The notes: generated by a model from the letters alone, not told the origin. A DNA stretch of 64,000 nucleotides from Aeoliella straminimaris (GCF_024054565.1 NZ_JAMXLR010000091.1:1-64000), one strand, 5' to 3'. Positions 1 to 64,000 are shown, counted from the first letter of the stretch. Numbers and translations are program-made.

Positions 1-54
1 TTCGTGATTCATCCTTATCCAGAGATTTCACTCTACGGTGGGATGAAAGCCTCA

Positions 55-465
55 CAGACGCGGGCGGGCCAGGCGGTAAACCCGCCCGCGTCTGTTGAGA
101 GGCCAGCAAGTGTTTCCTTAAGTCACGCCTTTCGACTCTTAGGCAGGCCCTGGTTCGGGTAGGCCAGGCGGTAAACCTACCCGAACCATGTGAGCCAGCT
201 TGTGTTTCGTATTCCGCTTGTCCTCTGTATCAGGCCGGCCTTGGTTTGGGTGAGCCAGGCGGTAAACCCACCCAAACCGTTGAGGCCAGCTTGTGTTCGT
301 GATCACGCCTTTCGTCTCTTAAGCAGGCCCTGGTTCGGGCAGGCCAGGCGGTAAACCTACCCGAACCATGTGAGCCAGCTTGTGTTTCGCGTTACCGTCT
401 GCCGCTATCTTCTTTTCCAAACCGGCCTTGGTCCGGGTGAGCCAGGCGGTAAACCCACCCGAACC
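55..465 (-). repeat. Five tandem hairpin repeats with an invariant 12-nt loop, downstream of amt
   Basis: Five hairpins lie at 55-94, 151-188, 243-278, 331-368 and 430-465, about 90 nt apart. Each has a 12-14 bp stem and the same loop, CCAGGCGGTAAA on the + strand (UUUACCGCCUGG on the - strand). The stems differ between copies (one is built on CGCGGGCGGG, the others on variants of GGTTCGGGTAGG), yet pairing is kept by compensatory changes. The single mismatches in copies 3, 4 and 5 are A-C type on the + strand but become G-U pairs on the - strand, so the selected molecule is probably RNA read leftward, the direction of amt. A flank GCCAGCTTGTGTTTCG is also repeated (degraded in copy 1, absent in copy 5). 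Copies 2 and 4 share upstream flanks, and copies 3 and 5 share others, giving a roughly 180-nt double unit. The array may continue left of the window. Function is unknown. Confidence 0.8.
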
Positions 466-497
466 TTTGGAGGCCGTGTTGGACTTCTCTACTACTT

Positions 498-1994
498 TCA
501 GTGCGTGGAGTACGCTTGCATGCCGTGCTCGCTGATATCCAGACCAGCTTGCTCGTCCTCGGCACTCACCCGCAGGATGCCTGCGGCCTTCATGATCGAG
601 AACAAGATGAACATGGTGACGAACGCCCAAGCAGCGATTGAAAGAGTTCCAATCAGCTGAGTCATGAAGTTGGTATTCGAAATACCGGTCTCTTCATTGA
701 CTACCAGGTGGGCGTTCGGCAGGATGCCGATGGCCAAGCAGCCCCAGAGTCCACAGAGGCCGTGTACCGGCCAAGCACCAACAGGATCGTCGATCTTGAG
801 CTTGTCGAGCATCATGATGCCGACGATCACAAGGACACCAGCGATGGCACCAACCAGGATGGACATGTTGTACGACATGCAGTCGCAGCAGGCAGTGATG
901 CCAACCAAACCACCGAGGATGCCGTTGAGGCCCATCGACAAGTCGGGTTTGCCAAACATCGCCCAGCTCACCAACGTGGCGACGATGCCGCCGGCACCAG
1001 CGGCCAGCGTGGTTGTCATAGCGATGTTAGTAACAGCTACCACGTCTCCGGGGGTGGAGAAAGTCAGTTGGCTACCAGGGTTAAAGCCGTACCAACCGAA
1101 CCACAGGATGAAGACACCCAAGCCGGCGAGCACGATGTTGTGACCTGGCACCGGGATGCTTTTTCCATCTACGTAACGTCCCAGCCGCGGGCCAAGTACA
1201 ATTGCACCGGCCAATCCTGCGAATCCGCCAACGGCATGCACCACAGCCGATCCGGCAAAGTCTTGGAACTGATAACCGCTTTCAAACTGCATGAGCCAAC
1301 CACCACCCCACTTCCAGTAACCACTGATTGGGTAGATGAGGCCCGTCAAAATGGCACTGTAGATCAGGTAGGCACCGACCTTCATGCGTCCAGCCACTGC
1401 ACCCGATACGATCGTCGCTGCGGTGGCCGCGAACATTGCCTGGAAGAACCAGTCGGCAGCGGGACTGTAGGGCAGATCGCTTGTCAGGGCGTATCCATCG
1501 AGTCCAACACCACCAAACGCGAAGTAACCATTTTCGACGTCACCGTATGAGCCCGGATACATCAATCCGAAGCCGATGATGTAGTACAGCAGTACGCCGA
1601 CGGAAATGTCCATCGAGTTCTTGAACAAGATGTTCACGGCGTTCTTGCCGGAGTTGAAGCCCGATTCCACCATGGCGAAACCAGCTTGCATGAAGAACAC
1701 CAGCACACCCGACAGGAACAGGAGCAGCGTGTTGATGGCGAAGTCATAGTTCTCGCCAAGGGCGGCCAGAACCTCTTCTTCGGACTCAACTGACTCGCCG
1801 CTGTCCTCTGCATCCGTCTCGTCTTCGGCAGTCGCCTCTTCGTCTGCCGACTCGTCGACCTCTGTCTCTTCGACTTCTACTTCTGCCACAGGATCATCGT
1901 CCTGGGCGTAGCTCACCGCTGGTGAGAGCACCAGCGCGAGCATGCTGGCGAGCATAAGCACGCCAAACAGCCGCTGTAGTGAAACCAGATTCAT
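498..1994 (-). CDS. amt: Ammonium transporter, Amt/MEP/Rh family
   Basis: A membrane channel that takes up ammonium. The start at 1994 is chosen because an AAAGGTG ribosome-binding site lies just upstream and a signal-peptide-like segment begins there (residues 1-31, ending in SYAQ); the frame stays open 21 codons further upstream. Residues 32-75 are very acidic (Asp/Glu/Ser/Thr) and would lie outside the membrane before the eleven-helix Amt core. Family motifs include DFAGSAVVH near residue 245, carrying the first pore histidine, and PVHGLCGLWG, carrying the second. The length of 498 aa is normal for planctomycete-type Amt with an N-terminal extension. No glnB/glnK follows; the five-hairpin array does. 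A sigma-54 promoter upstream fits nitrogen control. Confidence 0.95.
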   Translation of the reverse strand: MNLVSLQRLFGVLMLASMLALVLSPAVSYAQDDDPVAEVEVEETEVDESADEEATAEDETDAEDSGESVESEEEVLAALGENYDFAINTLLLFLSGVLVFFMQAGFAMVESGFNSGKNAVNILFKNSMDISVGVLLYYIIGFGLMYPGSYGDVENGYFAFGGVGLDGYALTSDLPYSPAADWFFQAMFAATAATIVSGAVAGRMKVGAYLIYSAILTGLIYPISGYWKWGGGWLMQFESGYQFQDFAGSAVVHAVGGFAGLAGAIVLGPRLGRYVDGKSIPVPGHNIVLAGLGVFILWFGWYGFNPGSQLTFSTPGDVVAVTNIAMTTTLAAGAGGIVATLVSWAMFGKPDLSMGLNGILGGLVGITACCDCMSYNMSILVGAIAGVLVIVGIMMLDKLKIDDPVGAWPVHGLCGLWGCLAIGILPNAHLVVNEETGISNTNFMTQLIGTLSIAAWAFVTMFILFSIMKAAGILRVSAEDEQAGLDISEHGMQAYSTH

Positions 1995-2445
1995 CGCACA
2001 CACCTTTGCAAGATCAGAAGGAATTTTCCAAACGAGGTGGGCTGCCATCGATTCCACCCACAGCCAGACCTCGTTGCTGCCCCCGTCGGGCAGGCTTGCT
2101 TGCTCGTAGCGACCTATTGCGGCCTAGAGACCGCCCACCCGCCGCAAGAGCAACATTTGGTGCCAGACCCGGTTTGCAAGCACCGTGCCAGAAGGGTGTT
2201 ACGGGCGCCCGATGATAGCTCGCAACATGTTGCAAATTAAGAACTTAAATGATCTAAAGTTTTTTGCGTGCATGGCCGATGGGCAGGCCGGCCTGTGAGG
2301 GGTGCCGCTATAGCGGGCAGACCGGGCCGCGCTTTTTAGCACGGGGTTTCCGCGAATTGCCATTCGTAGAGGTCTGGGGAGAGGAGGCAGCCCAGAAGAA
2401 AAGCCTACCTAGGCGGCGAGGTCTGCCTAATTTGTCACCACTGGC
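1995..2445. other. Intergenic region between amt and ftsY with palindromes
   Basis: No gene is seen. Besides the sigma-54 promoter, three perfect 12-bp palindromes lie upstream of it relative to amt: GCAACATGTTGC at 2222-2233, CAGGCCGGCCTG at 2284-2295 and CCGCTATAGCGG at 2305-2316. They sit about 60, 125 and 145 nt before the predicted transcription start. The latter two are at distances usual for enhancer sites of sigma-54 activators. None matches the enteric NtrC site closely, so their role is a guess. The region also contains the 3' end of the ftsY transcript; only a weak GCCT/AGGC hairpin followed by TTTTC is seen there. Confidence 0.4.
2175..2190 (-). promoter_or_regulatory. Sigma-54 (-24/-12) promoter of amt
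   Basis: Read on the minus strand, 2190 to 2175 is TGGCACGGTGCTTGCA. This fits the sigma-54 consensus TGGCACG-N4-TTGCW at every fixed position, with the required ten bases between the GG and GC doublets. The predicted start of transcription is near 2164, about 170 nt before the amt start codon. Sigma-54 control of ammonium transporters through NtrC-like activators is well known in other bacteria; which activator acts here is not shown. Confidence 0.75.
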
Positions 2446-3375
2446 TCAGTTGGCGGCCAGGGCATCGTCGAACATCTCGTCGACAAAGTTGTCCGGATTG
2501 AAAAGCACTAGATCTTCGTGCTGTTCACCCACGCCTACGTACTTCACCGGCAGGCCGATCTGCTGCCGAATGGCGACCACGACGCCGCCCTTTGCCGTGC
2601 CATCGAGCTTGGCAAGCACAATGCCTGTGCAGCCGGCCGCGTCGGCAAAGTTGTTCGCTTGGCTGATGCCGTTCTGACCCGTCGTGGCGTCGAGCACCAG
2701 CAGCACCTCGTGGGGGGCATCGGGAATCTGCTTGCGGATCGAGTCACGAATCTTGGTGAGTTCGGTCATCAGGTTTTTCTGCGTTTGCAGCCGGCCGGCC
2801 GTGTCGACGATGCAGACATCCGCATTGCTTTTGATTGCATGCTCGACGGCCTGGTAGGCCACGGTTGCGGGATGCGAACCCTCGGGGCCTTTGATGCATT
2901 CGACGCCCAGGCGATCGGCCCAGATGCCAAGTTGCTCGACAGCTGCGGCGCGGAAAGTATCGCCAGCCCCTAGCACTACGGATTTGTCCTGTCCGCGAAA
3001 CATGCAGGCGAGCTTGGCGATGGAAGTGGTTTTTCCCGCCCCATTCACGCCGCAAACCATAATGATGGTCGGTCCGCTGTCGGCAAACCGAATTGGCGAC
3101 TCGTCCTGGGCCATCAGCTCCTTGAGCTTGCTCTTGAGGACGTCGATCACCTCCTGCATCTGCACAACCCGGCCGCGCATACCCTTGGCTACTTCGGATA
3201 CCAGTTCTTCGGCCGGGTCGTATCCCATGTCGGTCTTAAAGAGGATGGCCCGTAGCTCATCGAGAAAGTCCTCGTCGATCAGCCGGCCTTCGCTCTTGAA
3301 CAAGTCGCGAACGTCCGTATTGAGAACCTGGCTGGTCTTCTTGAGACCCTTTTTGATGCGATCGAAGAGACCCAT
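2446..3375 (-). CDS. ftsY: Signal recognition particle receptor FtsY
   Basis: SRP receptor GTPase that docks ribosome-nascent-chain complexes at the inner membrane for co-translational insertion. The start at 3375 gives MGLFDRIKKGLKKT, the amphipathic membrane-targeting helix usual for short FtsY proteins; the upstream in-frame extension is proline-rich and unlike the family. The 309-aa protein lacks the long acidic A domain of enteric FtsY. Motifs in order: N domain; P-loop GVNGAGKTTSIAKLA; DTAGRLQT; and LAKLDGTAKGG. It is the last gene of a minus-strand row rho-ribH-nusB-ftsY; gaps of 120-155 bp leave room for separate promoters. No clear Shine-Dalgarno site is seen. Confidence 0.95.
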   Translation of the reverse strand: MGLFDRIKKGLKKTSQVLNTDVRDLFKSEGRLIDEDFLDELRAILFKTDMGYDPAEELVSEVAKGMRGRVVQMQEVIDVLKSKLKELMAQDESPIRFADSGPTIIMVCGVNGAGKTTSIAKLACMFRGQDKSVVLGAGDTFRAAAVEQLGIWADRLGVECIKGPEGSHPATVAYQAVEHAIKSNADVCIVDTAGRLQTQKNLMTELTKIRDSIRKQIPDAPHEVLLVLDATTGQNGISQANNFADAAGCTGIVLAKLDGTAKGGVVVAIRQQIGLPVKYVGVGEQHEDLVLFNPDNFVDEMFDDALAAN

Positions 3376-3528
3376 GGGAGCGGCTGGGGGCTGGATTTGT
3401 GGCGGAGTGATTGAGTTTGCCCCCAATTCTAAGGGGCGGAGGCCGAAGTCGGAAGGCGGAAGGGCATTGGGCCGAAACGCCAGGGCAGGCTTGCCGCCGC
3501 CCTGCGGAGCTTGGTCATCCTGTGCGGG

Positions 3529-3930
3529 CTAGGCGTCGTTGGCCCGCACTTTGTCGAGGATGCCGTTAACGAACTGAGCAGAGTTGGCGTTGCCGAAGCG
3601 TTTGGCAAGTTCGACTGCTTCGTTGATCACCACTTTGTAGGGCGTATCCGTGAATTTCAGCTCAAACGCGCCCAGTCGCAGAACGTTTCGATCGGTCGCC
3701 GCCATGCGGTTGACGGTCCAGTTGGTAGCGATGGCATTGAGCGCCGCGTCGATTTCGGCCATGTTTCGCCTTACTCCAAGGATCAGTGACAGGCAAAAAT
3801 CCTCCATATCCGGCGAGTTTAGCCGCGCCTTCACGAAGCTGGTGAGCGACTCGACGCTGTCCCGCGGGTTCACGTCGTCCTCAAAGAGGATTTGCAGGGC
3901 GACTTCGCGAGCACGACTACGACGGGACAT
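3529..3930 (-). CDS. nusB: Transcription antitermination factor NusB
   Basis: RNA-binding component of the Nus complex that, with NusE (S10), binds boxA and supports rRNA transcription. The 133-aa product starting MSRRSRAREVALQILFE has the family length and N-terminal arginine-rich helix. C-terminal sequences NVLRLGAFEL and NEAVELAKRFG are typical, followed by FVNGILDKV. A longer in-frame extension to 4059 is rejected because it lacks family similarity. The gene follows ribH on the same strand, a common pairing in bacteria, and precedes ftsY. Confidence 0.94.
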   Translation of the reverse strand: MSRRSRAREVALQILFEDDVNPRDSVESLTSFVKARLNSPDMEDFCLSLILGVRRNMAEIDAALNAIATNWTVNRMAATDRNVLRLGAFELKFTDTPYKVVINEAVELAKRFGNANSAQFVNGILDKVRANDA

Positions 3931-4055
3931 GATTCGGGGGCCAACGTACGCGGTGAGGTGCCTAGTGAACAGGAAAAAAGGAAGGGCGAGCCGTGAATTA
4001 TTAACGATAGGAGACCAGCGGAGTAGTGGCACCGTTTTCCGAAGTTGCAGCGGAG

Positions 4056-4523
4056 TCACTCCATAGCCTGCAACAACCCTACCATTTGCAGGGCAGCTTC
4101 AGCGCATTCGCTGCCTTTGTTGCCGACGTTTCCGCCGGCACGGTGGATGGCCTGCTCGAGCGTGTTGCAGGTCAACACGCCAAACAGCACTGGCAGGTCG
4201 AATTCCAAAGCGATGTCCAGCATCGCCATGCTGACGCCACGGTTGATGTGCTGATCATGCGTGGTTTCGCCCCGAATGACGGCCCCCAGGCAAAGCACCG
4301 CGGCGTATTGGCCACTTTCGGCCAGGCGCATGGCTACCAGCGGGATTTCCCATGCGCCGGGCACCCAGGCGACGTCGATCCGCTCGTCGGCCACACCTTG
4401 CTCCACCAGGGTGTCCACTGCGCCATCCAGCAGCTTGCCGGTGATGTTCTTGTTCCATTCGGCGACGATAATCGCGAAGCGGGCGTCGGTAGGTACTGGT
4501 GCCGGCTGAATGACGTTGGGCAT
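4056..4523 (-). CDS. ribH: 6,7-dimethyl-8-ribityllumazine synthase
   Basis: Catalyses the penultimate step of riboflavin synthesis, condensing the pyrimidine 5-amino-6-ribitylamino-uracil with 3,4-dihydroxy-2-butanone 4-phosphate. Family motifs are visible: IIVAEWN near the N-terminus, VPGAWEIP, CLGAVIRGETTHDQHI with the substrate-binding and catalytic histidine region, and FGVLTCNTLEQA. The length of 155 aa is normal for the icosahedral enzyme. ATG 4523 is preferred over GTG 4532 because AGGTGG lies at correct spacing before it. Other rib genes are not in the window. Its place before nusB is a frequent bacterial arrangement. Confidence 0.95.
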   Translation of the reverse strand: MPNVIQPAPVPTDARFAIIVAEWNKNITGKLLDGAVDTLVEQGVADERIDVAWVPGAWEIPLVAMRLAESGQYAAVLCLGAVIRGETTHDQHINRGVSMAMLDIALEFDLPVLFGVLTCNTLEQAIHRAGGNVGNKGSECAEAALQMVGLLQAME

Positions 4524-4554
4524 GGAGGCCACCTGAGGGAAAGGCTAAAAGGAA

Positions 4555-4620
4555 AACCGCTGATAAGACGCCAATTTACGCTAATTGATTACTAGCGGCT
4601 ATTGGCGTCCATCAGCGGTT
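4555..4620. repeat. Long imperfect inverted repeat between rho and ribH
   Basis: AACCGCTGAT-AA-GACGCCAAT at 4555-4575 pairs with ATTGGCGTCCATCAGCGGTT at 4601-4620, giving about 19 paired bases around a 25-nt loop that contains ACGCTAAT. On the minus strand the hairpin is followed by TTTTCC-TTTT, so it could end rho transcription. The ACGCTAAT words recur at 19096-19115, which suggests a dispersed repeat that has been used as a terminator rather than a gene-specific signal. Confidence 0.6.
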
Positions 4621-4645
4621 TGTGGACGGCTCAAGAGAGCGTGTG

Positions 4646-6127
4646 CTACGCCTCTTTCATGCTCATCAGGAACTCTGCATTGCTATTGGTTTTGCGGAGT
4701 CGCTCGGTCAAGAGTTGCATGGCATCGGGCGGGTTCATTTCGCTCAGTACCCGGCGGAGGATCGACACCCGGCGATGTTCTTCGGGATCCATCAGCATTT
4801 CTTCGCGGCGGGTACCACTGCGGTCAATGTCGATGGCGGGCCAGATTCGCTTGTCGACCAGCGAGCGGTCGAGCACGATCTCCTGGTTACCGGTACCTTT
4901 GAATTCTTCGAAGATCACTTCATCCATGCGGCTGCCGGTATCGACCAGAGCGGTTGCCACGATGGTGAGCGAACCGCCCTCCTCTACCCTGCGGGCCGAG
5001 CCGAAGAACTTCTTCGGTCGCTGCATGGCATTGGCATCGATACCGCCGGAGAGGATCTTGCCCGAATTCGGGCACTCGGAGTTCCAGGCCCGGGCGAGTC
5101 GCGTGATCGAATCGAGGAAGATGACGACGTTGCGGCCGTACTCGACCATCCGCTTGGCCTTTTCGATCACCATTTCGGAGACCTGAATATGCCGGGCTGC
5201 GGCTTCGTCGAAGGTGCTGGAAATCACTTCGCAGTTAGGGCCTTTGACCTCTCGCTCCATGTCAGTGACTTCCTCAGGCCGCTCGTCGATAAGCAGCATG
5301 ATGACGTAGGCATCCGGATAGTTGGCCAGGACGCTCTTCGCCATTTTTTGCAGCAGAATCGTCTTACCAGCCCGGGGCGGGCTGACGATCAGGCCACGCT
5401 GGCCAAAGCCAATGGGTACCATCATGTCGACCACGCGCATGTCGATTTCCTCGGCGGTGGTCTCCATGCTGATGCGTCCATCCGGATGGATGGGCGTCAA
5501 ATCGTCGAACGACACTTTGCGGGCCAGCAGATTGGGATCGTCGTCGTTGATCGATTCGACCCGCAACAAGGCGAAATATCGCTCGTTTTCCTTCGGTGGG
5601 CGGATGGTACCGCAGACCGTGGCACCGTCTTTCAAGCCGAAGCGGCGAATCTGACTGGGCGACACGTAGATGTCGTCGGGGCACGACAGGTAGTGGTAAT
5701 CGGGGCTCCGTAAAAATCCAAACCCGTCGGGCAGGATCTCGAGGGTGCCCTGCCCTACCATCATGCCCTGGAGCTTCACCCGCTCCTTGAGAATGCGGAA
5801 GATCAGGTCCTGTTTTTTCAGGCCCGTGGTGTCTTTGACCTGCTCTCGTTCGGCGGTTGCAATGAGCTCGGGCATGGTCATCTGCTGCAGTTCGGCCACG
5901 TAGACATTGCTATCCAGCTTATCGCCTTTGGCAATAGCCGCACCGGCTCGACGGACGCGCTCGGCGGCTTTGTCGAGTTCTTCGGCGATGGTTAGCGGTT
6001 CTTCGCGGTCGAGCTTCGCAAGTAAGGCGGGATCGATGTGATGTCCGTTCGAGGGGCTCTGACGTTTCCTACGGTGTGGCGTGTGGGAGCGGTCGTTGCG
6101 CGCTCCACGGCCATGCGTGTCGGCCAT
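4646..6127 (-). CDS. rho: Transcription termination factor Rho
   Basis: Hexameric RNA helicase that ends transcription of untranslated RNA. The product from ATG 6127 (AGGAGT upstream) has 493 aa. Residues 1-75 form a basic, low-similarity extension before the Rho N-terminal helix bundle (about 80-120). The cold-shock RNA-binding domain carries GFGFLR near 135-140. The ATPase core has Walker A PPRAGKT near 250, [25 protein letters not shown] and the Q/R-loop region with [19 protein letters not shown]. All residues expected of an active enzyme appear present. The next gene upstream on this strand is coaE, about 295 bp away. Confidence 0.97.
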
Positions 6128-6421
6128 GATGACGATGACTCCTGGAGGAGGAAGGGTTCCGGTTTGGCGACGCGCGGAAGGCACCGCCGGGGGGTGGGGG
6201 GGATAGTTGAAAAGGATGCGGAGGGGGGGGATTCATGCGAAATGTTCCACCGCCTCAGGTCACCAACTATTATTGCAAAAACCTATACGTCATGGGAAGC
6301 GAAATCTAGGCCATTCCGCTAGCATTGGCGAAAATTCACAATTCGGATAGGTGAAACCGCCACTCGCGAATGCACCAGATACATGCAGAGATGGCGATGC
6401 GGACAACCACGGTACTGGTGT

Positions 6422-7036
6422 TCAGTCACCCAGTTGAGGCACCACTACCTCGCGCCAGAAAATACTCACTTGCTTGCGCGTCTGGTGCAGATCGCCGCTG
6501 TTGTCGATCACCACATCGGAGCGGTGTCGTTTGATGTCCAGCGGCAATTGTGCCGCTTCGCGACGATCGATTTCCTCGACGGCCCAGCCTCGCCGCCGGG
6601 CGTGGGCGATACGCAGGTCGTCCGGTGTATCTACCATCAGCACCGTATTGCAGGTGCTATCCCAGCCAGCTTCCAACAGCAGCGGCGCGTCGATGACGAA
6701 CACTTCTTTGCCCTCGGCGGCCAGGCGTTCGCACTTGTCTTCGACCGCCCTGCGAGTGAGGGGATGGATAACACTCTCCAGGTAATGGCGCTGCTCCTCC
6801 GCGTCGGCCGAGTCGCCGAACACCAATCGCGCGATCGCCGACCGGTTCACGGTACCGTCGCCGGCCAGAATCCCGGTTCCCCAACGGGCGACCAGTTGGT
6901 CGCGGACTTCCGGCTGTGCAAGCACGTTGTGGGCCATGGCGTCGGCGTTGATAACCACGGCGCCGAGCTCGGCAAACATTTCCGCCACGGTCGACTTACC
7001 ACTAGCTACGCCGCCGACGAGACCGATTGTGAACAT
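6422..7036 (-). CDS. coaE: Dephospho-CoA kinase
   Basis: Last step of coenzyme A synthesis: phosphorylates the 3'-hydroxyl of dephospho-CoA. The 204-aa product has the P-loop GLVGGVASGKST at the N-terminus, followed by INADAMAHN and VIDAPLLLEAGW, all typical of the family. ATG 7036 is taken as the start; a TTG one codon upstream is also possible. It lies downstream of polA on the same strand, and the roughly 100-bp gap holds two REP-like hairpins. The polA-coaE-rho order suggests a DNA/RNA housekeeping cluster. Confidence 0.95.
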   Translation of the reverse strand: MFTIGLVGGVASGKSTVAEMFAELGAVVINADAMAHNVLAQPEVRDQLVARWGTGILAGDGTVNRSAIARLVFGDSADAEEQRHYLESVIHPLTRRAVEDKCERLAAEGKEVFVIDAPLLLEAGWDSTCNTVLMVDTPDDLRIAHARRRGWAVEEIDRREAAQLPLDIKRHRSDVVIDNSGDLHQTRKQVSIFWREVVVPQLGD

Positions 7037-7062
7037 CAACAGACAGGGGGCAAAGGTCCAAG

Positions 7063-7127
7063 GTAGCTGGATTCAGTAGAATCCGGAGTTGAACAAGCAG
7101 GTCCGATATTCTTGCGAATTCGGTCAC
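7063..7127. repeat. REP/BIME-like pair of inverted hairpins between coaE and polA
   Basis: On the + strand a GTAG tag (7063-7066) precedes the hairpin CTGGATTC-AGTA-GAATCCGG (7067-7086). On the - strand a degenerate tag GTGA (7127-7124) precedes CCGAATTC-GCAA-GAATATCGG (7123-7103). The second hairpin closely resembles the elements at 16844-16868 and 17673-17697. Two inverted hairpins each led by a GTAG-like tetranucleotide is the layout of REP/BIME elements moved by RAYT-type tyrosine transposases. No RAYT gene is in the window. Confidence 0.6.
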
Positions 7128-7142
7128 TTACGCCAACACGAC

Positions 7143-9944
7143 TTACTCGCAATTCGCCCAGTTTACGCCGCATTTGACGTCAACTGCCAGAGGAACTCGC
7201 AAATCGTAGACGCCCGCCATTTCGGCCACTACCATCTCGCGGAGGGTGCCAAGTTCCTCATCCGGTGTGTCGAACACCAGTTCGTCGTGGATCTGGAGGA
7301 TCATCTTCGCCTGCAATTCCTCATCTCGCATGCGGCGGTAGATTGCCAGCATCGCCAGCTTGATCAGGTCGGCTGCCGTGCCTTGAATGACCGTGTTCAC
7401 GGCCGTCCGCTCGGGCAGGTTCAACTGCAGCGGTGCGGGGCGATCCTCGAACAGGGCGTCCTTCGACTTCGCGGCGGGGCGGACTCCGGTGATCGCCCGC
7501 CGGCGACCCAGCAGTGTTTTGACGAATCCGTCGCGACGACAATCGGCCAGCGTGCGGTGCATGAAGTCTTCCACACCTGGATAGCGGGCGAAGTACTCGT
7601 TGATGAACCGGGCGGCCTCGTCCTTGGAGATACCTAGCGATTTGGCCAGACCGAAGGGGCTCTGCCCGTAGATGATGCCGAAGTTCACCGCTTTGGCGCC
7701 GCGTCGCATCTGGCTGGTTACTTCGTCCAAGGCCACGCCGTTCACCTGGCTGGCGACCAGCGTGTGTATGTCCTGCCCGCTGGCGAACGCCTCGCACAGC
7801 GTTTCGTCTTCGGAGAAGTGGGCGAGCACCCGCAGTTCAATCTGCGAATAGTCGGCGGCCAGCAGCTTCCAGCCCTCCTGTCCCGCGGTGAACGCCGAGC
7901 GGATTTGGCGTCCGGCCTCGGTGCGGATGGGGATATTCTGCAGGTTGGGATCGCTGGAGCTGAGCCGCCCTGTGGCGGCCACGACCTGATTGAAGGAGGC
8001 GTGCACCCTCCCCGTCTCGGGATGCACCATCGTTGGCAGGGCGTCGACGTACGTCCCTTTTAGCTTGGCGTAGCCACGGTGTTCGATGATCTTGGCCGGC
8101 AGCGGGTGTTGGGGTGCAAGTTCCTCCAGCACGCTGGCATCGGTGCTGGGCCCGGTCTTGGTTTTCTTCACCACGGGCAGCCCGAGCTCATTGAACAGAA
8201 CCTGTGCGAGCTGCTTGGGCGAGGCAATGTTGAATGGGTGGCCGGCCAGCTCCTCGATCTCTTCTTCCAGTGTCTGCAGTCGCCCGCCGAACTCGACGCT
8301 CAGCTCCTGAAGGCGAGCGACATCAACTCGAATACCGTTGAATTCCAGCTCGGCCAGCACGTCGATCAGCGGCACTTCCAGGGTGGAATTCAGCTCGTCC
8401 AGCTCCTCCGCCACCAGTCGCTCTTCCAGCAGCGGTCGAAGTCGCAGCGGGATGTCGGCATCCTCCGCGGCGTAGTGGCCAATCTGTGCGACTGGTACTT
8501 GGTCCATCCGTTTCTGGTTCTTGCCCTTGCCGATCAGGGTGTCGATCTTGGTAGTTTGGTGGTCGAGGTACTTCCTTGCCAGCTCGTCCATATTGTGCGA
8601 ACGCTCGCCCGCGTCGAGCAAGTAGCTGGCGACCATTGTATCGAAGTCCACCCCCGCCAGCTTCAATCCGGCGGTCCGCAGTACCGTGATGTCGTACTTC
8701 AGGTTTTGCCCCACCTTGGCGATTGAGGCATCCTCCAGCACCGGACGTAGGCAATCCAACACCGATTGTTCGTCCAACTGCGTGTCTCCTTCGGGAGCTC
8801 GAATCGGCACGTAGTAGGCCGTGCCCGGCTCCCAGGCGAGCGAAATGCCCACTAGTTGGGCAGCCCGCGGATTGACGCTGGTCGTTTCGGTATCGACCGA
8901 AAGCAGCCCGGACGACTGCATTGGTTCGACCAACTCGCCGAGCCGCTCGATGCTCGTGACCACTTCGTATTGAGTGTCGAGATTCGCCGCTACCGGCTTC
9001 TTGGCCCCGCCGGCCAGAGCCGTGGCGCGATCGCCCAGAGCCTTGAAGCCGAAATCGCTACACAACTCGGCGACGCGCTGCGGATCGTAAGCCCCGGGGC
9101 GGGCCATTTGCCAGTCGAGATCTACCGGTACGTTCGCGTCCAGCCGCACCAGATCGCGTGACATTCGGGCGTCATCAGCGTGGTTCTGCAGGTTCTGGCT
9201 GCGTTTGGCTCCCTTTACGTTAGCGGCGTTGGCTAGTATGTCGTCCAGGGTGCCGTAGGTCTCCAGTAGTTCACGGGCGATCTTAGGACCAATCAGCGGC
9301 ACGCCCGGCACGTTGTCGACCTTGTCCCCCACCAGCGACTGAAAATCGACCACCTGATCGGGCCGAATGCCCCAATCGCCGTACAATTCGGCCGAACCGA
9401 ACTCTAGGTTCTTTCGTATGTTGTAGATAAGTACGTTTTTGGTGATTAGTTGTCGGCAATCCTTGTCGCCGGTCACCAACAGGCAGCGGAGGCCCCGCTC
9501 GTCGCACACTTTGGCGATGGTTGCGAGAACGTCGTCTGCCTCGTAGCCCGGCTTGCCGATCACTGGCACGGCCAGGGCGGACAGCAGTTGTTCGATTTTG
9601 GGAATCTGTGGAACGAGGTCCTCGGGCATCTCGCTGCGGTCAGCCTTATACGCATCGTACAGGTCGTGCCGAAAAGTCGGCCCCGGCATGTCGAACGCCG
9701 CAAACAGGTAGTCTGGCCTCCGGTCCTCGATTAGGAACAGCACGTCTCGCAGGAACCCGTATACCGCCGAGACGGGCTCGCCCCGCGGGCTGGTCATCTC
9801 GCCGATGGCGTGAAACACCTGAAAAATCAGCGAATGCGAGTCGATCACGTAGACCGTCTCGCCCTCGGCGGGGGCAGAATTGGTGTTGTCCGGAGTGGCC
9901 AGGGCCTGAGGCTCGTCGTGGCCGGGCAGTTGCTGCTGTCTCAT
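7143..9944 (-). CDS. polA: DNA polymerase I
   Basis: Repair and Okazaki-fragment polymerase, 933 aa from ATG 9944; the 46 codons further upstream do not resemble the family. Three domains are present. The 5' nuclease (about residues 30-310) has VYVIDSHSLIFQVFHA and GYEADDVLATIA. The 3'-5' proofreading domain (about 330-520) keeps DTETTS, NLKYDITVLR and the YAAEDAD motif, so it is probably active, unlike in Thermus or Bacillus. The polymerase (about 550-933) has AADYSQIELRVLAHFSED (motif A), RRGAKAVNFGIIYG (motif B) and LQIHDELVF (motif C). Transcribed toward coaE; divergent from the gene at 10127. Confidence 0.97.
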   Translation of the reverse strand: MRQQQLPGHDEPQALATPDNTNSAPAEGETVYVIDSHSLIFQVFHAIGEMTSPRGEPVSAVYGFLRDVLFLIEDRRPDYLFAAFDMPGPTFRHDLYDAYKADRSEMPEDLVPQIPKIEQLLSALAVPVIGKPGYEADDVLATIAKVCDERGLRCLLVTGDKDCRQLITKNVLIYNIRKNLEFGSAELYGDWGIRPDQVVDFQSLVGDKVDNVPGVPLIGPKIARELLETYGTLDDILANAANVKGAKRSQNLQNHADDARMSRDLVRLDANVPVDLDWQMARPGAYDPQRVAELCSDFGFKALGDRATALAGGAKKPVAANLDTQYEVVTSIERLGELVEPMQSSGLLSVDTETTSVNPRAAQLVGISLAWEPGTAYYVPIRAPEGDTQLDEQSVLDCLRPVLEDASIAKVGQNLKYDITVLRTAGLKLAGVDFDTMVASYLLDAGERSHNMDELARKYLDHQTTKIDTLIGKGKNQKRMDQVPVAQIGHYAAEDADIPLRLRPLLEERLVAEELDELNSTLEVPLIDVLAELEFNGIRVDVARLQELSVEFGGRLQTLEEEIEELAGHPFNIASPKQLAQVLFNELGLPVVKKTKTGPSTDASVLEELAPQHPLPAKIIEHRGYAKLKGTYVDALPTMVHPETGRVHASFNQVVAATGRLSSSDPNLQNIPIRTEAGRQIRSAFTAGQEGWKLLAADYSQIELRVLAHFSEDETLCEAFASGQDIHTLVASQVNGVALDEVTSQMRRGAKAVNFGIIYGQSPFGLAKSLGISKDEAARFINEYFARYPGVEDFMHRTLADCRRDGFVKTLLGRRRAITGVRPAAKSKDALFEDRPAPLQLNLPERTAVNTVIQGTAADLIKLAMLAIYRRMRDEELQAKMILQIHDELVFDTPDEELGTLREMVVAEMAGVYDLRVPLAVDVKCGVNWANCE

Positions 9945-9966
9945 GCGATCCGTTATATGCGTTTCG

Positions 9967-9995
9967 TTGACACGCGTTAATCCCCTAACTAAATT
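9967..9995 (+). promoter_or_regulatory. Candidate housekeeping promoter for the gene at 10127
   Basis: TTGACA at 9967-9972 matches the -35 consensus exactly. A 17-nt spacer leads to TAAATT at 9990-9995 as a weaker -10. Transcription would start near 10003, about 125 nt before the gene at 10127. It overlaps the upstream leader of the divergent polA gene. Confidence 0.45.
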
Positions 9996-10126
9996 GGACT
10001 TAGGTCGATTTCGACTCGACCTTATCGGAACACTGAAAGCAACCTCGTCGAGCGCTGGGCTCAGACTGTAGCCATACTTCACAGCTCGCCCGTCCCACCT
10101 CGCCCTTTCCCCGCATAGGTATCTCG

Positions 10127-11506
10127 ATGGCCGCCCGTCAGGATCAGACGCTCCAAATCGCCCTCATTGTGTTCGCTATCCTGTTGGTGGGGTTCATGGC
10201 GTTCACGTACTACTTCTATAAGCAAGCCAGCGATGCCAGTCAGCAACTGGATGCGATGACCGACGATCGCGACTCGCAACGCTCCGCGGCCAATAACATG
10301 GGGGTCGAAAACGAGCAGTTGCGACAGTGGATGGGCTTCGAGCAGTTCGCGGAGTTCGACACCGTGAGCACGCAGGTGAAGGCCGACATGGATCGGATGG
10401 CTGGTACGCTGGCCGAAGATAAGAGGAATTACCGCGACGCGCTCGAACTGATGTACAAGTCGAACCTGGAATTAGCTCAAGCCCAGGCAGTCGACAAGCA
10501 AAAGAACAAGGACCTGGAAACCAAGCTTCGCGAAGTGGAAGCGGGCCATCAGGCGCAGATCGCCCAGTTGCAGGCCGACAAAGAGAAGATCGAGCAGGCG
10601 GCAGCCGCCCAGCGGAACCAGTTCACCGATGCCCGAGCTGCTCTGGAGCAGAGTAAATCGGCCCTGGCAAAGCAAATCTCCGACCAGACGGCCGCTTTCG
10701 AGCAGGAACGCACCCAGCTGACCTCTGCCCGTAACGAGGCACAGGAAGAGGCCAGCAAACGGCAGCGTACGATCGACCAGCTAAAGGAAGAGCGGAAGCA
10801 GGAAGACTTCTCGTTCGAGATTGCCGATGGCAAAATCACTTGGGTCAATCAATCGAACAACACCGTGTGGATCAACATCGGTTCGGCCGACTCCCTGCGA
10901 CAACAGGTCACGTTTAGCGTATTCGACAACGAAGACACCGACGCCGGCAAGGCGGAGAAGAAGGGTGCTGTGGAAGTGGTTCGCATGCTTGGCGAGCACA
11001 TGGCCGAGTGCCGCGTGACCGACGACGACCCACGGAACCCAATTCTGCCGGGCGACTACATCTATAGCCAGGTGTGGCACCATGGCAAGCCACAGCACTT
11101 TGCCTTGACGGGGCTCATCGACCTGGATGACGACGGCCAGAGCGACTTGCAACTGGCCAAGGATCTGATTGAGCTCAACGGTGGTGTGGTGGATGCCTAT
11201 CCCAACCCGGAAACAAACGAGCTCGAAGGCGAGATGACGGCCGAAACTCGCTTCATGGTCTTTGGCGAACGCTCCGACCGGACCAACGACTCCGCGCTCC
11301 GCGACACTTGGGACAAAATGCACAACGAAGCCAACGCGATGGGTGTCGAACTGATTTCGGTCACCGACTTCCTCAACCAGATGGGTTACAAGCCAGACAA
11401 TCGGGCAGTGAATCTGGGAGCTGGCGTCAATGCCAACGACTTCCGTCCCCGCCCCGCCCCGTCACGCGGCGATCTGCGTCCGCGAGTTAACTACTCCACT
11501 CCGTAA
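10127..11506 (+). CDS. Membrane-anchored coiled-coil protein with BRCT-like C-terminus
   Basis: Unrecognised 459-aa protein. Residues 9-32 form one transmembrane segment (IALIVFAILLVGFMAFTYYF) after a short cytoplasm-type N-terminus. Residues 35-235 are an almost unbroken heptad-rich coiled coil (QAQIAQLQADKEKIEQAAAA and similar). A beta-rich domain follows (about 235-330; FSFEIADGKITWVNQ, LPGDYIYSQVW). Residues 335-415 read FALTGLIDLD, LAKDLIELNGGVVDAYP, TAETRFMVFGE, a pattern like a BRCT fold (GG turn, then T-RFMVFGE). The tail is Pro/Arg-rich. The gene stands alone between polA (divergent) and a convergent gene. The BRCT resemblance is inference by eye. Confidence 0.75.
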   Translation: MAARQDQTLQIALIVFAILLVGFMAFTYYFYKQASDASQQLDAMTDDRDSQRSAANNMGVENEQLRQWMGFEQFAEFDTVSTQVKADMDRMAGTLAEDKRNYRDALELMYKSNLELAQAQAVDKQKNKDLETKLREVEAGHQAQIAQLQADKEKIEQAAAAQRNQFTDARAALEQSKSALAKQISDQTAAFEQERTQLTSARNEAQEEASKRQRTIDQLKEERKQEDFSFEIADGKITWVNQSNNTVWINIGSADSLRQQVTFSVFDNEDTDAGKAEKKGAVEVVRMLGEHMAECRVTDDDPRNPILPGDYIYSQVWHHGKPQHFALTGLIDLDDDGQSDLQLAKDLIELNGGVVDAYPNPETNELEGEMTAETRFMVFGERSDRTNDSALRDTWDKMHNEANAMGVELISVTDFLNQMGYKPDNRAVNLGAGVNANDFRPRPAPSRGDLRPRVNYSTP

Positions 11507-11552
11507 GGTTTACAGGAGCAGTCCTTTATCTCAAGCTCGCCGGCTCAGGTCG

Positions 11553-12098
11553 TCACTGTGTCTGCTGAACGGGTACGCTCACGACAGCGGTCGTTGGCGC
11601 CACGACCAACTGAGTGGCGGTGCTCGATACTGCTGGCATTGCTGCCGTGGTTTGCCTTGGCTGGAGTGCCTCGAGTCCGGCGAACAGCTTGGTCGACAGG
11701 CGTTCGTAGACAGCCAGATCTTTTTCGTTGTCCGTCGGTAGATTTTCGGTCGCCAGCAAGTCGGGCCGCACAAACAAAGTGGCGGCCATCGGCAGGTCTA
11801 ACTCGTCGCGAAGCTGTAGCAACAGATTGCGCTCGCGACGTGAAAGCCGGTGCGCACGGCACATGTCGATGAACAGATGGTGTGGTTCGTTGCTCATCCG
11901 ACGTGCCTGTTGGCGGCGGTAGAGCCAGTTGAGTAGCCACACCAGGGCAAGGGTAGCCAGCAGGATGCCCAGCAGTGCCCACAAGTCGCCCAGATTGAAC
12001 TTCGCGTGGTCGCCACTAAAGCGATCGCCAAGGCTTTGCCAGGCCTCGCGATTGGCCAGGGGTATCCATGTTAGCAATGTTGAGTTGAGCGTCGTCAC
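11553..12098 (-). CDS. Small single-pass membrane protein, function unknown
   Basis: 181 aa with one clear transmembrane helix at about residues 38-60 (LWALLGILLATLALVWLLNWLYRR). A cytoplasmic part follows, containing HHLFIDMCRAHRLSRRERNLLLQL, a pattern seen in small planctomycete proteins of unknown role; it resembles a short helical binding domain. The C-terminus is Thr/Val/Pro-rich and probably disordered. The ATG overlaps the TGA of the HEAT-repeat gene upstream by four bases (ATGA at 12095-12098), so the two are translationally coupled and probably work together. Confidence 0.7.
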   Translation of the reverse strand: MTTLNSTLLTWIPLANREAWQSLGDRFSGDHAKFNLGDLWALLGILLATLALVWLLNWLYRRQQARRMSNEPHHLFIDMCRAHRLSRRERNLLLQLRDELDLPMAATLFVRPDLLATENLPTDNEKDLAVYERLSTKLFAGLEALQPRQTTAAMPAVSSTATQLVVAPTTAVVSVPVQQTQ

Positions 12099-13696
12099 TG
12101 CGCAGCCTCCATGGGTTGCACCTCGCGTGCTTCGAACACCCGCAGCGCGGCGGCCGCTCGGTTGCGAACCAAGGCGTTGGCGTCGGTCGCGGCCCGGCGT
12201 ATAGCCGTGCCGGCCTGGCTGGTGTTCGATCCGGCCAGCGTTTGCACCGCCTCGGCTCGCACGGCTGCATCCTGGTGATTGGCCTGCTTTATGATGGACT
12301 CCAGCATGTCGTCCACGACGCCCATGGCGGTGGCCATTTGCAGTCCACGGAGCTTCCTGGGCAACACGGCCGCGCTGACTTCGCGACGTACTTGTTCGAC
12401 GGCCGAGTCGTCGGTCGTGCGGACAATCCGCCCCAATTCACGCCGAGACCTCTCGTCGAGACTGTCGAACTTTCCGGCATAGCGCAGGAAGGTAAAGTCG
12501 CCCAAGCTCTTTTTGGCAATCCGACGAACCGTATCATCCGCGTGGTCTAGCAGCGCTGCCAGTCGCTCGACGGCGCCATTGAACCCGTGATGGCGAAGCG
12601 AACGAGCAGCATAGGCTACCATCTGAGGATCGGAATCGTTCAGCAAGTTGGTCAGTCGCGCGGTAGCCTCTGGCAGTTCGATGTTGCCTAACGCATCGCA
12701 GGCGGCCATTCGTGCGTAAGGAGTGCCGCGCTCGAGTATCTGATCGTAGATCCCCAGCTTCGTTCGTCGGGAGAGCCGCGAAGCACTTACCAACTCCACC
12801 GCTACAGCCTGTGCTTCGGGCGACAAACGGAACCAGTCGTCCGTCACCTTTTCCAGCATGGGCAACCTCTTCAATCGCCCCACGTTCTCCAGCGCGCGGG
12901 GGCTGGCCGGGTACCCCAAGGCTTTCAGGAATACGCTGCGGAAGTGTACGTCGTTGCGCGCCGCGGCGGTTTCCAGTAACGTCAACGGCGTGCCGGGATT
13001 GTCGAATAGCTTGGCCAGCACCTCGATGGCACCTTCCGAGGGACTGCTCTCCAGCAGCGTCATCAGCGGCTTGTGGCCGGGATGCTCCGTATCGGTGAGC
13101 AAGCTGGTGAGCGTATGGTTGCTGGGCGTCGTGATCAGCAGAAAGGCTTCCACCAACTCGACGCGGCGATGCGAGCTGAAGTGATCAACCGCCGAAGAGA
13201 GAGCTGCCAGGGCCCAACGACGGGCGAACGAAGGATCGCGCCCCCGGGGGCTTTCGCGATAGGCGACGATTTCGTCGTGCAATGCCCTGGCCAGGTCGAG
13301 CGCAATGCTTGCCATGGCCTCGCCGCCGGGATGTTTGGGATCGCTAGCCGCGGTAACCAGGGCGGGGAATTCGTCGAACGCCCTACAAGTGATCACGTAG
13401 TGGCACGCCAGGCGGGAAGATTCGTTATCGTGTTCGGCCAGCAACTTGCGGAGCGTCGTTCGCAGCCGGGGCGAACTGTCGCCCAGCGAAGCGACCTCCG
13501 GCTCGGTGAGCTGGGGGAATATGCGAAGGAATGCCCGCTGGCTGGTCTCGTCTCGGCGGCGCAGCAGAGCCGCGATGGCGCCATTGCGCACCGCGGACGA
13601 GGGGCCTAAAATCCCTTCAACCAGTACTTCGGCCGCCGTGTGGTTCGGCGTGCGCCAAAGTTTGCTCAGTGTGCGTTGGAAGCCGAGAGCGGCCAT
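12095..13696 (-). CDS. HEAT-repeat protein
   Basis: 533-aa helical repeat protein with no enzymatic motif or signal peptide. Repeats of roughly 30-35 residues are visible throughout, for example ARMAACDALGNIELPEATARL, DPQMVAYAARSLRHHG, DDTVRRIAKKSLGDF and DAAVRAEAVQTLAGS. These are typical of HEAT/PBS-lyase-like scaffolds for protein binding. The gene is coupled by a 4-bp overlap to the small membrane protein downstream, which suggests the scaffold is recruited to the membrane by that partner. It is divergent from the small gene at 13900. Function unknown. Confidence 0.8.
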   Translation of the reverse strand: MAALGFQRTLSKLWRTPNHTAAEVLVEGILGPSSAVRNGAIAALLRRRDETSQRAFLRIFPQLTEPEVASLGDSSPRLRTTLRKLLAEHDNESSRLACHYVITCRAFDEFPALVTAASDPKHPGGEAMASIALDLARALHDEIVAYRESPRGRDPSFARRWALAALSSAVDHFSSHRRVELVEAFLLITTPSNHTLTSLLTDTEHPGHKPLMTLLESSPSEGAIEVLAKLFDNPGTPLTLLETAAARNDVHFRSVFLKALGYPASPRALENVGRLKRLPMLEKVTDDWFRLSPEAQAVAVELVSASRLSRRTKLGIYDQILERGTPYARMAACDALGNIELPEATARLTNLLNDSDPQMVAYAARSLRHHGFNGAVERLAALLDHADDTVRRIAKKSLGDFTFLRYAGKFDSLDERSRRELGRIVRTTDDSAVEQVRREVSAAVLPRKLRGLQMATAMGVVDDMLESIIKQANHQDAAVRAEAVQTLAGSNTSQAGTAIRRAATDANALVRNRAAAALRVFEAREVQPMEAAQ

Positions 13697-13899
13697 ATGT
13701 AATTGGACCTACCTAACGGGAATGACGCCTCCGGTGGCGATGCCTTCGACAACGTCGGCAATTTGGAGCTCGTGGGTTGAAAGCTCGTCCGGTTTTGACG
13801 GTTGTAGCGATGGTCTACCGCAACGGGCGTTGCGTAGCAGGTGTGCGGTAGGCAAACTAAAGGATATGTCAAAATGCCGACCTTGGCTGGAGTTACCCC

Positions 13900-14157
13900 A
13901 TGAACCGCGCTGATCGTTCCGCCCAACAAGTACTCGAGGCCGAAGTTCTCAACCTGCGTGCCAAGCTGTTGGAGGTGGCCGCTGGTCTCGATCGTATTGA
14001 CCGCGGGGCCGAACCCCTGGCCGATGCTGGCACCATGGAGACTTTCCGCGGGGCGATCGAAACCTTGCTCCGGCCAGGGCCGAATCGTGCCGAGCGGATT
14101 CAGTTGCTCTTCAGCCGCGCGTACGAAGATAGTTGGCGCGAAAACATGGAGGTCTAG
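13900..14157 (+). CDS. Small helical protein upstream of TatD-like hydrolase
   Basis: 85 aa, not recognised. It is predicted largely helical: EAEVLNLRAKLLEVAAGLDRI, then a GxETFRGAIETLL segment. No signal peptide, cysteine cluster or membrane helix. It lies 54 bp before the TatD-like gene on the same strand and probably shares its transcript. In the ebo clusters of other bacteria the hydrolase gene is preceded by eboA. This product is much shorter than the EboA known from cyanobacteria, so orthology cannot be claimed. Confidence 0.6.
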   Translation: MNRADRSAQQVLEAEVLNLRAKLLEVAAGLDRIDRGAEPLADAGTMETFRGAIETLLRPGPNRAERIQLLFSRAYEDSWRENMEV

Positions 14158-14211
14158 TCGCCGCTGCTCGCCCCGACACCTCCGTTCCCACCTCACCCCC
14201 GACTCCCTGCC

Positions 14212-15024
14212 ATGCAGTACATCGACCCACACATCCACATGGTCTCGCGTACCACGGACGACTACGAAACCCTGGCCAAGATGGGGTGCGTTGCGGTGAG
14301 TGAGCCCGCCTTCTGGGCCGGGTACGATCGCGGCAGCGTCGAAGGATTTCGAGACTACTTCGAGCAGCTCACCGAGTTCGAACCCAAGCGGGCCGGGTGG
14401 TATGGCATCCAGCATTACACGTGGCTCTGTATCAATGCCAAGGAGGCGGAGAATGTCTCGCTCTCGCGCGAAGTGATCGACATGATCCCCGAGTTTCTCG
14501 ATCGACCGGGCGTGTTGGGCATTGGCGAGATTGGCCTCAACAAGAACACCCGCAACGAGGCCACCGTCTTCCTCGAGCACCTGGAGCTTGCCGTCCGCAC
14601 CCAGTCGCAGATCCTGATTCATACACCGCACCTGGAAGACAAGTATCAGGGCACGCGGATGATCCTCGACATGCTCTCTGGCGACTCCCGCATCGACCGC
14701 ACCCGCGTGCTGGTCGACCACGTCGAGGAGCATACGGTCCGTCCGGTGCTCGAAGAAGGCTTCTGGGCCGGCATGACGCTGTACCCCGTAAGCAAGTGCA
14801 CGCCCGACCGCGCCGCCGATATGGTGGAGATGTACGGGCCCGAACGCCTGCTGGTGAACTCGGCCGGCGACTGGGGTCCATCGAAGCCGACCGCGGTGCC
14901 CGACTTCATCATGGCCATGCGCAAGCGAGGCCACTCCGAGGCGCTGATCCGCCAGGTGGTGTACGAAAATCCGCTGAAGTTCTTCAGCCAGAGTGCCAAT
15001 TTCGAGTTCCAGGTCGCGAAGTAG
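14212..15024 (+). CDS. TatD-family metal-dependent hydrolase, EboB-like
   Basis: Amidohydrolase-fold metal enzyme of 270 aa. Metal-binding motifs appear in order: DPHIHM (HxH) at residues 5-10, GIGEIGLNK with the bridging Glu, LIHTPH, VDHVEEHT, and a final Asp in NSAGDWG. These match TatD-type proteins, whose best-known members are nucleases. The neighbours (UbiA prenyltransferase, isomerase-like TIM barrels and a phosphodiesterase further right) point to the EboB branch, thought to help move a polar metabolite to the periplasm. The substrate is unknown. Confidence 0.8.
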   Translation: MQYIDPHIHMVSRTTDDYETLAKMGCVAVSEPAFWAGYDRGSVEGFRDYFEQLTEFEPKRAGWYGIQHYTWLCINAKEAENVSLSREVIDMIPEFLDRPGVLGIGEIGLNKNTRNEATVFLEHLELAVRTQSQILIHTPHLEDKYQGTRMILDMLSGDSRIDRTRVLVDHVEEHTVRPVLEEGFWAGMTLYPVSKCTPDRAADMVEMYGPERLLVNSAGDWGPSKPTAVPDFIMAMRKRGHSEALIRQVVYENPLKFFSQSANFEFQVAK

Positions 15025-15085
15025 AGCGTAAAGAGTTCCGTGGCCCGCAGCCGACGAGCTACACCTCGTCGGAAAACGGAAGCTT

Positions 15086-16417
15086 ATGACTTCGCCACTC
15101 TTCGAAACCAAAGCTCCTATGCCCGCCAAGCCGCGGGTAAAGATCGACTTGGTGGGCAACGAGCTTACCATGGCGTGGCGGACTCCCATGTTGGGTGTCT
15201 CGCTGTTTCTCATGTTGTGGCTCACCGGCTGGACTGCTGGCTGCGGGGTGATGCTCTACAAGCTGCTCACCGACTTCGAGTGGTTCATGTTGCTGTTCTC
15301 CGTCCCGTTCTTCACCGCGTGGTTCGTGGTTGCGGGGCTGCTTGTTTACTTGTTGTTCGGTCGGCATCAGCTCGTGCTGACGCGGGATTCGTTGGAGGCC
15401 ACCTCGCGGGCTCTCGTTCCGTTGAAGCATCGCGTCGTGCCGCTCGATGAAGTGGCCGTGGCACAGCTGGTCGAGGAGTGCACGCACCACTCGAACGACA
15501 TGCCCCAATACTCCTGGCTCATTCGCATCAGCACGTTGGGCGATCCAGTTAAGTTTGCCAAGGGCATCGAAGTGCCCGAGGGGGAGTGGCTCGCCGAAAC
15601 GATCAACCTGTGCCTCAACCAGATGTCGCCCGAGCGGGCCGCCATGGCCACGACCGAAGCCATGCGCGAACGGGATGGCGATGCCGAACCGTCTGGCGAA
15701 CTCGATCCGCTTACCAACGCAAGCCTTGCCAGTGCATTTGACGACGATTCGTTCCAAGGCAAGTTATATGAAGGTGTAGACGAAGAAAGCGACACCGATG
15801 AAGGCCTTGGCCACGCCATGGTTTTTGTCCCTGGTCGCGACCGTTGGGAGCAACCGTCCGACTCCAGGTGGCAACTCACCCACGAAGGTAGCGGGCTGGT
15901 ATTCACCAATCGCGGACGCTGGTCGCTGGTGGCCATCGGGGGCAGTTTGTTCATTTGCTTGTTCTGGAACGGCATAGTCGGAGTGTTCGTTTGGGAGCTG
16001 ATCAACGACTTTCGGTGGTTCTTGGCACTGTTCCTCATTCCGTTCGAAGTCATTGGTCTGGTGATGCTCTTTACGCTGCTAGCCGCCCTCACCGCACCGG
16101 CCTGGGGCACGCGATGCAAATTTCGTCTGGGGCAGATCGAGCGACGCTGGTGGACGCCGCTGTTCGGCCGCACCAAACGGTGCGAGTTCGATAGGCTCGA
16201 TCGCATTGAACTGGCTTCGAAAAACAATTCCGACAACTCGACCACGCCGGTCAAATTTGCCACCGGGGGCACCAACTCGGGCGAGTACCGCCTGGCCCTG
16301 ATCGACACCAGCAACACAACGCTGCTGGATATCGATTCCCTGACCAAAGGCGAAGCCCTCTGGATGGCCGACACGCTCACCTACGAGCTACCAGGCCTGT
16401 TCGACCGCGACCGGTAG
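15086..16417 (+). CDS. Two-domain membrane protein with internal duplication
   Basis: 443 aa, unrecognised. It has two copies of the same plan: a pair of transmembrane helices followed by a soluble beta-rich domain. Helices lie near residues 38-95 (MLGVSLFLMLWLTGWTAGCG and WFMLLFSVPFFTAWFVVAGL) and 270-330 (SLVAIGGSLFICLFWNGIVG and WFLALFLIPFEVIGLVMLF). The soluble parts share FEWFMLLF/FRWFLALF and later segments on substrates of unknown type. This resembles a duplicated bacterial PH-like or signal-output membrane domain, but I cannot name a family. It starts 61 bp after the TatD-like gene; MPAKPRVK at 15119 is an alternative start. Confidence 0.75.
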   Translation: MTSPLFETKAPMPAKPRVKIDLVGNELTMAWRTPMLGVSLFLMLWLTGWTAGCGVMLYKLLTDFEWFMLLFSVPFFTAWFVVAGLLVYLLFGRHQLVLTRDSLEATSRALVPLKHRVVPLDEVAVAQLVEECTHHSNDMPQYSWLIRISTLGDPVKFAKGIEVPEGEWLAETINLCLNQMSPERAAMATTEAMRERDGDAEPSGELDPLTNASLASAFDDDSFQGKLYEGVDEESDTDEGLGHAMVFVPGRDRWEQPSDSRWQLTHEGSGLVFTNRGRWSLVAIGGSLFICLFWNGIVGVFVWELINDFRWFLALFLIPFEVIGLVMLFTLLAALTAPAWGTRCKFRLGQIERRWWTPLFGRTKRCEFDRLDRIELASKNNSDNSTTPVKFATGGTNSGEYRLALIDTSNTTLLDIDSLTKGEALWMADTLTYELPGLFDRDR

Positions 16418-16606
16418 CGCCGTGTTTTGGGTCAATATCTTTTGGGCCAACTTCTGGCCATTTACATTCATGGGCCCAAAACTCCAAGCGTTTTGTCCCA
16501 CCTCGCCGGCAAGAAACGCTTGTTTTACTGGGTTTATTCATTCACAGTGGACCAAAACCCGGTGTGTTGTTCTCCGCATGTTGGGGGATATCTCTGAGGC
16601 GCTGCT

Positions 16607-16708
16607 CGTAGCTACGCTCGCCAGAGCGTGGACCACCCCACCACGACGCGCTGCTCCCACCGCGCATGACTACCCAGGAGCATCCACCGTCTGGCGACGG
16701 TCGCTACG
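16607..16708. repeat. BIME-like inverted pair of GTAG-tagged hairpins
   Basis: On the + strand GTAG (16608-16611) leads into ACGCTC-GCCA-GAGCGT (16614-16629). On the - strand GTAG (16707-16704) leads into ACCGTC-GCCA-GACGGT (16701-16686). The two 25-nt units match at 20 positions. Four of the five differences are paired stem changes that keep the hairpin intact, and the GCCA loop is identical. Inverted hairpins with outward GTAG tags are the classic layout of REP/BIME elements recognised by RAYT transposases. Confidence 0.65.
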
Positions 16709-16843
16709 GAGTCTGCCTGTTTCGCACCCCGTATTTTCGCGGATGTCGTGTAAAATTCCTACACGCCGCCGAGAAAAATTGGGTCAGTTTCCCCGGCCGG
16801 CAGCAGGGAGTGAACTACAACCCAGAACTGCTACCCCATTGAT

Positions 16844-16868
16844 GTAGCCGGATTCGCAAGAATTCGGA
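16844..16868 (+). repeat. REP-like hairpin, left copy of a 25-bp inverted repeat
   Basis: GTAG (16844-16847) followed by CCGGATTC-GCAA-GAATTCGG (16848-16867): an 8-bp stem (one G-U in RNA) closed by a GCAA tetraloop of the GNRA class. The same 25 bases occur inverted and without mismatch at 17673-17697, so the pair brackets the two small genes at 16912-17664. Confidence 0.75.
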
Positions 16869-16911
16869 GCTTGGGTGGGAAACGAGAGTCTATTGTCTAT
16901 ATTTACTATTC

Positions 16912-17166
16912 ATGAATCCACACAGCCAACAAAGCGAAGCGGCATCGTCCGATGCAAAAGAGAGCGACTTCGTTTCGTTCTGGCGGTATACGTGGTTTCA
17001 CCAATTAATCCTCGTGCCACTGCTTACTTACAAGGTGAGCAAGATCGACTTTGCCGAACCCATGGGTCTTACACAACAGATCGGCCTATGGGTTCTCGTC
17101 TTCTTCCTCGGCGAGGTCTTCCTGTTTGCAGGCTGGTATCGAATAGCGAAGGTCGACGTGGAGTGA
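16912..17166 (+). CDS. Small two-helix membrane protein
   Basis: 84 aa, unrecognised. A polar N-terminus (about 22 residues) is followed by two hydrophobic stretches, FWRYTWFHQLILVPLLTY and IGLWVLVFFLGEVFLFAGWY, and a charged end. No ribosome-binding site is clear; the ATG lies 44 nt after the left REP-like hairpin. It precedes another membrane-anchored small gene by 15 bp, and the two sit together between inverted 25-bp repeats. Codon use looks like the neighbours. Confidence 0.55.
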   Translation: MNPHSQQSEAASSDAKESDFVSFWRYTWFHQLILVPLLTYKVSKIDFAEPMGLTQQIGLWVLVFFLGEVFLFAGWYRIAKVDVE

Positions 17167-17181
17167 GCCACTGAGCGGCTT

Positions 17182-17664
17182 ATGGAGAGTCTGAACGTAA
17201 TTCTGATGAGCCAGCCAATCTTGGCAATAGGCAGTTGGGGTGTTGCGGTCCTGGTAGGTATGCTGCTGATGGCATTGGTCGCGCTCGAGTTGCGGGCATC
17301 GCGACGTCGCGCGCTACGCATCACCTCGACACGGGATGAGCTTGATTTCGATGAGTGGCTGAAGTTGTCACAGCTGGAAGCGTTGAGCAACGAGCAGCGC
17401 CAGTTGGTGCGGGAAGCATTGATTATCGCCGGCGACTGCTATGTGGTGCCACCGACCTGTCTTCGCATGAAGGACGGCTTCTGGGATGAACTCGGCATGC
17501 ACTCCTGGTTCTCGAATGGTGACGACGCCTATGATACGCTGGGCGACCGCTTGGCGGATGAGTTGAATATCCGCTGGGACATAAATTGGGCGACGCTTGG
17601 TGACGTCGTGCGCGGAGTCATCGGGCACTCACGGATCGACGAACTTGAGGGTGCCGCGCAGTAG
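17182..17664 (+). CDS. Membrane-anchored protein with acyl-carrier-like C-terminus
   Basis: 160 aa. Residues 12-37 form a transmembrane segment (LAIGSWGVAVLVGMLLMALVAL). After a basic stretch and a helical linker (SQLEALSNEQRQLVREAL), residues 85-155 read DGFWDELGMHSWFSNGDDAY then DTLGDRLADELNIRWDINW and TLGDVVRGVIG. The spacing resembles acyl carrier proteins and DUF1493-like relatives (a dd-LG element, later a TLGDVV helix), but the usual DSL serine motif is not seen, so phosphopantetheine attachment is doubtful. Stop is 8 bp before the right 25-bp repeat. Function unknown. Confidence 0.6.
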   Translation: MESLNVILMSQPILAIGSWGVAVLVGMLLMALVALELRASRRRALRITSTRDELDFDEWLKLSQLEALSNEQRQLVREALIIAGDCYVVPPTCLRMKDGFWDELGMHSWFSNGDDAYDTLGDRLADELNIRWDINWATLGDVVRGVIGHSRIDELEGAAQ

Positions 17665-17672
17665 ACCGGCAA

Positions 17673-17697
17673 TCCGAATTCTTGCGAATCCGGCTAC
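17673..17697 (-). repeat. REP-like hairpin, right copy of the 25-bp inverted repeat
   Basis: Exact reverse complement of 16844-16868, including the GTAG tag and GCAA loop. It lies between the stop at 17664 and the stop of the convergent phosphodiesterase gene at 17727, so it may also act as a bidirectional 3'-end structure. Confidence 0.75.
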
Positions 17698-17726
17698 GTT
17701 TGTTCGGCTACGAGCGCGCAGAGGCC

Positions 17727-19076
17727 CTACCCCGCCCCGAACTGCCGCAGCACGATGCCTGCCACGTCGGTATCGGCCATCGGCTGTTCGACGAACACGC
17801 CCCGCTCGCTGGAGAGCAGTACGCCCTGTTGCGACTCGTGTCGAACCGGCGCGCCGTGTAAGCCTCGCACCAGCGTGGCGTCGAGCGGGATGCCCTTGGT
17901 CACTGGGTCGAAGAACAGTTCCACCGGGTCGTAGCCCGGTTTGCGGTGGATGTCCATCTTGCGGGCGTAGTCGGGCGCGCGAGCATCGTCGAGCCACCAA
18001 TAGTACGCTTGCCAGCTATTCGGCTCGGACACCAGTACCACGTCGCCGCTGCGTGGGTGATTGAGCTCGTACCGGTCGAGCTGGTCCCGCGTCAGCACTT
18101 CGGCAATGCCCGGCTCGCGGCTGAAGCGGTCGACGATCGGGCCGATGTGCTGCTGGCCATTGACGAAGATGTGCGACAGTTGATGGTCCGCCAGGGCAAA
18201 CGCGCGGCTGCCGGCGAAATCGAGTTGCTCGGTGCCATCGACGTCTTTCAGTTCCAGCATTCCCAGTTCCCGCAACACACGGTTCGGGTAGGTCACGTGA
18301 TCTACCGGCGAGACGACGTACTCGCTCGCCACCAGCCACAAGAGAGAATTCCCCTCGTGAATGCGAGTAAACTCGGTGATCAGTCGACCAAGCTCGTTGT
18401 CGAGTTCCTCGAGCGCCTTCGCCGCTTCGGGCGAGTCGGGCCCGTTCTTTTGCGTGGCGTAGTCGAGGTGCGGAATGTAGATGTACCAGAAGTTGGGCCG
18501 ATGGTGCCCGGCCGTCCAAATGGCCGACGAGATAATCCATGACGACGAGGGGATGCCGGCCAGTGGGCCCCAGAAGTGCTTGAGCGGAAAGTGGTCGAAC
18601 GCATCTCGCAGGTCGCCGTACAGCATTTCGGGCCGAGTGTAGCACCACAGCGATTCGCTGCCGTCGGGATTATGAATGGGCGCGAACGTGCAGATGTAGT
18701 CGGCCCCGCACCCCTTGTTATTCAGGGCGAACCACATGGCCGAGGTGATCGATTCGTCGTGCTCGTGCAGCAGGTCCCACAGCTGCGGCCGCTGAATGAC
18801 ATCGTTCCACATGGTCCACAGCTCGACCTGGCCGGCCTTGTCTTCGCTGCCAGCGGGCGGCGCATCGCGCCAGTAGCAACCGTTGGCCACCATGCCATGC
18901 TCCGATGGCGGCAAGCCGGTGGTCATGTTCGCTTGCACGGCACAAGTAACGGCCGGAAAACCCGCCACCAGCGGGGCGCGATCGCCGCCGGCCGTGAGCT
19001 TCTGCAGGTTCGGCATCCGCGCGACGTCCTCGGCCCGCAGGCCGGGAATGGAAAGCAAAACAACGTGGTCGGACAT
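17727..19076 (-). CDS. Alkaline-phosphatase-superfamily phosphodiesterase, EboF-like
   Basis: 449 aa, nucleotide pyrophosphatase/phosphodiesterase type. Motifs include the N-terminal VVLLSIPGLRAEDV metal-site strand, PNLQKL, and AVTCAVQANMTTGLPPSEHGMVANG, which carries the nucleophile and the GLPPSEHG signature. Later it has YIPHLDYATQ with metal-binding His/Asp and ALADHQLSHI. No signal peptide is evident. It is the last gene of the minus-strand row TIM barrel, UbiA, TIM barrel, phosphodiesterase. In ebo clusters a related enzyme, EboF, accompanies UbiA (EboC) and TIM-barrel (EboE) genes. The substrate is unknown. Confidence 0.85.
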   Translation of the reverse strand: MSDHVVLLSIPGLRAEDVARMPNLQKLTAGGDRAPLVAGFPAVTCAVQANMTTGLPPSEHGMVANGCYWRDAPPAGSEDKAGQVELWTMWNDVIQRPQLWDLLHEHDESITSAMWFALNNKGCGADYICTFAPIHNPDGSESLWCYTRPEMLYGDLRDAFDHFPLKHFWGPLAGIPSSSWIISSAIWTAGHHRPNFWYIYIPHLDYATQKNGPDSPEAAKALEELDNELGRLITEFTRIHEGNSLLWLVASEYVVSPVDHVTYPNRVLRELGMLELKDVDGTEQLDFAGSRAFALADHQLSHIFVNGQQHIGPIVDRFSREPGIAEVLTRDQLDRYELNHPRSGDVVLVSEPNSWQAYYWWLDDARAPDYARKMDIHRKPGYDPVELFFDPVTKGIPLDATLVRGLHGAPVRHESQQGVLLSSERGVFVEQPMADTDVAGIVLRQFGAG

Positions 19077-19095
19077 GGTAAGCTCGTGAGTAAGG

Positions 19096-19115
19096 ACCGC
19101 TAATGCACGCTAATG
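19096..19115. repeat. Short ACGCTAAT-type repeat upstream of the phosphodiesterase gene
   Basis: ACCGCTAATGCACGCTAATG contains two GCTAATG words and shares ACGCTAAT with the inverted repeat at 4555-4620. It probably belongs to the same dispersed low-complexity family. Confidence 0.45.
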
Positions 19116-19153
19116 TTATCAAATCGGAGGTTTGCAGTTGCGAAACTCGTTTG

Positions 19154-19230
19154 GGGTGCCTGGGGTCGAGCTCCGCGAGCCCCCAGCATGTTGTGAACTG
19201 GAGGCTCGTTGCACTAGACCCCAGCCACCC
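19154..19230. repeat. Inverted repeat after the TIM-barrel gene
   Basis: GGGTGCCTGGGGTC (19154-19167) pairs with GACCCCAGCCACCC (19217-19230) with one mismatch. The right arm starts 7 nt downstream of the stop at 19237 on the minus strand, so the structure forms just after the TIM-barrel gene and before the phosphodiesterase gene. It may end or attenuate transcription. No U-run follows. Confidence 0.55.
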
Positions 19231-19236
19231 GGCAAA

Positions 19237-20079
19237 CTACCCGCCGCCTATCTTTTGCAGGAACGCTAGGGATCGCTCTGCCATTTCAGGTCCCATGTGA
19301 CTGTGCCGCGGAAGCTCGACGGTTACGGGTCCTTTGAACTTGATCGCTTCGAGCGCCGCGATCACCGGCGGGAAGTCGATTTCACCCTCGCCAAAGGGCA
19401 GGTGCTCATGCACACCGGCTCGCATGTCTTCGATGTGGATGTTCTCGAGCCGGTCGCTCCAGTCCATCAGCTGCTGTGCGATGGGAGTCTCGCCCAGGCA
19501 GTGCAGGTGGCCGATGTCGATGGTTAGCCTCAGTTCGGAGGCTAGCTCCTGCGGCAGCAACTCCAATAGCTCGGAGTAGGACGCCATGGTGTCGATCAGG
19601 TGTCCAGGCTCGGGCTCGAAGGCGAGCACCACCCGCTGCGCGGCGGCGTGTTCGATCACCGGACGTAGCGACTCGACCAGCCGCCGCAGTTGCTCGCTAC
19701 GCGGGGCATCGTCCGTTGGCGTGCCGGACCAGAATGAAACGCAGTGGGCGCCGAGCAGGTTGGCGATATCGATGGACTTGCGAAGCATGTTTACCCGCCG
19801 CAGCCGGTCGGCTTCGGCAGGCGAGACCATCGTCGGCTGATGCTTGTGGCGGGGATCCAGCAGGAAGCGGGCGCCGGTCTCCACGACCGAAGTGAGATGG
19901 TACCGGGTCAACAGCCCGCGTGTTTCGACAATCTGTCGGGCCAGGTCTTCGCCTGCGGGATTGATGGTGTGGTGGTCGAGCGTGATGCCGACCGCTGCAT
20001 AACCGAGTTCGGCCACCAGCTCGATGGCGGCTGGCAATGGGAGGTCGGCCAGTCCGTTGGTGTTATAGCCCCACTGCAT
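19237..20079 (-). CDS. Xylose-isomerase-like TIM barrel protein (sugar phosphate isomerase/epimerase type)
   Basis: 280 aa, AP-endonuclease-2/xylose-isomerase-like barrel. Metal-site-like segments are VLAFEPEPGHLIDT (Glu), LTIDIGHLHCLGE (Asp/His), ENIHIEDMRAGVHEHLPFGEGEID (His/Asp/His and the Glu near G-E-G) and VTVELPRHSH. These are the usual positions for metal ligands in the family. The ATG overlaps the TGA of the UbiA gene (TGATG at 20077-20081), so it is translationally coupled to it. That coupling links it to prenyl or quinone-type chemistry or to export of its product. Second barrel of this class in the cluster. Confidence 0.85.
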   Translation of the reverse strand: MQWGYNTNGLADLPLPAAIELVAELGYAAVGITLDHHTINPAGEDLARQIVETRGLLTRYHLTSVVETGARFLLDPRHKHQPTMVSPAEADRLRRVNMLRKSIDIANLLGAHCVSFWSGTPTDDAPRSEQLRRLVESLRPVIEHAAAQRVVLAFEPEPGHLIDTMASYSELLELLPQELASELRLTIDIGHLHCLGETPIAQQLMDWSDRLENIHIEDMRAGVHEHLPFGEGEIDFPPVIAALEAIKFKGPVTVELPRHSHMGPEMAERSLAFLQKIGGG

Positions 20080-21014
20080 CAGGTGACCTTAAACAATTGG
20101 GACAACAGCATCGCCGGAGCAACCAGTGCGAGCACGGCCAACGACCAGTACGGCTGAGCGTAGCCCAGGCACACCGCCGCGTCGATAACAATGACAGACA
20201 GGATGGCATAGCCGACCGCGCGTTGCACGTGCTTGGGCCACGGCTGCAGGATGGCGACTACCATGCGGCGGAGCACGGTGCCGGCCACCAGCACCCATAA
20301 GGCAACCCAGCCCCACGGGTGAAGTCTCAGTTGGCTGGCAGCCGCTTCTTGCACGAAGGGCATTGCGGCGATGAACACAATGCCCAACGTGGCGCCTACG
20401 GCCGACATCGCCAGCAGTTTGCGATTGCTCTCGGTAGCTTCGCTGCGGGCGAACCACGATACTCCCCAGATGTAAATGCCCATGCCGATGGCGGGCAGAA
20501 TGAGCTGGTCGGCGGGCAGGAAACCCCATTGAAGCTGTTCCGCTCCGACGCTCAGGCCGAGCAGCACATTCATGAATCGGCAACCACCCATGATAGCCGG
20601 CCCCAGCGTGCTGCGTTTGAGCCCGATGTCGTAGGCCACGATCAAACCGGCAAGCCACCAGGAGATGATGCCGGGCGCCAAGGTTGGCGTGACTCGCGAC
20701 ACAAACCACCCCGCGCACACGCCAGCGAACAGCAGACCCCAACCAAGAATCCGCACGTGGGAAATGGGTATGCGTCCGCTCGGAATCGGCCGTTCGGGGC
20801 GCTCTTTCGTATCGAGTTCGGCATCGTATAGATCATTGAGCACCATGCCCGCCAGGTACAGCAGTACGCTGGTGGCAGTGACCCCCACCGCGGTCCAACC
20901 GGGCAAGTGACCGGTCGACAGGATCATACCCATCCACACGTTCGACACGGCCGTGAAGACGTTCGCCACGCGCATCAACTCGGCGTAATTTCGAACTGTA
21001 GAGAGAGTCGACAT
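20079..21014 (-). CDS. UbiA-family prenyltransferase, EboC-like
   Basis: 311 aa from ATG 21014, integral membrane enzyme with about eight or nine helices. The first Asp-rich site is NDLYDAELD and is followed by TKERPERPIPSGRI, a form typical of EboC and other polar-substrate UbiA relatives. The next conserved segment is AYDIGLKRS. UbiA enzymes attach isoprenoid chains to aromatic or other acceptors; EboC is linked with movement of a scytonemin-type precursor in cyanobacteria, but its acceptor in planctomycetes is unknown. Coupled to the TIM-barrel genes on both sides; a 22-codon upstream extension is not used. Confidence 0.88.
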   Translation of the reverse strand: MSTLSTVRNYAELMRVANVFTAVSNVWMGMILSTGHLPGWTAVGVTATSVLLYLAGMVLNDLYDAELDTKERPERPIPSGRIPISHVRILGWGLLFAGVCAGWFVSRVTPTLAPGIISWWLAGLIVAYDIGLKRSTLGPAIMGGCRFMNVLLGLSVGAEQLQWGFLPADQLILPAIGMGIYIWGVSWFARSEATESNRKLLAMSAVGATLGIVFIAAMPFVQEAAASQLRLHPWGWVALWVLVAGTVLRRMVVAILQPWPKHVQRAVGYAILSVIVIDAAVCLGYAQPYWSLAVLALVAPAMLLSQLFKVT

Positions 21015-21057
21015 GCTTAGTAAGCGTTTCCAGTTAGATCGATTGTTGCCTCTGCCG

Positions 21058-21915
21058 CTACACCGCCCCAACAACTTCATCGACCAGCGGCTTTAAGTAC
21101 TCCATGGCTTCGCGGGCGGCGAGGTCCGGGTTGTCCATGTAGGGATAGAGTTCCACGGTCAGCCATCCATCGTAGTTCGTGGCCGCAATCGCGGCGAGCG
21201 TCGCGCGGAAGTCGATCGCCCCTCGGCCGGGAATCAAGTGCTGGTGCACCCGCGAGGCGGCGATATCTTCCAGATGATAGTGCACCGTGTGGGGGGCCAT
21301 TTTCTCCACCCAGTCCTGAGGGTCTTCGCCCACGCAGTACGCGTGGCCGGCGTCGAAGTTCAGTCCCACCTGCGGCGAATCGAGACGGTCGACGAATTCC
21401 AGGTACTCGTCGAACTTTTCGATCAGCAACTCCGGCTCGGGCTCGATCAGCAGTGGCATCGCCAGGTCGGCCGCCAGTTCCAGGCAGGGCATCAGCTCTT
21501 CGTAGAAGATGTCGAACGCTTCTTCACGCGTCTGACTCTCGGCCAGCGGACCGCCCGGTTCGGTGGTGATGTGCGGCGCGCCAATTTCGGCAGCCAGCCC
21601 CAACGCCCGCTTGGTGTGTTCGCGGCGAATGGCGCGGTAGTGTGGATCGGGGTCGATCCAACCCGGGTGCCAGTAAGGTTGTCGCGGGTCGGCCACTGCG
21701 TTCATCATGAAGGCGTTGACATTCGACACCGGGAGTTGGTATTCGTCGAGCGCCGCGCTGAGCGACTCCACCTGCTCGGGCAGTAGCCCTGCCGGCCAGG
21801 CATGCGGCACGTCGGCCAGGATTTCGATACCGGTGTACCCCATCGACGCAATTCGGCGGATGGTTTCTTCCACCGAATACTGCAGATAGGCGTTCGAGCT
21901 AAATGCGAGCTTCAT
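21058..21915 (-). CDS. Xylose-isomerase-like TIM barrel protein, EboE-like candidate
   Basis: 285 aa. Start MKLAFSSNAYLQYSVEETIRRI is typical for sugar phosphate isomerase/epimerase proteins. Metal-site segments: LLIEPEPELLIEKF (Glu), GLNFDAGHAYCVGE (Asp/His), VHYHLEDIAASRVHQHLIPGRGAID (His/Asp and the later ligands) and LTVELYP (Glu). It overlaps the upstream methyltransferase gene by ATGA (21912-21915) and precedes UbiA by 43 bp, so it belongs to the same operon. It could be the EboE counterpart, with the barrel at 19237 a second copy or a partner. Confidence 0.85.
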   Translation of the reverse strand: MKLAFSSNAYLQYSVEETIRRIASMGYTGIEILADVPHAWPAGLLPEQVESLSAALDEYQLPVSNVNAFMMNAVADPRQPYWHPGWIDPDPHYRAIRREHTKRALGLAAEIGAPHITTEPGGPLAESQTREEAFDIFYEELMPCLELAADLAMPLLIEPEPELLIEKFDEYLEFVDRLDSPQVGLNFDAGHAYCVGEDPQDWVEKMAPHTVHYHLEDIAASRVHQHLIPGRGAIDFRATLAAIAATNYDGWLTVELYPYMDNPDLAAREAMEYLKPLVDEVVGAV

Positions 21916-23132
21916 GAGTTGAATGGTTCGTAAATTAGTCGGCGAGCGACAATGGCGATGCGTTTCTCCAGCACTCGAGTTACCAGAAGCGTAGCATGCT
22001 CGTCGCCCTGCGGTTTGAGGTCGCGGCGGAGCGACTTGGGGGAGAGCTTTACCGCACGATGTTTAATTTCGAGCTGGCCGATCCCCCGCTTGCGAAGATA
22101 GGCCGCCAGTTTCTTTGGTTTCAATGGCATCACGTCCAGCACCTCGAACGTGGACCATGCCGGATCAAGTTTCGCCGTGTCGCTGGTGAGGTAGCCGGTC
22201 GTGCTGGCGAAGGTCCACCATTGGTGCCGGTTGGCCAGGTCGCCCACCAAATCGCTCGCCAGCACCGCCGCATCGGGTTCCATGACGTAGCGGCCAATCT
22301 GGTCGGCGGCGTCGGGCAGCGTATCGCCCGCGCCGGTAACGGTGGCCAATGCGCGAACTTCAGGACCGTCGGCCGCCAGGATCGTGGCCCTTCGCCCACC
22401 GGGCTCGCCCGTGAGTCCTCCGAACCACACCACCAATTGCTTACACTCGCCGGAGCGACTGACCCATTCTAGTTCGGCGGCGTCGGTCCATCGAGCGGGC
22501 ACCTCGCAGGCGGGGGCGAGCTTCACGGCCGCATTGGGGTTAGCCGCGAGCATGGCATCGATCGCGTCGTCGGAAGGTTCGTGCAGCTCGGCCTGGGTGG
22601 TTCGACCTCCCCGCGGCCGGCGATCGGGATCGATGTGCCAAGCGTCGTAGTTTTGTAGGGCGAGCGACGTCGCATCGGCCGTGCTGGTAGATATCTGTTT
22701 TTCGATTCCATTTTCCAGAAGATTTCGCGCCGCGAAGGCAGTCATCGTTGCCGACTGATCGACGAGCAGCAGTTGGTCGGCGACACCAGCGAGTCCCAGG
22801 GCGTCGCCACCGACGCCACAGCACAGGTCGGCCACACTGCGACGATTTGCGAATCGCGCCGACTTGTGACGGGCAATCCACTGGTCGCTTGCTTGCTCGT
22901 AGCCAACGCGGGTAAAGAACATCCGCTCGGCCGCGGTGAACTTCTGCGCGGCACGCCCGCGTAATTCTGCCAGTTCCATCACGCGATGTGCTTGCTCGGC
23001 CGTGAGGTGTTTGCGAAGTTGGGTGATAATCTGGTGGGGCGGTTGGTCGGCCCTTCGCAAGTGCTCGAGCCAAGAGGCCGCCTCGTCGCCGAGCAGCCAC
23101 TCGTCCAGCGGTTCGAGAGGCGTGTGGTTCAT
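21912..23132 (-). CDS. Class I SAM-dependent methyltransferase with THUMP-like domain
   Basis: 406 aa from ATG 23132. The N-terminal helical part (about 1-75) is followed by a methyltransferase domain with VADLCCGVGGDALGLAG (SAM-binding motif I), LLLVDQSA (motif II), AWHIDPDRRPRGGR in the motif IV position, and a C-terminal part with DVMPLKPKKLAAYLRKRGIGQLEIK typical of a THUMP-like tail. This architecture is usually annotated as an RNA-directed methyltransferase of unknown site. Its stop overlaps the start of the TIM-barrel gene by 4 bp. Placement in an ebo-like operon may be just co-transcription. Confidence 0.85.
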   Translation of the reverse strand: MNHTPLEPLDEWLLGDEAASWLEHLRRADQPPHQIITQLRKHLTAEQAHRVMELAELRGRAAQKFTAAERMFFTRVGYEQASDQWIARHKSARFANRRSVADLCCGVGGDALGLAGVADQLLLVDQSATMTAFAARNLLENGIEKQISTSTADATSLALQNYDAWHIDPDRRPRGGRTTQAELHEPSDDAIDAMLAANPNAAVKLAPACEVPARWTDAAELEWVSRSGECKQLVVWFGGLTGEPGGRRATILAADGPEVRALATVTGAGDTLPDAADQIGRYVMEPDAAVLASDLVGDLANRHQWWTFASTTGYLTSDTAKLDPAWSTFEVLDVMPLKPKKLAAYLRKRGIGQLEIKHRAVKLSPKSLRRDLKPQGDEHATLLVTRVLEKRIAIVARRLIYEPFNS

Positions 23133-23308
23133 GCGAGGGGGCTCAAGGTTTGCGCAATCGGGCGGATCGTCAAAGCGAGGTCGCCGCTTCGAGTCGGTTC
23201 TACGAGTTACATCGGCAACTACCAAACTCACAAAGCACAACAAGCAGTGTTGCCGAAGGTATGGGTAGTGCCGCGTTGTCGGCTGTACCCGCCTGCTGGA
23301 CACAAGAA

Positions 23309-24214
23309 ATGAGTCTCATGCCCCGCCCTGTCATGTTAGCCGGTCTGCTTGGAGCCGCGGTAGGCGTACCCTACGTTGTGGACCACTCGGCCGAATGGCG
23401 GGACAGCATGATGCAGCCCGCGTCGCAGGCCCAGCAGCCGGCCGATCCGAACTCGCCTCAGGTGCCGCAGTTCAAAATTCCGGAGCCCATGCGGCCGCCC
23501 AGTCCGGGCGACCACATCTACAGCAGCCCAGCACCGCTTGAGGGCATCGCCACGTACTCGTTGGCCGATGTCCTGCGGTTGGATGTGAACAAAGAGTGGA
23601 TCTACAGTCGCTGGGCGCGAAAGTCGACGGGACTGGCCGAGCCCGAGTTGTTCGGTATTCGAGTGCCGCTGGTGAGTGGGACGCGGATGACCGATGTGGC
23701 CGGCTCGCTGACCTACTATTTCGACAAGCAAGGTATCGTGCAGAAGATTCGTTTGAAGGGCAAAACGGCCGATACTTCCGAACTGGTGAACCTGCTCGCC
23801 ACGCGGTATGGATTCCGTCCCGCGACACCCCTGGTGGCGGGCGAGCAGTTGTTCCGCGTCGATCGCGAAGGCGTGGTCGAGAGCGAACTGAGGACGCAGC
23901 CCGAGTCGGTTCTGTGGGCCACCTCGCCGCACACCAGCTTCTCTGTCGACCTGGAACTGAATCGTCCCGGTTCGGGCCGATACGTTCAACGTCCGATGCC
24001 ACGGATCAAGTCGCTCGACATGCCGGCCGAGCAGCCCCAACCGCTGTTCGGCGAACAGCAACAAGCACCGGGCACCGCCGTCTTCCCAGGGGAGTCGGTA
24101 GTACCATCGACTAACGGGGTGAAGGCCGAACAGGCCTCGGCCACAAGTGAAGCTCCGGCCGAAGCGACTCCGCCCCCCAAAGTGCACAAACCGGTTCTGC
24201 GGTGGCCCAGCTAG
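23309..24214 (+). CDS. Conserved hypothetical, signal-anchor and proline-rich
   Basis: 301 aa from ATG 23309 (ATG 23318 equally possible). N-terminus MPRPVMLAGLLGAAVGVPYVV is a signal peptide or anchor. A Pro/Gln-rich stretch (about 30-70) precedes a domain (about 75-240) that reads YSLADVLRLDVNKEWIYSRW, FGIRVPLVSGTRMTDVAGSL and YYFDKQGIVQKIRLKGKTAD. This pattern I associate with planctomycete-only proteins of unknown function. The last 70 residues are Pro/Glu/Ala-rich and likely disordered. Divergent from the methyltransferase gene at 23132. Confidence 0.75.
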   Translation: MSLMPRPVMLAGLLGAAVGVPYVVDHSAEWRDSMMQPASQAQQPADPNSPQVPQFKIPEPMRPPSPGDHIYSSPAPLEGIATYSLADVLRLDVNKEWIYSRWARKSTGLAEPELFGIRVPLVSGTRMTDVAGSLTYYFDKQGIVQKIRLKGKTADTSELVNLLATRYGFRPATPLVAGEQLFRVDREGVVESELRTQPESVLWATSPHTSFSVDLELNRPGSGRYVQRPMPRIKSLDMPAEQPQPLFGEQQQAPGTAVFPGESVVPSTNGVKAEQASATSEAPAEATPPPKVHKPVLRWPS

Positions 24215-24284
24215 TGTGCCGTACTGGTTGGGTTGAGGAAAACTGAGGAGGCAAGCGCGGCCAACTCGTGCTATGCTGCCGTGC

Positions 24285-25211
24285 ATGAGTAGAACTATCA
24301 TCCGGCATTGCCCCCCTGAGAAACAGCAACAGGCGCTGGAGCTGGTGCTCCAAGATGTGACGCCACAGTTGCGCGCCGGATTGGTAGACGTACTGCGTCC
24401 CACCGCGCAGCAAGGCATCGACGTGTTCGCTGGATTGATCATTGCTGAAGATGACGGCAAGTTGGTCGGCGCAGCGTGGCTGCAACCTCAAGTCGGCCGG
24501 ACGGCGACGCTCTGGCCGCCCATACTGCGCGGAGACATCACCGACGACCAAACGCTCTGCAAGTTGGCAGGCGCGGCGGTGGCGGCCTCACGCTCGCTGC
24601 CCGTCGACCTGGTGCAGCTCCTGTTAGACAAGCCCAGCACAGGGTTGGTGCCGCTGCTGGAAGAGCTCGAGTTCGAGAAGCTGGCGGACCTGGAGTATCT
24701 GATGCACACGGTGCCACGGCGCTATCTCGGCGATCTTGATCCCGATGTCACGTTTGACTCGCCGGCCATGGAGCAACAAGAACTGCTGGAGCAATTGGTA
24801 AAGACTACCTACGAGCAAACGCTCGACTGCCCAGGGCTGGAAGGGCGCCGCAATATCGAGGATGTGCTGACCGGATACCAGGCGGTCGGTGAGTACGACC
24901 CGAAAATGTGGTACATCGTGCGGTGGCGAACAGAGCCCGTCGGGGTGCTGCTGACGGCCCCGTATCCGGACGGCGATCAGTGGGAAATCGTGTACGTAGG
25001 AATCGCTCCCCGTTTTCGTGGCCGGCGCCTGGGAAAGAAAATTCTTGCCCACCTTACCTCGCTCGCCGCACAGCGCAAGGTGGAGTATCTGGTCGTAGCG
25101 GTCGACGCAGCCAACGCTCCAGCACTTCGGGTTTACGAACAATCGGGGTACGTCCGCTGGGCGGAGCGAACAGCCTACATTCGGTCGATTGAGAGAAGTG
25201 ATGCAGGCTAG
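24285..25211 (+). CDS. GNAT-family N-acetyltransferase with two GNAT-like halves
   Basis: 308 aa from ATG 24285. The C-terminal half has a clear acetyl-CoA binding site, IVYVGIAPRFRGRRLGKKIL, followed by AANAPALRVYEQSGYVRW. The N-terminal half (about 1-130) resembles a degenerate GNAT domain with VGAAWLQPQVG. Tandem GNAT proteins of this plan include mycothiol synthase-like and other small-molecule acetyltransferases; the substrate here cannot be read from the sequence. It lies 75 bp after the hypothetical gene and before the dnaA leader. Confidence 0.8.
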   Translation: MSRTIIRHCPPEKQQQALELVLQDVTPQLRAGLVDVLRPTAQQGIDVFAGLIIAEDDGKLVGAAWLQPQVGRTATLWPPILRGDITDDQTLCKLAGAAVAASRSLPVDLVQLLLDKPSTGLVPLLEELEFEKLADLEYLMHTVPRRYLGDLDPDVTFDSPAMEQQELLEQLVKTTYEQTLDCPGLEGRRNIEDVLTGYQAVGEYDPKMWYIVRWRTEPVGVLLTAPYPDGDQWEIVYVGIAPRFRGRRLGKKILAHLTSLAAQRKVEYLVVAVDAANAPALRVYEQSGYVRWAERTAYIRSIERSDAG

Positions 25212-25406
25212 AATAACTGCGCAATCTTTCAGCGGGTGCCGCTCGTGGCGGAAATTCTTTTTGTGCTTCGGTCGCAACATGTTTTCCACGGCCCCCAGCG
25301 GGCTCTGAAAAAAAATTCTCGCCACAAGTTTTGATGAGCAGATGGTTAATTCTCGATGAATATTGATTTCGCCAGCCTCCGATGTGGGGAGCCTCGACGC
25401 CACCAA

Positions 25407-25445
25407 AAGTCAACCCTTTGACTTGTGTGCTAGCACTCGTAAAAT
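25407..25445 (+). promoter_or_regulatory. Candidate dnaA promoter overlapped by an inverted repeat
   Basis: TTGACT (25418-25423), a 16-nt spacer and TAAAAT (25440-25445) form a good housekeeping promoter. The -35 box lies in the right arm of the palindrome AAGTCAA-CCCT-TTGACTT (25407-25424), so a repressor bound there would block RNA polymerase. The transcript would have a leader of about 300 nt before the dnaA ATG. Confidence 0.5.
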
Positions 25446-25509
25446 CGCTGACCTGGGTGACAATCAGATGCGTGGCAGGAGGTGGCACCACCATCTTCGT
25501 TAAACGATT

Positions 25510-25579
25510 CTTTCCGCCCTAGTTGTCTCCGAGCTAGTTCTTCGACGAAGACGTGCTTCGAGACCACTAGGGCGGAAAG
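25510..25579 (+). promoter_or_regulatory. Large hairpin in the dnaA leader
   Basis: CTTTCCGCCCTAGTTGTCTC (25510-25529) pairs with GAGACCACTAGGGCGGAAAG (25560-25579) with one mismatch. The 30-nt loop contains a smaller TCTTC-GAC-GAAGA hairpin. A 20-bp stem in a leader is unusually strong and may control dnaA message stability, termination or translation. No U-run follows, so a simple intrinsic terminator is unlikely. Confidence 0.6.
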
Positions 25580-25758
25580 CTCGGTTCGCGAACGACGGGG
25601 GGCCGCTAAGCCGCGTAACTCTTTTGCGTTGTGCAAGTGCCGCACCACGCACGGCCGCTGGCCGTGGACGGGGCCTTCGATCTCATGGGTCGTGGTTCGT
25701 ATTGGGGTGGTATCGGTGCGCCGCAAAAGAAGGAATTACGAGCAAGGACGGAGATTAC

Positions 25759-27144
25759 ATGGAAGGTCCAGGCGAGGGTGCGGCGCTTCGCGACCGACTG
25801 GCCGAGGCTTTAGGGCGCGACCGGTTCGATCTGTGGGTGGATAGAGATACGCTTCTCCATCAACAAGCGGGCGGCGACGTCCACTTGGTCTTTGCGTCGA
25901 GCTTCTTATGCGACACTGCCCGACGAAATCTCGGCAGCGAACTTTCCCTGGTTACCAGGGCGATGTTCGGTGAGCACGCGCAGGTCGTGTTTCGCGTCGA
26001 CGAGTCGTTGGCCAAGCCCGTTCGTCTGGCGGAGCCTTCTGTTGTTGCCGGGAATGACGCCAGAACCGACACAACTCCCCCTGCCCTACCGGCCGTAAAA
26101 CCGCCGGCCGATCAGGGGGGCACCTTCGATTCCTTTGTTGTGGGGCGATCGAACGAACTCGCCGCGCGGGCTGGGGCACAATTGGCCGCCGGCAATCACA
26201 CGGGGGGACCATTGGTAATCTGGGGCCCCCCCGGCAGTGGCAAAACCCACCTGTTGTCGGCCGTCAAGAACGCCTTCCGCCAGCGATTCCGCCGCTCGCG
26301 CGTCCTGATGCTCTCGGCCGAGCAATTTGTCGGTACCTACGTCGAGGCACTCCGCGGCAGTGGCCTGCCCAGCTTCCGACAGAAGTACCGCGGCGCCGAT
26401 TTGCTGTTGATCGACGACCTGCATTTTATGGCCGGCAAGCGAGCCACTCTGGAAGAACTGCAGCACACCATCGATCGCATTACCGCCGCTGGCGGACGAG
26501 TGGTATTGGCAAGTTGCCACGAACCCGGCACCATCGACAACCTGGGACCCGAACTGCTTTCCCGCTTGCGGGCTGGCCTGGTGTGTGAGGTGGCAGCAGC
26601 CGACTATGCCACACGCCTGGAGATAGCGCGCCGCCGTTGCCGCCGACTCGGTCTGTCGACCGAAGAGGTCTGCTTGGAGAAGCTGGCCGCCAGCGTGTCC
26701 AGCGGCGCCCGAGAACTGCTGGGCGCCATCGAGAGGCTCAAGGCGCGGCATGAGTTGCTGGGCGAGGTGATCGACCTGATGCTGATCGAGCAAATTGCCG
26801 GCGAGGTGAACTACCAGACGATTCGCCGCGTAGCGATGGACGACATCCAACGCGTGGTGTGCGACCACTTTGGCATCGAAGCCAAGGCTCTCCGCTCGAA
26901 CAGTCGTCACAAGTCCGTTACCGAACCGCGGATGTTGGCCATGTGGCTGGCACGAAAGTACACGCAGGCCGGCTGGCGAGAGATTGGCGAGTACTTCGGC
27001 GGTCGCCGTCACAGCACCGTGATATCGGCCCACCGCCGCATCGAGTCCCAGGTCGGCCGGCTGTCGACCGTCTCTACCAATCGCGGCAATGCGAATCTGG
27101 AAGAAACACTCGGTCAGATCGAGACCAAGCTCCGTATGGCGTAG
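25759..27144 (+). CDS. dnaA: Chromosomal replication initiator DnaA (or DnaA-like paralogue)
   Basis: 461 aa from ATG 25759, with GGAG five bases upstream. Domain I (about 1-90), linker (about 90-125), AAA+ domain with IWGPPGSGKTH (Walker A) and LLLIDDLHFMAGK (Walker B), then domain IV with EPRMLAMWLARKYTQAGW and FGGRRHSTVISAHRRIE. The canonical signature is GGRDHTTV; here the Asp that reads a base of the DnaA box is Arg, while the following His and the minor-groove Arg (SRHKSV) are kept. Planctomycetes often carry more than one dnaA; whether this is the main initiator is unknown. Adjacent dnaN or recF are absent. Confidence 0.88.
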   Translation: MEGPGEGAALRDRLAEALGRDRFDLWVDRDTLLHQQAGGDVHLVFASSFLCDTARRNLGSELSLVTRAMFGEHAQVVFRVDESLAKPVRLAEPSVVAGNDARTDTTPPALPAVKPPADQGGTFDSFVVGRSNELAARAGAQLAAGNHTGGPLVIWGPPGSGKTHLLSAVKNAFRQRFRRSRVLMLSAEQFVGTYVEALRGSGLPSFRQKYRGADLLLIDDLHFMAGKRATLEELQHTIDRITAAGGRVVLASCHEPGTIDNLGPELLSRLRAGLVCEVAAADYATRLEIARRRCRRLGLSTEEVCLEKLAASVSSGARELLGAIERLKARHELLGEVIDLMLIEQIAGEVNYQTIRRVAMDDIQRVVCDHFGIEAKALRSNSRHKSVTEPRMLAMWLARKYTQAGWREIGEYFGGRRHSTVISAHRRIESQVGRLSTVSTNRGNANLEETLGQIETKLRMA

Positions 27145-27300
27145 CAGCCCAGATCACCTGCTCGGTCACAGTCGTGCGGGCGGTGTGAACCAAGCTGGGG
27201 GCAACCAATGCTCGACTTCTGCCTATTGGCGCGATTCGCCGAATGCAAACCCGCAGCACCGCTCGGCGGGACCTTTTCCAATGCGTGGCAAGTTGCCCAG

Positions 27301-30300
27301 TTAAACCTTGGCCACGTTGCGATCAGCGCTGATCAGCTTGGGCCAGGGAATGGCGCCCAGGATGAGCACGGCGACTTGGCTGGCGATGAAGTACAGTAGC
27401 CCTCGCGCCAGATTCTCGTTGAAGCCATAGGCGTGCAGGCCAATGCTCAGTTGATTGACGCCGAACCAGCTCCAGGCCGTAATGATGTTGCCCACTACGG
27501 TCAGCATGGCCAGCCCCCGCGGTCCGATCATCTTGCCCCAGCGAGCGTGCAACGCCACGGCGTTCCACAACACGATCATCAGGGCGCCGTTTTCCTTGGG
27601 ATCCCATCCCCAGAACCGCCCCCAGGAGTCGTCGGCCCAGAGGCCACCCAGGACGGTGCCGAAGAAGCTGAACAGGATCGCAAAGCACAGCGAGCCATAA
27701 ATCATGGCCGTGAGCTTCTTGGCGTCTGCTTTACTGAACAGATCGAGCATGTGCACCGCCACGATGTACACGATGCCCAGGCAGCCCGCCAGCATCGTTG
27801 TGGCGTAGCCAATATTGATGCTCAGCACGTGCACCGTGAGCCAGAACTGCGTATCGAGCACGGCCTGCATGACCGTGAAGGTGTCGCCATCCTGTCCAAG
27901 GAAGTGGGCAATCAACAGCGTGGCGAAACCACATGCCGAAGCGACGAATCCGCCGACGCCCAATTTGAAGATCGACTCAAACACCAACATTAGCAATACC
28001 ACCGCCCAACCGATGCAGATAGCCGTGGTGTAGAGATTCGTGATGGGGGGCCGGCCCGAAATGTAGACCCGCGCCGCAATGGCCAGCGTGTGCACCACGA
28101 GCGTGACCGCGATAATGGCGATGGCGCTGCGTCCCAGCGTCTTGGGCCACGCGAGCCACGACGCCGCCGAGAGGATCAAGGCCACGAAGTACATCGTTGC
28201 GCAAAAGTAGAATGGCGTGGCGCCGTTGAACCAGGTTTCGAACTCCAGTCGCTCGGTATCGAGCCGTTCGGCCGTCTTCAACGTCGAGACGTAAGCGGCA
28301 TTCTTGGGATCTTCGAGCTCCGACTGGTAATCACGCACGACACTCCGCATGTCCGCGATGGCCGATTTAAAGGCCTTCGAGTCGCCGCTGTGATAGGCCG
28401 ACAACATCCTGGCTAACGGCTCGATGCCTGCCCCCGGTCGCTCGCTGCCGAAACGGGCGAGGACGTCCCGCAAGACGGGGGGCATCCGGGCCGGATCGAT
28501 TTGGCCACTGTTCTGCAGCATGTAGCAGTTCTCACGCAGATCGGCCTCGTGCAGTGTAAACCAATTGCCGTCTACTTCCCGTGGCGGCACCGACAGCGGG
28601 GCATCGCCCATCTCGGCTTGCCTGGCGGCCATGAACAGGTCTTCGATCACCGTTTCCGGGCCGCGAATCTGCAGGGTGCGGAAGCTATTGGCCAGCTCCA
28701 CGTAGTCCATGCATTGGTTCCACAACTGCAGGACGTCACGCTGGTAGCGGGTCAGGTTGTTGCGGTCGACCTCTTCCAGCAGGCCAACTTCCTTGCGCAG
28801 CTTATCGATGCCGCCTTCGATTTCGTTCAAGCTGTAACGGAAGAAGCCGGGGCGGAGAGGCAGGTCGATCGTCTTGAGCAATTCGAGGTTGGTAATGCGG
28901 AACACATAGGCGTCGGCGGCTTCCTGTTTGCCCGCCAGCAGATCGAGCAACCACTGGGATGCCGGTATCTTCTGGCGTCCATCTTCCGAAACGGCCGCTT
29001 CTTGCCGTTGTGAGAAATACTGCAGCGTGTTGCGGGCGAGCGTGTCGTAAGGTTTCACGCGGCCTTCATCCAGCACGGGCAGTTCGGCAAACTCGTGCAC
29101 GGGCATCTGACCGACCATCAACGGCTTTTGGCGGAATGTCCAGGCAAAGAACACCATCACGAGCAGCGAAACCACGGCCGGCGCCAGTACTTCGGGCCGC
29201 AATGCCCAATCGTTGAAGCTGGTGGTGGGCTGCTGCTCGTCGTCGAGTTCGCGGAGCCGGCGATTCAAGAATCGCACCAGGGTAATGCCGAAGTGCACCA
29301 GCATGCCCACCATCACCACTGCGCAACCAATGTAGGGCGCCATCCAACCTTCGTTCTTCACCACCTGCAGCACCGTGGCGTCTTCGGAAAAGTGATCGAA
29401 GTCGGATTGATAGAAGGTTTCTCCTTCGTACCGCAACGGGTTGTTCATCGACACATGGTACTTGAGCGAGGTGCCCTGCTGCTTGTCGGTGAGTTGGATG
29501 TCGGACGAGTAATTCTTAGCCTTGTCCGTGCCGGCGTACTTGTCGAAGGAGAACTTCTCGAGGGTCACTTCATAGGGAGTCATCACACGCTTGAACCGCA
29601 TGGCGAGCCACAGTGGGTTGTCAGCGCCTGCGATCAGTTGCTGGCCATCATTGGTGGGGAAGCCCGGGATGTTGGCTCCACGCGACGGGCCAATCCGCAT
29701 GGCGATGGGCATGTCGAAGAAGACCGTTACGTGGTACTTGCCAAGCGACTTGCCGGAGGGTTTCTCGAGCAGTTCGACAACCGCGCCCGGAATGTCCCCC
29801 TTGGGATTGGCCGGTTTTTGTTCCAGGTCCAACTGCGTGGCCGCACCTTTCAGACTCTCATCGGTCTCCTCCGTTGGGCGACTGGAGACGGCACTGTTGG
29901 CGTAGTATTCCACCACGCGGACATCGACTGGTAGATCAGGATGGCTGATCACCCGCCCAGCAGCATCTGCCGGCAGCGCAGCGGCGGCGGCCAGCAATTC
30001 GGTTGGGATAACGGTCACATGATCAACTGCCGCGTCCGAACGATCGATGACAGCCAATTCGGTTTCCGTGGGACTGTACGCCCAGTCGACCGTTTGACCT
30101 TGGTCGATGATCATGTTCATTTCGACGTTGGTCTCGGCGACGTAAAACTCGTGGGCCATCAATATGGCCACGCCGATATGCAGCAAAATCACGCCCGAGC
30201 GTTTGGCAAACAATAGCCACAGACTGGCCATCAGCAGGCCGCCTGCGGCGGTGGCCTGGATCAGCTGCCAGACGATACGCATGCCGGCGTCGGGGATCCG

Positions 30301-30996
30301 CCATTCGGGATCGAGAAACAGGAACGCTGCGGCGACCAGGGCCACGGCGTTCAGCCCCGCCAGCACCCACCACTCGGGGCGGCGCAGGCGACCGTACGCC
30401 AACGACAGCAAGTAGGCCGAGACCAGTCCCAACGCGGCGAACGCACCGCGAGAGAGGTTCCACAGCAAGTCGGCAAATCGGGGCGAGATACTCGCCTGAT
30501 GGGCATTGCTGGTGGCTTGAGCGATTACCAGCCAGGTAACCACCACGCCCACCGCCAAGAGCCCTAACGCCCACACTAATTCCGTACCCCGGGCGCGGAT
30601 CTTGTATCGCAATGTGTGTGCAGCCAGCAGGTTGATGGCCATGAGCAGGCCGATAGTGTAGCCACCCGGGAAATAAAAGATGTGAGGTTTCTCCAGCACG
30701 ATTGGTTCGCCGCTCGAGAATACACTCCACAAGGTGGGGAATATCTGCCAGTCCACCTGGGCGATCCACACGCGGAAGTAGCCTTCCTTCATCACGTACC
30801 ACACGTCGCGATGCGCCTGCGCCAGCGTCCCGGCAAACACCAGCAGGATGAGCAGTGTCAGCAGGACGACCGTCAGCTTGAGCGACGCAAAGGTCGACCA
30901 AATGGCCATCAGCGGGGAGGATGCTTCGCGACCTCGCGTGCGGGGCTCGGCGTGGTCGCGGGCCATTTCAGCATTGGGCAGTTCGGCAGTTGCCAT
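27301..30996 (-). CDS. Fused ResB-CcsA cytochrome c biogenesis protein (System II)
   Basis: 1231-aa membrane protein that carries out haem export and attachment to c-type cytochromes. The start ATG 30996 precedes the first hydrophobic segment. The N-terminal half is ResB-like (helices near residues 40-320, then a large periplasmic region with GKYHVTVFFDMPIAMRIGPS). The C-terminal half is CcsA-like, with the haem-handling WWD segment FWGWDPKENGALMIVLWNAV and histidines in LTVHVLSINIGYATTMLAG. A long extracytoplasmic insertion (about 640-900, containing QRQEAA and LDLLAGKQEAADAYV) joins the halves. Stop-to-start spacing to the lipoprotein gene upstream is 4 bp, so the two form an operon. Confidence 0.9.
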   Translation of the reverse strand: MATAELPNAEMARDHAEPRTRGREASSPLMAIWSTFASLKLTVVLLTLLILLVFAGTLAQAHRDVWYVMKEGYFRVWIAQVDWQIFPTLWSVFSSGEPIVLEKPHIFYFPGGYTIGLLMAINLLAAHTLRYKIRARGTELVWALGLLAVGVVVTWLVIAQATSNAHQASISPRFADLLWNLSRGAFAALGLVSAYLLSLAYGRLRRPEWWVLAGLNAVALVAAAFLFLDPEWRIPDAGMRIVWQLIQATAAGGLLMASLWLLFAKRSGVILLHIGVAILMAHEFYVAETNVEMNMIIDQGQTVDWAYSPTETELAVIDRSDAAVDHVTVIPTELLAAAAALPADAAGRVISHPDLPVDVRVVEYYANSAVSSRPTEETDESLKGAATQLDLEQKPANPKGDIPGAVVELLEKPSGKSLGKYHVTVFFDMPIAMRIGPSRGANIPGFPTNDGQQLIAGADNPLWLAMRFKRVMTPYEVTLEKFSFDKYAGTDKAKNYSSDIQLTDKQQGTSLKYHVSMNNPLRYEGETFYQSDFDHFSEDATVLQVVKNEGWMAPYIGCAVVMVGMLVHFGITLVRFLNRRLRELDDEQQPTTSFNDWALRPEVLAPAVVSLLVMVFFAWTFRQKPLMVGQMPVHEFAELPVLDEGRVKPYDTLARNTLQYFSQRQEAAVSEDGRQKIPASQWLLDLLAGKQEAADAYVFRITNLELLKTIDLPLRPGFFRYSLNEIEGGIDKLRKEVGLLEEVDRNNLTRYQRDVLQLWNQCMDYVELANSFRTLQIRGPETVIEDLFMAARQAEMGDAPLSVPPREVDGNWFTLHEADLRENCYMLQNSGQIDPARMPPVLRDVLARFGSERPGAGIEPLARMLSAYHSGDSKAFKSAIADMRSVVRDYQSELEDPKNAAYVSTLKTAERLDTERLEFETWFNGATPFYFCATMYFVALILSAASWLAWPKTLGRSAIAIIAVTLVVHTLAIAARVYISGRPPITNLYTTAICIGWAVVLLMLVFESIFKLGVGGFVASACGFATLLIAHFLGQDGDTFTVMQAVLDTQFWLTVHVLSINIGYATTMLAGCLGIVYIVAVHMLDLFSKADAKKLTAMIYGSLCFAILFSFFGTVLGGLWADDSWGRFWGWDPKENGALMIVLWNAVALHARWGKMIGPRGLAMLTVVGNIITAWSWFGVNQLSIGLHAYGFNENLARGLLYFIASQVAVLILGAIPWPKLISADRNVAKV

Positions 30997-31000
30997 GGTT

Positions 31001-32284
31001 CTACTCGTCCTCCGATTCTGGCGGCGTGGCTCCCGCGCCGGGCGTGGCAAACGGAGCTCGTCGCATCATGGGCGGCATCATTCCGCCCCCTGCACTGTTG
31101 CCCACGGCGTCGAACAGCCAGGCTTTCTCGCCATCGACTTCGATGTCCTCCACGCCGGCCGCTTCGTTCATCTGCTCGGCCGGATCGAGGCCAAGCTGCC
31201 CTCGCCAGCGGTTGATGTTCAATTTCAAGTATTCGTCCCGGTCTCCGGGGAAGGCGAGCTGTGAGATCGCCACTTCCACATCGCCACCGGGAAGCTGCAG
31301 CGTCGCCTCGCGCATCATTCGCTCGGGACCTTCCTGCCAGCCTTCAGGGACGTTCCACTCGATTTCCGCAGGCTTGTCTTCAGGAAGTTTCACCCATTTG
31401 GCGAACGTCCGTAGCTCGTCGGCCACCTTATCGACCTGGTCTTTATCGGCCAGCGTCTTTACGAACCACGCTCGGTCACCACGGATGTAAATGGCCGCGA
31501 TCATTCGCGATTGGTCCGCCTTCGGCTTCGGCTTCGGCTTCGACTCTGATTCCGCCTTTTCGGCAGCCGGTTCCGCGGCTGGCTCTTCCTTGGCTGGCTC
31601 TTCCTCAGCTGTAGTGGCGGGTTGTTCGTCCGCTGGCTTCCCGTTGGGGGGAGGCGTTGCGGTGGGGCCGGCGAAGGGAGCGTTGCCGCCCATCATGGGG
31701 GGCATCATTCCGCCCCCTGTGCTGGTACCCACGGCATCGAATACCCATGCCGTCTGGCCATCGACTTGGATCTCTCGGACTCCGGCCGCCTCGTCCATTT
31801 TCTCCGCGGGTTCGAGGCCGAGTTGTCCTCGCCAGCGATTGATGTTCATCTTCAGGTAGTCGTCCAGGTCTCCGGGGAAGGCGAGCTTCGAGATGGCCAC
31901 GTCGACGTCGCCCTCGGGCAGTAGCAGCGTCGCCTCGCGCATCATCCGGGGCGGGCCCTCCTTCCAGCCCTCGGGCACCTTCCACTCGATGGCTGCCGGT
32001 TGGTCCTCTGGCAGCGCAACGGATTCGGCGAAGTTGTGCAGCGCGTCGGCCGCCTTGTCGACCTGTTGCTTGGGGGCCATGGTTTTGAGGAACCAAGCTT
32101 GATTATCGCGGATAAAAATGGCCGCGATCATCCGCGACTCGTCGCCGGGGGAGTTCTCCTTGGCCGATCCCCCTTTTCGAGGGGCATCGTACGATGAGAT
32201 TTCGGGCTTCTCGGAACAGCCACTGGCGGCCAGAAGCAAGACGGCGTAGACAATAAGCGGGCGGCGGGCAGGCCGTGAATGCAT
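31001..32284 (-). CDS. Lipoprotein with tandem duplicated domain
   Basis: 427 aa from ATG 32284. The signal peptide ends in the lipobox LAASGC with the lipidated Cys at residue 23. Two near-identical domains follow: about 50-190 and 255-400, each beginning SRMIAAIFIRDNQAWFLKT/SRMIAAIYIRGDRAWFVKT and ending MMPPMM. They are separated by an Ala/Pro/Glu/Lys linker. Sequence agreement is about 75 percent by eye, also at the DNA level, which points to recent duplication. The genes overlap nearly with the ResB-CcsA gene downstream, so a role in periplasmic cytochrome c assembly or redox is possible but unproven. Family unknown. Confidence 0.85.
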   Translation of the reverse strand: MHSRPARRPLIVYAVLLLAASGCSEKPEISSYDAPRKGGSAKENSPGDESRMIAAIFIRDNQAWFLKTMAPKQQVDKAADALHNFAESVALPEDQPAAIEWKVPEGWKEGPPRMMREATLLLPEGDVDVAISKLAFPGDLDDYLKMNINRWRGQLGLEPAEKMDEAAGVREIQVDGQTAWVFDAVGTSTGGGMMPPMMGGNAPFAGPTATPPPNGKPADEQPATTAEEEPAKEEPAAEPAAEKAESESKPKPKPKADQSRMIAAIYIRGDRAWFVKTLADKDQVDKVADELRTFAKWVKLPEDKPAEIEWNVPEGWQEGPERMMREATLQLPGGDVEVAISQLAFPGDRDEYLKLNINRWRGQLGLDPAEQMNEAAGVEDIEVDGEKAWLFDAVGNSAGGGMMPPMMRRAPFATPGAGATPPESEDE

Positions 32285-32455
32285 GGAATCACCGGACGGG
32301 GTGGGAAAGGCGGGAGCACGCCAACAGGGGCGGGACTCCAACACCCGCCGCGTGCCGTCCGGGCATTATAGGGGGTCGATGGGGGGGCGGTACACCCAAA
32401 AGCCCCCGGCTGCGACTTTTTGTCGCACCGCTGGTATATCTCTTCAGCGCGGATT

Positions 32456-34126
32456 CTACGGGAACAGGAATCCGCGAAGGCTGTCGATGAGCGAACTGTT
32501 CACCGAGAACGGCTCTTCCCAGCTCCACATGCTGCGGATGACGTCGATGGTCATCATGCCGCACAGGGCCAGTAGCATCAGGCACAGGGTGAGGAACATT
32601 ACTTGCCAGCCGGTGAACTGAATCTCCTGGCGGGGTACCGTGGCGGTTTGCGAGAAACCAGCTGCGGCGGGCATTGCCGTGCCGGCCGGCGCGCCGCCAG
32701 CTCCCAGCAGGTCGTCAGCTTCTTCTTGCTCCTCGAACGCGTCCAGCGCGATGACTTGCGAGCTGTCGTCCTCGTCATCGCTGCCGTCGTCAGCGGCCAT
32801 GGGAGTCAATTCGAACTCGCCTGGCTCCGCGTCATCGGCCACCAGGCCCGCGGCTTCACCGAAGTCGATTCCGCTAGCGACGGCTGATCCCCCGAGGTCG
32901 AGGGCGGCGTCGTCCAGCGACAAACCGCTGTCGGCCGGGGCCAGGTTGATGCCACTATCGGCGGACGAAAGCGTCAGGTCGCTGCCATCGCCCAGCACGA
33001 AATCGTCGTCGTCATCATCGTCGAGTTCCAAAGCCGACAGGCCCGTTAGTCCTGCGCCGCTGGCCTTGGATTCGTCACCGACGTTGATTTCTGAGCCAGA
33101 AAGCGAAAGCTCTTCGTCGTCGTCCGCCGATTCGATGTTGGACAGACCGCCCAGTCCCCCACTGCTCGAGGCGGCCAATTCGTAGTCGTCGTCCAGGTCC
33201 AATTCCAGGTCGCTGGTTTCGGGCGACTTTTGTTGTGCTTGATCGCTGGCGGCCTGCTGCGCGGCGGCCACGTCTTCGGGCTGCAAAATGCGGCTCGACT
33301 CGGCTTCGAGATCGATGCCCAGGTCCTCGACGTCGTCGAAATCAACCGAGGCGTCTTCCGAGCTGGGCAACTCGCCTGTGGCCGAGGCGTCGCTGTCCAG
33401 ATCTTCCAGGTCCGCCAGTTTTACGTCGCTTTTGGGGGCGGGATTTGACTTCGACGTGACGCTTGAATCTTCATCGGCCAGTTCCAGGTCGAGCGCGTCG
33501 TCGAGTTCCGATCGGCCGATGATGGTGCTTGGCGGACGATCCGAATCGCCCAGTTCCGCTTCGCTCAGCAGAATCGACTCGGGGTCGTCGCCCGACTCGC
33601 TTTCCAGTTCAAGATCCAGATCGCTGCTGCCCGTTTCGGCAGCGGCCGGTGTTTCTTCCACGGCCGTAGCGTCCGACAGGCTGGGATCGGCTGGCTGGTC
33701 ATCCTCCTCGTCGAGGTCGATCGCCAGGTCGGCTGAACTGCCGGTGGAAAGATCAAGCTCCAGGTCGTCCTCCGCTTCGTCGTCGACATCAAGGCTGGCG
33801 AACGAGGCGTCATCGTCGTCATCCGAGAGATCCAAGCCCAGCAGGTCGTCCGACTTCGAAGCGTCTTCCGAGCCGGTCTCGTCGTCGAGGCTCTTGTCGT
33901 CGTCGAGCATCAAGCTGTCGAGATCGAGATTGATTCCGCTCTCTTCGGCTTCGACAGCGGGCACCCCTTCGGTGGCCATGCGGTCGATTTCCTCGGTGCG
34001 GAATTTCCAACTCGCGCCGTCGCGGTAGGCCCTGAGCTTGCCTTCTTCGCGAAGTGCATTGAGGTGATCGTGAGTGATGCCGAGTTGCTCGGCCGCTTCT
34101 TCCAGCTTGATGAACTTCGGATCCAT
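32456..34126 (-). CDS. Membrane-anchored, extremely acidic HTH protein
   Basis: 556 aa. Residues 1-55 (FIKLEEAAEQLGITHDHLNALREEGKLRAYRDGASWKFRTEEIDRM, read in pieces) form a MerR/excisionase-type helix-turn-helix. Residues 58-470 are an intrinsically disordered stretch very rich in Asp, Ser, Glu and Leu, with recurring short units such as LDLDLS, SGINL, LDLGGS and runs like DDDDDDD. A transmembrane helix (about 500-525, WQVMFLTLCLMLLALCGMMTI) precedes a short C-terminal tail. The HTH would face the cytoplasm. It sits between a small secreted protein and the lipoprotein operon. The low-complexity part mimics DNA charge or binds partners; function is unknown. Confidence 0.85.
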   Translation of the reverse strand: MDPKFIKLEEAAEQLGITHDHLNALREEGKLRAYRDGASWKFRTEEIDRMATEGVPAVEAEESGINLDLDSLMLDDDKSLDDETGSEDASKSDDLLGLDLSDDDDDASFASLDVDDEAEDDLELDLSTGSSADLAIDLDEEDDQPADPSLSDATAVEETPAAAETGSSDLDLELESESGDDPESILLSEAELGDSDRPPSTIIGRSELDDALDLELADEDSSVTSKSNPAPKSDVKLADLEDLDSDASATGELPSSEDASVDFDDVEDLGIDLEAESSRILQPEDVAAAQQAASDQAQQKSPETSDLELDLDDDYELAASSSGGLGGLSNIESADDDEELSLSGSEINVGDESKASGAGLTGLSALELDDDDDDDFVLGDGSDLTLSSADSGINLAPADSGLSLDDAALDLGGSAVASGIDFGEAAGLVADDAEPGEFELTPMAADDGSDDEDDSSQVIALDAFEEQEEADDLLGAGGAPAGTAMPAAAGFSQTATVPRQEIQFTGWQVMFLTLCLMLLALCGMMTIDVIRSMWSWEEPFSVNSSLIDSLRGFLFP

Positions 34127-34186
34127 GGCGTTGCTCTGAGTTTGCCTCTCTCCAGCCCTGCCTTGGATTATGGACGCGGGTCGTGC

Positions 34187-34549
34187 CTACTGACCACGCG
34201 CTCCCTGCAAGGCGTTGCGAATGTCCTCGGGCAAGGGTTCCTTGCCCTGATAGTGAAGCAGTTTCAGATCTTGTGAGATCTGACGAATGCTCTTTAGTTC
34301 AATTGCTCCTGTAGCACGGTCGACGTGGTACACGCCGAGCACTTGCTGTTGTGGATCGTAAACCACTGCCGCGATCGGTCCGCCAGGTTCCGATACCACC
34401 TGCAAACAGCCGGGGGGCAGTTCGTCGGAGGGCAGCGATGCCTTCGGCGCCGGGGGACCAGGTTGTTGCTGGCCGCCGGCATGACCAATCCACGAGCCAG
34501 TCACCAGCAGGGCCAGTGCCACTACGATCCATCGACTCGCGTACTGCAT
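34187..34549 (-). CDS. Small secreted protein, function unknown
   Basis: 120 aa from ATG 34549. Signal peptide MQYASRWIVVALALLVTGSWIGHAGG with cleavage near residue 26. A Gln/Pro-rich stretch leads to a compact domain: GCLQVVSEPGGPIAAVVYDPQQQVLGVYHVDRATGAIELKSIRQI (read in pieces), with a beta-strand pattern of alternating hydrophobics. No catalytic residues stand out. It lies upstream of the acidic HTH gene on the same strand, with 60 bp between. Homologues would probably be planctomycete-specific. Confidence 0.7.
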   Translation of the reverse strand: MQYASRWIVVALALLVTGSWIGHAGGQQQPGPPAPKASLPSDELPPGCLQVVSEPGGPIAAVVYDPQQQVLGVYHVDRATGAIELKSIRQISQDLKLLHYQGKEPLPEDIRNALQGARGQ

Positions 34550-34897
34550 CGAGTAGTCCTCCGTGAATACCTTGAACGCTGGCCTCCGCACCATCCGCAC
34601 AACAAGCGAACAGCCCGCAGGCCGAAAATCCTATGCCCTCATTCTAAACAACCACCCTTCTGGATCAAGCTAAATACCAGTGCCATATGGATTTGGGACA
34701 CGAGATCTGGGGCAACACAATCGGCGTAACCTGCCCTGGTTGTACCACCGCGGAGGGGATCCGTCAGCGGCTGGCCGACACGTTGGCCAAATTGGCCGGT
34801 CGGCGGCGTCAACCGAGTGGAGGGCCGCGGCCCGATTTACTGCGACCCAGGGGCTGGCCCCCTGCCCTTTTGCGGGGTTCCTGGTAGTTTGACGAGC
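34550..34897. other. Intergenic region with GC palindromes
   Basis: No gene is accepted. Two palindromes are visible: GGGCCGCGGCCC (34822-34833) and CAGGGG-CTGGC-CCCCTG (34848-34864), the second ending 33 nt before the phosphatase start. Such GC-rich hairpins are common between planctomycete genes. A short open frame at 34687 has no homology or start signal. Confidence 0.45.
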
Positions 34898-35731
34898 ATG
34901 ACCACGCAACTAGAGACCGAAACCAAGGCCCGCCTGGATTGGGCAGTCGAAATCGCCCGCCACGCTGGCGACGTGACCCTCGAGTATTTTCGCAATCCGA
35001 ACCTGCGGGTGGAGCGCAAGGGGGACGATTCGCCCGTCACGGCCGCCGACAAAGGGGCCGAAAAGCTGCTTCGCGAGCGAATTGCCGAGCGGTTTGGGGA
35101 CGATGCGATCGTGGGCGAAGAATACGGCCAAACGCCGGGCACTTCCGGGTTTGTGTGGGTGCTTGACCCCATCGATGGCACAAAAAGCTTTATTCATGGC
35201 ATACCGCTCTACACCACGCTGATCGGTGTGCTGCATACGTCCGATGGCAAGGTGGAAAACGGGACGACTCAGTTAGGCGTGATCCGCGCGCCGGCGCTGG
35301 ATGAGGTGATCTACGCCCGTCGCGGCGGCGGTGCCTGGCATCAGCGTGGCGATGGCGAGCCCGTTCGGGCGGCGATTGAGCCCGATCGGCCCCTGGCCGA
35401 AGGTTTGCTGCTGACCAGCGAGGTGGGCAGCTTTCGAAAGCGGAAATCGGGCCGAGGCATGGAAACGTACCTGGCGCTCGACGAGCGGGTGCGGCTCGCC
35501 CGCACATGGGGCGACGCCTACGGCTATCTGATGGTCGCCACCGGTCGGGCCGATGTGATGATCGACCCCGAGATGAACCTGTGGGATGCCGCAGCTTTGC
35601 AGCCCGTCATCGAGGAAGCTGGTGGTGTGTTCTGCGACTGGCAGGGCACCGCGACCGTTCACTCGGGCGAGGCGATTGCTGGCAACGCGGCCGCTATGCG
35701 GGAAGTGCTGGAAATCACCCGCGGCAAATAG
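34898..35731 (+). CDS. hisN: Inositol-monophosphatase-family phosphatase, HisN-like
   Basis: 277 aa from ATG 34898. The Mg-dependent phosphatase motifs are present in order: GEEYGQ, LDPIDGTKSFIHGIPLYTTLIG and the C-terminal NLWDAAALQPVIEEAGG. The form DPIDGTKSFIHG is typical of histidinol-phosphatase of the inositol-monophosphatase type, which removes phosphate from histidinol phosphate. Closely related inositol-1-phosphatases cannot be excluded, because no other his genes are in view. It is monocistronic; the next gene starts 156 bp later. Confidence 0.85.
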   Translation: MTTQLETETKARLDWAVEIARHAGDVTLEYFRNPNLRVERKGDDSPVTAADKGAEKLLRERIAERFGDDAIVGEEYGQTPGTSGFVWVLDPIDGTKSFIHGIPLYTTLIGVLHTSDGKVENGTTQLGVIRAPALDEVIYARRGGGAWHQRGDGEPVRAAIEPDRPLAEGLLLTSEVGSFRKRKSGRGMETYLALDERVRLARTWGDAYGYLMVATGRADVMIDPEMNLWDAAALQPVIEEAGGVFCDWQGTATVHSGEAIAGNAAAMREVLEITRGK

Positions 35732-35887
35732 CAGTCGGCATTTTGTCCTTCATGGCATCACCGTCTCGATTGCCAGTTGCCGCCTCGAGATTAGGTGGCC
35801 CGGTTCTCCGCATTCAGATACACTAGAATTTTGGGCACCAGCCTCTTCGCCCGAATTCTCCCCGGAACAGCATCTGGACGGACCTCT

Positions 35888-36880
35888 ATGTACAGGCTTC
35901 GGAGTTATGTAGGGCAGTTGTCGCTAGTTGCGCTGATTCTGTTGGTCGCCGGTCCCGCCGAGGCCGTGGAGCAGGCGCTCAATCTCGAATTGCTGCCCCC
36001 CACCAGTACGACTAATCGGGTGAATATTTCGGTGTCGTCGAGTGGTCTCAGCGACACGGAACTGACGCGTGTGACGGGCAATTCGCTGGCCACGATTGGG
36101 TACGACATCTACGAAGGCCTGCCGCTGATCCATTCCATCGCGTTCACAGGGGGCCATATTTCGCTGCTGGGCGAAAGCTCCGACAATGTCACTCTGAGCG
36201 ACAGCAATCTCATCAGCAATTTTAGCGTCGTCGGTTCTGGACTAGGGGGCGAGTTGGATACGCCCAACCCGCCCGGCCCTGTTAGCGATGGAACCTACAA
36301 TACCGCTGACCACATCGTACGAATCAATACTGGCACGCTTGCGGCAAGTGGATCTTTTTTGTTTGTTCCGTTTAACTACGACATCAATCTAGATCAAGAT
36401 CCGCTTGATTTCACCACGGAGAGCATAGCCAACATCGATGTTTCGCTCGTAGGCACCAACGGGCGGCAACGCACTTACGAAGTGGTTACGTCGCTTCCCA
36501 TCGATGCCACCGAGGTGATCGAGGACGCCGTGACGATCACCGTCGACGTCCAAGGTACTGTCACATCCAGCGACACTTTCAGCATTTTTCTCCCACTCGA
36601 AGGCGACTACAACGGCGACAATCGGGTGGATATTGCCGACTACACCGTGTGGCGCAACACCCTGGGTGCGACCGGCGCCGGCCTGGCGGCCGATGGTAAC
36701 TTCGACTGGGTGGTCGACGAGGCCGACTATACCCTGTGGAAAGACAACTTCAGCGAGACCAGTGGTGGCCTGCGCCTGGCCAGTGTCACGGTGCCCGAAC
36801 CTTCCGCCGCCGCGCTGGTGGCCATTGGCGTGATGGCATTTGCGCTGGCGGGCCGGATGCGAGCCTACGGCCCTTTATAG
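35888..36880 (+). CDS. Secreted protein with dockerin-like repeats and PEP-CTERM tail
   Basis: 330 aa from ATG 35888. A signal peptide (residues 1-26) is followed by a beta-sandwich-like region of about 200 residues. Two dockerin-type calcium repeats come next: GDYNGDNRVDIADYTVWRNTLG and GNFDWVVDEADYTLWKDNF. The C-terminus VPEPSAAALVAIGVMAFALAG-RMR is a PEP-CTERM signal (VPEP, hydrophobic helix, basic end), implying exosortase-mediated sorting. Proteins of this layout are hallmarks of Pirellulales. Its last 16 bases overlap the convergent RtcB gene. Substrate or partner unknown. Confidence 0.88.
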   Translation: MYRLRSYVGQLSLVALILLVAGPAEAVEQALNLELLPPTSTTNRVNISVSSSGLSDTELTRVTGNSLATIGYDIYEGLPLIHSIAFTGGHISLLGESSDNVTLSDSNLISNFSVVGSGLGGELDTPNPPGPVSDGTYNTADHIVRINTGTLAASGSFLFVPFNYDINLDQDPLDFTTESIANIDVSLVGTNGRQRTYEVVTSLPIDATEVIEDAVTITVDVQGTVTSSDTFSIFLPLEGDYNGDNRVDIADYTVWRNTLGATGAGLAADGNFDWVVDEADYTLWKDNFSETSGGLRLASVTVPEPSAAALVAIGVMAFALAGRMRAYGPL

Positions 36881-37989
36881 TTCAGCACCGGCTGCAGTTC
36901 CCGCTCGATTCGCAGCAGTTCTCGCTGCGCCCGCATCACCTGGCGAATGTCCTTGTAGGCGGCTGGAGCTTCGTCCAGCAGTATGCCGAGGCGACGGCGA
37001 TCGAACCACAGAGGGCCGACCTGCCGCTGAAAATGCTTGGAGTTCACCTGGCGTCGAGCCTGCGAGCGGCTGAGTTGCCGCCCGGCGCCGTGCGAGCAGG
37101 ACATTAGTGACTCGCTGCAGGCGCGGCCGGCGGTGTGAAAGCTGGGCGCTCCCATCGAACCGGGGACAATGCCCGGCTCGCCTTGCTGGGCCGATTGAGC
37201 TCCCTTACGGTGCACGAGAAGTTGCCGTCCGAAATGGTGTTCGCAATCGACGAAGTTGTGGTCGCCGTGAATCAACTCGGGCCACGACGCGCCGATGCCA
37301 AACATCTGTTGCATGAACTCCTCCACGGTGCGAAGCATCGCCAGCCGGTTTTCGGCAGCGTAACGCCGCGCCCAAGCTACGTCGCTCAGGTATCGCTGCC
37401 CCGGTTCGTCGTTAGCGTTCAACGCCAGTAGTCCGACGTTGGTCGCCGTGGCGGCGGCCAAGTGACGCGCACTGATCGCCTGCCCTATGCCTCGAGAGCC
37501 ACTGTGCAGCAGGAGCCACAGCCGGCCCGCTTGATCGGACTGGAACTCGAGAAAGTGATTGCCCCGCCCCATAGTGCCCAGCTGCACGCGCCCCTCACGC
37601 TGGGCGATCTTTGTCAGCCCAGCATCGCTTAAGTGGCGTGTGCTCAGATCGTCGGGAAGCGCGCGAGGCTGGCGATGCTTATTGCCGGGCACGCACTGGT
37701 AAAGTTGGCGCAGCACTGTGCCGGCGGCATGCTCGCTTTCCAAGAGTGCCGCCTCTACGTCGAACGGCACCGCTGCCATGCCACATCCGATATCGCCCCC
37801 GACCGCCGCCGGGTAGACGAGGGACTCGGTGGCCGCCACCACTCCAATGCAGACGTCGTGACAGAGGTGAACGTCGGGCATAACGGCCACATGCCGTACG
37901 TCGTCCGAGCTGCGGAGTCGCTCAATCGACTGAGCCACCTCTGGCGAAAGCGGCTCGGTGAGCCAAGTGTTGAGTGTTGCCTTGCTCAT
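36865..37989 (-). CDS. rtcB: RtcB-type RNA ligase (compact, RtcB2-like)
   Basis: 374 aa, GTP- and Mn-dependent RNA ligase that joins 2',3'-cyclic phosphate or 3'-phosphate ends to 5'-OH ends. Motifs: MPDVHLCHD, AAVGGDIGCGM (Asp and Cys metal ligands), MGRGNHFLEFQ (His), LLLHSGSRGIG (His), HGDHNFVDCEHH, and SCSHGAGRQLSRSQA carrying the guanylylated His. All key residues look intact. It is about 100 residues shorter than canonical RtcB, as in the RtcB2 group that repairs ribosomes with PrfH in other bacteria. No prfH is seen here. The ATG overlaps the TGA of the RbfA-like gene (37986-37989), so the two are coupled. Confidence 0.9.
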   Translation of the reverse strand: MSKATLNTWLTEPLSPEVAQSIERLRSSDDVRHVAVMPDVHLCHDVCIGVVAATESLVYPAAVGGDIGCGMAAVPFDVEAALLESEHAAGTVLRQLYQCVPGNKHRQPRALPDDLSTRHLSDAGLTKIAQREGRVQLGTMGRGNHFLEFQSDQAGRLWLLLHSGSRGIGQAISARHLAAATATNVGLLALNANDEPGQRYLSDVAWARRYAAENRLAMLRTVEEFMQQMFGIGASWPELIHGDHNFVDCEHHFGRQLLVHRKGAQSAQQGEPGIVPGSMGAPSFHTAGRACSESLMSCSHGAGRQLSRSQARRQVNSKHFQRQVGPLWFDRRRLGILLDEAPAAYKDIRQVMRAQRELLRIERELQPVLNYKGP

Positions 37990-38432
37990 CGACCCCCCTT
38001 TCCGCTGCCCGAGTCGGCGGCCGGCGTGGCGGCTACCACAAAGCTGAGCGAAGGTGCCTTCTTGCGCGTAATGGTCCCGGCGACGGCCGTACGCAGGAAT
38101 CCCGCTATGCGGGCCAGCCGAGCTTCCAGTTCACACCGGTCGAAACCTGCCTTGCTGCCACTCGTCTCCACGGTGACCTGCAGGCGGGAAGCATCGGGGG
38201 CGGGGATCACTTGGGCGACCCTGAGGTCTCTCAGCATGTCATCGCCGGTCTCACCAGCCAGAATCTGGTCGAGCGTCTCGGCCACCTGCCGGCAAAGCTG
38301 CTTCGCCTTGCGGTCCAGCTTGCTGTGATTGCGACCCGTGCGGAAGTACTCCCGCGGGTCGACGCCATCATCCTCGTGAATCTCTCCACAATGCGCGAGC
38401 ATCTGCTCGCGCGCACGCTTATCGAGTGCCAT
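37986..38432 (-). CDS. RbfA-like 30S-binding protein coupled to RtcB
   Basis: 148 aa from ATG 38432 (GAGAG upstream). The N-terminus has a distinctive CGEIHEDDGVDPREYF segment. Residues 45-135 follow the ribosome-binding factor A pattern: RKAKQLCRQVAETLDQIL helix, LRVAQVIPAPDASRLQVTVE strand-pair, then ELEARLARIAGFLRTAVAGT and ITRKKAPSLSFVV, matching RbfA's helix-kink and P-x-L-x-F ending. RbfA binds the 30S neck near helix 44/45 during 16S maturation. The normal rbfA lies with infB/truB; this copy with RtcB suggests a specialised 30S repair or ligation step. Overlap with rtcB is 4 bp. Confidence 0.75.
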   Translation of the reverse strand: MALDKRAREQMLAHCGEIHEDDGVDPREYFRTGRNHSKLDRKAKQLCRQVAETLDQILAGETGDDMLRDLRVAQVIPAPDASRLQVTVETSGSKAGFDRCELEARLARIAGFLRTAVAGTITRKKAPSLSFVVAATPAADSGSGKGGR

Positions 38433-38784
38433 GTCTACTCTCAAGAGATAGAGCCAAAAAAGAGTCGGCGCGCATCGCTTGCACGGGCCGACGAACTAGC
38501 TGCTCGGCAGAAAGAGCCTGACGCGACCTTTGCCACACCTTCCAAATCGGGGAGTCGGAGTAGCGGCTAGTGGGCGCTTCGGCTCACAACGCAAGAGTGG
38601 GGAGTAGAGATGGCACGAGGAGCCTCCTTTTCGCGGAGAGGTTTCAAACCGCGCATTGGCAGTAATCGCTAGCTAAGTCAGACATCTTTCTGGCTCTAAA
38701 GGTTCGCGCGCATTGGCGCAAGAAAAAAACCGCAGCGTTCTGGCGAACGCCACGGTTGTAGGTTGCTGCATTTACGGAAAAGGC
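38433..38784. other. Region upstream of the RbfA-like/rtcB operon
   Basis: No gene is seen. It contains the terminator of the secreted-protein gene at the right edge (38723-38755) and two direct copies of CGCGCATTGGC at 38650-38660 and 38707-38717, 57 bp apart. These lie 220-285 nt upstream of the RbfA-like start and could be regulator sites. A sigma-54 promoter, as found for rtcBA in Escherichia coli, was looked for and not found. Confidence 0.4.
38723..38755 (-). terminator. Intrinsic terminator of the gene at 38785
   Basis: On the minus strand CCGTGGCGTTC (38755-38745), loop GCCA and GAACGCTGCGG (38740-38730) form a stem with a small internal loop, followed at once by seven T residues (38729-38723). 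It lies about 30 nt past the stop of the charged secreted protein. Confidence 0.8.
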
Positions 38785-39585
38785 TCAGTCGATCGCTTCG
38801 CCGATTGCCGCGCCAATATTGGCCCCATCGCGGCCACCAATCGCTCCGCCAAGGCCCGCACCTATGCGGCCTTCGGAGCTACGTGGGTAATAGCCGTTGC
38901 CATAGAAGCCATTGTCGTAGTATCGCGGACCGTAGCCGGTATTGTAACGACCTTGGTAGAAGCGACCACCATCGTAGTAGCGGCCATCGTCGTAGTAGCG
39001 GTTGTCATACACCCGGTTGTCGCGATAGTATCCGTACTGATCGTTGTTGAAACGATCGCTGCGGAAACGCGGTGCGATACGATAGGTGTTGCGATCGTAT
39101 CGATTCCAGCGTCCGTCGCGGCGGTAAACCCAGTAGTTGCTTGGGTGCCAGTACCACCACTCGCCATTGTGACGCTTGTAGCGCCAGCGGTTGGAGTTGC
39201 GGTCATTCCCGGCGCGGCGATCATCGTCGTTCCAGCGGCGGTCGCTGTTGCGCCGATTGTCATCGTTGCGATCTTCCCACCGTTCGCGAGCTTCCTCACG
39301 GCGATCTTCCTGGCGGTCTCGGTACTCTTCTCGCCGGTTCTCTCGCCGCTCGCGGGCATCCTCTTGACGCTCGTTGTATTCTTCTCGCCTTTCTTCCGCA
39401 CGCTCCCGGGCGTCCTCCATCGCCTCGCGACGATCTTCGCGTGCTTCGCGGCGTTGATCGCGGACTTCCTCACGAGCCTCACTGCGGGCATCGTTCGTTC
39501 GCTGATTGCCTTGCGGATTTTGGGCCATTGCGGCCGGCCCTATCAGCAGGGCGGCCGCCAGGGCACCGAGTAAACGCATCTTCAT
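38785..39585 (-). CDS. Secreted, highly charged protein with glycine-zipper end
   Basis: 266 aa; AAGGAG lies 7 nt before ATG 39585. Signal peptide MKMRLLGALAAALLIGPAAMAQ (about 22 residues). Residues 30-120 are almost only Arg, Glu, Asp, Ala and Gln in a repeating pattern (ARERREEYRDRQEDRRE). A Trp/Tyr/Arg/Asn/Asp-rich part follows (WRYKRHNGEWWYWHPSNYW, then RYYDDGRYYDGGRFYQG). The last 30 residues are a glycine zipper, GRIGAGLGGAIGGRDGANIG. The mixed charge block should form a single alpha helix; the tail may insert in a membrane. Neighbours are also secreted. Function unknown. Confidence 0.8.
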   Translation of the reverse strand: MKMRLLGALAAALLIGPAAMAQNPQGNQRTNDARSEAREEVRDQRREAREDRREAMEDARERAEERREEYNERQEDARERRENRREEYRDRQEDRREEARERWEDRNDDNRRNSDRRWNDDDRRAGNDRNSNRWRYKRHNGEWWYWHPSNYWVYRRDGRWNRYDRNTYRIAPRFRSDRFNNDQYGYYRDNRVYDNRYYDDGRYYDGGRFYQGRYNTGYGPRYYDNGFYGNGYYPRSSEGRIGAGLGGAIGGRDGANIGAAIGEAID

Positions 39586-39642
39586 TGTTTAACTCCTTCA
39601 CTTGTGGTTTGCTTTCGAGACCCAACTCAATCGACTACAGAC

Positions 39643-40527
39643 CTATTGGTCCTCGTTACCCGATCGAACCTCTCGTCGCGATCGAATGCGTTCTTCTGGA
39701 TTGCTGTCATTCGACCAGCGTGCATTACGATCATTGTCCAGCCGTTCGCCTCCTCTGCGATCGCCGTAGGTGCGATCGGATTCGCTGTAACCCGCCTGCG
39801 AATTGCGATTGCTGTTCAGGTCGTACTGCTGACGACTCGGATCGTCGTCGATCATCGAGCGAAGTTCCTGGATTTCGCGTTCCAGCATTCGGACCTGTTG
39901 CTCCAAGTTATTGACATGGTTCAGCAGATCATCTCCACCCCAGGGAGGACCACCGCGATAGAACCGCTCTTCCGCCATGTTTCGATCGTTCGGGTTTTGA
40001 TCGAAGCGTTGCGACTGTCGATTGCGGTTGAGCGCTTCGCGAAGGGTTTCGAGCGAAGCAGTCACCGTTTGCTGTTGACCGTCACGAACAAACTTGATTT
40101 CGACTTGATCGCCCGGGTTGTGTTGACGAACTCGATCTACAAATCGCCTGGTCGATTCCACCGGTTCGCCGCTGATCGAGACGATCGTGTCGCCCTCGCG
40201 GATGCCAGCCTTCTGCGCTGGGCTATCGTCGGCGACACGCGTCACTCGCAAGCCTTGCCGAGCTTCGACAATCCCGACTCCCAAGCCAGCGTTCCGCTCA
40301 TTGCGATTGCCTTGCTCATCGGCGGATTGGCCGCGGTTGCGATTTTGACGCTGCTGATCGTTGCGATTCCTGTTTTGATCTCGATCCTGCTGATCTCGCG
40401 AGCGGTCCGAGTTCTCTTGTTCTTGCTGCTCTTGCTGAGCCGTGGCGGCGGGCAGCATCGAAGTGGTTAGTCCCATTGCCGCGACAACGGCTAGCTTGGG
40501 AAGCCACTGAAGTTTTCGTAGTACCAT
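39643..40527 (-). CDS. Secreted PDZ-domain protein with Asn/Gln/Arg-rich segments
   Basis: 294 aa, start MVLRKLQWLPKLAVVAAMGL at 40527 with AAAGGA upstream. A signal peptide ends near residue 30. Residues 32-80 are rich in Gln, Asn, Asp and Arg. A PDZ domain covers about 82-165 (GLGVGIVEARQGLRVTRVAD, GIREGDTIVSISGEPVESTR, VRDGQQQTVTASL). A short coiled coil (LLNHVNNLEQQVRMLEREIQEL) and a disordered Arg/Asn/Ser tail follow. It has no protease domain, so it is probably a scaffold or substrate-binding partner. It lies between two other secreted-protein genes on the same strand. Confidence 0.82.
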   Translation of the reverse strand: MVLRKLQWLPKLAVVAAMGLTTSMLPAATAQQEQQEQENSDRSRDQQDRDQNRNRNDQQRQNRNRGQSADEQGNRNERNAGLGVGIVEARQGLRVTRVADDSPAQKAGIREGDTIVSISGEPVESTRRFVDRVRQHNPGDQVEIKFVRDGQQQTVTASLETLREALNRNRQSQRFDQNPNDRNMAEERFYRGGPPWGGDDLLNHVNNLEQQVRMLEREIQELRSMIDDDPSRQQYDLNSNRNSQAGYSESDRTYGDRRGGERLDNDRNARWSNDSNPEERIRSRREVRSGNEDQ

Positions 40528-40659
40528 TGGTTAGGTCCTTTCTTTGTTGGGCTAAAATTCCCGCGAAGAACGTACGCGCAAGGCGGACGATCCCCGGCTT
40601 TCGTCGACAGAGACAGAAGTGGAGGGCCACTGCTGACGTTAGAACGTCATTCAGGCCGA

Positions 40660-41109
40660 CTACTGATTGCTCGGTGCCGGGGGAGCCGGCATTGAGCTAG
40701 TCCCAGTAGCGACTGATCGACTTGGACTCTGCGGTGGCAGTTCCGCGGCACGGTCAGCACTTGCCTGCGTGTCGTTCATGCCGCCACTGTTCTGAAGCGG
40801 TTCTTGTGGCGGTGCGGGCGGTGAATTATCCCACTGCGGTTCGCTGGGCGAACGGTGGTTTTGGTAATCCACTGCATTGGCGGCACCACATCCACAGTCA
40901 CTTACTGGCTGTGGGTGGGCCGTGTATCCGACGTATCCCACTTGATTGCCACAGTGCTGATGATGAGTCGTGTGGTGGTAACAGCAATCGTTTCCGCGAT
41001 TGAACCATCCACCGCCGAACAACCTTGCGCTGGCAGTTGAGCTAGCGCCCAATGCCAATCCCCCGATGGCCAACGCCACGAAAAGTTTTCCAATTCGCCT
41101 GTGTGTCAT
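40660..41109 (-). CDS. Small secreted His/Cys- and Pro-rich protein
   Basis: 149 aa from ATG 41109 (GTG one codon earlier also possible), AAGGA upstream. A signal peptide (about residues 1-28) is followed by GGGWFNRGNDCCYHHTTHHQHCG, a dense Cys/His cluster that could bind metal, then CGCGAAN. The rest is Pro/Ser/Gln-rich and disordered. Third of three adjacent secreted proteins. The hairpin with T-run at 41130-41156 lies in its leader. Confidence 0.7.
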   Translation of the reverse strand: MTHRRIGKLFVALAIGGLALGASSTASARLFGGGWFNRGNDCCYHHTTHHQHCGNQVGYVGYTAHPQPVSDCGCGAANAVDYQNHRSPSEPQWDNSPPAPPQEPLQNSGGMNDTQASADRAAELPPQSPSRSVATGTSSMPAPPAPSNQ

Positions 41110-41737
41110 CACTTCGTCCTTTCCTTACATAAAAAATCCTCCGCGCCGTGGCGCGGCCGCCTAAACTAACTATTGGGCGTGGTGCATGAATGAGGTCGGC
41201 AGCGAGCCAAACCACGTATCGCAGCGAAGCAGAGTGCGACCAATCGAATGCGATTGGATAGCCACGGTGCTTCAACTGAGTCTGATGTCGCTCTGGAACC
41301 AGAAGTTGCCTTTCGCAAGCGGTGCGGTTTGAGCGACCGCCAATCTCAGACAGGCATACCACTGCTGGAGGGGGCCGCAACTGCTGCGCCACCTCGAGAG
41401 GACATTAGAGAAAACAGGCAGAAGCTCCAATATTCATGCCTTGCTTTGCTTTTGTTCGCCATCAATTGGCCGATTCGAGCAACTTACAGGCTCTAGTGTG
41501 GCAACTGGGCGCAATCCTTCGGCGTTGTCACCAGCAACGACGTCGAACGTTCAGCGGACATGCTGTGCGTGCACCATCCATGGCGGTGATTGCTCCGTAA
41601 CCACTGTCCCAAGGGGGGTGCCCTGGAGCGTGCAGTACGCAACAGTCCGTAAGCGAAGAAGGCTCTTCCGCCTGCGGTGAGGGCGTGACGGTCAACTTGG
41701 CGGTTTTGCAGGCAGCGGCGGCATCGCGATGCCGGCA
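41110..41737. other. Gene-free region right of the secreted trio
   Basis: No coding sequence is accepted. The leader hairpin at 41141-41156 is the main feature. The remainder (41170-41737) shows no repeats or promoters I could identify; it is the likely 3' region of the DUF2254-type gene and the 5' region of the secreted gene. Confidence 0.45.
41141..41156 (-). terminator. Hairpin plus T-run in the leader of the gene at 40660
   Basis: CCGCGCC-GT-GGCGCGG is a perfect 7-bp hairpin. On the minus strand it is followed by AGGA and six T residues (41136-41131), about 25 nt before the start codon. It could be the terminator of an upstream transcript or an attenuator for the secreted protein. Confidence 0.55.
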
Positions 41738-43060
41738 TTACTCGCACAATCGCGCCACGGTTTCATGTCGCTGGTGTACGTCCTGCAGATCCTCTTGGCA
41801 AAACTCCTGCTTGTCGCATCCCTCCAACACCAGATCGGCCTGGCGGCGGATGGCTGCTTTGTCGGGCGTGGTTTCCGCTCGCTCGGCGATGCGCGCCAGG
41901 GCCTCGAGCAGGCGGACCGACACCGCGACGCTCGAAGCACCGTATTGCCGAATCTGATCGAAAGCCGCCCGCAAAACGGCATCCAGCGACGTGGTCGTGC
42001 CCAGCACGCGTAGCGTTTCGTCGTCGCCAACATCGATGCGGAGCGCGGACGACAGGTTGTACTGGGTAAGCTGGCAGAGTGAGCCACTGAGTCGGTCAAT
42101 GCTGGCGATCGCCGTATGGGGGTCGTTAATGCCTGGCGAAAGTGCCCGCACCGCAATTTCAGTCAATTCGGCGATCGCGCACTCCACGTCCTGGCGGGGC
42201 GTTCGTTGGTTGCCGAACAAGAAGCAATTGGAAACGTGCTGCTGCACTTCGTCGACTTCGGCGTCGCTATCGCCATCCTCCAAGTAGTAGGCCACGGTGT
42301 CGCCGGCGGCCAGGAATTCTCCCGGGCGTCGCGTGACGTGGATGAACAGCTGACGGGAATCGGCCAACGAGGTAAGCTGCTCGACGTTTACCGCCTGCAG
42401 GTAGCCTTCGCTGGTGGCCGTCACGCTGTGGCCTCCGTTGTTTTCGAACCGCCCGGCTAACTGTTTTCGTTTTTGTTGGAGTTGGCTGTCGGTATCCGAT
42501 TTTTTGGGGAAGATGCGCTGAATAGCGGAATTCAGGTCGGCCGCCACGTCGGTGACCACGTTCATCGACTGCACCGAATAGGCGATGCGGTGGATGAAAT
42601 AAACCACCAGGCACAACGTGAACAGCGACAGAACTGTGGCCAGCAGCACGGCCAGATGAGGGACGAACCAGTCGTCGTTTACATCGTCCACGCGCCACAA
42701 CAACAGCAGGCAGTAGATGCTCGCCGCCAGGCAACTGCCCAAGGTAACCTGCGTGATGCTCTGCTGCAGGAAGTTCCGCAGCAGCCGCGAGCCGAACTGC
42801 GACGAGGTGATTGACAAAGTCACCACCGTGACCGAAAACACCACGCCCGCCACGGTAAACATCGCACTGGCCAGTGTCGCCAGCGTGCTGCGGGCGGTGG
42901 TGCCCGTGGTCTTCATCCAGTCGGGAAGGGATGGATCGAGGTAGCCATCGATCGCGGGCACAGCAAACGCCAGTACCGCCGCCAAGAGGATCAACAAGGT
43001 GGGAAAGAACCAGAATCCGGTTCGAAACGAGTCCCACAGGTTGACGATCCAGGTGCGCAT
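41738..43060 (-). CDS. DUF2254-type membrane protein
   Basis: 440 aa from ATG 43060 (an upstream ATG at 43105 is also possible). Four transmembrane segments in the first 190 residues (FWFFPTLLILLAAVLAFAVP, ARSTLATLASAMFTVAGVVF, LGSCLAASIYCLLLLW, LAVLLATVLSLFTLCLVVYF). A soluble part (about 220-440) contains VRALSPGINDPHTAIASIDRL, the family's conserved stretch. The family is predicted to be a membrane protein of unknown function. It is transcribed away from the alpha/beta hydrolase and toward the gene-free region at 41110. Confidence 0.85.
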   Translation of the reverse strand: MRTWIVNLWDSFRTGFWFFPTLLILLAAVLAFAVPAIDGYLDPSLPDWMKTTGTTARSTLATLASAMFTVAGVVFSVTVVTLSITSSQFGSRLLRNFLQQSITQVTLGSCLAASIYCLLLLWRVDDVNDDWFVPHLAVLLATVLSLFTLCLVVYFIHRIAYSVQSMNVVTDVAADLNSAIQRIFPKKSDTDSQLQQKRKQLAGRFENNGGHSVTATSEGYLQAVNVEQLTSLADSRQLFIHVTRRPGEFLAAGDTVAYYLEDGDSDAEVDEVQQHVSNCFLFGNQRTPRQDVECAIAELTEIAVRALSPGINDPHTAIASIDRLSGSLCQLTQYNLSSALRIDVGDDETLRVLGTTTSLDAVLRAAFDQIRQYGASSVAVSVRLLEALARIAERAETTPDKAAIRRQADLVLEGCDKQEFCQEDLQDVHQRHETVARLCE

Positions 43061-43173
43061 GGAGGGGGACTTTCGAGAAATATTGCTAGTTTGCCAGCGA
43101 CTCATTCGGCCGCGACGTGACTAACCCATCTTAGTCCAAAGCCTGGCAAGAGCCCACCAACGACGGGCGGGTA

Positions 43174-43202
43174 TGCCGCACCCGCGCGAGTTGCGTGCGG
43201 CA
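43174..43202. repeat. Inverted repeat upstream of the alpha/beta hydrolase
   Basis: TGCCGCAC (43174-43181) and GTGCGGCA (43195-43202) form an 8-bp stem around CCGCGCGAGTTGC. It lies about 65 nt before the ATG of the hydrolase gene at 43269. Related GC-rich hairpins occur between planctomycete genes. Confidence 0.45.
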
Positions 43203-43268
43203 CGTCGCCCCGCTACGCTCGGATTGCTGACATGCGGTATTCGCGGACCTTATTTGGCGGAGTCTTCC

Positions 43269-44117
43269 ATGATTGCGAGAAACAACACGCTGCTCATCGC
43301 TTGCCTACTGATGGTCATTCCCGTGACCGGCCTGGCCGAGGAGGGATTCACCAAGCGCAGGGTTGTCTACAAGAAAGTGGGCGATCGCGAGTTGGAGATC
43401 ATTCTTTCCGAGCCCACGGCGACGTCGGACGAACCGCGCCCGGCCATTGTGTTCTTCCATGGCGGCGGTTGGGTGCGAGGGAGCAACAAGTCGTTCTCCG
43501 ATCGGGTGCAACGTTACGCGCCACGCGGAGTCGTTTGCGCTCAGGTGCAGTACCGATTTGTGCCACGTGAGCCGAACAATCCGCCGGTAGTCTGCATTCA
43601 GGATGCCAAGAGCGCCATGCGGTGGATGCGGTCGCACGCCGAGGAACTGAACATCGATCCAAACCGTATCATGGCTGCCGGCAGTTCGGCGGGGGGGCAC
43701 CTGTCGGCCGCTGTGGGCTTGCTCGAGGGGGTCGACGATCCGGCCGACGACCTGAGCATCAGCCCCAAGCCCAACGCCATGCTGTTGTTCTGCCCGGTGC
43801 TGGATAACGGTCCGCAGGATGGCTACGGCCATGAGCGCTGCGGCCCCGACTGGAGGAAGTACTCGCCCGCCCATCACGTGGCCGAGGGGGCGCCGCCGAC
43901 GTTGATTATGGCCGGCCGCGACGATCCCACGGCCAAATTGTCGGCCCTCAAGCGGTTCAGCGACGCCATGCAGCAGGTGGGTAATGACTGCGAACTGATG
44001 GTGTTCGATGGGTCCCACAGTTTCCTGAACACGAAGCAGCAGCCCGAAAATTACCCCAAAAGTGTTGAGGCTTTCGACGGGTTTCTAGTGAAACTGGGGT
44101 GGCTGGACCAGGAATAA
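43269..44117 (+). CDS. Secreted alpha/beta hydrolase, HSL/carboxylesterase type
   Basis: 282 aa from ATG 43269, with signal peptide MIARNNTLLIACLLMVIPVTGLA. The oxyanion motif HGGGW, nucleophile elbow GSSAGGH and the later AGRDDPT (Asp) and DGSHSF (His) complete the catalytic triad. This matches hormone-sensitive-lipase-like carboxylesterases and the BD-FAE group that act on carbohydrate esters in planctomycetes. The substrate is not clear. Monocistronic, 210 bp from the divergent DUF2254-type gene. Confidence 0.85.
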   Translation: MIARNNTLLIACLLMVIPVTGLAEEGFTKRRVVYKKVGDRELEIILSEPTATSDEPRPAIVFFHGGGWVRGSNKSFSDRVQRYAPRGVVCAQVQYRFVPREPNNPPVVCIQDAKSAMRWMRSHAEELNIDPNRIMAAGSSAGGHLSAAVGLLEGVDDPADDLSISPKPNAMLLFCPVLDNGPQDGYGHERCGPDWRKYSPAHHVAEGAPPTLIMAGRDDPTAKLSALKRFSDAMQQVGNDCELMVFDGSHSFLNTKQQPENYPKSVEAFDGFLVKLGWLDQE

Positions 44118-44329
44118 GCGAACCTCGGCCATCCACAGTCGTCGTCAGCCGAAAGCAGACCCACTTCCGCGGGATCGTCGGAAATTGCCGCAAGTTGTGC
44201 TCCAGAGAGAGGTTTCGGCCTCGTATCGAGCCACAATGGCCACCGGTTTCGACTGCAAACCCAGCGGAAAAGTTGTCGATAGATTCTTGGCTGCCAACGG
44301 AATGTCGCTCGGCCGCCCCCTACCCCACG

Positions 44330-44357
44330 TTGCATATCTCGTGTCCTCCGGTATACT
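44330..44357 (+). promoter_or_regulatory. Promoter of rpmB
   Basis: TTGCAT (44330-44335), a 16-nt spacer and TATACT (44352-44357). Start of transcription would be near 44364, 43 nt before the rpmB ATG. Confidence 0.6.
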
Positions 44358-44406
44358 TACGAGCTTTCCACCACCAGCATTAAGCTGACTGTAGCGAGAG
44401 ACGATC

Positions 44407-44679
44407 ATGGCGAAGCAATGCGAAGTTTGCGGCAAGGGCCCGCAGATGGGAAATCAAGTCACGATTCGCGGTAAGAAGAAGTACCTGGGCGGTGTCGGTA
44501 CCAAGGTAACCGGCATCACTCGGCGTCAATTCAAGCCGAATTTGCAGCGGGTGCACGTCACCGGCGCCGATGGCAAGAACAAGGCCCAATGGGTGTGCAC
44601 GCAGTGCATCCGTGGTGGCGCCATCCGCAAGGTAGTGCAGCAGGCGCCGTTTGCTGTTCCGCAAGCTGCCAAAAAGTAG
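44407..44679 (+). CDS. rpmB: 50S ribosomal protein L28
   Basis: 90 aa. MAKQCEVCGKGPQMGNQV opens with a CxxC pair, and WVCTQCIRGGAI near residue 60 gives a second, so this is a zinc-binding (C+) L28. The middle RRQFKPNLQRVHV is the family signature. It has its own promoter and precedes gatC by about 65 bp. Confidence 0.95.
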   Translation: MAKQCEVCGKGPQMGNQVTIRGKKKYLGGVGTKVTGITRRQFKPNLQRVHVTGADGKNKAQWVCTQCIRGGAIRKVVQQAPFAVPQAAKK

Positions 44680-44744
44680 CCTGGCGCACGCATCGCTCCG
44701 TCCATGTTACTAGTAGCCCTGGTTCCCAGCAGGCCGGCATTTTC

Positions 44745-45035
44745 ATGTCACTGACTTCCGACGACGTCGAGAAAGTAGCGCTCCTGGCGCGACTGATGCT
44801 CTCGCCCGACGAGTTGGAGTCGATGACGGCCGAAATGCAGCAAATCGTCGGCTACGTCGACCAGTTGGCGGAGGTCGACACCACGGGTATCGAGCCAATG
44901 GCCCACGCCGTGGAGCTGCGAAACGTCACGAAGGACGACAACGTGGCCCCCAGCCTGCCGCGCGGCGAGGCCTTGGCCAACGCCCCCAAGCACAATGAAG
45001 AGGGCTACCTGGTACCGGCCGTTTTGGGGGACTAA
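44745..45035 (+). CDS. gatC: Asp/Glu-tRNA amidotransferase subunit C
   Basis: 96 aa from ATG 44745. Small bracing subunit of GatCAB, which converts misacylated Glu-tRNA(Gln) or Asp-tRNA(Asn) to Gln- or Asn-tRNA. Motifs typical of GatC: DDVEKVALLARLML, QIVGYVDQLAEVDTTGIEPM and LRNVTKDD. It is followed by gatA after 50 bp and gatB later, so the enzyme is complete. Confidence 0.95.
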   Translation: MSLTSDDVEKVALLARLMLSPDELESMTAEMQQIVGYVDQLAEVDTTGIEPMAHAVELRNVTKDDNVAPSLPRGEALANAPKHNEEGYLVPAVLGD

Positions 45036-45085
45036 GCGAATCGGCCCCGCGTCCTTCTTCGCCACCACCGCCCTGCTCCGCCGAC

Positions 45086-46621
45086 ATGTCTCTCATCGAA
45101 CTTTCTGCCGCCGAACAAAGCCGAAAGCTTGCCGCGGGCGAGATCTCTTCCGTCGAACTGGTGCAGGCCTATCTCGACCGTATCGAGAAGTATGATGGCT
45201 CCGTCGGAGCTTTTCTGCGCTACGACACCGGGCGGGCAATTGCCGCGGCCAAGGAGATTGACAAACGTCGCGCTGCGGGAGAAACGCTGGGTCCACTCGC
45301 AGGGATTCCAGTCGCCGTGAAGGACATTCTAGCCGAGCGAGGCCAGCGCACCTCTTGTGCCTCGAAGATGCTCGAGGAGTTCCACGCCCCGTACGACGCA
45401 ACGGTCATTGCGCGACTCAAGGCTACCGACGCGGTGCTGATCGGCCGCACCAACATGGACGAGTTCGCCATGGGCGGCTCGACCGAGAATTCTGCCTTCC
45501 AAACCACCCAGAACCCCTGGAACCTGAAGTGTTCGCCGGGCGGATCCAGCGGTGGTGCGGCCGCAGCGGTCGCCGCCGACTTCGCACCGCTCTCGATTGG
45601 CACGGACACTGGCGGTTCGATTCGCCAGCCGGCCGGTTTCTGCGGCATCGTGGGATTTAAGCCAACCTACGGCCGCGTCAGCCGGTTTGGTCTGGTGGCC
45701 TTCGCCAGCAGCCTGGACCAGGTTGGCCCACTGGCCCGTAGCGTTGAGGATATCGCCCTGCTGTACTCTGTGATCGCTGGTCACGACCCGCAGGACTCCA
45801 CCTCGCTCGACAAGCCGATTGAGTTCGCCACGCCGATCGATAAGCCGCTCGAAGGACTCAAAATCGGCGTTGTGGCCGAGCATTTTGCCGAAGGGCTCGA
45901 CAGCGAGGTCGAGTCGGCCGTTCGCGAAGCTTTTGCCACGTACGAATCGCTCGGCGCGAAGCTGGTGGAGGTTTCCCTACCCCACAGCAAGTACGCCGTG
46001 GCCACGTACTACGTGATCGCCCCCTGCGAAGCTTCCAGTAACCTCGCCCGTTACGATGGCGTGCACTATGGCTATCGCAGCGATCAGGCGAAGCTCGCCG
46101 CGGAGCTTGCCGCCGAACGGGCGGCACTGGAAGAAGCGGGCGAGCGTGGCGCCGCTGAGGATCTGGACACCCCATTGGTGCGGATGTACCGCAAAAGCCG
46201 CAGCGAGGCGTTCGGCCCCGAGGTGAAGCGCCGCATCATGCTCGGCACCTACGCCCTGAGTGCCGGCTACTACGACGCCTACTATCTGAAAGCCCTGCAG
46301 GTCCGACGCTTGATCCGGCAGGACTACGACAAGGCATTTGCCGAAGTGGATGTGATCGCCGGCCCGGTTACGCCGACGCCGCCGTTCGAACTTGGCTCGC
46401 TGGTCGACGACCCGCTGGCAATGTACCTGGTCGACCTGTACACCGTAAGCGCGAACTTGACCGGCATTCCAGCTCTGAGCCTGCCCTGCGGTGCCAGTAA
46501 GTCGGGTCTGCCGATCGGACTGCAACTACAAGCCAAACCGCTGGCCGAAGAAACCCTGCTGCGAGCCGGCCATATGTACCAATCGGCCACCGATTGGCAC
46601 ACCCGGCGCCCGCCTTTGTAG
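45086..46621 (+). CDS. gatA: Asp/Glu-tRNA amidotransferase subunit A
   Basis: 511 aa amidase-signature subunit that releases ammonia from glutamine. The Ser-cisSer-Lys triad is visible: VAVKDILAERG (Lys), CSPGGSSGGAAAAVAA with GTDTGGSIRQPAGFCG (both Ser). The C-terminal part fits the family length. Located between gatC and an intergenic inverted repeat before gatB. Confidence 0.96.
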   Translation: MSLIELSAAEQSRKLAAGEISSVELVQAYLDRIEKYDGSVGAFLRYDTGRAIAAAKEIDKRRAAGETLGPLAGIPVAVKDILAERGQRTSCASKMLEEFHAPYDATVIARLKATDAVLIGRTNMDEFAMGGSTENSAFQTTQNPWNLKCSPGGSSGGAAAAVAADFAPLSIGTDTGGSIRQPAGFCGIVGFKPTYGRVSRFGLVAFASSLDQVGPLARSVEDIALLYSVIAGHDPQDSTSLDKPIEFATPIDKPLEGLKIGVVAEHFAEGLDSEVESAVREAFATYESLGAKLVEVSLPHSKYAVATYYVIAPCEASSNLARYDGVHYGYRSDQAKLAAELAAERAALEEAGERGAAEDLDTPLVRMYRKSRSEAFGPEVKRRIMLGTYALSAGYYDAYYLKALQVRRLIRQDYDKAFAEVDVIAGPVTPTPPFELGSLVDDPLAMYLVDLYTVSANLTGIPALSLPCGASKSGLPIGLQLQAKPLAEETLLRAGHMYQSATDWHTRRPPL

Positions 46622-46675
46622 GTGCTCGCAGATCGAACTTTATCCGGCGGGCGAAATGGCCACTTCAGAATTCCC

Positions 46676-46747
46676 AATGACCAATGAACTTGAGACACCC
46701 TTGGATGAACACTCATATTGGTAATTGTTGATACGTCATTGGTCATT
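46676..46747. repeat. Inverted repeat between gatA and gatB
   Basis: AATGACCAATGA (46676-46687) and TCATTGGTCATT (46736-46747) form a perfect 12-bp stem around a 48-nt loop that also contains ATATTGGTAATTG. Repeated CAATGAC/TCATTGG words of this kind occur between planctomycete genes. It lies in the 155-bp gap and could reduce gatB expression from the gatCA transcript. Confidence 0.6.
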
Positions 46748-46776
46748 CTTGCGAAGCGAGTTTAACCTGCGAGCCC

Positions 46777-48243
46777 ATGTCTAAGTACACCACCATCATT
46801 GGCCTTGAAGTTCACGTGCAGCTTGCCACGAAGAGCAAGTTGTTTTGCCGGTGTAGTACGCAGTTTGGGGCCGAACCCAATACGCAGACTTGCCCCGTGT
46901 GCATTGGCATGCCAGGCTCGCTGCCGGTGATGAACGAAGAAGCGCTCAACCTGGCACTGCAGACGGCCGTGGCATTGAACTGCACCATCCCGCCGCTTAC
47001 GAAGTGGGACCGTAAGCAGTACTACTACCCGGATCTGCCAAAGGGCTACCAGATCTCGCAGTACGACATGCCAATGTCGGAGCATGGGCACCTGGAGATT
47101 TCCGACTCGAAGGACCGTTTCGAAACCAAGCAGATCCGCATCCTGCGGGCGCACCTGGAAGAGGACGCCGGCAAGAGCGTGCACGACGAAGTTGCCGGGC
47201 GGGCAGACAGCGTGATCGATTTGAATCGCACAGGGACACCGCTCTTGGAGATCGTCAGCGAGCCCGACATGCGTTCGGCGCTCGAAGCGCGGGCGTACCT
47301 CGACGAGCTTAAGCTGCTACTCACATACATAGGCGTCTCCGATTGCAACATGCAGGAAGGCAGCCTGCGGGTGGATGCCAACGTGAATCTGCACATCGAC
47401 AAGGGCGGCGAGAAGATTGCTACGCCCATCGTCGAGATCAAGAACATGAACAGCTTCCGGGCGGTGGAGCGTGCTATCGAGTACGAAGCCGGACGGCAGT
47501 ATAAAGTATGGCAGGAAACTGGTGCCAAGCTGGGTGACTCGCCCAAGCAGACGCGCGGCTGGGACGACGCGGCCGGTGTGACTCGTGGGCAGCGAAGCAA
47601 AGAAGAGTCGAGCGACTACCGCTACTTCCCCGATCCCGATCTGGTGCCGGTTTCGTTCAGCGACGAGCAGGTGGATGCCGCGAAAGCCTCGCTCGGTGAG
47701 TTGCCATCGACGATTCGCGAGAGCCTGCAATCCGATCATGGGCTCTCGGCCTACGATGCCGAAGTGCTGGTGAACCAGGGCCGCACGCTGATCGACTACT
47801 ATCAATCGGCCGTGAAAGTCGCCGGCGACGCCAAGGGTGTCTGCAATTGGGTGACGCAAGACGTGCTGCGGGTGCTCAAAGAGAGTGATGCCGGTATCGA
47901 GACGTTTTCCATCACGGCCGCGTCGCTCGGCGACTTCGTCGCCAAGCAGAAGTCGGGCGAACTTCCCACCGCTCGCGGTCGGGACGTGTTCGACGCGATG
48001 CTCGAGAAAGGCCTCTCGGCCGCCGACGCCATGCACTCGCTCGGCATTGAAGAGGTGGACGATTCGGAACTTGAATCGCTCTGCCAGTCGCTGCTGGAGG
48101 CCAATCCGCGGATCGTCGACGATGTGAAGGGTGGCAAACAGCAGGCCGTGGGCGCACTGATTGGCCAGGCCAAGAAGCAAAATCCCAACGCCGATCCGAG
48201 TAAGGTGCGCCAGATCTGCCTTGACCTGATCGCCAAGATGTAG
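46777..48243 (+). CDS. gatB: Asp/Glu-tRNA amidotransferase subunit B
   Basis: 488 aa tRNA-binding kinase subunit, which activates the misacylated tRNA and receives ammonia from GatA. Motifs: [27 protein letters not shown] and [16 protein letters not shown], and the C-terminal YqeY/GatB-type domain ending [15 protein letters not shown]. Together with gatC and gatA it indicates indirect Gln- or Asn-tRNA formation. Confidence 0.96.
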
Positions 48244-48260
48244 GGAGGCAGCAGCGACCG

Positions 48261-49052
48261 ATGGCCCCCCGCCCCATCATCACGCTGACCACTGATTTTG
48301 GCGAAGGCAGCCGGTATGTGGGGGCGATGAAGGGCGTGCTGCTTGCCATCAATCCCGAGGCCAACGTGGTGGACATCAGTCACTCGGTCCCCCACCAGGA
48401 TGTGCTGCAGGGCGCTCTCACGCTGCTCGAAGCGACTTGCTATTTCCCGCCGGGTACGCTTCATGTGGCCGTAATCGACCCGGGCGTGGGCACCTCGCGG
48501 CGGATTTTGTATGCCGAAATCGACGGCCAACGATACGTCTGTCCCGACAACGGTTTGCTAACTTGCTTGGCGGAGCGTGCGAAACCCAGTACGATGCGCA
48601 GTGTTGAAAACACTGGATTATGGCTCGATGGCGTGTCGCACACCTTCCACGGTCGCGACATCATGGCCCCGGTGGCGGCAAGGTTGTCGCTGGGCATCGA
48701 CCCGACCGACGTTGGGCCGGTGATCGAGGACTACGCAAGGATTTCTCTACCGCGGGCGGAACGAGTGGCACAAAAGATAGAGGGCGAGGTGATCGAAGTC
48801 GACGCGTTCGGTAATCTGATCACCAACATCACGGCCGACATGATCGCCGACGTGCCGCGCGACGAGAATACGCACGTCCGCTGTGACGGGCACGTGACCT
48901 TGGGCATCTTCAACGCCTACGGCGACCAACCCCCCATGACCCTGATTGCCCTGGTAGGTTCGGGGGGCAAGCTGGAGTTGGCCATTGTGGACGACTCGGC
49001 CAAGATCATGCTTGGCGTGGGAGTGGGAGTGCCGGTGACCGTCGAGTGGTAA
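48261..49052 (+). CDS. SAM hydroxide adenosyltransferase (DUF62 family)
   Basis: 263 aa. The family hydrolyses S-adenosylmethionine to adenosine and methionine and is related to fluorinase and chlorinase. ITLTTDFG opens the protein; the Asp-Arg-His triad lies in VIDPGVGTSRR (Asp, Arg) and HTFHGRDI (His). PDNGLLT and GNLITNI are family motifs. Absence of the fluorinase insert argues for the hydroxide-type enzyme. It follows gatB by 17 bp, probably in the same transcript; its physiological role is unclear. Confidence 0.88.
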   Translation: MAPRPIITLTTDFGEGSRYVGAMKGVLLAINPEANVVDISHSVPHQDVLQGALTLLEATCYFPPGTLHVAVIDPGVGTSRRILYAEIDGQRYVCPDNGLLTCLAERAKPSTMRSVENTGLWLDGVSHTFHGRDIMAPVAARLSLGIDPTDVGPVIEDYARISLPRAERVAQKIEGEVIEVDAFGNLITNITADMIADVPRDENTHVRCDGHVTLGIFNAYGDQPPMTLIALVGSGGKLELAIVDDSAKIMLGVGVGVPVTVEW

Positions 49053-49068
49053 AACTCGAGGACTGCTG

Positions 49069-49755
49069 GTGTCAATCGAAAACGCATGGGTTGTGTTCGC
49101 TGCCATCATGACGGTCGGCGGCTTGGTCTGGCTGGTTGCGCTGGCACTCACGCTGCGCATTGGCAAACCTTCTCGCGACCAACGCGACTTTGAGCCAGAT
49201 CCGTCATACGCGGACGAGTTCGCCATCGAGTCGGGTACCGCTCGCATGGCTGGCGACGGCCGCACGGCCGCGCGCCGCCTGGTGCGGGCGATTCTGCAGT
49301 CGAACCAGAAGTTGTACGGGGCGATGTACAAGATCGTCGAACGAGGCGATAGCCGCATCGCGATCGAGAAAGTGGACCCACTGGTCTGCAATCAACTTCC
49401 GGGTACCTATTTCTCTCACGCCGAGTTCGACCTTCGTGTGGTTAGCTACCAGGAGGTTGAAGTGCACTATCGGCTGGACCTCCAGCGAATCGCGCGACTG
49501 ATGCGCAGAATCAGTCTGCTGCTGCTGGCGCTTGCGGTGGTGGTCATGCTGGTGATTGGCGTCTTGATTGGTCTGCTGGTCATTCCTAGCGAGCAGCCGG
49601 CTATCCGCTGGCAGGTGGTCCAGACGGTGCAGATCGTCCATGTGCTGTGGCCACCTTTCCTGCCGATCGGCATCTACACGTTCGGCCGCCGAAGTGCGAA
49701 GATGTGGGTCGAGAACTTGATCGCGACCGCAGAATTCGTAGACGAACCGGAATGA
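49069..49755 (+). CDS. Membrane protein, function unknown
   Basis: 228 aa beginning at GTG 49069 (an ATG start in this frame is absent nearby). Transmembrane segments at about residues 5-30 (WVVFAAIMTVGGLVWLVALALTL) and 148-175 (LLLLALAVVVMLVIGVLIGLLV), with a further amphipathic part near 195-210. A soluble region between has IVERGDSRIAIEKVDPLVC and a strand-rich VVSYQEVEVHYRLDL. The stop overlaps the bioA start (ATGA at 49752-49755). No family is recognised. Confidence 0.7.
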   Translation: MSIENAWVVFAAIMTVGGLVWLVALALTLRIGKPSRDQRDFEPDPSYADEFAIESGTARMAGDGRTAARRLVRAILQSNQKLYGAMYKIVERGDSRIAIEKVDPLVCNQLPGTYFSHAEFDLRVVSYQEVEVHYRLDLQRIARLMRRISLLLLALAVVVMLVIGVLIGLLVIPSEQPAIRWQVVQTVQIVHVLWPPFLPIGIYTFGRRSAKMWVENLIATAEFVDEPE

Positions 49756-51128
49756 ACATGCCAGATCCCCCCGAACACCTGAAAGAACTCTACCACTGGG
49801 ACCGCACAAATCACTGGCACGCCTTCACGCAGATGGCCGAATACGAGCCGCTGGTCATCGAGCAAGCGGACGGCGTCTGGATGGTCGATTCGCACGGACG
49901 ACGACTCCTGGACGGGGCCAGCAGCATGTGGTGCAACGTCCACGGCCACAACCACCCGGCAATTAACTCCGCCATCGAAGGGCAACTGCATCGGGTGGCC
50001 CATGTCACGACGCTCGGTATGACGAGCGACACGACCGTGAAGCTGGCGAAGCGGCTAGTCGATATTGTGCCGACGGGCCTGGAGCATGTCTTCTTTTCGA
50101 GCGATGGATCGAGCGCCAACGAGGTGGCCCTGAAGGCGGCCTTTCAGTACTGGCTGCAGTGCGACGATCCCCAGCCGCAGAAGACCAGGTACCTGACCTT
50201 TGGACAAGCGTACCACGGCGATACGCTCGGTGCGGCCAGTGTGGGCGGCATCGGCAAGTTTCATGATCTGTTCCAGCCGCTGTTGTTCGAAGTGGTGCGT
50301 ATGCCCTCGCCCGATTCGCGGCGTTTGCCACCGGGGCTCGCCGGCGAAGCCGCCGTACGCTATTTCCTGGACGAAGTTGAAGAGGTGCTCAAAGAGCAGG
50401 CCGACACCCTGGCGGCGATTGTCATCGAACCGATGGTCCAAGGCGCGGCCGGCATGGTGATGCAGCCACCGGGCTTCGTGCGTGGTCTTCGTGAATTGGC
50501 GACGCGGTATGATGTGCTGCTGATCGTCGACGAAGTGGCAACCGGTTTTGGCCGCACCGGTTCGATGTTCGTGTGCGATGCCGAAGGCATCTCGCCCGAC
50601 TTCATGACGCTCGGCAAAGGTCTCACCAGCGGCTACTTGCCGATGGCGGCGACGATCACCACGAAGAAGATCTGGGAGACCTTTCTCGGCGACTCCGAAT
50701 CGGGGCGGGCGCTCTATCACGGCCATACGTTCAGCGGCAACCCCATTTGCGCGGCCGCGGCGCTCGCCTCGATTGACCTGTTCGAGGAGGAGCAGACGCT
50801 GGAAAAGCTGCCGCCGAAGATCGAACGGCTGGGCGAGCGACTGGCCACCTTGGCCGAGCATCCCCACGTGGCCCACGCCCGCCAGCGAGGCATGATCGTC
50901 GCCATGGACCTGGTGCAAGATAAACAGACCGGCGAGCCGTTCCCGACAAAAGCACGCGTTGGTCAGCGTGTTGCCGAGATCGCTTTGGACCACGGAGTTT
51001 GGCTCCGCCCGCGAGCGAACATGACCTACGCCATACCACCGCTGGCGATCTCGCTCGAGGAGATTGATCTCTTGATGGACGCGATGACGGCAGGCGTGCA
51101 GCAGGCCACGGCCGCGGCGCAGACCTAG
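49752..51128 (+). CDS. bioA: Adenosylmethionine-8-amino-7-oxononanoate aminotransferase
   Basis: 458 aa from ATG 49752. Class III PLP aminotransferase of biotin synthesis, forming 7,8-diaminopelargonate from KAPA with SAM as amino donor. Motifs: DGASSMWCNVHGHNHP, DGSSANEVALKAAFQYW, GQAYHGDTLGAASVGG (Tyr for KAPA/SAM), IVDEVATGFGRTG and LGKGLTSGYLPMA with the Schiff-base Lys. Other bio genes are not in the window. Its last four bases share a CTAG with the convergent sigma-54 regulator stop. Confidence 0.92.
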   Translation: MNMPDPPEHLKELYHWDRTNHWHAFTQMAEYEPLVIEQADGVWMVDSHGRRLLDGASSMWCNVHGHNHPAINSAIEGQLHRVAHVTTLGMTSDTTVKLAKRLVDIVPTGLEHVFFSSDGSSANEVALKAAFQYWLQCDDPQPQKTRYLTFGQAYHGDTLGAASVGGIGKFHDLFQPLLFEVVRMPSPDSRRLPPGLAGEAAVRYFLDEVEEVLKEQADTLAAIVIEPMVQGAAGMVMQPPGFVRGLRELATRYDVLLIVDEVATGFGRTGSMFVCDAEGISPDFMTLGKGLTSGYLPMAATITTKKIWETFLGDSESGRALYHGHTFSGNPICAAAALASIDLFEEEQTLEKLPPKIERLGERLATLAEHPHVAHARQRGMIVAMDLVQDKQTGEPFPTKARVGQRVAEIALDHGVWLRPRANMTYAIPPLAISLEEIDLLMDAMTAGVQQATAAAQT

Positions 51129-53005
51129 TCCTCGTCCGTTTCCATGCCGAGCGCCCGCATCTTGCGGTACAGGTTTGAGCGGTGCACGCCCAGCAGTTTG
51201 GCGGCTTCGGTGACGTTGCCGCGAACCTGGTCGATGGTTCGCTTGATGTAGTCGACCTGAAAATCGTGCGTGGCGTCGGACAGCGTGAGGCCGGTTTCCA
51301 TGCCGCCGCCTTTCTTGGCGCCGGGCGAAAGCGTGAAGGCCAGGTCGTCGGCATCGATGCGGTCGCCGCTGACCAGATAGGCGACGCGTTCCATCAGATT
51401 GCGCAGCTCGCGCACATTGCCGGGCCAGCGGTGGGCGACCAGCCGTTTCTTGGCCGCCGCGGACATGGCCGGCGGTTTGCGCCCCTGCTTCTGGCAGAGC
51501 TGCTTGAGAAAGTATTCGGCCAGGGTGACAACGTCGTCACCCCGCTCACGCAGCGGCGGCAGCTCGAGCGTTACCACGTTCAATCGAAAGTACAGGTCCT
51601 CGCGGAACTTTTTCTCCCGTACAAGTTCGGCCAGGTTCTGATTCGTGGCGGCCACCACCCGGCAGTCGGTCGAGATGGTCTCGTGCCCGCCCACGCGGAC
51701 CACTTCCTTCTGCTCCAGCGCCCGCAGCAGCTTGGCTTGGCCGCCAAGACTCATGTCGCCAATTTCGTCCAGGAACAGGGTGCCTCCGGACGCCACCTCG
51801 AACTTGCCGGCCCGCGATTCGTTGGCACCGGTGAATGCCCCCTTCTCGTGGCCGAACAGCTCACTCTCCAGCAGCGTCTCGGTGAGCGCCGCGCAGTTTA
51901 CCGCGATCAACGGCTCGCTGCGGCGGGGGCTGCGGTAGTGAATCGACTGGGCGACCACTTCCTTGCCGGTGCCGTTCTCACCCAGCACCAGCACCGCCAG
52001 GTCGGCCGCGGCCACCTTGGCGATGGTGGATCGCAGTGCCTCGATGGCCGGGCAGTTACCGATCATCTGCACGCGATCGGCTGCCTCGTCGACCAGCAGT
52101 TGGTGGCGCTCGAGCAACTGCTCCCACTGCTGTGTGTTGGCCAATGCCACCGCGGCGTAGGTGGCCAACTCGGTGAGGCCCGTCAGGTCCTCGGGTTGGA
52201 AGTTCCCCGCCCGCTTGTTCAACAGTTCGAAGGCGCCAAAGGTGTTGCCTTGCGGCCCGACCAGGGGAACGCACAGGATAGTCTCGGTGGTGTAGCCCGT
52301 TTCTTTGTCCACCGCCCCGTGGATGGCAGCGCGGTCGTCCATGCGGTCGACGCGTTCGGGCTCGCCCGACTGGACGACGCGTCCCACCACGCCGGCATCG
52401 TCAGGCACGCGGAGTTCGTTGTTGTCCATTCCCAGCGCCGGCCGGCCAACGAGCAACTTGTGCGGTCGATCCCAGAGGAAGATGGTAGCGCGGTCGCAAT
52501 CGAACTGTGCCGTGGCGGCCTCGGCCATCCGGTTGAGCAGCGTCTCGAGGTTGTCGGTCTGGGCCCACTGGTGGGTGATTTCGAGCAGCATTTCGAGCCG
52601 CTGGGCTTGCTGGTGATCGCGTCGCCGGCCGCGGACCACTGCGCAGGCCGCCGCGAGCCCCGGCCCCAGTTGGTCGATATCGACTCCCGTGTCGCCAGCC
52701 ATCAACAGCGCGGTCGGTGGCAGCGAGTTGTCCTGCGAGGTGCGGAGCGGAATGGCGTTCCAGCCGGACGCTTGTCTGGGGGTGCCCGAGTCGAGCGCGT
52801 CGGCTGCCAAATCAAGCGGCAACTGCCCTGCCATGCGTCCAGCCGAGGCGGTGACGATCCACTCCGGCGGCTGAGAGCGGACCAGCGCGGCGGAAGTGAG
52901 CCCCGCCACGTCCGCCAGCCGACGTACCACGGCGGAGTGAAACTCCGCCTCATCACGGGAGACCAGGATATCGGCGAGTAGCTGCGACCAGTTGATCGAT
53001 GGCAT
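51125..53005 (-). CDS. Sigma-54-dependent transcription activator with GAF domain
   Basis: 626 aa from ATG 53005. An N-terminal region (about 1-130) of unknown fold precedes a GAF domain (about 145-300; [41 protein letters not shown]). The AAA+ domain has [13 protein letters not shown] (Walker A), [11 protein letters not shown] (sigma-54 contact), [11 protein letters not shown] (Walker B) and [14 protein letters not shown]. The C-terminus is a Fis-type HTH ([21 protein letters not shown]). It has no receiver domain, so it is probably a ligand- or redox-sensing activator. Divergent from fabI, which may be a target, though no sigma-54 site was found before fabI. Confidence 0.92.
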
Positions 53006-53240
53006 GGCGCTTCGCGGCTGTGGACGAGGGCAGTGTTGCGAGTTTGGGTACAAGGGTAGCAAAGTGACATCATATTGCAACGGACGCGCGCCGCGGTGAA
53101 GATACACCCCGGCGAGCCGCACCGTCAAAAGTACGGCGTTGGTGGGGGTTTACGCCCTGCACAGTGGGTTGGTACTTTGGTGCGGTTGCGGTGCAACTCG
53201 CCCGCAGGTGGCCCAAACTCCTCACGGGACTGGAAAATCG

Positions 53241-54056
53241 ATGTTCGAAGGCAAGAACGGCCTGATTACCGGTGTTTTCAACAAGCAATCGATCGCTTGG
53301 GCGATCGCCGACCAAGTAATGCAGGGCGGCGGGACCTGTGGGTTCACGTACATGCCGGATCGGCCGGACGACGAGCGGAAGAAGAACCTCAACCGCGTGC
53401 AGAAGCTGACTGAGGGGCTGGACGGCGTGGCGTTCCTGAAGCCGATGGACGCCACCAACGACGAGCACATTGCCGCGGCCATGGACACCTGCAAAGACAA
53501 GTTCGGCAAGCTCGACTTCCTGCTCCACTCCATCGCTTTCGCTCCGCCCGAAGATCTGAAGAACGACACGGTCGATTGCAGTCGCGAGGGGTTCAAGTTG
53601 GCGATGGAAATCAGCGCCTACAGCCTGCTTGCCCTGGCTCGTGCGGCCCGACCAATCCTGCACGAAGGCAGTACCATCCTGACGCTTACCTACTTTGGCG
53701 GCGAGAAGGCCGTACCAGGCTACAACGTGATGGGGGTCTGCAAGGCGGCGCTCGACTCAGTGACCAAGTACCTGGCCTACGATCTGGGCGTCGATGGTAT
53801 CCGCGTCAACGCCTTAAGTTGTGGCCCGCTGCAAACCATTAGCGGTCGCGGCGCCGGAGTAGACGGCATGCTGCGGTTGTACGAGGCAATGGCCCCTCTG
53901 GGACGCAACGTCACGCATGATGAGGCGGGCAAGTGCGGTGCGTTCCTGCTGTCGGAAATGTCTGGCGGCGTAACAGGCGAGATCATGCATCTTGACGCCG
54001 GCTACAACATCATGGGTACACCAGGACGGATGCTGGATCGTTACAAGGACCTCTAA
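53241..54056 (+). CDS. fabI: Enoyl-[acyl-carrier-protein] reductase (NADH), FabI type
   Basis: 271 aa from ATG 53241. Last reductive step of fatty-acid elongation. Short-chain dehydrogenase-like, with GLITGVFNKQSIAWAIA, LHSIAFAPPEDLKN and the Tyr/Lys pair in YFGGEKAVPGYNVMGVCKAAL, matching the Y-x6-K of FabI. C-terminal LDAGYNIMGT is also typical. It is divergent from the sigma-54 activator. Confidence 0.93.
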   Translation: MFEGKNGLITGVFNKQSIAWAIADQVMQGGGTCGFTYMPDRPDDERKKNLNRVQKLTEGLDGVAFLKPMDATNDEHIAAAMDTCKDKFGKLDFLLHSIAFAPPEDLKNDTVDCSREGFKLAMEISAYSLLALARAARPILHEGSTILTLTYFGGEKAVPGYNVMGVCKAALDSVTKYLAYDLGVDGIRVNALSCGPLQTISGRGAGVDGMLRLYEAMAPLGRNVTHDEAGKCGAFLLSEMSGGVTGEIMHLDAGYNIMGTPGRMLDRYKDL

Positions 54057-54062
54057 GCCGTC

Positions 54063-54950
54063 CTAGGCTAGCTTCTCGCGGTCGTGAAATTCGCTCAGGT
54101 ACTTGTCGGCCAGATCCGACAACTCCGCCATCGAGTGACTGAAGTGATAGCAGTCGAGCGTGCGCTGTAGCGTTTCGTCGAATACCTGACCTCCGACGAT
54201 CCATTTCGTCAATCGTTTCGTCGGAACCAGCAGCTCGTGATTCGCTTCGGCGACGAATCCCGCGGGATTGTCGACATGCGTCACGCTCAGCAATGCGATT
54301 TCTGGCGGATTCAATTCGACGGCCGCGCGGATCTCCTCCAGTGGCAACGCAATACCCAGCACCTTGGCGTCCCAGCCCTTCTCGCGTAGCACCAATTCCG
54401 ACAGCCGCACCGGCAACTCTGAGTGATCGCAGTCGGGCGTTGTGGCAATGGCTCGCGGTGCGCCCGCGTCGGGCAGCGGCAGCATTCGGCGCAGGTTGTG
54501 CAGCGTCGCTACGGCAATTTCGCAAGCGCGCCGCTCCTGGTACACGCTGAGTTCGCCCCGTTCCCAACGATAGCCAATTTCGTGAAACACCGGCGCAATC
54601 ACCACGTCGGCGATCTCGATCATCGAGTGCCCTGCGTGGTACAACGGTTCGATGATGGCCTGGCTGGCCGACTCGTCTCCCGCGGCGAGAGCTTCGACCA
54701 ATGGATCCTGCGCCTGGTCGATTCGCACCTTGGTGTGCTCGGCTGCCAGACCCAGCACTTCGGGCCGCACGATCTGATAACCCTGTTCGCGGGCCATCTT
54801 CACCACGGCGGCCAGCGGCAGCTTGCGGTGCCCGCCGGCCGTCTTCACGGCCTCCACCTTGCCACCGTCGACCCATCGTTTGATGGACGACTCGCTGACG
54901 CCCAGGGCCTGGGCGACTTGTTTCGGGGTAAACTTTCGTTGCATCGGCAT
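54063..54950 (-). CDS. MerR-type regulator with degenerate B12-binding domain
   Basis: 295 aa. N-terminal MerR-like HTH (FTPKQVAQALGVSESSIKRW, then TAGGHRKLPLAAVVKM). The C-terminal part (about 80-290) follows the layout of CarH/LitR-type regulators. W-x9-E-R occurs where cobalamin proteins have W-x9-E-H (RWERGELSVYQERR), and the DxHxxG loop reads DCDHSELP, so the +3 Gly is Leu. The later S-VTHVDNP and WIVGGQVF are like the rest of the domain. Light or B12 sensing is therefore uncertain. It follows the aldehyde dehydrogenase gene, separated by a strong hairpin. Confidence 0.8.
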   Translation of the reverse strand: MPMQRKFTPKQVAQALGVSESSIKRWVDGGKVEAVKTAGGHRKLPLAAVVKMAREQGYQIVRPEVLGLAAEHTKVRIDQAQDPLVEALAAGDESASQAIIEPLYHAGHSMIEIADVVIAPVFHEIGYRWERGELSVYQERRACEIAVATLHNLRRMLPLPDAGAPRAIATTPDCDHSELPVRLSELVLREKGWDAKVLGIALPLEEIRAAVELNPPEIALLSVTHVDNPAGFVAEANHELLVPTKRLTKWIVGGQVFDETLQRTLDCYHFSHSMAELSDLADKYLSEFHDREKLA

Positions 54951-54966
54951 GGCGGGTACTCGGGGA

Positions 54967-54994
54967 TCCCGGCACGGCGGGTGCCGTGCCGGGA
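54967..54994 (-). terminator. Hairpin between aldehyde dehydrogenase and MerR-type genes
   Basis: TCCCGGCACGGC and GCCGTGCCGGGA form a perfect 12-bp stem with loop GGGT. It lies 30 nt after the dehydrogenase stop and 16 nt before the regulator start. No T-run follows, so it may pause or stabilise the upstream message rather than terminate it. Confidence 0.55.
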
Positions 54995-55024
54995 CGTGGA
55001 AAAATCTTGAAGTTTCGTCGACGG

Positions 55025-56500
55025 CTACCCCAAAGCCAGCGTGACCGTCTTACTCTCAGTGTAGGCTGCCAGGCCCGCTTCGCCCAACTCCCGGCCAATT
55101 CCGCTTTCTTTGAAGCCACCAAATGGGGCCGCGGCGTCGAAAACGTCGTAACAATTCACCCAAACCGTTCCGGCGCGCACCTTGGCGGCAAAGCGGTGGG
55201 CCTTGGCCACGTCGCGGGTCCAGACGGCGGCCGCCAGCCCGAAATTCGTGTTGTTGGCTCGCTCCACCAGTTCATCCACGTCGCTGAACTTCAGCACGCT
55301 GAGCACCGGACCGAAGATCTCGTCGCGGGCAATCCGCATGTCGTCGGTCACGCCGGTGAACAGGGTGGGCTCGACGTAGTAGCCGCGGTCGCCTACCCGG
55401 TTGCCACCGGTCACGCAACTTGCACCGTCCTGCTTGCCGTACTCCACGTACTGCATGATCTTGTCGAACTGCGCCTGATCGACCTGCGGGCCTTGCTTGG
55501 TATCAGGATCGAACGGATCGCCCACCGGGTGGCTGCGGTTGTAGTCGGCGATGCGATCGACCACTTCGCCGTGGATCGAATCTTGCACGAACAGGCGACT
55601 ACCCGCACAGCAGCACTGGCCCTGATTGAAGTACAGGGCGAAGTGGGCGCCTTCGATCGCCGCGTCGAGATCGGCGTCGGCGAAGATCACGTTGGGGCTC
55701 TTGCCGCCCAACTCGAAGGTGAGCCGCTTCATGCTCTCGGCCGCGGCCCGCTGAATGATCTTGGCGGTAGCCAACTCGCCGGTGAACGCGATCTTGTCGA
55801 CGTCCGGATGCTCCACCAGCGCGGCACCGGCCGTGGGACCATAGCCCGGCACGACATTAATCACGCCATCGGGAATGCCCGCCTTCTGGGCCAGTCGCGC
55901 CATCCGTAAACAGGTGAGCGGCGTTTGCTCGGCTGGCTTCATCACAATCGTACAACCGGCAGCGAGCGCTGGCCCCCACTTCCAAGCCGCCATCAATGCG
56001 GGGAAGTTCCAGGGAATGATCTGCCCCACAACGCCCACCGGCTCGCGGCGAGTGTAGCACAAGTAGTCGCCCCGAACGGGAATCGTGGTGCCTTCGATCT
56101 TATCGGCCCAACCGGCATAGTAACGCAGGCAGTCGACCACCAGTGGCAGGTCGGCGGTGCGGGCGTCGCTGATTGGCTTGCCATTGTCCAGCGTTTCGAG
56201 CGCGGCCAGTTCGTCGATCTCCGCTTCGATCAAGTCGGCCAGCTTGTTCATGAGAATGCCGCGGTCGCGCGCATCCATCCGCGACCAGTCGCCATGATCG
56301 AACTGATCCCGAGCAGCGTCCACCGCTGCGTCGATATCCGCCTTGTCGCCTTCGGCCACCTGGCAGATGACTTCTTCCGTTGCTGGATTCACGGTGTCGA
56401 ACGTCTTGCCGCTGGCCGAGGGGACCCAATTTCCACCAATAAAGCAATTGGTCTGCCGGATCTGCGGAGCGGGGACTTTCACGGGGGCTACGGTCGCCAT
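55025..56500 (-). CDS. NAD(P)-dependent aldehyde dehydrogenase
   Basis: 491 aa. Oxidises an aldehyde to the acid. Motifs: [51 protein letters not shown] (general base Glu) and [15 protein letters not shown] with the catalytic Cys (middle of three). The end [10 protein letters not shown] is typical of the betaine/retinal-dehydrogenase-like class. It has the strongest ribosome-binding site in the window, AGGAGGT nine nt upstream. Substrate not determined; co-expressed with the MerR-type regulator. Confidence 0.93.
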
Positions 56501-57232
56501 GATGAATTACCTCCTGTTTAGTGTGCGATTTGCAAACAAGCGCGAGCAAACGCGGATGAGTGATGTTTTGAATTGTACTGCAACCGCACACCCACCGCCC
56601 AGCGGTTTTGGTCGCACTCGATACGCGCAATCGATCACGCAAACTTACCGAATCGTCACACGCATGAGTTCTGGCAGTTTTGGAACAACTTTACGGGATT
56701 CGATTTTAGGATCCAAAACTTGCCGGGTTTTGGTGCCCCCGGGATTCTGTAAGCCGAGTGCTATCAATGGTTTGCGTCATCGCTGCGGTGCCAAAACGCC
56801 CAGGGTTTTGCATCGCATGGGGTCCCAGAACAATCAACGCCCCCATCAGCTCGCCAAATGTCCGCGTGTTGTGTGGGTGCCTTGATACGAAACCGTCGCC
56901 TGCCGCGCAAATCGGCGCAGCCTTCTTCGCCAGGTGGTAAGTGCTTTGTTGCCAAACCACGGATGAATAGCGGAGTTGTCAAAGAGCGAAGACTGGGTAG
57001 AGATGTACGCACCCATTATTAGACCGCCATGCCAGGACGATTCAACGGCGATTTGTTTACGGCGGCGAAGCGACTTGTCCTCGGCCCCATACTATCGCAC
57101 AGCCTCATCCGCTATTCGCAGCAAATCACCACCCGCGGATAGACGCGGATGATCACTGGCTGGTCCGTTGGATGGAAGGATCCCCTCAAGGCAAGCTGGA
57201 GAGCGTCTCCAAGAATCCAGAAGTAATTGCAC
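56501..57232. other. Gene-free region with CCAAAAC/GTTTTGG inverted repeats
   Basis: No gene is found. Three related inverted repeats lie close together: AGTTTTGGA (56676-56684) with TCCAAAACT (56712-56720); CCAAAAC (56713-56719) with GTTTTGG (56727-56733); and CAAAAC (56792-56797) with GTTTTG (56805-56810). The second and third form hairpins with a CC/GG-rich loop. They could be a dispersed repeat or structures in the leader upstream of the aldehyde dehydrogenase. The remainder (56850-57232) shows nothing clear. Confidence 0.45.
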
Positions 57233-57823
57233 ATGCTGTGGCCCCTCGAGCTTCCGTTCAAAATCACTTGCGTGCTGTTCGCGGCGCTGATCTTGCTGGC
57301 GGTGGCCATGGCGCCCAACATGAAGTGGAAGCGTGGCCGCGTATTTCGCCTCTCGCTAGCGATAGCGGCATTGCTGTTTATTCCCTCCTGCTCGGGAATC
57401 ATGGCGGTGCTCGACAGCCAGCGATTTGGTGTGTTCCAGCACGCAACGTTCGACGACGTGAACGACCCAAGGGTGGAGTCGTGGCTTCCGTCTGCAGCGA
57501 CCGACATCCGTCTGCAAAAATGGATGGGAGGATTTAAGGCAAAATACTCCATCACCAACGCGGACCTGAAGAAATTCATGGACCGGCTTTGGCAGAAGCA
57601 CGGCCAGTATTCCACGATGTCCCGAGCCCAGATTCAGACGCAGCTCGATTCCGGCAGATTGATCGACACACCGCCACCTGGCGTGGATGACGACCCCGCC
57701 GACTGGCCGCCACTGACAAATCCTGCCGTTTACATGAGTCCACAGGCCGCCAACGGAGCCGGATTCACCATCTGGTACAGCATTGAAGATGGCGTGGTAT
57801 ACCAGGAAGCCGCATACTGGTAA
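57233..57823 (+). CDS. Membrane protein, function unknown
   Basis: 196 aa from ATG 57233 (a TTG lies two codons upstream). Two transmembrane segments near residues 8-30 (FKITCVLFAALILLAVAM) and 42-62 (LSLAIAALLFIPSCSGIMAV), then a soluble part with WMGGFKAKYSITNADLKKFMDRLW, QTQLDSGRLIDTPPPG and a final GAGFTIWYSIEDGVVYQEAAYW. It is followed by another membrane hypothetical 74 bp later; the two may be co-transcribed. No family recognised. Confidence 0.65.
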   Translation: MLWPLELPFKITCVLFAALILLAVAMAPNMKWKRGRVFRLSLAIAALLFIPSCSGIMAVLDSQRFGVFQHATFDDVNDPRVESWLPSAATDIRLQKWMGGFKAKYSITNADLKKFMDRLWQKHGQYSTMSRAQIQTQLDSGRLIDTPPPGVDDDPADWPPLTNPAVYMSPQAANGAGFTIWYSIEDGVVYQEAAYW

Positions 57824-57897
57824 TTTGAGAGAACCCGCAGCGTTAGCGCCCGAAGTTGTCTTGAGCTTCGGATCATCGCAAACAGCAGGTGCATTGA

Positions 57898-58812
57898 ATG
57901 GACAACTCCTCCACCCCCCCGAAACGACTGATCGCCTGTTCGGTGCTGGTGATCCTGATCGGGCTGTGCTGGCTCTCGTTCGGGCTGGGGGCGTTGCTCG
58001 CTCCGCCGAATCCGTTTGCTGGTTTCGGCAGCTTTCTCGTCGTGCCGTTGGGGGCTGCAATGGCGGTGCAGCAGTATCGTGGCACGTTTCGCGCGGTGGC
58101 TTCGGCGGCAAGCAGCACGGCCATCCTGTTGTACTTATTTGGTGGGATGTTGATGATGGCCACCGTCAGCGGAATGTTTCAGATTGCGGCGGATTTGACC
58201 ATTCCAGACATGCAACTGCTGATCCTGATTGGCACACTACTCGCTATTGGCGTGGGGCTGATCTCGATGGCGCGACTCAATCAAACCTGGTCGCGGCGTT
58301 TGCAGAACAGGGTGCTGTTTCCGGACGGTGCCTCGCGCAAGGGCGTTTCGCTGCGCGAGTTGTTGGGCCTCACCTCGGCGGTGGCTTTGGTCGCCGCGAT
58401 GACTGCCTGGAGCGCACGCGACAACAGCCCCCGCACGGTCGAGCACGTCGCGGCCTCAGAAGCCCCTATGCACCTGCCCGCAGACGCCACGGATGTTAGC
58501 TATTCGGTGATGCCTACGGTCTCCATCGCTTGTGAGTTTACGACCAGCGAACAGGCGTTTCGTGCCTGGGTCGATAGTGGCATCGGTTCGCTGGAATCGA
58601 ATTCCTCTGGCGTCCAGCTGGTCGAGATCACCGAGCCGGTGACCTTCCACCGCATTCGCAGTGACGTAGGCCCCAGCGATGCGGATCCAGCCAAGTCGCG
58701 GGTCACGATCCGCCGTGGCCTTCACTACCGCTGGTCGGAGGAAGACCGGGGTGTATATGCCGTCTTCGACCGGGAGACGAATCGCGGCTACTTCCACTCT
58801 CATTCGCGATAG
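57898..58812 (+). CDS. Membrane protein with large soluble C-terminus, function unknown
   Basis: 304 aa. Four hydrophobic segments in the first 180 residues (CSVLVILIGLCWLSFGLGAL, FGSFLVVPLGAAMAV, ASSTAILLYLFGGMLMM, LLILIGTLLAIGVGLISM), a fifth near 165-180 (LLGLTSAVALVAAMTAW). The C-terminal 120 residues are soluble, with SVMPTVSIACEFTTSEQAFRAW and VYAVFDRETNRGYFHSHSR. No active-site pattern found. Follows the membrane gene at 57233 on the same strand. Confidence 0.65.
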   Translation: MDNSSTPPKRLIACSVLVILIGLCWLSFGLGALLAPPNPFAGFGSFLVVPLGAAMAVQQYRGTFRAVASAASSTAILLYLFGGMLMMATVSGMFQIAADLTIPDMQLLILIGTLLAIGVGLISMARLNQTWSRRLQNRVLFPDGASRKGVSLRELLGLTSAVALVAAMTAWSARDNSPRTVEHVAASEAPMHLPADATDVSYSVMPTVSIACEFTTSEQAFRAWVDSGIGSLESNSSGVQLVEITEPVTFHRIRSDVGPSDADPAKSRVTIRRGLHYRWSEEDRGVYAVFDRETNRGYFHSHSR

Positions 58813-58911
58813 GCGGTGTTGGGGGTTTCGTTGCCCCGCGCCACTCGGCAATAGACTACAATGCCTGCAACAGGCTTCTCTGCCACCCTCTCAAAGTCAT
58901 CGGTCCACTCC

Positions 58912-59709
58912 ATGTGGTTACAAGCCAGTTGTTCGCTGGAGTTCGATATTCCGGTGCCCACGCCGTTTCTGTTGATGCTGCGGCCCCGAAGCGGCACGCA
59001 ACAATGGGTGGCGCGGGAAGACTACATGCTGAATCCCAGCGTGCCGGTCGTGGAGTTTACCGACCAGTTTGGCAATCTGTGCCAGCGGCTGGTGAGTCCT
59101 GTCGGGTGGTTCGCAATCCACACCACGGCCGTCATCGAGGTTGCCGACGCGGCGGATGCAGCGCCCGGCGCGCCGTTCGTCGAAGTGCAATGCCTGCCCG
59201 ATTCGGCCCTGCCCTTCTTGTTGCCGAGTCGATACTGCGAGTCGGACCGCTTCAGCCAAATGGCCGCCACGATCACGGCTGGCTTCTTGCCGGGCTACAA
59301 CCAATGCATGGCCATCGTCGATTACATCCGCAACACATTGCAGTATGCCCCCGGCGCGGGGCAGGCCATTATCAGCGCAGCGGAAGTGAACCAGCAGCCG
59401 CAGGCGGTGTGTCGCGACATGGCGCACCTGGGGATAGCGCTATGTCGGGCCCTCAGCATCCCGGCACGGATGGTGGTCGGCTATCTGGAAGGCCTGATGC
59501 CGATGGATCTGCATGCCTGGTTCGAGGCCTACGTCGGCGGACGTTGGTACACGTTCGATCCGACACAGGACTCCCTGGCCGGCGGACGGGTGGCCGTGGC
59601 CTATGGTCGCGACGCCACGGACGTGGCCATCTACACCCAGTTTGGCGACCCAGTCGAACTGCTGTCGATGTACGTGAGCGTCGATCGATTGCCAGGTCCG
59701 CCGCATTGA
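58912..59709 (+). CDS. Transglutaminase-like protein
   Basis: 265 aa from ATG 58912 (a longer frame from 58861 is possible). The N-terminal part fits the bacterial transglutaminase-like N domain ([18 protein letters not shown]). The papain-like core carries the Cys-His-Asp triad: [17 protein letters not shown] (Cys), [14 protein letters not shown] (His) and YTFDPTQDS (Asp). These proteins often act as proteases or cross-linkers of unknown substrates. Monocistronic, convergent with the fucosidase gene. Confidence 0.86.
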
Positions 59710-59756
59710 CGGCATCGCGGTAGCCGGGTTGCAGATGGTGCGCCGCAGGCTGACCA

Positions 59757-61253
59757 CTACTTGGCCAATTGCAGCTTGTACACCACGGCCATCTTGTCAG
59801 ACGCTTCGCCCGGCGCGGTGATGACAATGCCTTCGTCAGTGCGCTGCCACTGAAGCTTGCTTTCGCTGCCCAGTAGCGTGATCTCGGCAACTTTCATGTC
59901 GGCCGCCGGTTTGCCCTTGCCAAATGCTTCGAGCACCACCTGGGTACCAGCGCCGGGCCATCCGAGCTGGAGCGCATATACCGAATTGTCCTGGCGGGTG
60001 TAGCGAATGTCGGCCGCCGTGTAGCCCTTGTCGGTGGCGATGCCGCCGAAGTGGCCTTTGCCGGTGGTGGTGGGACCGTGCCCGTACGTGACGAACGGCC
60101 GCGTTTCGTAAATCGCCTCACCAAAACGCTCGAGCCACCCGCCGATGGCCAGCAGCACCTGACGTTGGTCGTCGGGAATGGTGCCATCGGCCTTGGGAGA
60201 GACATTTAGCAACAACTGCCCATTCTTGCTGACGATGTCGATAAGACTGTGCAGCACGATCTTGGGTTCTTTGATCCGCAGGTTGTCGGTATAGCACCAG
60301 CTGCCATAGCTGATGGTGTCGTCCGTGAGCCAGGCGAAGTCGGTAAGCTCGCCCATGCCTCCCTTTTCGAGATCGAGCACACCAATGTCCTGCGGCAGGT
60401 CGTGCTGCTTGTAGGTCACGACAACCTGCTGGCCCTTGTCTGCGGCGTGGTTGAAGTAGTGGGCCAGAAACTGCATCTTCTCGCGGTCGGGGATCTCATC
60501 CAGCCAGGAGTCGAACCAGATGAGATCAGGGCTGTACTGATCGATCACTTCGTCGAGCTTCGCCACCCACATGTCGAGGAAATCCTCGCGCGGCATGTAG
60601 CCGTACAGCACGGCCCGTTCTGGATCGTCCAGCAACTGAGGAAAGTGCTCTTTCACATCGGAGTAGTGTCCGATCCAACCGAGCCTGCCATTCGATCGAT
60701 GTTTCAGCCACAAGTTGTTGCGAGCGTGATGAAACGTAGCCACAACTTTCATGTCGCGCTGGCGGGCGGCTTTGGCGATGTCGCCCATGATGTCTTGCTT
60801 CGGGCCGCGGTCCTTCGCATTCCATGGTGTCACGCTGCTATCCCACATGGCGAAGCCGTCGTGATGTTCCGCAACAGGGCCGACAAAGCGAGCGCCCGCC
60901 TTGTGGAACAGTTCTACCCAATCGTCGGCGTCGAAGTGCTCGGCCGTAAACTGCGGCACAAATCGGTCGTAGGGATACTCGGCCGGATCGCCATACTTCT
61001 CGACGTGGTGGCGATAGACGTCGCCATCCTGGTTGTGCATGTTCCGCGGATACCACTCGTTGCCGTACGCGGGCACCGAGTAGACGCCCCAATGGAAATA
61101 GATGCCAAACTTGGCGTCGCGAAACCACTCGGGCGCCGGTTGGTGCCGAGCGAGAGATTCCCACGTGGGTTCGTAGTGTTCCTGGGCGACGGAAGATTGT
61201 GATACGACGCAAGTGAATGTCAACAGCAAACCGATGGAGACTCGCCTGAGCAT
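59757..61253 (-). CDS. Secreted alpha-L-fucosidase, GH29 family
   Basis: 498 aa. A signal peptide (about 1-23, MLRRVSIGLLLTFTCVVSQS) precedes a GH29 catalytic barrel: WFRDAKFGIYFHWGVYSVPAYG, AEHHDGFAMWDSSV and DLIWFDSWLDE, where the Asp of WFDSW is the expected nucleophile. A beta-sandwich C-terminal domain (about 380-498) follows. It removes L-fucose from glycans, consistent with a planctomycete degrading algal or sulfated polysaccharides, although no sulfatase is next to it. Confidence 0.9.
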   Translation of the reverse strand: MLRRVSIGLLLTFTCVVSQSSVAQEHYEPTWESLARHQPAPEWFRDAKFGIYFHWGVYSVPAYGNEWYPRNMHNQDGDVYRHHVEKYGDPAEYPYDRFVPQFTAEHFDADDWVELFHKAGARFVGPVAEHHDGFAMWDSSVTPWNAKDRGPKQDIMGDIAKAARQRDMKVVATFHHARNNLWLKHRSNGRLGWIGHYSDVKEHFPQLLDDPERAVLYGYMPREDFLDMWVAKLDEVIDQYSPDLIWFDSWLDEIPDREKMQFLAHYFNHAADKGQQVVVTYKQHDLPQDIGVLDLEKGGMGELTDFAWLTDDTISYGSWCYTDNLRIKEPKIVLHSLIDIVSKNGQLLLNVSPKADGTIPDDQRQVLLAIGGWLERFGEAIYETRPFVTYGHGPTTTGKGHFGGIATDKGYTAADIRYTRQDNSVYALQLGWPGAGTQVVLEAFGKGKPAADMKVAEITLLGSESKLQWQRTDEGIVITAPGEASDKMAVVYKLQLAK

Positions 61254-61562
61254 GCTAAGATTCCCTCTCGTTGCGGGGAAAGTGTTCGTGTAGCAGATTG
61301 AAAGACGTAGATCGCTGCTTCTATGGTAGCCTAACTCGTCTGCGGATTGCTACGAAGGTGCAAGACGTGAGTGCCAGTTCCGATTTTCGCGATGTCTGAG
61401 CGATTAGAGCCGCTTTCGACAGGGTTGTCCCTGCTCCGTACCGCACTAAACTGGTGGGGGAAACAGGTTTCTTCGTGGCGATGGTCGACTGGCGATGGTT
61501 CCAGCTTCGACTCGAACATCGCAAAACGCAGGCGTCGTTGCAGAAAGGGAGTGAGGCAGACC
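61254..61562. other. Divergent promoter region between fucosidase and MscS genes
   Basis: No gene is seen. A weak promoter-like pair TTGTCC (61425-61430) and TAAACT (61447-61452), 16 nt apart, could drive the MscS gene, whose ATG at 61563 is preceded by GGGAGTGAGG. Nothing else notable. Confidence 0.35.
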
Positions 61563-63059
61563 ATGGCTGTGAATTCAAATCTTCGCAATCTGTTCCTTTT
61601 GACATTCCTCTTGTTGTTCGCCGGTAGTTCGTCTCTGGCCCAAGAGGAAACCAGCAACGACAAGCCGCAGCCCAAACCCACCACGACTGCCGACACGGCG
61701 ATACCGCTCAAGCAACTGCAGGTACTGGTCAAACCGCTTACCAAAGCAGAACTGGAGGTCGAAGCCGAGGCCTGGTTTGAGCTCCTGAGAAAGAAAGCGG
61801 GCCAGATTTCCGCAGCCCAGCTTGGAGTGAAGAAAACGAACGCTGCCCTGAACGGCGAGGGCGACGAGCAGGCAGCTGTGCAAGAAGCCACGAAGGTGCA
61901 CGAGAAGGCGGCCGAGGAATCGGAACAGACCGAGCGTGAGCTGACTGAAGACGCCGAAGAGAGCCTGGGCATCGACGAAAGTGGTGAAGCGGACGCAGCA
62001 GAGGAAGACGAAGCCGATGCGGAGCCATCTGCCGACTCGGCAGGCGATTTGAAGCAAGAACTCTTAAACAAGGTGAGCGGTTTGCAGGACGAGCGCGCCG
62101 GCTTATCGGACCGGCTCGAGGTCGTGCTCACTTCGCTGGAGGCCAAAGGTGGCGACGTGGAGGAGTATCGGAAGTACATGACGGCTGTATCGGGTATCGA
62201 TCTCGATACCGAAGACGCTAGCGCCGCGTGGGCCGCCGTGACCGGTTGGCTGGCGAGTAAAGAAGGGGGCCAACGCTGGGGCTGGAACATCCTCAAGTTC
62301 CTGCTGATTCTGCTGACCAGTTACATAGTTGCCAGTATTGTGGCCAAGGTGACCAACTGGCTGCTAGAGCGCAAGGTGCACATGTCGCAGCTGGCGGAAA
62401 AAATGATCTCGCGGACCATCAAAAACGTGGTGATGCTGGTCGGTTTGGCCATTGCTCTGACCGCGTTGGAAGTCGACATCACGCCGATCCTGGCTGCTAT
62501 CGGCGCCGCTGGTTTCATCGTCGGTTTTGCACTGCAAGGCACGCTGAGCAACTTTGCCAGTGGATTGATGATCCTGGCCAACCGTCCCTTTGATGTGGGC
62601 GACGTCGTTTCCGCTGGGGGCGTTACCGGCGTCGTTGATGCCATGAATCTGGTCTCGACCACCTTCAAGACCTTCGACAACCAGACGATTCACGTGCCCA
62701 ATAATGAAATCTGGGGCAATGTGATCACCAACATCACGGCCAACGACCAACGCCGGGTCGACATGGAGTTTGGCGTCGGCTACGACGACGACTTCGAGCA
62801 AGCTGAGCAGATTATTCGCGAAGTGGTCGAGAGTCACGAATTGGTGCTGGACGATCCTGAACCGGCCGTGGTGATGCACGAACTGGCCGACTCGTCGGTG
62901 AACATCGTCTGCCGACCGTGGGCGAAGACCAGCGACTGGTGGACCGTAAAAACCGACGTCACCAGGCAGGTCAAGCAACGTTTCGATCAGGCGGGCATTA
63001 GCATTCCTTATCCGCAGACCGATATCCACGTTTACGAACACGCGAACTCGTCCAAGTGA
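61563..63059 (+). CDS. MscS-family mechanosensitive channel with acidic N-terminal domain
   Basis: 498 aa from ATG 61563. A signal peptide (about 1-28) and a periplasmic Glu/Asp/Ala-rich, coiled region (about 60-230; EKAAEESEQTERELTEDAEE and similar) precede the channel. Helices at about 240-270 and 285-340 include TM3 ILAAIGAAGFIVGFALQGTL with its Gly/Ala pattern. The MscS beta and C-terminal domains follow (FASGLMILANRPFDVGDVV, IHVPNNEIWGNVITNI, YPQTDIHVYEH). It releases solutes under osmotic downshock. The N-terminal domain is specific to this lineage. Confidence 0.92.
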   Translation: MAVNSNLRNLFLLTFLLLFAGSSSLAQEETSNDKPQPKPTTTADTAIPLKQLQVLVKPLTKAELEVEAEAWFELLRKKAGQISAAQLGVKKTNAALNGEGDEQAAVQEATKVHEKAAEESEQTERELTEDAEESLGIDESGEADAAEEDEADAEPSADSAGDLKQELLNKVSGLQDERAGLSDRLEVVLTSLEAKGGDVEEYRKYMTAVSGIDLDTEDASAAWAAVTGWLASKEGGQRWGWNILKFLLILLTSYIVASIVAKVTNWLLERKVHMSQLAEKMISRTIKNVVMLVGLAIALTALEVDITPILAAIGAAGFIVGFALQGTLSNFASGLMILANRPFDVGDVVSAGGVTGVVDAMNLVSTTFKTFDNQTIHVPNNEIWGNVITNITANDQRRVDMEFGVGYDDDFEQAEQIIREVVESHELVLDDPEPAVVMHELADSSVNIVCRPWAKTSDWWTVKTDVTRQVKQRFDQAGISIPYPQTDIHVYEHANSSK

Positions 63060-63160
63060 GGACACTGCTCCCCCCCAATATCGGTCGGCCGGCGACGAAT
63101 GCTATGTTAGTTTGTTGGAGGTTGCTGTGAATCAATGCACTTGTTGGGGGCCTGTCGCAC

Positions 63161-64000
63161 GTGGCGAGGAACAAGAAAAATAACCCTTTTGCTGCGCTGC
63201 TCTTCGGGCCGGCGCTCGTCGTAGTGGGCGTGTTGGCGTTGTGGGAGAACGAGGGTCGATTCAACTTCTATCAGGCGGCCAAGGATGCCCAGGTCGCGCC
63301 CGCGGGCGACGCGCCGGTTGGTCGGCCGTTTGCGATGACCGACGAGCTCGACACGCAGATTCCGATTGTCGGTCACTACGTCGAGAAGTTTGTCGGTTTT
63401 CATCGCGTTAACCGCAGTGCGATGATCTACTCCTGGGACGAGGACAAAGACAGCGACGGCCACACCACCTGGGACCTGGACTGGCATTCGAGTGTCGAAA
63501 GCAACTCGCGTAATAGCGGCATTCGGCAGACACTCCGCAGCGACACGTTGTATCCCCCCAAGTATCAGTTGGGAAGCTTGGAGATCGCCGCCGCGGACAT
63601 TCACCTGGTCGATGCCAAGCAGGCCATTCCGGCGAGAAGGCTGCAACTGGTCGAAGCGGGCAGGCAGCAGCAGCTTCGACTCGCTGGCGAGTATTTCTTC
63701 AAAGGCCGCGGCTCACCAGGCAACCCGCAGCTAGGCGACGAACGGCTCCAGTACACCGGCATTCCCAACGCCCCGACCGCTTCGTACTTTGGCATGCTCG
63801 AGGGCCATGTGGCCCGCGGCAAGCAATACGACATCAGCAAGAGCTTTCTATCGGACTTTATCCAGAACGACGGCGTGCTACACCATCTGGTGAATGGCGA
63901 CCGCGAGACAGCTCTCGCTACGCTCAAGGGCTATTTCAGCAAGGTGAAGTGGTTCACTCGGCTGGGTGGTACCGCGGCCGTGGTGATTGGTGTGATGATC
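63161..64000 (+). CDS. TMEM43-like membrane protein (cut at window end)
   Basis: At least 280 residues from GTG 63161; an in-frame stop at 63128 means no ATG start is available upstream. N-terminus MARNKKNNPFAALLFGPALVVVGVLALWENEGR has a transmembrane helix and the WENEGR motif of the TMEM43/LUMA family. A long soluble part follows (TDELDTQIPIVGHYVEKFVG, LYPPKYQLGSLEIAAADIHLV), and a second helix begins near the window end (WFTRLGGTAAVVIGVMI). In animals the family is in the nuclear envelope; bacterial members are of unknown role. Confidence 0.8.
   Translation, partial: MARNKKNNPFAALLFGPALVVVGVLALWENEGRFNFYQAAKDAQVAPAGDAPVGRPFAMTDELDTQIPIVGHYVEKFVGFHRVNRSAMIYSWDEDKDSDGHTTWDLDWHSSVESNSRNSGIRQTLRSDTLYPPKYQLGSLEIAAADIHLVDAKQAIPARRLQLVEAGRQQQLRLAGEYFFKGRGSPGNPQLGDERLQYTGIPNAPTASYFGMLEGHVARGKQYDISKSFLSDFIQNDGVLHHLVNGDRETALATLKGYFSKVKWFTRLGGTAAVVIGVMI

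Follow-up and report, generated by a model that had tools for sequence, protein, structure and literature searches.

An RbfA paralogue encoded in an operon with an RtcB-type RNA ligase: a candidate system for mending 16S rRNA in planctomycetes

Why should the gene for an RbfA-like protein overlap the gene for an RNA ligase, and what could the two products do together? The pair lies in the window, the whole 64,000-nucleotide stretch of DNA that was analysed, which belongs to the 7.8-Mb genome of a pirellulalean planctomycete. The stop of the RbfA-like gene, whose product is here named RbfA2, and the start of the ligase gene share ATGA (Table 1), an arrangement from which translational coupling of the two genes would be predicted. 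An earlier note on this DNA had given these coordinates, strands and the common ATGA, and all were reproduced exactly. The operon neighbours in the window, a dockerin/PEP-CTERM-like gene and an arginine-rich ORF, are ordinary genes. An ORF of 266 aa just upstream of the operon has a very high content of Arg, Glu, Asp, and Tyr, has a start that looks secreted, and gave no Pfam matches. No rtcA was found adjoining the ligase in the window, and no prfH was found in the operon. Neither a substrate nor a toxin partner nor any stress context came to light.

Table 1. Positions of the operon, its conserved residues and motifs, and the related loci discussed in the text
Feature	Sequence	Position	Strand	Remark
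rbfA2, RbfA paralogue	window	37986..38432	minus	148 aa; ATG start
rtcB, RtcB-type RNA ligase	window	36865..37989	minus	374 aa; clade known only downstream of RbfA2
ATGA overlap, rbfA2 stop and rtcB start	window	37986..37989	minus	
RbfA2 N-terminal extension motif, residues 14-31 (HCGEIHEDDGVDPREYFR)	window	38340..38393	minus	DDGVDPR arm; D22, D25, and P26 in 35-36 of 45 relatives
RbfA2 helix 1 start signature, residues 40-49 (DRKAKQLCRQ)	window	38286..38315	minus	near-invariant Cys47
RbfA2 basic loop, helix 3/strand 3, residues 123-127 (RKKAP)	window	38052..38066	minus	alignment of 45 relatives
RtcB Asp66 and Cys69, metal ligands	window	37783..37794	minus	
RtcB His300, guanylylated histidine	window	37090..37092	minus	equals His404 of P. 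horikoshii RtcB
266-aa ORF just upstream of operon	window	38785-39585	minus	
Second-type RbfA2-RtcB linkage	L080	5363-6850		
Second-type RbfA2-RtcB linkage	L081	2754-4241		
Second-type RbfA2-RtcB linkage	L088	3872-5353		
Ro60/TROVE at unlinked RbfA2	L052	3151-5414		
Ro60/TROVE at unlinked RbfA2	L070	883-3276		
RtcA at unlinked RbfA2	L053	2626-4353		
RtcA at unlinked RbfA2	L072	595-4595		
RNase R at unlinked RbfA2	L102	2378-5300		
RNase R at unlinked RbfA2	L103	2413-5300		
baeRF near unlinked RbfA2	L027	1220-2416		
baeRF near unlinked RbfA2	L071	7121-8323		
PrfH	L170	G038 C10:2678473-2679075		
RtcB gene, apparently broken	G219	C1:4381620-4382926		

The earlier note had recognized an RbfA fold pattern in the middle of the first protein, and Pfam, profile-structure matching, and structure prediction all bear this out. 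RbfA2 reaches the Pfam RBFA family (PF02033) marginally, with 34.8 bits against a gathering cut-off of 34.7, and several of its relatives score slightly under that cut-off. Its match to the NCBIfam equivalog TIGR00082 is weak and fails the cut-off (19.6 bits against 51.15). A profile built from 45 RbfA2 relatives matched solved RbfA structures of several bacteria over the whole KH region, with a best E value of 3.7e-6. The fold prediction that the note had suggested was run with AlphaFold2 and gave a KH-type RbfA fold at residues 34 to 133, where pLDDT was mostly above 90 (84 for the model). When this model was searched with Foldseek, ranks 1 to 25 were RbfA, bacterial and mitochondrial, a few of them named solely as RbfA-containing assembly complexes, and the TM score by target was up to 0.84. 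The protein is thus predicted to adopt the fold of RbfA.

The start that the note had singled out, CGEIHEDDGVDPR, is real and is conserved among the relatives. As a candidate RtcB-docking signature, a DDGVDPR-type N-terminal motif was looked for with a simple pattern search that ignores kinship. Of 34 linked RbfA2 proteins 24 have it, as do 14 of the 39 unlinked ones, so that it leans to the linked proteins and is not exclusive to them. Helix 1 starts with the consensus DRK[AT]xQLCRQ across RbfA2, and Cys47 is present in 44 of the 45 relatives. The basic loop has the consensus R[KR][KR]xP, with R123 and P127 in all 45, and is among the most conserved parts of the protein. The equivalent helix 3/strand 3 loop of RbfA is inserted between bends of 16S rRNA (PMC9917171). 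By analogy, RbfA2 may bind the 30S subunit near h28/h44/h45, and the conserved basic loop is consistent with such binding. The AXG interhelical kink of RbfA is poorly kept in RbfA2 (Ala in 12 and Gly in 30 of 45; IAG in the window copy), and 30S binding could therefore have changed.

RbfA2 is a duplicated and diverged RbfA paralogue and not the housekeeping gene. A canonical rbfA of 142 aa adjoins infB on contig C74 of the same genome, which is where the note had proposed to look for a second, standard copy; the operon gene is not beside infB and is not the main copy of the genome. A 470-aa RtcB is also encoded separately from the operon ligase, and the pair therefore coexists with a normal RbfA and a normal RtcB. 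When 392 genomes of the phylum were searched with the RbfA2 profile, the scores split in two: 35 genes in 33 genomes scored at least 98 bits, and canonical RbfA scored no more than 44 bits. Three genes were intermediate (46 to 52 bits); two of the three are RbfA-like genes that precede basal linked RtcBs. Both kinds of RbfA are present in G000, G144, G345, G038, G377, and G304. RbfA2 shares with RbfA the KH-type fold, the basic loop, and the R..P.L.F signature but differs from it in the DDGVDPR extension, the QLCRQ helix, the location away from infB, and the failure at TIGR00082.

The second gene encodes a putative GTP/Mn-dependent 3'-5' RNA ligase. Its product matches the Pfam RtcB family (PF01139) at 269 bits (1.1e-79), and the first match of its AlphaFold2 model (pLDDT 95) was 4dwq, a complex of RtcB with GMP and Mn. 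As the note had claimed, the ligase keeps every metal ligand and the guanylylated histidine: alignment with E. coli RtcB places D66, C69, H145, H162, H244, and H300, and these residues are invariant in 25 relatives. The note had also described the ligase as about 100 residues short. This holds against archaeal and human RtcB (481 to 505 residues) but not against E. coli RtcB (408 residues, 34 longer) or E. coli RtcB2 (379 residues, 5 longer), so small size does not distinguish the enzyme and a special "compact" ligase was ruled out.

The ligase has a lineage of its own. Phylogenetic analysis of 61 RtcBs united the 32 full-length linked ligases in a single clade (SH-aLRT 96), which is sister to E. 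coli-type RtcB (support 90) and lies away from the second RtcB of the window genome. PrfH-linked RtcB2 forms a separate clade with a support of 100. Membership of the operon ligase in RtcB2 was rejected, since it scores 144.7 bits against 271.8 for TIGR03073 and 186.1 bits against 407 for NF007153 and falls outside the RtcB2 clade.

A search for RbfA-RtcB pairs across genomes, as the note had advised, found the pair across the phylum and linked twice independently. Together with the canonical rbfA beside infB and the predicted KH/RbfA fold, this means that the note's reading withstood the checks it had itself named as refuting. With a ligase profile, 14 ligases in the 392 phylum genomes scored 329 to 694 bits, after which scores fell to 287 or less. 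Each of these 14 clade ligases is immediately preceded on its own strand by an RbfA-like ORF, so the pairing is not chance. None of 16 fetched loci of the lower-scoring ligase group has such an ORF upstream. The phylum search, nearer relatives, and public genome contigs that were scanned as well yielded 34 different loci with a linked ligase of the clade, nearly all from Planctomycetota and one from a Myxococcota MAG (L076). The genes overlap by 4 nt at 25 of 33 junctions and by 8 nt at most others. Over 71 RbfA2 loci, RtcB is a neighbour at 29 and the next commonest family at 5, and no widely recurring third gene was found. The pair is absent from three same-genus genomes tested. The co-occurrence of RbfA2 with any RtcB genome-wide was discarded as uninformative, since RtcB is present in 40 of 42 phylum genomes and mere co-occurrence says nothing. 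A functional link between RbfA2 and RtcB is very well supported by these data.

The second linkage involves another ligase. At L080, L081, and L088, an RbfA2 gene is followed by a distant type of RtcB, again with an ATGA overlap; the ligase frame of L088 has an in-frame stop near codon 49. The closest kin of this second-type RtcB in the RtcB tree are unlinked, and the RbfA2 genes of these loci are nested in the RbfA2 tree among RbfA2 genes without RtcB. The existence of two ligase linkages indicates at least two separate gains of an overlapping RtcB by RbfA2, and the second, independent linkage is the strongest argument that RbfA2 and RtcB work together.

Linked and unlinked genes are interleaved in the RbfA2 tree, where well supported branches force at least 6 to 7 changes. 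In one tight group (L059, L060, L062, and L063) the same gene precedes RbfA2 and RtcB is found solely in L063, which points to recent loss or gain. Because the basal trio L116 to L118 is linked in both trees, the simplest history would be an old link between RbfA2 and RtcB followed by repeated loss of RtcB.

No RtcB lies beside RbfA2 in 22 of the 33 RbfA2-bearing genomes of the sample, so RbfA2 must either have a use apart from a linked ligase or work with an unlinked one. Some of the unlinked genes have neighbours from RNA repair or decay. In two lineages (L052 and L070) the gene just before RbfA2, on the same strand, encodes Ro60/TROVE. RtcA, the RNA 3'-phosphate cyclase, is encoded by a divergent adjacent gene or at a distance of some 2.5 kb (L053 and L072), and RNase R by the gene directly upstream of RbfA2, again on the same strand (L102 and L103). 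If each single-copy gene has a chance of about 0.2% of falling within a given 10-kb neighbourhood, we estimate that a few genes taken over about 40 loci would give well under one such case. Since these genes were picked after being seen, the excess over chance is suggestive only. Two loci of the Blastopirellula lineage (L027 and L071) encode baeRF, a bacterial aeRF1-type release factor, within a few kilobases of an unlinked RbfA2, an assignment made by Pfam on the L027 copy only. A genome with an unlinked RbfA2 also encodes a PrfH that is above the family cut-off and has no RtcB beside it (L170), and in G219 an RtcB gene is apparently broken by two stop codons.

Operons that join an RtcB-family ligase to a ribosome-acting factor are known. 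The RtcB2-PrfH operon of E. coli ATCC 25922 and others also consists of two genes with a 4-nt overlap, is also patchily distributed, and also coexists with ordinary RtcB (PMC9223846). It differs from the pair described here in that its partner is a release factor, whereas RbfA2 is an RbfA paralogue and by homology a 30S binder. The gene order is also reversed, with the partner first in the present pair, and the ligase clade is another one. PrfH releases the peptide and splits the cut 70S ribosome, and RtcB2 then reseals the free 30S subunit; the cut made by colicin E3 falls between A1493 and G1494 and produces ends that RtcB uses, and MazF-cut 16S rRNA is resealed by E. coli RtcB (PMC9223846). 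The proposal in the note that RbfA takes the place of PrfH as the guide of the ligase is only partly right: PrfH is a release factor that acts on the cut 70S ribosome, at a different step, and is more than a guide, so RbfA is no replacement for it. A true PrfH is present in 3 of the 392 phylum genomes. One genome, G095, carries both a PrfH-RtcB2 pair (L169) and a basal RbfA-RtcB pair (L117), and the two systems are therefore not exclusive.

Two further operons invite comparison. The RtcR-regulated RtcBA operon with Ro60/TROVE likewise has an RtcB ligase, the linked clade is sister to the E. coli-type RtcB, and some RbfA2 genes adjoin Ro60 or RtcA; however, RtcA is not beside the window ligase, and RbfA2 is no part of the known operon. 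In the archease-RtcB operon the gene of a small protein is likewise coupled to rtcB, but archease has an unrelated fold and most of the genomes studied here are without it.

What the pair may do is suggested by the site of RbfA on the ribosome. On the free 30S subunit, RbfA occupies the linkers h28/h44 and h44/h45 together with the 16S rRNA 3' end (PMC9917171), and it shifts h44/h45 to give a complex unsuited to being joined by the 50S subunit (PMC8201178). RNase R strips h45/h44 off the 30S subunit, and a published overlay compares its site there with the RbfA site (PMC10901742). A 30S-repair role for the pair would fit both the published RbfA site and the action of RtcB2 on free 30S subunits. 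The RbfA fold, the conserved insertion loop, and production in step with RtcB are, in our view, best explained if RbfA2 holds the cut 30S subunit for the ligase. We therefore propose a two-gene RNA-repair operon in which RbfA2 binds free 30S subunits with broken 16S rRNA and presents the break to RtcB, a proposal to which we give an even chance. Counting against it are the many RbfA2 genomes with no linked RtcB, the poorly kept kink, and the lack of any sign of a substrate, toxin partner, or stress trigger. RbfA2 would bind a free 30S subunit whose 16S rRNA is broken, perhaps by a ribotoxin, in or near the decoding region or the 3' minor domain (h28, h44, h45, and the 3' tail). While bound, it would keep the broken subunit out of translation and hold the 3' fragment and the two ends of the break in position. 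Given the overlay of the two sites, it could also guard this fragment, perhaps shielding it from RNase R. RbfA2 would bring in or position the co-translated RtcB, presumably by direct contact, and RtcB would seal the 2',3'-cyclic-phosphate to the 5'-OH end using GTP and Mn. Whether this amounts to a third dedicated ribosome-mending system besides RtcBA and RtcB2-PrfH is a slightly bolder question, and a positive answer falls just short of an even chance in our judgement. In such a system a duplicated 30S assembly factor would recognize subunits broken in the decoding region or 3' end and deliver a ligase, with the ligase swapped at least once and other partners (Ro60, RtcA, or RNase R) in some lineages.

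Other explanations of the pair were weighed against the same data. RbfA2 might activate or chaperone RtcB as a stand-in for archease, or act as an adaptor for tRNA or mRNA, with its RbfA fold a mere matter of ancestry and the ribosome not its target. KH-type folds are known to bind RNAs of many kinds, RbfA2 has not kept the AXG kink, and of 16 genomes with the pair just 2 have an archease that passes its family cut-off. Against this, 8 of 10 genomes without the pair also lack archease though they have RtcB, two thirds of the RbfA2 genomes have no linked RtcB, and the loop that RbfA inserts into 16S rRNA is among the parts of RbfA2 that are most conserved; we regard such a role as fairly unlikely. 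Decidedly unlikely, in our estimate, is a function in normal 16S rRNA maturation or in the joining of an interrupted 16S rRNA instead of damage repair. This idea draws on the facts that RbfA is a maturation factor and that RtcB joins rRNA and tRNA exons in archaea. However, in seven genomes with the pair the 16S genes run uninterrupted over 1509 to 1567 nt (the model has 1533 positions) and so hold no intervening sequence for splicing, and such a sequence was rejected as the substrate for these seven genomes. The 16S gene of the window genome itself was not found in its assembly. The patchiness of the pair, which is missing from the same-genus genomes tested, further indicates that it is not essential for maturation.

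It is also conceivable, if unlikely, that RbfA2 mainly shields or tags damaged 30S subunits for a choice of fate between repair and decay by RNase R, the RtcB link being one of several outputs. Its gene is directly downstream of that of RNase R in L102 and L103, is beside Ro60 and RtcA elsewhere, and is often apart from RtcB, and the RNase R and RbfA sites have been overlaid on the 30S subunit (PMC10901742). Yet the RNase R, RtcA, and Ro60 links are few and were chosen post hoc, and RtcB is by far the commonest partner of RbfA2. That two unrelated genes happen to share a transcript can hardly be right: RbfA2 frequently occurs without RtcB, but a chance operon is already contradicted by the 14/14 linkage, the overlap in 25 of 33 cases across a diverged clade, and the second independent linkage.

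In the open-access literature, no paper was found that mentions RbfA along with RtcB in a relevant context, although an earlier mention is possible in the RNA-repair operon survey of Burroughs and Aravind (NAR 2016). An open paper on release-factor evolution that covers RtcB gene neighbourhoods does not mention RbfA. Within the literature that could be searched, the candidate repair operon is therefore new in joining RtcB to a new kind of ribosome-directed partner. RtcB2-PrfH is, in the literature surveyed, the sole dedicated-ligase system shown in cells for toxin-cut 16S rRNA, and its authors expected others (PMC9223846). If the proposed role of RbfA2 and RtcB in 30S repair is true, it would tie ribosome assembly factors to ribosome repair and account for how a ligase finds a break within a large particle. 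It would also offer a two-protein system that is testable on E3- or MazF-cut 30S subunits, and the RbfA2 signature (QLCRQ plus DDGVDPR) would serve as a marker of ribosome-damage repair in planctomycetes. The presence of the pair in dozens of planctomycete genomes, with a link that has arisen at least twice, points to a dedicated system for mending 16S rRNA.
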